A DNA stretch of 7,367 nt, from contig JAQVQJ010000061.1 of assembly GCA_028701635.1 (NCBI GenBank), positions 1 through 7,367 of the forward strand, written 5' to 3'. Both the position numbers and the translations under genes were made by a program. The stretch comes from Clostridia bacterium. Its GTDB lineage: Bacteria > Bacillota_A > Clostridia > Christensenellales > UBA1242. Below are positions 1 to 7,367 of this stretch, piece after piece; the first letter of the stretch is position 1, and every line of letters starts with the position of its first letter. Below the pieces are notes generated by a model. That model was not told the DNA's origin and ran no database searches. It saw only the letters and a list, made by a program, of their open reading frames with translations.

Positions 1-86
1 CAAATGAAGAAACCAATTTCTTGGAAGATGTAAGAAAATTCTTTGAATACAAAGGGATACCCTTTGAAATGGAGAACTTAAAATAA
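1..86 (+). CDS. C-terminus of an unidentified protein (partial)
   Basis: An open frame enters from the left edge (first complete codon at 3) and stops with TAA at 84-86. The 27 visible residues begin NEETNFLEDV and end GIPFEMENLK. They are charged and probably helical, and I cannot assign a family. It is taken as a real gene because it is followed at 89-93 by a GGAGG ribosome binding site for the next gene, as expected inside an operon, and because its codon use (AAA, GAA, ATA) matches its neighbours. The start and most of the protein lie outside the window. Confidence 0.6.
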   Translation, partial: NEETNFLEDVRKFFEYKGIPFEMENLK

Positions 87-100
87 ACGGAGGAAATAAA

Positions 101-289
101 ATGGAAATTGAATTAAAAGAGGAAGGTAATAAAGAAGAATCTTTCAAGTTTAACTCTACTACCACTGGAAAAGTGAATTGGGAACTAAAACTTGTAAGTA
201 ATGAAATAAATGAGGAATTTTGGAAGAGAGTTGATATCAACTTAAAACAAGCCAAAATTAGAGAGGACGAATATCTAAAAAGAGGATAA
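101..289 (+). CDS. Small protein of unknown function, 62 aa
   Basis: The start is fixed by a GGAGG Shine-Dalgarno at 89-93, seven bases before the ATG. The protein is acidic and Lys-rich. An N-terminal charged stretch (residues 1-15) leads to a probable beta segment (about 24-32, GKVNWELKLV) and then a C-terminal helix (37-60). It has no cysteines, no membrane segment and no recognisable motif. It lies 14 bases after the upstream gene and 11 bases before the next, in the same direction, so it is probably co-transcribed. No TATA box precedes it. I do not recognise the family; the small size and operon position fit an accessory protein of a virus or plasmid. Confidence 0.7.
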   Translation: MEIELKEEGNKEESFKFNSTTTGKVNWELKLVSNEINEEFWKRVDINLKQAKIREDEYLKRG

Positions 290-300
290 AGGAGGTTGAT

Positions 301-507
301 ATGGGAATGGACTTAATAGATGTATGCCCTACAAATAGGTATATGTCGCTAAAAGAATTAATGCCTTTATATAAAAAGAAAAAGATAGAAGTAACAATTA
401 AAAATTTAAGGACAATTTATATGAAAGCATACCGAATAGGATATGTTGATAGAAAGAATATATCTAAACTTGGTATGATGGAATATGCCTATAAAAGAAA
501 GAGATGA
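301..507 (+). CDS. Small basic protein of unknown function, 68 aa
   Basis: The start is supported by a very strong Shine-Dalgarno, GGAGGTTGAT at 291-300, directly before the ATG and close to the complement of a canonical 16S rRNA 3' end. The protein is basic (runs KKKK at about residues 25-28 and KRKR at the C-terminus) and looks mostly helical. The pattern around residues 17-60 (SLKELMPLY, then KNLRTIYMKAYRIGYVD) loosely resembles a small helix-turn-helix DNA-binding protein, but I cannot confirm this. Its stop overlaps the next start in an ATGA arrangement at 504-507, so translation of the two is probably coupled. Confidence 0.7.
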   Translation: MGMDLIDVCPTNRYMSLKELMPLYKKKKIEVTIKNLRTIYMKAYRIGYVDRKNISKLGMMEYAYKRKR

Positions 508-896
508 TAACAAATACTAATTTAATTGCAAAACAGAAGAGATTTACTGCTTTTAGGTTTTGTGATGAAAGAAAAGGAGGGTGTGGAAAAAAATTTAATC
601 CTACTTCTAAACACCAATTTTTATGCGAAGAATGTAGAAATAACCATAAAAAGAAATGTTTAATAGAAAGAAGGACTCTTTGTCGCAAGTGCAGAAAACC
701 TTTAAACAAAGAATTGAGGGAACAAGCATACTGCGAGGATTGTATTAAAAAGTTGGTTATTGAAAAAGCTATTAGGGAAAACACTTCTCTTGATATAACA
801 AAAATATCTCTTGATGAAAAACAAATTGAACATTATAAGGAAGTAATTATTTCAAATGCTAATTCCTTTAATTTAAAAGGAAGGAGATACAAATGA
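504..896 (+). CDS. Double zinc-ribbon protein, 130 aa
   Basis: Two four-cysteine clusters are visible: C20, C27, C41, C44 (CX6C-X13-CX2C) and C60, C63, C77, C80 (CX2C-X13-CX2C). Both have the spacing of zinc ribbons or treble-clef knuckles, and both sit in a very basic background (KKCLIERR, RKCRKPLNK). A helical tail (81-130) follows. Such proteins usually bind nucleic acid or mediate protein contacts; no enzyme motif is seen. The ATG overlaps the previous stop (ATGA), and only a weak GA-rich sequence precedes it, so translational coupling probably drives initiation. Its own stop overlaps the next start in the same way. The zinc-binding call follows from the cysteine spacing; the function is inferred only in general terms. 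Confidence 0.8.
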   Translation: MITNTNLIAKQKRFTAFRFCDERKGGCGKKFNPTSKHQFLCEECRNNHKKKCLIERRTLCRKCRKPLNKELREQAYCEDCIKKLVIEKAIRENTSLDITKISLDEKQIEHYKEVIISNANSFNLKGRRYK

Positions 897-1678
897 ATAA
901 TAATTTATTTAAAGAAGAGAATACCTATTATAAAATGGAAAGAGAGTTCGCTGTTGAGGATATAGCAAATTTGTTAGATTCTCCAAAGGTTTTAGGGCTG
1001 GTAGCAAATATAAATGAGGGAAAGAGTAATTTAATCTATTATTTAATAAACGAATTGCAAAAAGTAGGAAATACAAATATTGCTTCTTTTGGATTAAAAA
1101 AAGATTGTGGAGAATTAAAAATTAACTCAATAGCAGAACTTGAAAATATTACAGGACACTCGGTATTTATTGACGAATTACCTGTCCTTTTTGATTTAGA
1201 GAATAGAAAAGAAAAAAGAAGAATAGAAAATACATTGAGATTGATTGCTCACAATAATAATATCCTTGTTCTATGTGGATTGCCTGAAAACTTTAAAAAG
1301 TTTTTATCTGGAAAGATAAATAATTGGCTTCTAAAAAGGATAACAATAGATGATGCTATTAATGGTTCTTCATTAAAAAAAGTTGTTACAAATTATCACG
1401 GAGTAGAGTCTGGTTCAGAAATTTTAAATATTAACAAAGATGAAATGCTTTTGTTTGATGGTAAGCATTACAAAAAATATAATATTCCATATTTGCAAGA
1501 AATGGATACAAAAAAGGACAATAAGAAAATTGTAGAAATAAAAAATGTTCCAGAAAACGTTTCAGAAAACGTTTCATTTTTTGTGGAAAAAAATAATTGT
1601 TCAAAAAAATGTGCTGAAAATGTCCAAGAAGAAGATTTTTTAGATTTAACTAAAAAAGATATTCCGAAAGGTTTATAA
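893..1678 (+). CDS. P-loop ATPase of unknown role, 261 aa
   Basis: Residues 38-45 (ANINEGKS) are a Walker A motif of the AxxxxGKS form. Residues 91-95 (VFIDE) are a Walker B motif with catalytic Asp94-Glu95. A third strand (about 123-130, ILVLCGLP) sits where a sensor strand is expected, after an Arg-rich helix (RKEKRR 105-110; R116) that could supply an arginine finger. The ATPase core ends near residue 200. The last 60 residues look disordered and charged, with a tandem ENVSENVS repeat and C236/C240. The layout is compatible with the ASCE class, which includes FtsK/HerA/A32-type packaging ATPases and Zot-like proteins, but I see no signature that chooses among them. There is no transmembrane segment. 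The start overlaps the previous stop (ATGA) and has AAGGAG at 881-886. The end of the gene carries the next operon's TATA box. Confidence 0.85.
   Translation: MNNNLFKEENTYYKMEREFAVEDIANLLDSPKVLGLVANINEGKSNLIYYLINELQKVGNTNIASFGLKKDCGELKINSIAELENITGHSVFIDELPVLFDLENRKEKRRIENTLRLIAHNNNILVLCGLPENFKKFLSGKINNWLLKRITIDDAINGSSLKKVVTNYHGVESGSEILNINKDEMLLFDGKHYKKYNIPYLQEMDTKKDNKKIVEIKNVPENVSENVSFFVEKNNCSKKCAENVQEEDFLDLTKKDIPKGL
1551..1574 (+). repeat. Two tandem 12-bp repeats inside the ATPase gene
   Basis: CAGAAAACGTTT occurs twice back to back (1551-1562 and 1563-1574), giving a doubled ENVS in the ATPase tail; ENV appears again near residues 242-244. Each unit contains the 8-bp palindrome AAACGTTT. 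Because the unit is a multiple of three, it could simply be slippage in a disordered tail. It could also be a paired protein-binding site about 100 bp upstream of the TATA box at 1672. Confidence 0.7.
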
Positions 1679-1679
1679 A
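1672..1679 (+). promoter_or_regulatory. TATA box (TTTATAAA) for the 1705 operon
   Basis: CCGAAAGG precedes TTTATAAA, matching the BRE-TATA pattern seen at the other promoters in this window. The box overlaps the stop codon of the ATPase gene. Its centre is about 29 bases before the ATG at 1705, so the transcript would begin only a few bases before that codon or at it. Confidence 0.75.
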
Positions 1680-1704
1680 GAATAGATATTTTTTAGATTA
1701 AAAG

Positions 1705-1854
1705 ATGGATTTGGAAAAAAAAGTGATGGACGCAATAAAGATTATTGATAAGAGAATTGATTATTTAAAGAATCACTATGCTATTAATAAAGAAGATAGA
1801 TTAAATGAGTTGGTTAATATAAGAGAGGAGTTAAAAAAAGTATATACACAATGA
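1705..1854 (+). CDS. Small helical protein, 49 aa
   Basis: This short frame runs from ATG 1705 to TGA 1852-1854. It is placed almost exactly where transcription should begin after the TATA box at 1672-1679, and so behaves as a leaderless first gene. No Shine-Dalgarno is present, as expected for that mode. The peptide starts MDLEKKVMDA and continues with a heptad-like alternation of hydrophobic and charged residues; it is almost certainly two helices, perhaps a coiled-coil hairpin, turning near residues 24-29. No function can be named. The next gene follows 36 bases later with an SD site and is probably on the same transcript. It is easy to miss because of its length, but promoter placement and codon use support it. 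Confidence 0.65.
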   Translation: MDLEKKVMDAIKIIDKRIDYLKNHYAINKEDRLNELVNIREELKKVYTQ

Positions 1855-1890
1855 ATAAAAAAATTATAAGTAATTGGAGGTTAAATCAAT

Positions 1891-2154
1891 ATGAGTAATA
1901 CAATAAGAGAATACAAATCTATATCTCACAAGGGATTAAACGAAGGAAGAGATCTATCACTCACTGCAACATCTCAAGGAAAATATCCTTCTGCAATCCA
2001 ATTTACTATTGGAGATAAATATTGTGTTTTATCTGAAAACCAATTATTAGATATGATAAAAACTATAAATAAAAGAATTAAATGCAAAAGAGGATATAGT
2101 GCTACTGAAACTCTTACACCAGAAACAATTAACCCAGAAAGCATTAAACAATGA
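1891..2154 (+). CDS. Small protein of unknown function, 87 aa
   Basis: GGAGG at 1876-1880 lies ten bases before the ATG and fixes the start. Residues about 21-65 look like an antiparallel beta sheet followed by a helix: LSLTATSQG, SAIQFTIGD, KYCVLSENQ, then LLDMIKTINKRI. This strand-strand-strand-helix order is common in small phage and archaeal proteins and loosely recalls the PC4-like ssDNA-binding fold, but there is no sequence signature to prove it. The C-terminal 20 residues are Thr/Pro/Glu-rich and probably disordered. It is the second gene of the 1705 operon and overlaps the next start by ATGA. Confidence 0.75.
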   Translation: MSNTIREYKSISHKGLNEGRDLSLTATSQGKYPSAIQFTIGDKYCVLSENQLLDMIKTINKRIKCKRGYSATETLTPETINPESIKQ

Positions 2155-2420
2155 TTGAACTTATTAAACGAATTTTGAATGTTTTTAAAAAAGAAGTTCC
2201 ATTAGAATTTATACAATACCCTATTGAGAAAGGGAGTTATAAAGTTACCTTCTTAAATGGGGAAATTTTTTATGTTGATGATAAAACGATACAGAGTATT
2301 CTCAATTTAAGGAGAATGGGAGAAAAAAATCTTTTAATGAGAAATGAAGATAATTCTTGTTCAAATATATATAATATTGATTTAATTATACATATAAGAA
2401 AATTGGAAGAGATAAAATAG
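2151..2420 (+). CDS. Small protein of unknown function, 89 aa
   Basis: The ATG overlaps the preceding stop (ATGA at 2151-2154), pointing to coupled translation; no clear Shine-Dalgarno is present. The N-terminus (MIELIKRILNVFKK) is an amphipathic, Lys-rich helix that could touch a membrane, but it is too short and charged to be a transmembrane span. It is followed by a beta-rich middle (GSYKVTFLNGEIFYVDD, residues about 27-43) and a C-terminal helix. No motif is recognised. It is the last gene of the 1705 operon; a new TATA box begins just after its stop. Confidence 0.7.
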   Translation: MIELIKRILNVFKKEVPLEFIQYPIEKGSYKVTFLNGEIFYVDDKTIQSILNLRRMGEKNLLMRNEDNSCSNIYNIDLIIHIRKLEEIK

Positions 2421-2425
2421 AAACC

Positions 2426-2433
2426 TTTATAAA
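2426..2433 (+). promoter_or_regulatory. TATA box (TTTATAAA) for the 2454 gene
   Basis: GAAACC precedes TTTATAAA. The centre lies 24.5 bases before the ATG at 2454, so the mRNA should begin at or next to that codon. It starts six bases after the upstream stop codon. Confidence 0.75.
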
Positions 2434-2453
2434 TATAAAATATATATAACAAT

Positions 2454-2708
2454 ATGCGTGAAAAAAAAATGAGTTGTGAAGTATGCGATAAAGAAGTTCT
2501 ATTTATAAAAGTAAATGACCCTTCAAGTCCATTACACCAAAAATTAGATTCTTCTGAGGGAGTATTGTTTGAAAGAAAATGCTTTTGTAATGATTGTTGG
2601 AATAAGATGCTAAATGGATTTGAAGTAGAAGAAGAGAATGTTAAAGTTCATTATGATGGTATCTCTAAAAAGTTAGATGATATTATTGAAAAATTTAAAT
2701 CTTTTTAA
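2454..2708 (+). CDS. Small zinc-binding protein, 84 aa
   Basis: Cysteines at residues 8 and 11 (CX2C) and at 43, 45 and 48 (CFCNDC) make a likely zinc knuckle pair, with C45-X2-C48 as the second half-site. About 30 residues separate the halves. The tail (55-84) is acidic and helical. The start is chosen because its ATG is exactly where a leaderless transcript from the TATA box at 2426-2433 would begin; an in-frame ATG six codons later (M6) is less well placed. It stands alone, converging on the RHH gene. Similar short CX2C...CX2C proteins are common in archaeal viruses as nucleic-acid or protein-binding factors; no specific role can be given. Confidence 0.75.
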   Translation: MREKKMSCEVCDKEVLFIKVNDPSSPLHQKLDSSEGVLFERKCFCNDCWNKMLNGFEVEEENVKVHYDGISKKLDDIIEKFKSF

Positions 2709-2711
2709 TAC

Positions 2712-2731
2712 AAAAAAATAATAATTTTTTT
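2712..2731. terminator. Two-sided poly-T terminator between convergent genes
   Basis: A run of seven A (2712-2718), which is seven T on the minus strand, and a run of seven T (2725-2731) lie between the stop codons of the two facing genes. Archaeal RNA polymerase can stop at T-runs without a hairpin, so this short segment plausibly ends both transcripts. Confidence 0.6.
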
Positions 2732-2735
2732 AAAA

Positions 2736-3098
2736 TTATATACAGCAAATTTCCATTAATTCTTCTGGGGTTATTTCTTCTTTAAATAAATTTTTATACA
2801 TTTCTGCCCTTGTTGTAGCTACCTCTGGGTTATTTAAAATTGCTTTCTTTGTAGCATTTAAGAATTCTTCTTTTTTTTCCTTTAATTTCTTATCTTTTAT
2901 ATTAACAACTTCTTCTAACTCATCAAGTTCTTTTAATTTAGAATTATAATATTTTCTTTTTTCTTCTATATATTCTTTTGTTAGTAATTCTTTTTCTATA
3001 ACCTCTCTAACAAATTCTGAAATGTTAATATCAAAAGTTTCCAGAGCTTTTTTTATCTCTTTTCCGTATCTGAAGTTAGACATATATGTTTTTTCCAT
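2736..3098 (-). CDS. Ribbon-helix-helix DNA-binding protein with coiled-coil tail, 120 aa
   Basis: The frame is open upstream to 3185, but the start is set at 3098 because that ATG lies 25.5 bases from the centre of a TATA box at 3120-3127, the same spacing as at the MCM promoter. Residues about 6-39 have the ribbon-helix-helix layout: a short strand (MSNFRYG), helix 1 (KEIKKALETF), a turn (DINIS) and helix 2 (EFVREVIEKELL). The INISEFVRE stretch is typical of archaeal CopG/VapB-like repressors and antitoxins. Residues 40-82 are strongly charged and form a predicted coiled coil, followed by a helical C-terminus (91-120). RHH proteins act as dimers on inverted or tandem repeats. The gene lies beside the 15-bp repeats at 3150-3574 and is the best local candidate to bind them and to control its own promoter. 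No toxin partner is visible. Confidence 0.8.
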   Translation of the reverse strand: MEKTYMSNFRYGKEIKKALETFDINISEFVREVIEKELLTKEYIEEKRKYYNSKLKELDELEEVVNIKDKKLKEKKEEFLNATKKAILNNPEVATTRAEMYKNLFKEEITPEELMEICCI

Positions 3099-3119
3099 AC
3101 ATCTATTATAAGTAATTAC

Positions 3120-3127
3120 TTTATAAA
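3120..3127 (-). promoter_or_regulatory. TATA box for the RHH gene (leftward)
   Basis: On the minus strand AGAAAGA precedes TTTATAAA. The centre is 25.5 bases from the A of the ATG at 3098, predicting a leaderless mRNA. The first 15-bp repeat (3150-3164) begins 23 bp upstream of this box, close enough for a bound protein to influence it. Confidence 0.75.
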
Positions 3128-3149
3128 TCTTTCTAAATTGAAACAAAAT

Positions 3150-3284
3150 GCAAAAGCTTATAAAGAGTAATTTATAAAAAAGCAAAAGCTTATAAACTGA
3201 TGTTGTCCTTTGGATTTGCCAATTTTTATCAATTTTATGTGTAAAAGTATCAAATATTTCTAAAAAAAAGCAAAAGCTTATAAA
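3150..3284 (+). repeat. Left iteron array: three direct copies of a 15-bp element
   Basis: Exact GCAAAAGCTTATAAA occurs at 3150-3164, 3182-3196 and 3270-3284, all in the forward direction. The first two are 32 bp apart, close to three helical turns, so proteins bound there would face the same side. Bases around the copies are also similar (A or T before, G or C after). Another TTTATAAA lies at 3171-3178 between copies one and two. These repeats mirror the reversed copies at 3463-3574. Confidence 0.9.
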
Positions 3285-3334
3285 GAGAAGTGGGATTTTT
3301 TAAAAAAAGTTATTTTTATTCTCTCCAAAAAAGG

Positions 3335-3445
3335 TGTTGTATAGTGTTGTATAGCATTATTGTATTGTATAGTGTTGTATAGTATATTATTAATGTATAT
3401 TGTTGTATAGTATCATTATTCTTATTATTATTATTATTATTATTA
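3335..3445. repeat. AT-rich core: TTGTATAG repeats and (TTA)8
   Basis: TTGTATAG occurs five times (3337, 3347, 3365, 3375 and 3403), four of them as TGTTGTATAG; two pairs are exact 10-bp tandems. Eight TTA triplets (3422-3445) follow. There is very little G or C outside the repeat units. This sits between the two iteron arrays and is the natural place for strand opening, i.e. a candidate DNA unwinding element. Confidence 0.85.
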
Positions 3446-3462
3446 TATTTTTACACTATTAG

Positions 3463-3574
3463 TTTATAAGCTTTTGCTTTTTTTCTTGTTTTTATGTGTA
3501 AATTTTAACTTTTCTTGTACAAAGTGAGTTTATAAAGCTTTGCATTGTAAAATCTCGAGTTTATAAGCTTTTGC
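3463..3574 (-). repeat. Right iteron array: three reversed copies of the 15-bp element
   Basis: TTTATAAGCTTTTGC (the reverse complement of the left element) occurs exactly at 3463-3477 and 3560-3574. A variant, TTTATAAAGCTTTGC, lies at 3529-3543. The last two are 31 bp apart, matching the 32-bp spacing of the outermost left pair. All three point towards the core. The variant shares 15 consecutive bases (AAAGCTTTATAAACT) with the promoter at 5841. Confidence 0.9.
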
Positions 3575-3597
3575 ATTTATCTTTGTTTTTTATGTAA

Positions 3598-3658
3598 TTC
3601 GTAAGTGAAAATGACGATTTGCTGGATATTTTTATATAAATACTTTCACTTATCCGAA
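3598..3658. repeat. Long inverted repeat beside the iteron region
   Basis: TAAGTGAAA (3602-3610) pairs with TTTCACTTA (3644-3652). The arms extend with TTCG (3598-3601) and CGAA (3655-3658) after a two-base bulge, giving 13 paired positions around a 33-base AT-rich spacer. It could be a cruciform, a dimer-binding site or an RNA hairpin. No TATA box sits at the right distance to make it an obvious transcript. Confidence 0.7.
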
Positions 3659-3678
3659 CTTAACCAATTCAAGACAAG

Positions 3679-3699
3679 TAGTTACCTAATGGGTAACTA
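3679..3699. repeat. Perfect 8-bp inverted repeat, 5-base loop
   Basis: TAGTTACC (3679-3686) and GGTAACTA (3692-3699) are exact reverse complements around TAATG. It lies about 75 bp upstream of the MCM TATA box. This compact, relatively GC-rich palindrome in very AT-rich DNA suits an operator for a dimeric regulator or a hairpin in a nicking or primer site; the sequence does not decide which. Confidence 0.75.
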
Positions 3700-3772
3700 A
3701 TGCACACAGCCTCTTTGCTTATAAGTATATATTGCCAAAAACATATTTAAGGGAAAAATATATCTAGAAAGT

Positions 3773-3780
3773 TTTATAAA
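3773..3780 (+). promoter_or_regulatory. TATA box for the MCM gene
   Basis: TAGAAAGT precedes TTTATAAA. The centre is 25.5 bases before the ATG at 3802, predicting a leaderless mRNA, which agrees with the lack of a Shine-Dalgarno there. A second TATA-like palindrome, CTTATAAG, lies at 3718-3725, but no start codon is placed for it. Confidence 0.85.
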
Positions 3781-3801
3781 CTGAACAAGTATAGTTAAAC
3801 T

Positions 3802-5808
3802 ATGGAGTTTGAGGAGAGTGAAAAAAGAGAAGTGAGTGAAAGCCCAAATAAAGGGATTAATAACCCAAAGGAAGCACTAGAAAGGTTAAAAATATTGTTA
3901 GAAAATAGGGTGATAAAAAGAGATTCTTTACAGTTTATATTTGATTTTGAAGAAGTATTAGAATACGATCCTTTCTTTATTGATTATTTTTTAGAAAATC
4001 CTTCCATAATTGTGGATTCCTTAAGATCAGAGATAAGAGAGAGATATGGAGAAGAATATTCAGTATTTTTTAAAAATCTTAATGTTAATGAAAATATTTC
4101 AGATATTAGAGTAGAACATCTTGGTAAGATGGTAAAAGTAAAGGGTATGCTTTCTAATGCAACACCTGCAATGATGCTAGTAAAGTCTAGAGTGTTTAAT
4201 TGTGCTTCTTGTGGTACAAATATCACAACAGAAGGAAAAGTGCCTCTACGATGCTCCTGTGGGCGAAAAGGAGGGTTTTATGTTGTAAGCACAGAGTATG
4301 AAGACTTACAAGAAATAGTGTTAGAAGAGAATCAAGACGAAATAGGAGATAGAAGTCCTAAAAAGACAAGAGTTAGATTAGTAGATAAATTATGTGTAAA
4401 AGAAATGAATAATATTATAAAAGATGGAAGTAAAATTGAGGTTATTGGAATAGTTCAGGAAATACCCCTAAAAAAAGATGCTAAACTAGAAGAAGAGATT
4501 TATCAATTTAGAATTTTTGCATTACAAGTAAATAGTTTAGATACAGAATTTGATGAAACAATTACAGAAGATGATATAATGGATATAGAAGAAATAAGTA
4601 TGGATAAACCCTTAGATAGGCTTTCTAATAGTCTTTGTCCAAACATTATCGGAAACGAATTAATTAAAAAAGCCCTTATATTAAGTATGGTCTCTGGAAC
4701 TGAAAAGAAATTAGTAGATGGTAAAAGAGAAAAAGATAAAATACATATTTTGTTAGTTGGTAGTGCTGGATTGGCTAAGACTGAAATGTTACAAGCAGTT
4801 GCTCGTAGACATTTTAAAGGAAGATATGCTAGTTGTGAAAGACTTAGTGAAGTAGGTATTGTTGGAGGTGTTGAGAAAGATGAGATTACTGGATCTTGGG
4901 GATTAAAATGTGGGTTACTTCCAAAGCAAAACAAGGGATTACAAATTTTAGATGAATTGGATAAAGCAGATAGAGGAGTTCAAAAAGCACTTCATACTCC
5001 AATGGAATCTGGAGTAGTATCTATAAATAAGGCAGGAATTAATGCATTGCTTAGTGCAGATTGTACCGTTATATGCGGTGCTAATCCTAAAAATTCTAGA
5101 TTCGATATAAATAAGCCAATTGTAGAGCAGATTAATATGGAACCAACTCTTTTATCTAGGTTTGATTTAATCTTTGTTATGACAGATAGTTTAGGAGAAA
5201 AAGAAGATGAAGAAATTGCTAAAAGTATTTTTGAGGATAGCAAACCCGAAATAGAATTAATTGATTTAAGTTTATTTAAGAAATATATAAAACATGCAAG
5301 TAAATTAAAACCAAAATTTAATGAAGAAGCAAAAACAGAAATTACTAAATTTTATCCAGAGATTAGAAGATTATCTAAACGGATGGAGTCCGGAATGGAA
5401 GGTATGCCTATTGTTCCTAGACAGTTAAAAGGAATTAAAAGATTAAGTGAAGCATCTGCAAAGATAAGATTAAGCAATACAGTAGAAATACAAGATGCAA
5501 AATTTGCTATAGAACTATTTAAATACTCTTTACTTAAACTTGGAATGGATTTGGAAAATGGTCTTTTCGATATGGCAAGAATCTCTGGAGGAAAGACGGT
5601 TAGTAAAAGACAAAAGATGGAATTAATATTAGGAGAGTTAAGAACTTTGATTGGTTCTGGAGGGGGAGTACCAAATAATGATTTTAAGGCACTTGTTAAA
5701 AATAAGTTTAGTATTGAAGCAGACGAGTTTTATAATATAATGGAAATGTTACACCAAGAAAATCTTGTAATAAATTCTGTTCAAGGTTGGAAACTAGTAA
5801 ACAGCTAA
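3802..5808 (+). CDS. mcm: MCM replicative DNA helicase, 668 aa
   Basis: MCM forms a ring (usually a hexamer) that unwinds DNA 3' to 5' ahead of the replication fork, using ATP. Domains seen in order: an N-terminal helical domain (about 20-95); an OB region with a zinc site C134, C137, C151, C153; an AAA+ core with Walker A GSAGLAKT (320-327), Walker B LQILDELD (Asp384-Glu385), sensor-1 Asn428 in GANPK, arginine finger R453 in LLSRFDLIF, and sensor-2 R540 in VPRQLKGIKRLSEA; and a C-terminal winged-helix domain (about 600-668). The KAGINALLSAD stretch (410-420) is the usual pre-sensor hairpin region. The length is normal for archaeal MCMs and all catalytic residues are present, so it should be active. 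The Walker A has SAGL where cellular MCMs usually have DPGT, which suggests a divergent element-borne lineage. The start follows from the leaderless promoter. The gene lies directly beside the candidate origin. Confidence 0.97.
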   Translation: MEFEESEKREVSESPNKGINNPKEALERLKILLENRVIKRDSLQFIFDFEEVLEYDPFFIDYFLENPSIIVDSLRSEIRERYGEEYSVFFKNLNVNENISDIRVEHLGKMVKVKGMLSNATPAMMLVKSRVFNCASCGTNITTEGKVPLRCSCGRKGGFYVVSTEYEDLQEIVLEENQDEIGDRSPKKTRVRLVDKLCVKEMNNIIKDGSKIEVIGIVQEIPLKKDAKLEEEIYQFRIFALQVNSLDTEFDETITEDDIMDIEEISMDKPLDRLSNSLCPNIIGNELIKKALILSMVSGTEKKLVDGKREKDKIHILLVGSAGLAKTEMLQAVARRHFKGRYASCERLSEVGIVGGVEKDEITGSWGLKCGLLPKQNKGLQILDELDKADRGVQKALHTPMESGVVSINKAGINALLSADCTVICGANPKNSRFDINKPIVEQINMEPTLLSRFDLIFVMTDSLGEKEDEEIAKSIFEDSKPEIELIDLSLFKKYIKHASKLKPKFNEEAKTEITKFYPEIRRLSKRMESGMEGMPIVPRQLKGIKRLSEASAKIRLSNTVEIQDAKFAIELFKYSLLKLGMDLENGLFDMARISGGKTVSKRQKMELILGELRTLIGSGGGVPNNDFKALVKNKFSIEADEFYNIMEMLHQENLVINSVQGWKLVNS

Positions 5809-5840
5809 ATATATATTTTAGTATATATATAACCGAAAGC

Positions 5841-5848
5841 TTTATAAA
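5841..5848 (+). promoter_or_regulatory. TATA box for the operon after MCM
   Basis: CCGAAAGC precedes TTTATAAA. The centre is 25.5 bases before an ATG at 5870 rather than before the 74-aa gene at 5928. Fifteen consecutive bases here (AAAGCTTTATAAACT) are shared with the reversed repeat at 3529-3543, so the same protein could act at both sites. An AT palindrome-like stretch (5811-5831) between the MCM stop and this box may help to end MCM transcription. Confidence 0.8.
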
Positions 5849-5869
5849 CTAATGATGAATATATATTTT

Positions 5870-5944
5870 ATGGAATTTATAAATTTAGATTCTTTACAAA
5901 TGTTAATTAAATTAAATAGGAGACACTATGGCAGAACCAATTAA
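5870..5944 (+). CDS. Possible 24-aa leaderless leader peptide
   Basis: An ATG lies exactly at the expected transcript start of the 5841 promoter, with the same 25.5-base spacing as at the MCM, RHH and 6408 genes. It opens a 24-codon frame (MEFINLDSLQ..., ending GRTN) that stops at 5942-5944, seventeen bases inside the next gene in another frame. The next gene has its own Shine-Dalgarno. This may be a true micro-protein, a leader peptide that couples translation to the 5928 gene, or a chance frame in a 5' untranslated leader. Two in-frame ATGs upstream (5852, 5855) lie before the likely transcript start. Confidence 0.4.
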   Translation: MEFINLDSLQMLIKLNRRHYGRTN

Positions 5945-6152
5945 AAAAATAAGTGCTGGAAGACTTTCTGTATCTGTATTTGAAAATATCAATGCAGAAA
6001 CAGGTAACAAATACAATAGTTATGTCTTGCAGAAATCTTATAAAAAAGATGACAACTGGGTTAATAAAAGTATAAACCTTAACTCTAGAGAGTTAGGAGA
6101 ATTATTAGTATTGGCTCAAGAAATTTCAAGATTTGATGTTATTAAACAATGA
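5928..6152 (+). CDS. Small PC4-like protein, probable ssDNA binding, 74 aa
   Basis: The start is fixed by AGGAG at 5918-5922, five bases before the ATG. The protein is four short strands and a C-terminal helix: KISAGRLSVSVFEN (7-20), KYNSYVLQKSYKK (28-40), NWVNKSINLNS (43-53), then RELGELLVLAQEI (54-66). The order, the 'strand-QKSYK-strand-L-helix' pattern and the length match small archaeal and viral proteins with a PC4-like (transcription coactivator p15) fold, which bind single-stranded DNA as dimers. The match is by pattern and memory, not by search. Placed directly after MCM, a role in coating unwound DNA is plausible. Its stop overlaps the next start (ATGA). Confidence 0.7.
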   Translation: MAEPIKKISAGRLSVSVFENINAETGNKYNSYVLQKSYKKDDNWVNKSINLNSRELGELLVLAQEISRFDVIKQ

Positions 6153-6385
6153 GTGAAGATACCTGTAAATACTTTAAAGAATGTTTTTGTGGAGAGCCCG
6201 CAACAGCAATAATAAGATCTATGCCTGTTTGTAAAAAACACTATAAAGAACTGAGGTATGATAATGAGAGGAGATTTAAAAGAAATGTAGATATACCTTG
6301 TTTTGATGAAAACAATCCAGAAATAGCCTCGCAAAAGCTTCCAAAAAAGAAGAAAAGAAAAACAGATATATCGAAAAGTTTATAA
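6149..6385 (+). CDS. Small zinc-finger protein with basic tail, 78 aa
   Basis: C12, C14, C28 and H31 (CFC...VCKKH) form a probable CxC-X13-CX2H zinc site, with C6 as a further possible ligand. Short proteins of the form 'CGEPAT...PVCKKHY' are frequent in archaeal and phage genomes, where their function is unknown. The tail (65-72) holds KKKKRK, suggesting contact with nucleic acid. Translation is probably coupled to the PC4-like gene through the ATGA overlap at 6149-6152. The 3' end of the gene carries the TATA box of the next gene, and a GCAAAAGCTT match to the iteron core lies at 6331-6340 in the coding sequence, probably by chance. Confidence 0.75.
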   Translation: MSEDTCKYFKECFCGEPATAIIRSMPVCKKHYKELRYDNERRFKRNVDIPCFDENNPEIASQKLPKKKKRKTDISKSL

Positions 6386-6386
6386 A
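6379..6386 (+). promoter_or_regulatory. TATA box for the 6408 gene
   Basis: CGAAAAG precedes TTTATAAA. The centre is 25.5 bases before the ATG at 6408, so the mRNA is predicted to be leaderless. The box overlaps the stop codon of the zinc-finger gene. Confidence 0.8.
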
Positions 6387-6407
6387 GACGAATATACTAA
6401 ATATCTT

Positions 6408-6830
6408 ATGGCACAAAGAATAGAAATTGATGTTATTGAAATAGATAAGACGAACAGTAAGGTAATTGCTGATGTAGAGAATAATGGATCTGTAGAGCAA
6501 TATACATTTAACATAGTTGAACCTGTTTCTATGAATTTTGTTAAAGTTGGTAAAGCAACAGTTTCTATTGAGGGCAATAATATTGTTTATTTTAAATCTT
6601 TAGTTGCTGGAAATGATACTTTTCAAAAGAAAACTTTTACTCAAAGATACAATGGATATAAACCAAATAATTTTCAAAAAGCGAATAGTTATGCTCCAAA
6701 AACAGACGAATCTGCATTTGGGAAGTGTAAGTTTGGATTTCTTATTGAAGCATATAAATTAGGAAAAAATTTAGAAGAAGCTGAAAAAGAAAGTGAAGAG
6801 TGGGCTAAAGCAGCAATGAGAGTTCTATAA
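6408..6830 (+). CDS. Unidentified protein, possible OB-fold ssDNA-binding protein, 140 aa
   Basis: The start is supported by the leaderless promoter at 6379. Residues 2-66 look like five or six beta strands with the periodicity of a small barrel: RIEIDVIEID, KVIADVEN, EQYTFNIVE, GKATVSIEG, NIVYFKSLV. They are followed by a Gln/Asn/Tyr-rich linker (73-98) and a helical C-terminal module (103-140, FGKCKFGFLIEAYKLGKN onwards). A beta barrel plus a flexible tail is the build of single-stranded DNA-binding proteins, and the gene sits after MCM and a PC4-like gene, so that is my best guess. No diagnostic motif is visible, and the acidic C-terminal tip typical of bacterial SSB is absent. A T-run terminator follows the stop. 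Confidence 0.6.
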   Translation: MAQRIEIDVIEIDKTNSKVIADVENNGSVEQYTFNIVEPVSMNFVKVGKATVSIEGNNIVYFKSLVAGNDTFQKKTFTQRYNGYKPNNFQKANSYAPKTDESAFGKCKFGFLIEAYKLGKNLEEAEKESEEWAKAAMRVL

Positions 6831-6833
6831 TTA

Positions 6834-6840
6834 TTTTTTT
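6834..6840 (+). terminator. T-run terminator after the 6408 gene
   Basis: Seven T follow the stop codon by three bases (TTATTTTTTT at 6831-6840), a typical archaeal poly-T stop. The last T is also the first base of the tRNA-like element, so read-through would be needed if that RNA has no promoter of its own. Confidence 0.55.
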
Positions 6841-6910
6841 GGCTAATCGTATAGTGGCATTATATTTGATTTGCAATCAGAAGACACGAGTTCGATTATC
6901 GTTTGGTACA
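6840..6910 (+). tRNA. tRNA-Ala(UGC)-like element, possibly degenerate
   Basis: The 71 bases fold as a cloverleaf. The T loop TTCGATT (6891-6897) is perfect. The D loop AGTGGCA (6853-6859) keeps A14, G15, G18, G19 and A21. U8 and C48 are present. The anticodon stem TTTGA/TCAGA has five pairs (one U-G) around the loop TTTGCAA, giving anticodon UGC (Ala). The acceptor stem carries G3-U70 (6842/6907), the main alanine identity element, and the discriminator is A73. Against a functional tRNA, positions 1-72 (T/C), 2-71 (G/A), 13-22 (T/T) and 53-61 (G/A) do not pair, the variable loop has only four bases, and no TATA box is placed for it. CCA is not encoded, which is common in archaea. It may be a decayed tRNA, a tRNA mimic, or part of an attachment site. 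Confidence 0.5.
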
Positions 6911-6911
6911 T

Positions 6912-7142
6912 TTATTTAACAAAAAATATTTGTTTTGTTTTTTTATTTCTTTCGTATGTTCCTTTAAATATATTTTTTTCTATACAAGGAACTAGAACAT
7001 CCGCTCTTCTTATTTTTCCCTCTTTTTCTAATCTGCAGAGATACTTAGACAATGTTCCTTGAAGTATTCCCAATTCCTTACCTGCTTCATTCTGATAGCA
7101 AGGATTATGTTTTTTAACATATTTATATATTTCGTTTTCCAT
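6912..7142 (-). CDS. Winged helix-turn-helix regulator, 76 aa
   Basis: Residues about 5-44 form the helix-turn-helix: helix 1 (IYKYVKKHN), helix 2 (YQNEAGKELG), a turn (ILQG) and a recognition helix (TLSKYLCRLEKEGKIRR). A beta wing follows (47-76, ADVLVPCIEKN, then TKQIFFVK). This is the fold of MarR/ArsR-type and archaeal DNA-binding regulators; no effector-binding domain is present, so it probably senses nothing by itself. The start is chosen from a minus-strand TATA box at 7163-7170, 24.5 bases away (leaderless). The gene converges on the tRNA-like element, ending two bases from it, and is divergent from the RNA at 7237, whose promoter it could control. Confidence 0.8.
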   Translation of the reverse strand: MENEIYKYVKKHNPCYQNEAGKELGILQGTLSKYLCRLEKEGKIRRADVLVPCIEKNIFKGTYERNKKTKQIFFVK

Positions 7143-7162
7143 ATAAGTAGATTATATTTAAG

Positions 7163-7170
7163 TTTATAAA
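7163..7170 (-). promoter_or_regulatory. TATA box for the winged-helix gene (leftward)
   Basis: On the minus strand AAAAAGA precedes TTTATAAA, with the centre 24.5 bases from the ATG at 7142. It is 40 bp from the rightward TATA box at 7210, forming a divergent promoter pair. Confidence 0.75.
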
Positions 7171-7209
7171 TCTTTTTATAATTCAACCCCTATTAAAAAT
7201 ATAGAAAAC

Positions 7210-7217
7210 TTTATAAA
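7210..7217 (+). promoter_or_regulatory. TATA box for the RNA at the right edge
   Basis: TAGAAAAC precedes TTTATAAA, as in the other promoters. The usual spacing of 23.5-25.5 bases puts the transcript start at about 7237-7239, which is where base composition rises sharply. Confidence 0.7.
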
Positions 7218-7236
7218 GTCTATTTAATTTAAATAA

Positions 7237-7367
7237 ATGCGAGTTAATCCACTTGGAGTTAATGCTTTGATGCAGATGTCGCGGTTACCGGTTAAAACCG
7301 ACTTGATATAGGTTCCAAGATATAAACAAAAACTACTTGGTTTACGGTCCAAGGCACAATTGGTAGG
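7237..7367 (+). ncRNA. Probable structured non-coding RNA, cut by the window edge
   Basis: No frame is open from a start codon to the edge; the only leaderless frame (ATG 7237) stops after 24 codons at 7309-7311. By hand count 54 of these 131 bases are G or C, against 13 of the preceding 94. Possible stems: GCGA (7239-7242) with TCGC (7279-7282); CGGTT-AA-AACCG (7289-7300); CTTGG (7336-7340) with CCAAG (7349-7353), enclosed by CTAC (7333-7336) and GTAG (7363-7366), of which only one can use C7336. The module CTTG-N8-TCCAAG occurs twice (7302-7319, 7336-7353). A promoter lies just upstream. I do not recognise it as RNase P, SRP or a known tRNA. A 24-aa leader ORF remains an alternative for the first part. 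Confidence 0.5.

Follow-up and report, generated by a model that had tools for sequence, protein, structure and literature searches.

Introduction

In the P2-like phages the lytic and lysogenic promoters lie face to face, and in phage 186 the interval between pR and pL holds seven direct repeats, spaced by 10–11 bp, whose binder represses both promoters, as outlined in PMC7498355. Transcription is reported to assist origin opening in lambda, and iteron plasmid origins are described as generally transcription-independent (PMC5043065). As to the archaea, their origins are depicted as AT-rich elements flanked by ORBs (PMC4010727), and the origin proposed for pRN1 is a stem-loop downstream of the rep operon (PMC4234260). 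The archaeal core promoter comprises a TATA element, paired with TBP, and a BRE, paired with TFB, these parts being named in PMC5569661.

The window considered here, i.e., the whole stretch of DNA analysed (7,367 nucleotides), probably belongs to a small archaeal mobile element encoding an MCM. To our knowledge, the replication start of MCM-encoding archaeal plasmids and viruses is largely open. The original prediction read a set of 15-bp repeats located in front of the mcm gene as the iterons of a candidate new type of archaeal origin. Judging from the sequence, the arrangement of these repeats is real and unusual, and it is more likely to be promoter-based than to represent a new class of box.

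Results

The element and its genes

The gene that follows the repeats, as originally stated, encodes an MCM replicative helicase (3802–5808, + strand; Pfam MCM 2e-64, MCM_lid 7.4e-20, MCM_OB 1.3e-14; phrog_10371 3e-125), for which no PF14551 match was obtained in Pfam. mcm was the only replication gene recognised among the 12 window proteins scanned, several of which have no family match; cdc6 is absent from these 12, and no cognate iteron initiator (Rep or O) was recognised among them.

The protein search returned 686 MCM relatives, the scoring being confined to the 7995 candidates that share most words, and the best 120 of the 686 were considered. In a tree of 44 of these 120 proteins, the window MCM belongs to a clade of 22 members (support 0.905) that is separate from the 22 remaining MCMs. 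One clade member, P0022, is labelled Thorarchaeota. Four long, domain-inserted homologues (P0006, P0012, P0018, and P0113) were deliberately left out of the tree; all of them carry PF14890, and P0006 and P0018 also PF14528, which we take to be intein and homing-endonuclease domains, respectively. The MCM matches found in genome contigs (80 of 174 kept) are 31–39% identical in their best segments and are mostly titled Pacearchaeota, Woesearchaeota, or other DPANN, which makes a DPANN archaeon the likely host and a DPANN origin of the MCM gene probable. The co-occurrence of a separate MCM with unknown small genes suggests that the element is mobile, and the MCM clade may be mobile too; the element would be a plasmid or a virus.

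On the other side of the repeats, a reversed gene (2736–3098, − strand) encodes a 120-aa protein, possibly a ribbon-helix-helix (RHH) DNA-binding protein with a long helical tail. The original prediction called it an RHH protein. It does have the look of one by eye, but the best family match of this kind (NCBIfam VapB_Sulfo, E 0.015) is below the cut-off, and in the structural model, for which two sequences were used, nearly everything is helical and strands are missing (pLDDT 84); the assignment is thus weakly supported. The protein has one relative besides itself (P0127, 85% identical), and its best sequence match among solved structures is an unrelated protein (E 0.15).

Other features of the window lie further away. 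A 261-aa protein (893–1678, +), without a family match in Pfam or NCBIfam, has what by eye resembles a P-loop and, possibly, a Walker B. A tRNA-like Rfam match (6841–6910, +; 33.1 bits) was not called by ARAGORN; besides this, the Rfam scan of the window gave only a chance mir-651 match far below threshold. At 6912–7142 (−) a small winged-helix protein is encoded (FaeA-like, Pfam E 3e-6), transcribed away from a strong predicted promoter with its TATA at 7210. The latter opens the stretch 7195–7367 (+), which has only a 24-aa frame at the expected start and is cut by the contig end; it is possibly an RNA gene, but it gave no Rfam match and no sign of folding (z = 0.67).

A face-to-face array of 15-bp boxes

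The region between the reversed small gene and mcm (3128–3801; GC 0.24) is free of ORFs of at least 50 aa, save for a TTG-started upstream extension of the reversed gene. Scanning the window confirmed the reported arrangement of five exact 15-mers and one variant, three forward and then three reversed. The exact sequence GCAAAAGCTTATAAA occurs on the + strand at 3150–3164 (box 1), 3182–3196 (box 2), and 3270–3284 (box 3), and on the − strand at 3463–3477 (box 4) and 3560–3574 (box 6); the variant GCAAAGCTTTATAAA, with three mismatches, occupies 3529–3543 on the − strand (box 5). The pair spacing given as 31–32 bp was measured as 32 and 31 bp at the two ends, i.e., about three helical turns. 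The near symmetry claimed for the outer pairs about position 3362 is borne out by the outermost pair (centre 3362) and by the next one (3362.5); the centre of the inner pair (3373.5) is displaced by approximately 11 bp.

Allowing up to three mismatches, the 15-mer has eight matches in the window against 1.25 expected, a number reached in none of 200 shuffles; the two matches outside the array are at 6331 and 6372. Likewise, the commonest 12-mer of 3128–3801 is present in five copies, and 300 Markov shuffles never gave more than three. Together with the promoter-model counts given below, these shuffle tests rule out a chance origin of the box array.

The region contains other repeats. A direct repeat with TTTTATGTGTAAA is found at 3223–3245 and 3480–3502, with a shorter similar stretch near 3588. 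Between the array and mcm there are a 9-bp inverted repeat (TAAGTGAAA / TTTCACTTA, 3602–3652), with arms 33 nt apart, and a perfect 8-bp inverted repeat (TAGTTACC / GGTAACTA, 3679–3699), with 5 nt between the arms.

The boxes match archaeal core promoters

The 15-mer fits the BRE-plus-TATA pattern of the archaeal core promoter, a feature that the original prediction missed. Following the established anatomy of archaeal promoters, we read the left part of the box as the BRE and the right part as the TATA element. We described this promoter with a model of 16 positions, fitted by EM to 883 upstream sequences from loci L002–L081, which are archaeal and mostly DPANN by title; the window was excluded from the fit. 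The TATA-to-ATG distances of these reference loci peak at 29 nt (61 sites) and 30 nt (26 sites), and 96 of the 140 sites scoring at least 10 in the 50-nt upstream sequences lie 27–32 nt from the ATG.

The window itself has eight sites of the form [CA][GA]AAANN-TTTATAAA followed by an ATG 27–33 nt after the first T of TATA, a spacing that echoes the 29–30 nt peak of the reference loci. Among them are the predicted ordinary promoters of mcm (TAGAAAGT TTTATAAA; 3765–3780, +) and of the reversed gene (TAGAAAGA TTTATAAA; 3120–3135, −), whose TATA elements stand 29 nt before the ATGs at 3802 and 3098, respectively. Frames of 49 to 668 aa begin at six of these ATGs; the sites at 5841 and 7210 are followed by ATGs with frames of just 24 aa.

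When both strands of the window were scanned with the model, ranks 1–9 were taken by the eight ATG-linked sites and by the variant box, which ranks 7th with a score of 13.5; an earlier model derived from 234 sites had placed the same nine sites on top. The five exact boxes score 10.1–10.4 (ranks 13–17). The sites at ranks 10–12 (1292, 2798−, and 7217−; scores 10.7–11.9) outscore five of the six boxes and have no listed ATG at 27–33 nt; therefore, the promoter model yields false positives at this score level. Within 3128–3764, exactly six sites score at least 10, and they are the six boxes. By comparison, 2000 Markov shuffles of this stretch gave a mean of 0.447 such sites and a maximum of five, so that none reached six. 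Under a stricter threshold of 10.35 only three boxes pass, and 5 of 400 shuffles reached three; the threshold of 10.0 was used instead. As for the variant box, its three changed letters leave GCAAA-NN-YTTATAAA intact and improve the promoter match over that of the exact boxes.

In other respects the boxes are atypical as promoters. None of the six has an ATG 27–33 nt further on; box 2 (TATA at 3189) has downstream a TTG with a 15-aa frame. Of 96 reference sites, 2 have the GC at positions −7/−6 that all six boxes show, and 8 have the C that five of the six boxes show at position 0 of the TATA. Moreover, five boxes are identical over 15 letters despite differing flanks, whereas the eight ATG-linked sites are eight different 15-mers. 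This sameness, combined with the odd letters, implies either that a second specific protein also reads the box or that the boxes form a distinct promoter class. Since five identical boxes are more alike than promoters need to be, a second specific binder is possible, and this is the part of the original idea that survives. Most simply, the 15-mers would be BRE/TATA core-promoter modules like the window's own promoters.

Applying the 29-nt rule to the boxes gives predicted starts at ~3186, ~3218, and ~3306 for boxes 1, 2, and 3 (rightward), and at ~3441, ~3507, and ~3538 for boxes 4, 5, and 6 (leftward). The inner starts fall either side of the core repeats described below: that of box 3 just before them, and that of box 4 directed into them, with a T6 run ~110 nt further. 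For four of the six boxes, a T-run of at least five occurs no further than ~110 nt from the predicted start, and the box transcripts may end there.

The core contains 28-bp repeats and the weakest duplex

The core was reported to contain TTGTATAG repeats and (TTA)8, and both are there: TTGTATAG at 3337, 3347, 3365, 3375, and 3403, and (TTA)8 at 3422–3445. What had been missed is that the TTGTATAG pairs belong to three 28-bp direct repeats (3337–3420, +), candidate iterons or operator. These correspond to a TRF row (3337–3418, period 28, score 115) that is the best-scoring of the 16 tandem-repeat rows in the window. The unit identities are 23, 21, and 22 of 28, and the two-period identity is 0.80 vs. 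at most 0.69 in 500 shuffles. Within each repeat, two TTGTATAG-type units follow one another at a distance of 10 bp, or one helical turn; in copy 3 the first of the two is degenerate.

By nearest-neighbour sum, 3368–3468 is the 100-bp stretch with the weakest duplex in the window (−95.7 vs. a mean of −115.7), which the original prediction had likewise not pointed out; it includes (TTA)8 and is a candidate unwinding element. It overlaps the 28-bp repeats and continues past them, within the box array; the second-weakest stretch (2349–2449, −98.0) is close in value. Direct repeats beside an AT-rich unwinding element, by which iteron origins are recognised, are thus present in the sequence. We also considered a structured RNA in the core and rejected it, finding no support on either strand (z = 0.29 leftward and −1.28 rightward).

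These results bear on the original reading, in which the boxes are iterons for a dedicated initiator and their resemblance to promoters would be incidental or would serve competition with TBP/TFB. The identity of five boxes amid differing flanks, so unlike the diversity of the ATG-linked sites, speaks for it, as do the near-symmetric outer pairs three turns apart and the AT-rich centre. On the other hand, the variant box departs from the others in the very direction that raises the promoter match while keeping the promoter letters, mcm stands alone as a recognised replication gene among the scanned proteins, and the 28-bp repeats inside the array seem to be better iteron candidates than the 15-mers. 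The iteron reading of the 15-mers is not supported as originally worded, and a dedicated initiator seems rather unlikely. That an initiator other than Orc1/Cdc6 acts here would be pure inference.

Evidence for and against an origin

The origin architecture originally claimed finds partial support. An AT-rich, repeat-bearing region free of long frames lies upstream of mcm, with the weakest 100 bp inside the array; on the other hand, the skew turning point expected near 3360 is absent, GC skew being positive on both sides. Computed in 500-base steps, GC skew sinks to roughly zero or lower over the two reversed genes and nowhere else; AT skew stays below zero between ~2500 and 3750, and 8 of the 10 forward genes have a positive GC skew at third positions. 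Because gene direction dominates the skew, the missing switch is weak evidence against an origin. Origin function is plausible for the region, which may serve the element as the start site of its replication or as the place where that decision is taken.

An origin of the host Orc1/Cdc6 type with divergent ORB boxes was weighed as well. Inverted boxes around an AT-rich element follow the archaeal origin plan of PMC4010727, and the absence of an Orc1/Cdc6 gene from a 7.4-kb contig means little, since an Orc1/Cdc6 match is present in 118 of the 119 genomes sampled from the probable phylum of the host. Against this, 3128–3801 contains no ORB-like core, i.e., neither TGGAAAC nor TCCAN(1-2)GGAAA, a crude consensus from which the DPANN ORB may differ; boxes as ORBs were rejected on this ground, in agreement with the earlier remark that the element is not an obvious ORB box. 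We give an Orc1/Cdc6-type origin the least credence of all the readings. A search for a common DPANN ORB in 30 chromosomal cdc6 loci, mostly with 1.5 kb of flank, brought out nothing common: an exact 11-mer repeated three times is found in 2 of the 30 (L117 and L137), and an ORB-like core in 3 of the 30 (L113, L115, and L119).

Related sequences and other mcm elements

The original prediction expected the same box order next to mcm in related elements, an expectation that the searches did not bear out: a degenerate box-pair pattern, which would miss a diverged box, gave no hit in viral contigs and none in 371 genomes, sets that lie outside the closest MCM relatives. Of 140 partly overlapping records (1.43 Mb) scanned for a face-to-face array of an exact 12-mer, the window alone had one, and blastn of 3100–3801 against phages and plasmids gave no match. 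No such array is described in the titles and abstract beginnings of the papers surveyed.

Searches of viral contigs with the MCM alone and with an 8-sequence alignment found no relatives; a 22-sequence alignment found one distant locus. At E 1e-120 the 8-sequence alignment matches 294 of 371 genomes in the phylum of G001 (L002, titled Pacearchaeota), which is the range of chromosomal MCM, and 2 of 195 in the phylum of G003 (L047, titled Lokiarchaeota). In a tandem-repeat scan upstream of mcm in L001–L109, the window was outranked by L043 and ranked ahead of the Altiarchaeum virus; the L043 repeat (period 21), which outscores the window repeats, lies upstream of a chromosome-type mcm.

Five MCM-encoding elements were compared (Altiarchaeum virus, pFS01, pMEFER01, MFTV1, and pTN3), the upstream scans covering the first four. 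Upstream of mcm, the Altiarchaeum virus has three copies of a 39-nt repeat plus 31-nt inverted repeats, pMEFER01 two short direct repeats in addition to an imperfect inverted repeat of 79 nt (71%), and MFTV1 two tandem 14-mers. In pFS01 (L141:659–838), GATAAG-type repeats spaced by multiples of 10 bp precede an HTH gene and mcm, in a stretch with no listed gene on a plasmid whose gene table is incomplete. Direct-repeat arrays of at least three copies thus occur in 2 of the 4 scanned elements, and inward boxes in none of the 4; the sites matched by a generic promoter expression numbered at most one per upstream region in these four vs. 7 in the window.

Discussion

We tentatively propose, with a probability of about 0.4, that 3128–3801 is a replication-control region of a probable MCM mobile element, in which inward promoters are directed across the weakest duplex and an array of repeats resembling iterons or an operator. 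Starting from the observed anatomy and promoter match, we infer the following course. TBP and TFB would bind the six orphan boxes, and RNA polymerase would start inward. The one-turn-spaced TTGTATAG repeats would be covered by a protein that binds them, perhaps the 120-aa protein encoded next to the region, and that blocks both directions. Once this blocker leaves, polymerase opening and transcription near 3440 would help to melt the AT-rich element, where MCM could then be loaded.

The same anatomy could instead be a transcription switch with no origin, in which rightward transcripts towards mcm run against leftward ones towards the 120-aa gene, with their balance controlled, as in P2-like phages, by a regulator bound to the 10-bp-spaced repeats. 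The arrangement of phage 186 is a model for this, and binding of tandem ATAGATAG repeats at promoters is reported for the archaeal viral RHH repressor F55 (PMC5569661); in the window, a possible regulator gene lies to the left of the boxes and a replication gene to the right. However, both genes already have their own predicted promoter 29 nt before the start, and the leaders of the box transcripts would run for hundreds of nucleotides and cross T-runs. Furthermore, the inner predicted starts are ~135 bp apart vs. 40–60 bp in P2-like phages, three boxes per side seem excessive, and an RHH fold of the 120-aa protein is weakly supported. A switch of this kind is worth keeping in mind, though we consider it rather doubtful.

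A bolder version of the proposed control region is that the general transcription factors themselves mark the origin: inward TBP/TFB boxes would replace the Orc1/Cdc6 boxes, and polymerase would melt the DNA from both sides for the element's MCM. We hold this to be very improbable; if true, the region would be an archaeal origin licensed by promoters.

With promoter boxes facing inward, iteron-like repeats, and a candidate unwinding element in one compact region, the locus would lend itself well to testing whether archaea use transcription-coupled initiation or a decision switch of the phage type. More generally, where exact repeats flank AT-rich DNA in an archaeon, a comparison with BRE/TATA should come before any assignment as iterons.

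How the locus stands among known systems can be summarised as follows. Like the core promoters of leaderless archaeal genes, the boxes fit the model of the reference loci in spacing and sequence and resemble the window's own promoters; unlike them, they are orphan, nearly identical, present in six inward copies, and marked by GC at −7/−6 and mostly C at 0. Like Orc1/Cdc6-ORB origins, the region has inverted repeats flanking an AT-rich element, but it has no ORB core, no cdc6 among the scanned proteins, and promoter-like boxes. With the iteron origins of bacterial plasmids and lambda it shares repeats that adjoin an AT-rich unwinding region, and transcription assists opening in lambda; it differs in its MCM gene, in having no recognised Rep or O, and in the promoter boxes that frame the array. 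Among MCM-encoding archaeal elements, the Altiarchaeum virus and pFS01 also have mcm with repeats upstream, but the repeats differ and the MCMs are ~27–32% identical to that of the window. By analogy, the closest precedent for how the region might work is the face-to-face promoter switch of the P2-like phages: in sequence anatomy, P2/186 and the window both have convergent promoters, here predicted ones, with one-turn direct repeats between them, whereas the window has three boxes a side, archaeal promoter elements, a wider spacing, and genes that keep their proximal promoters.
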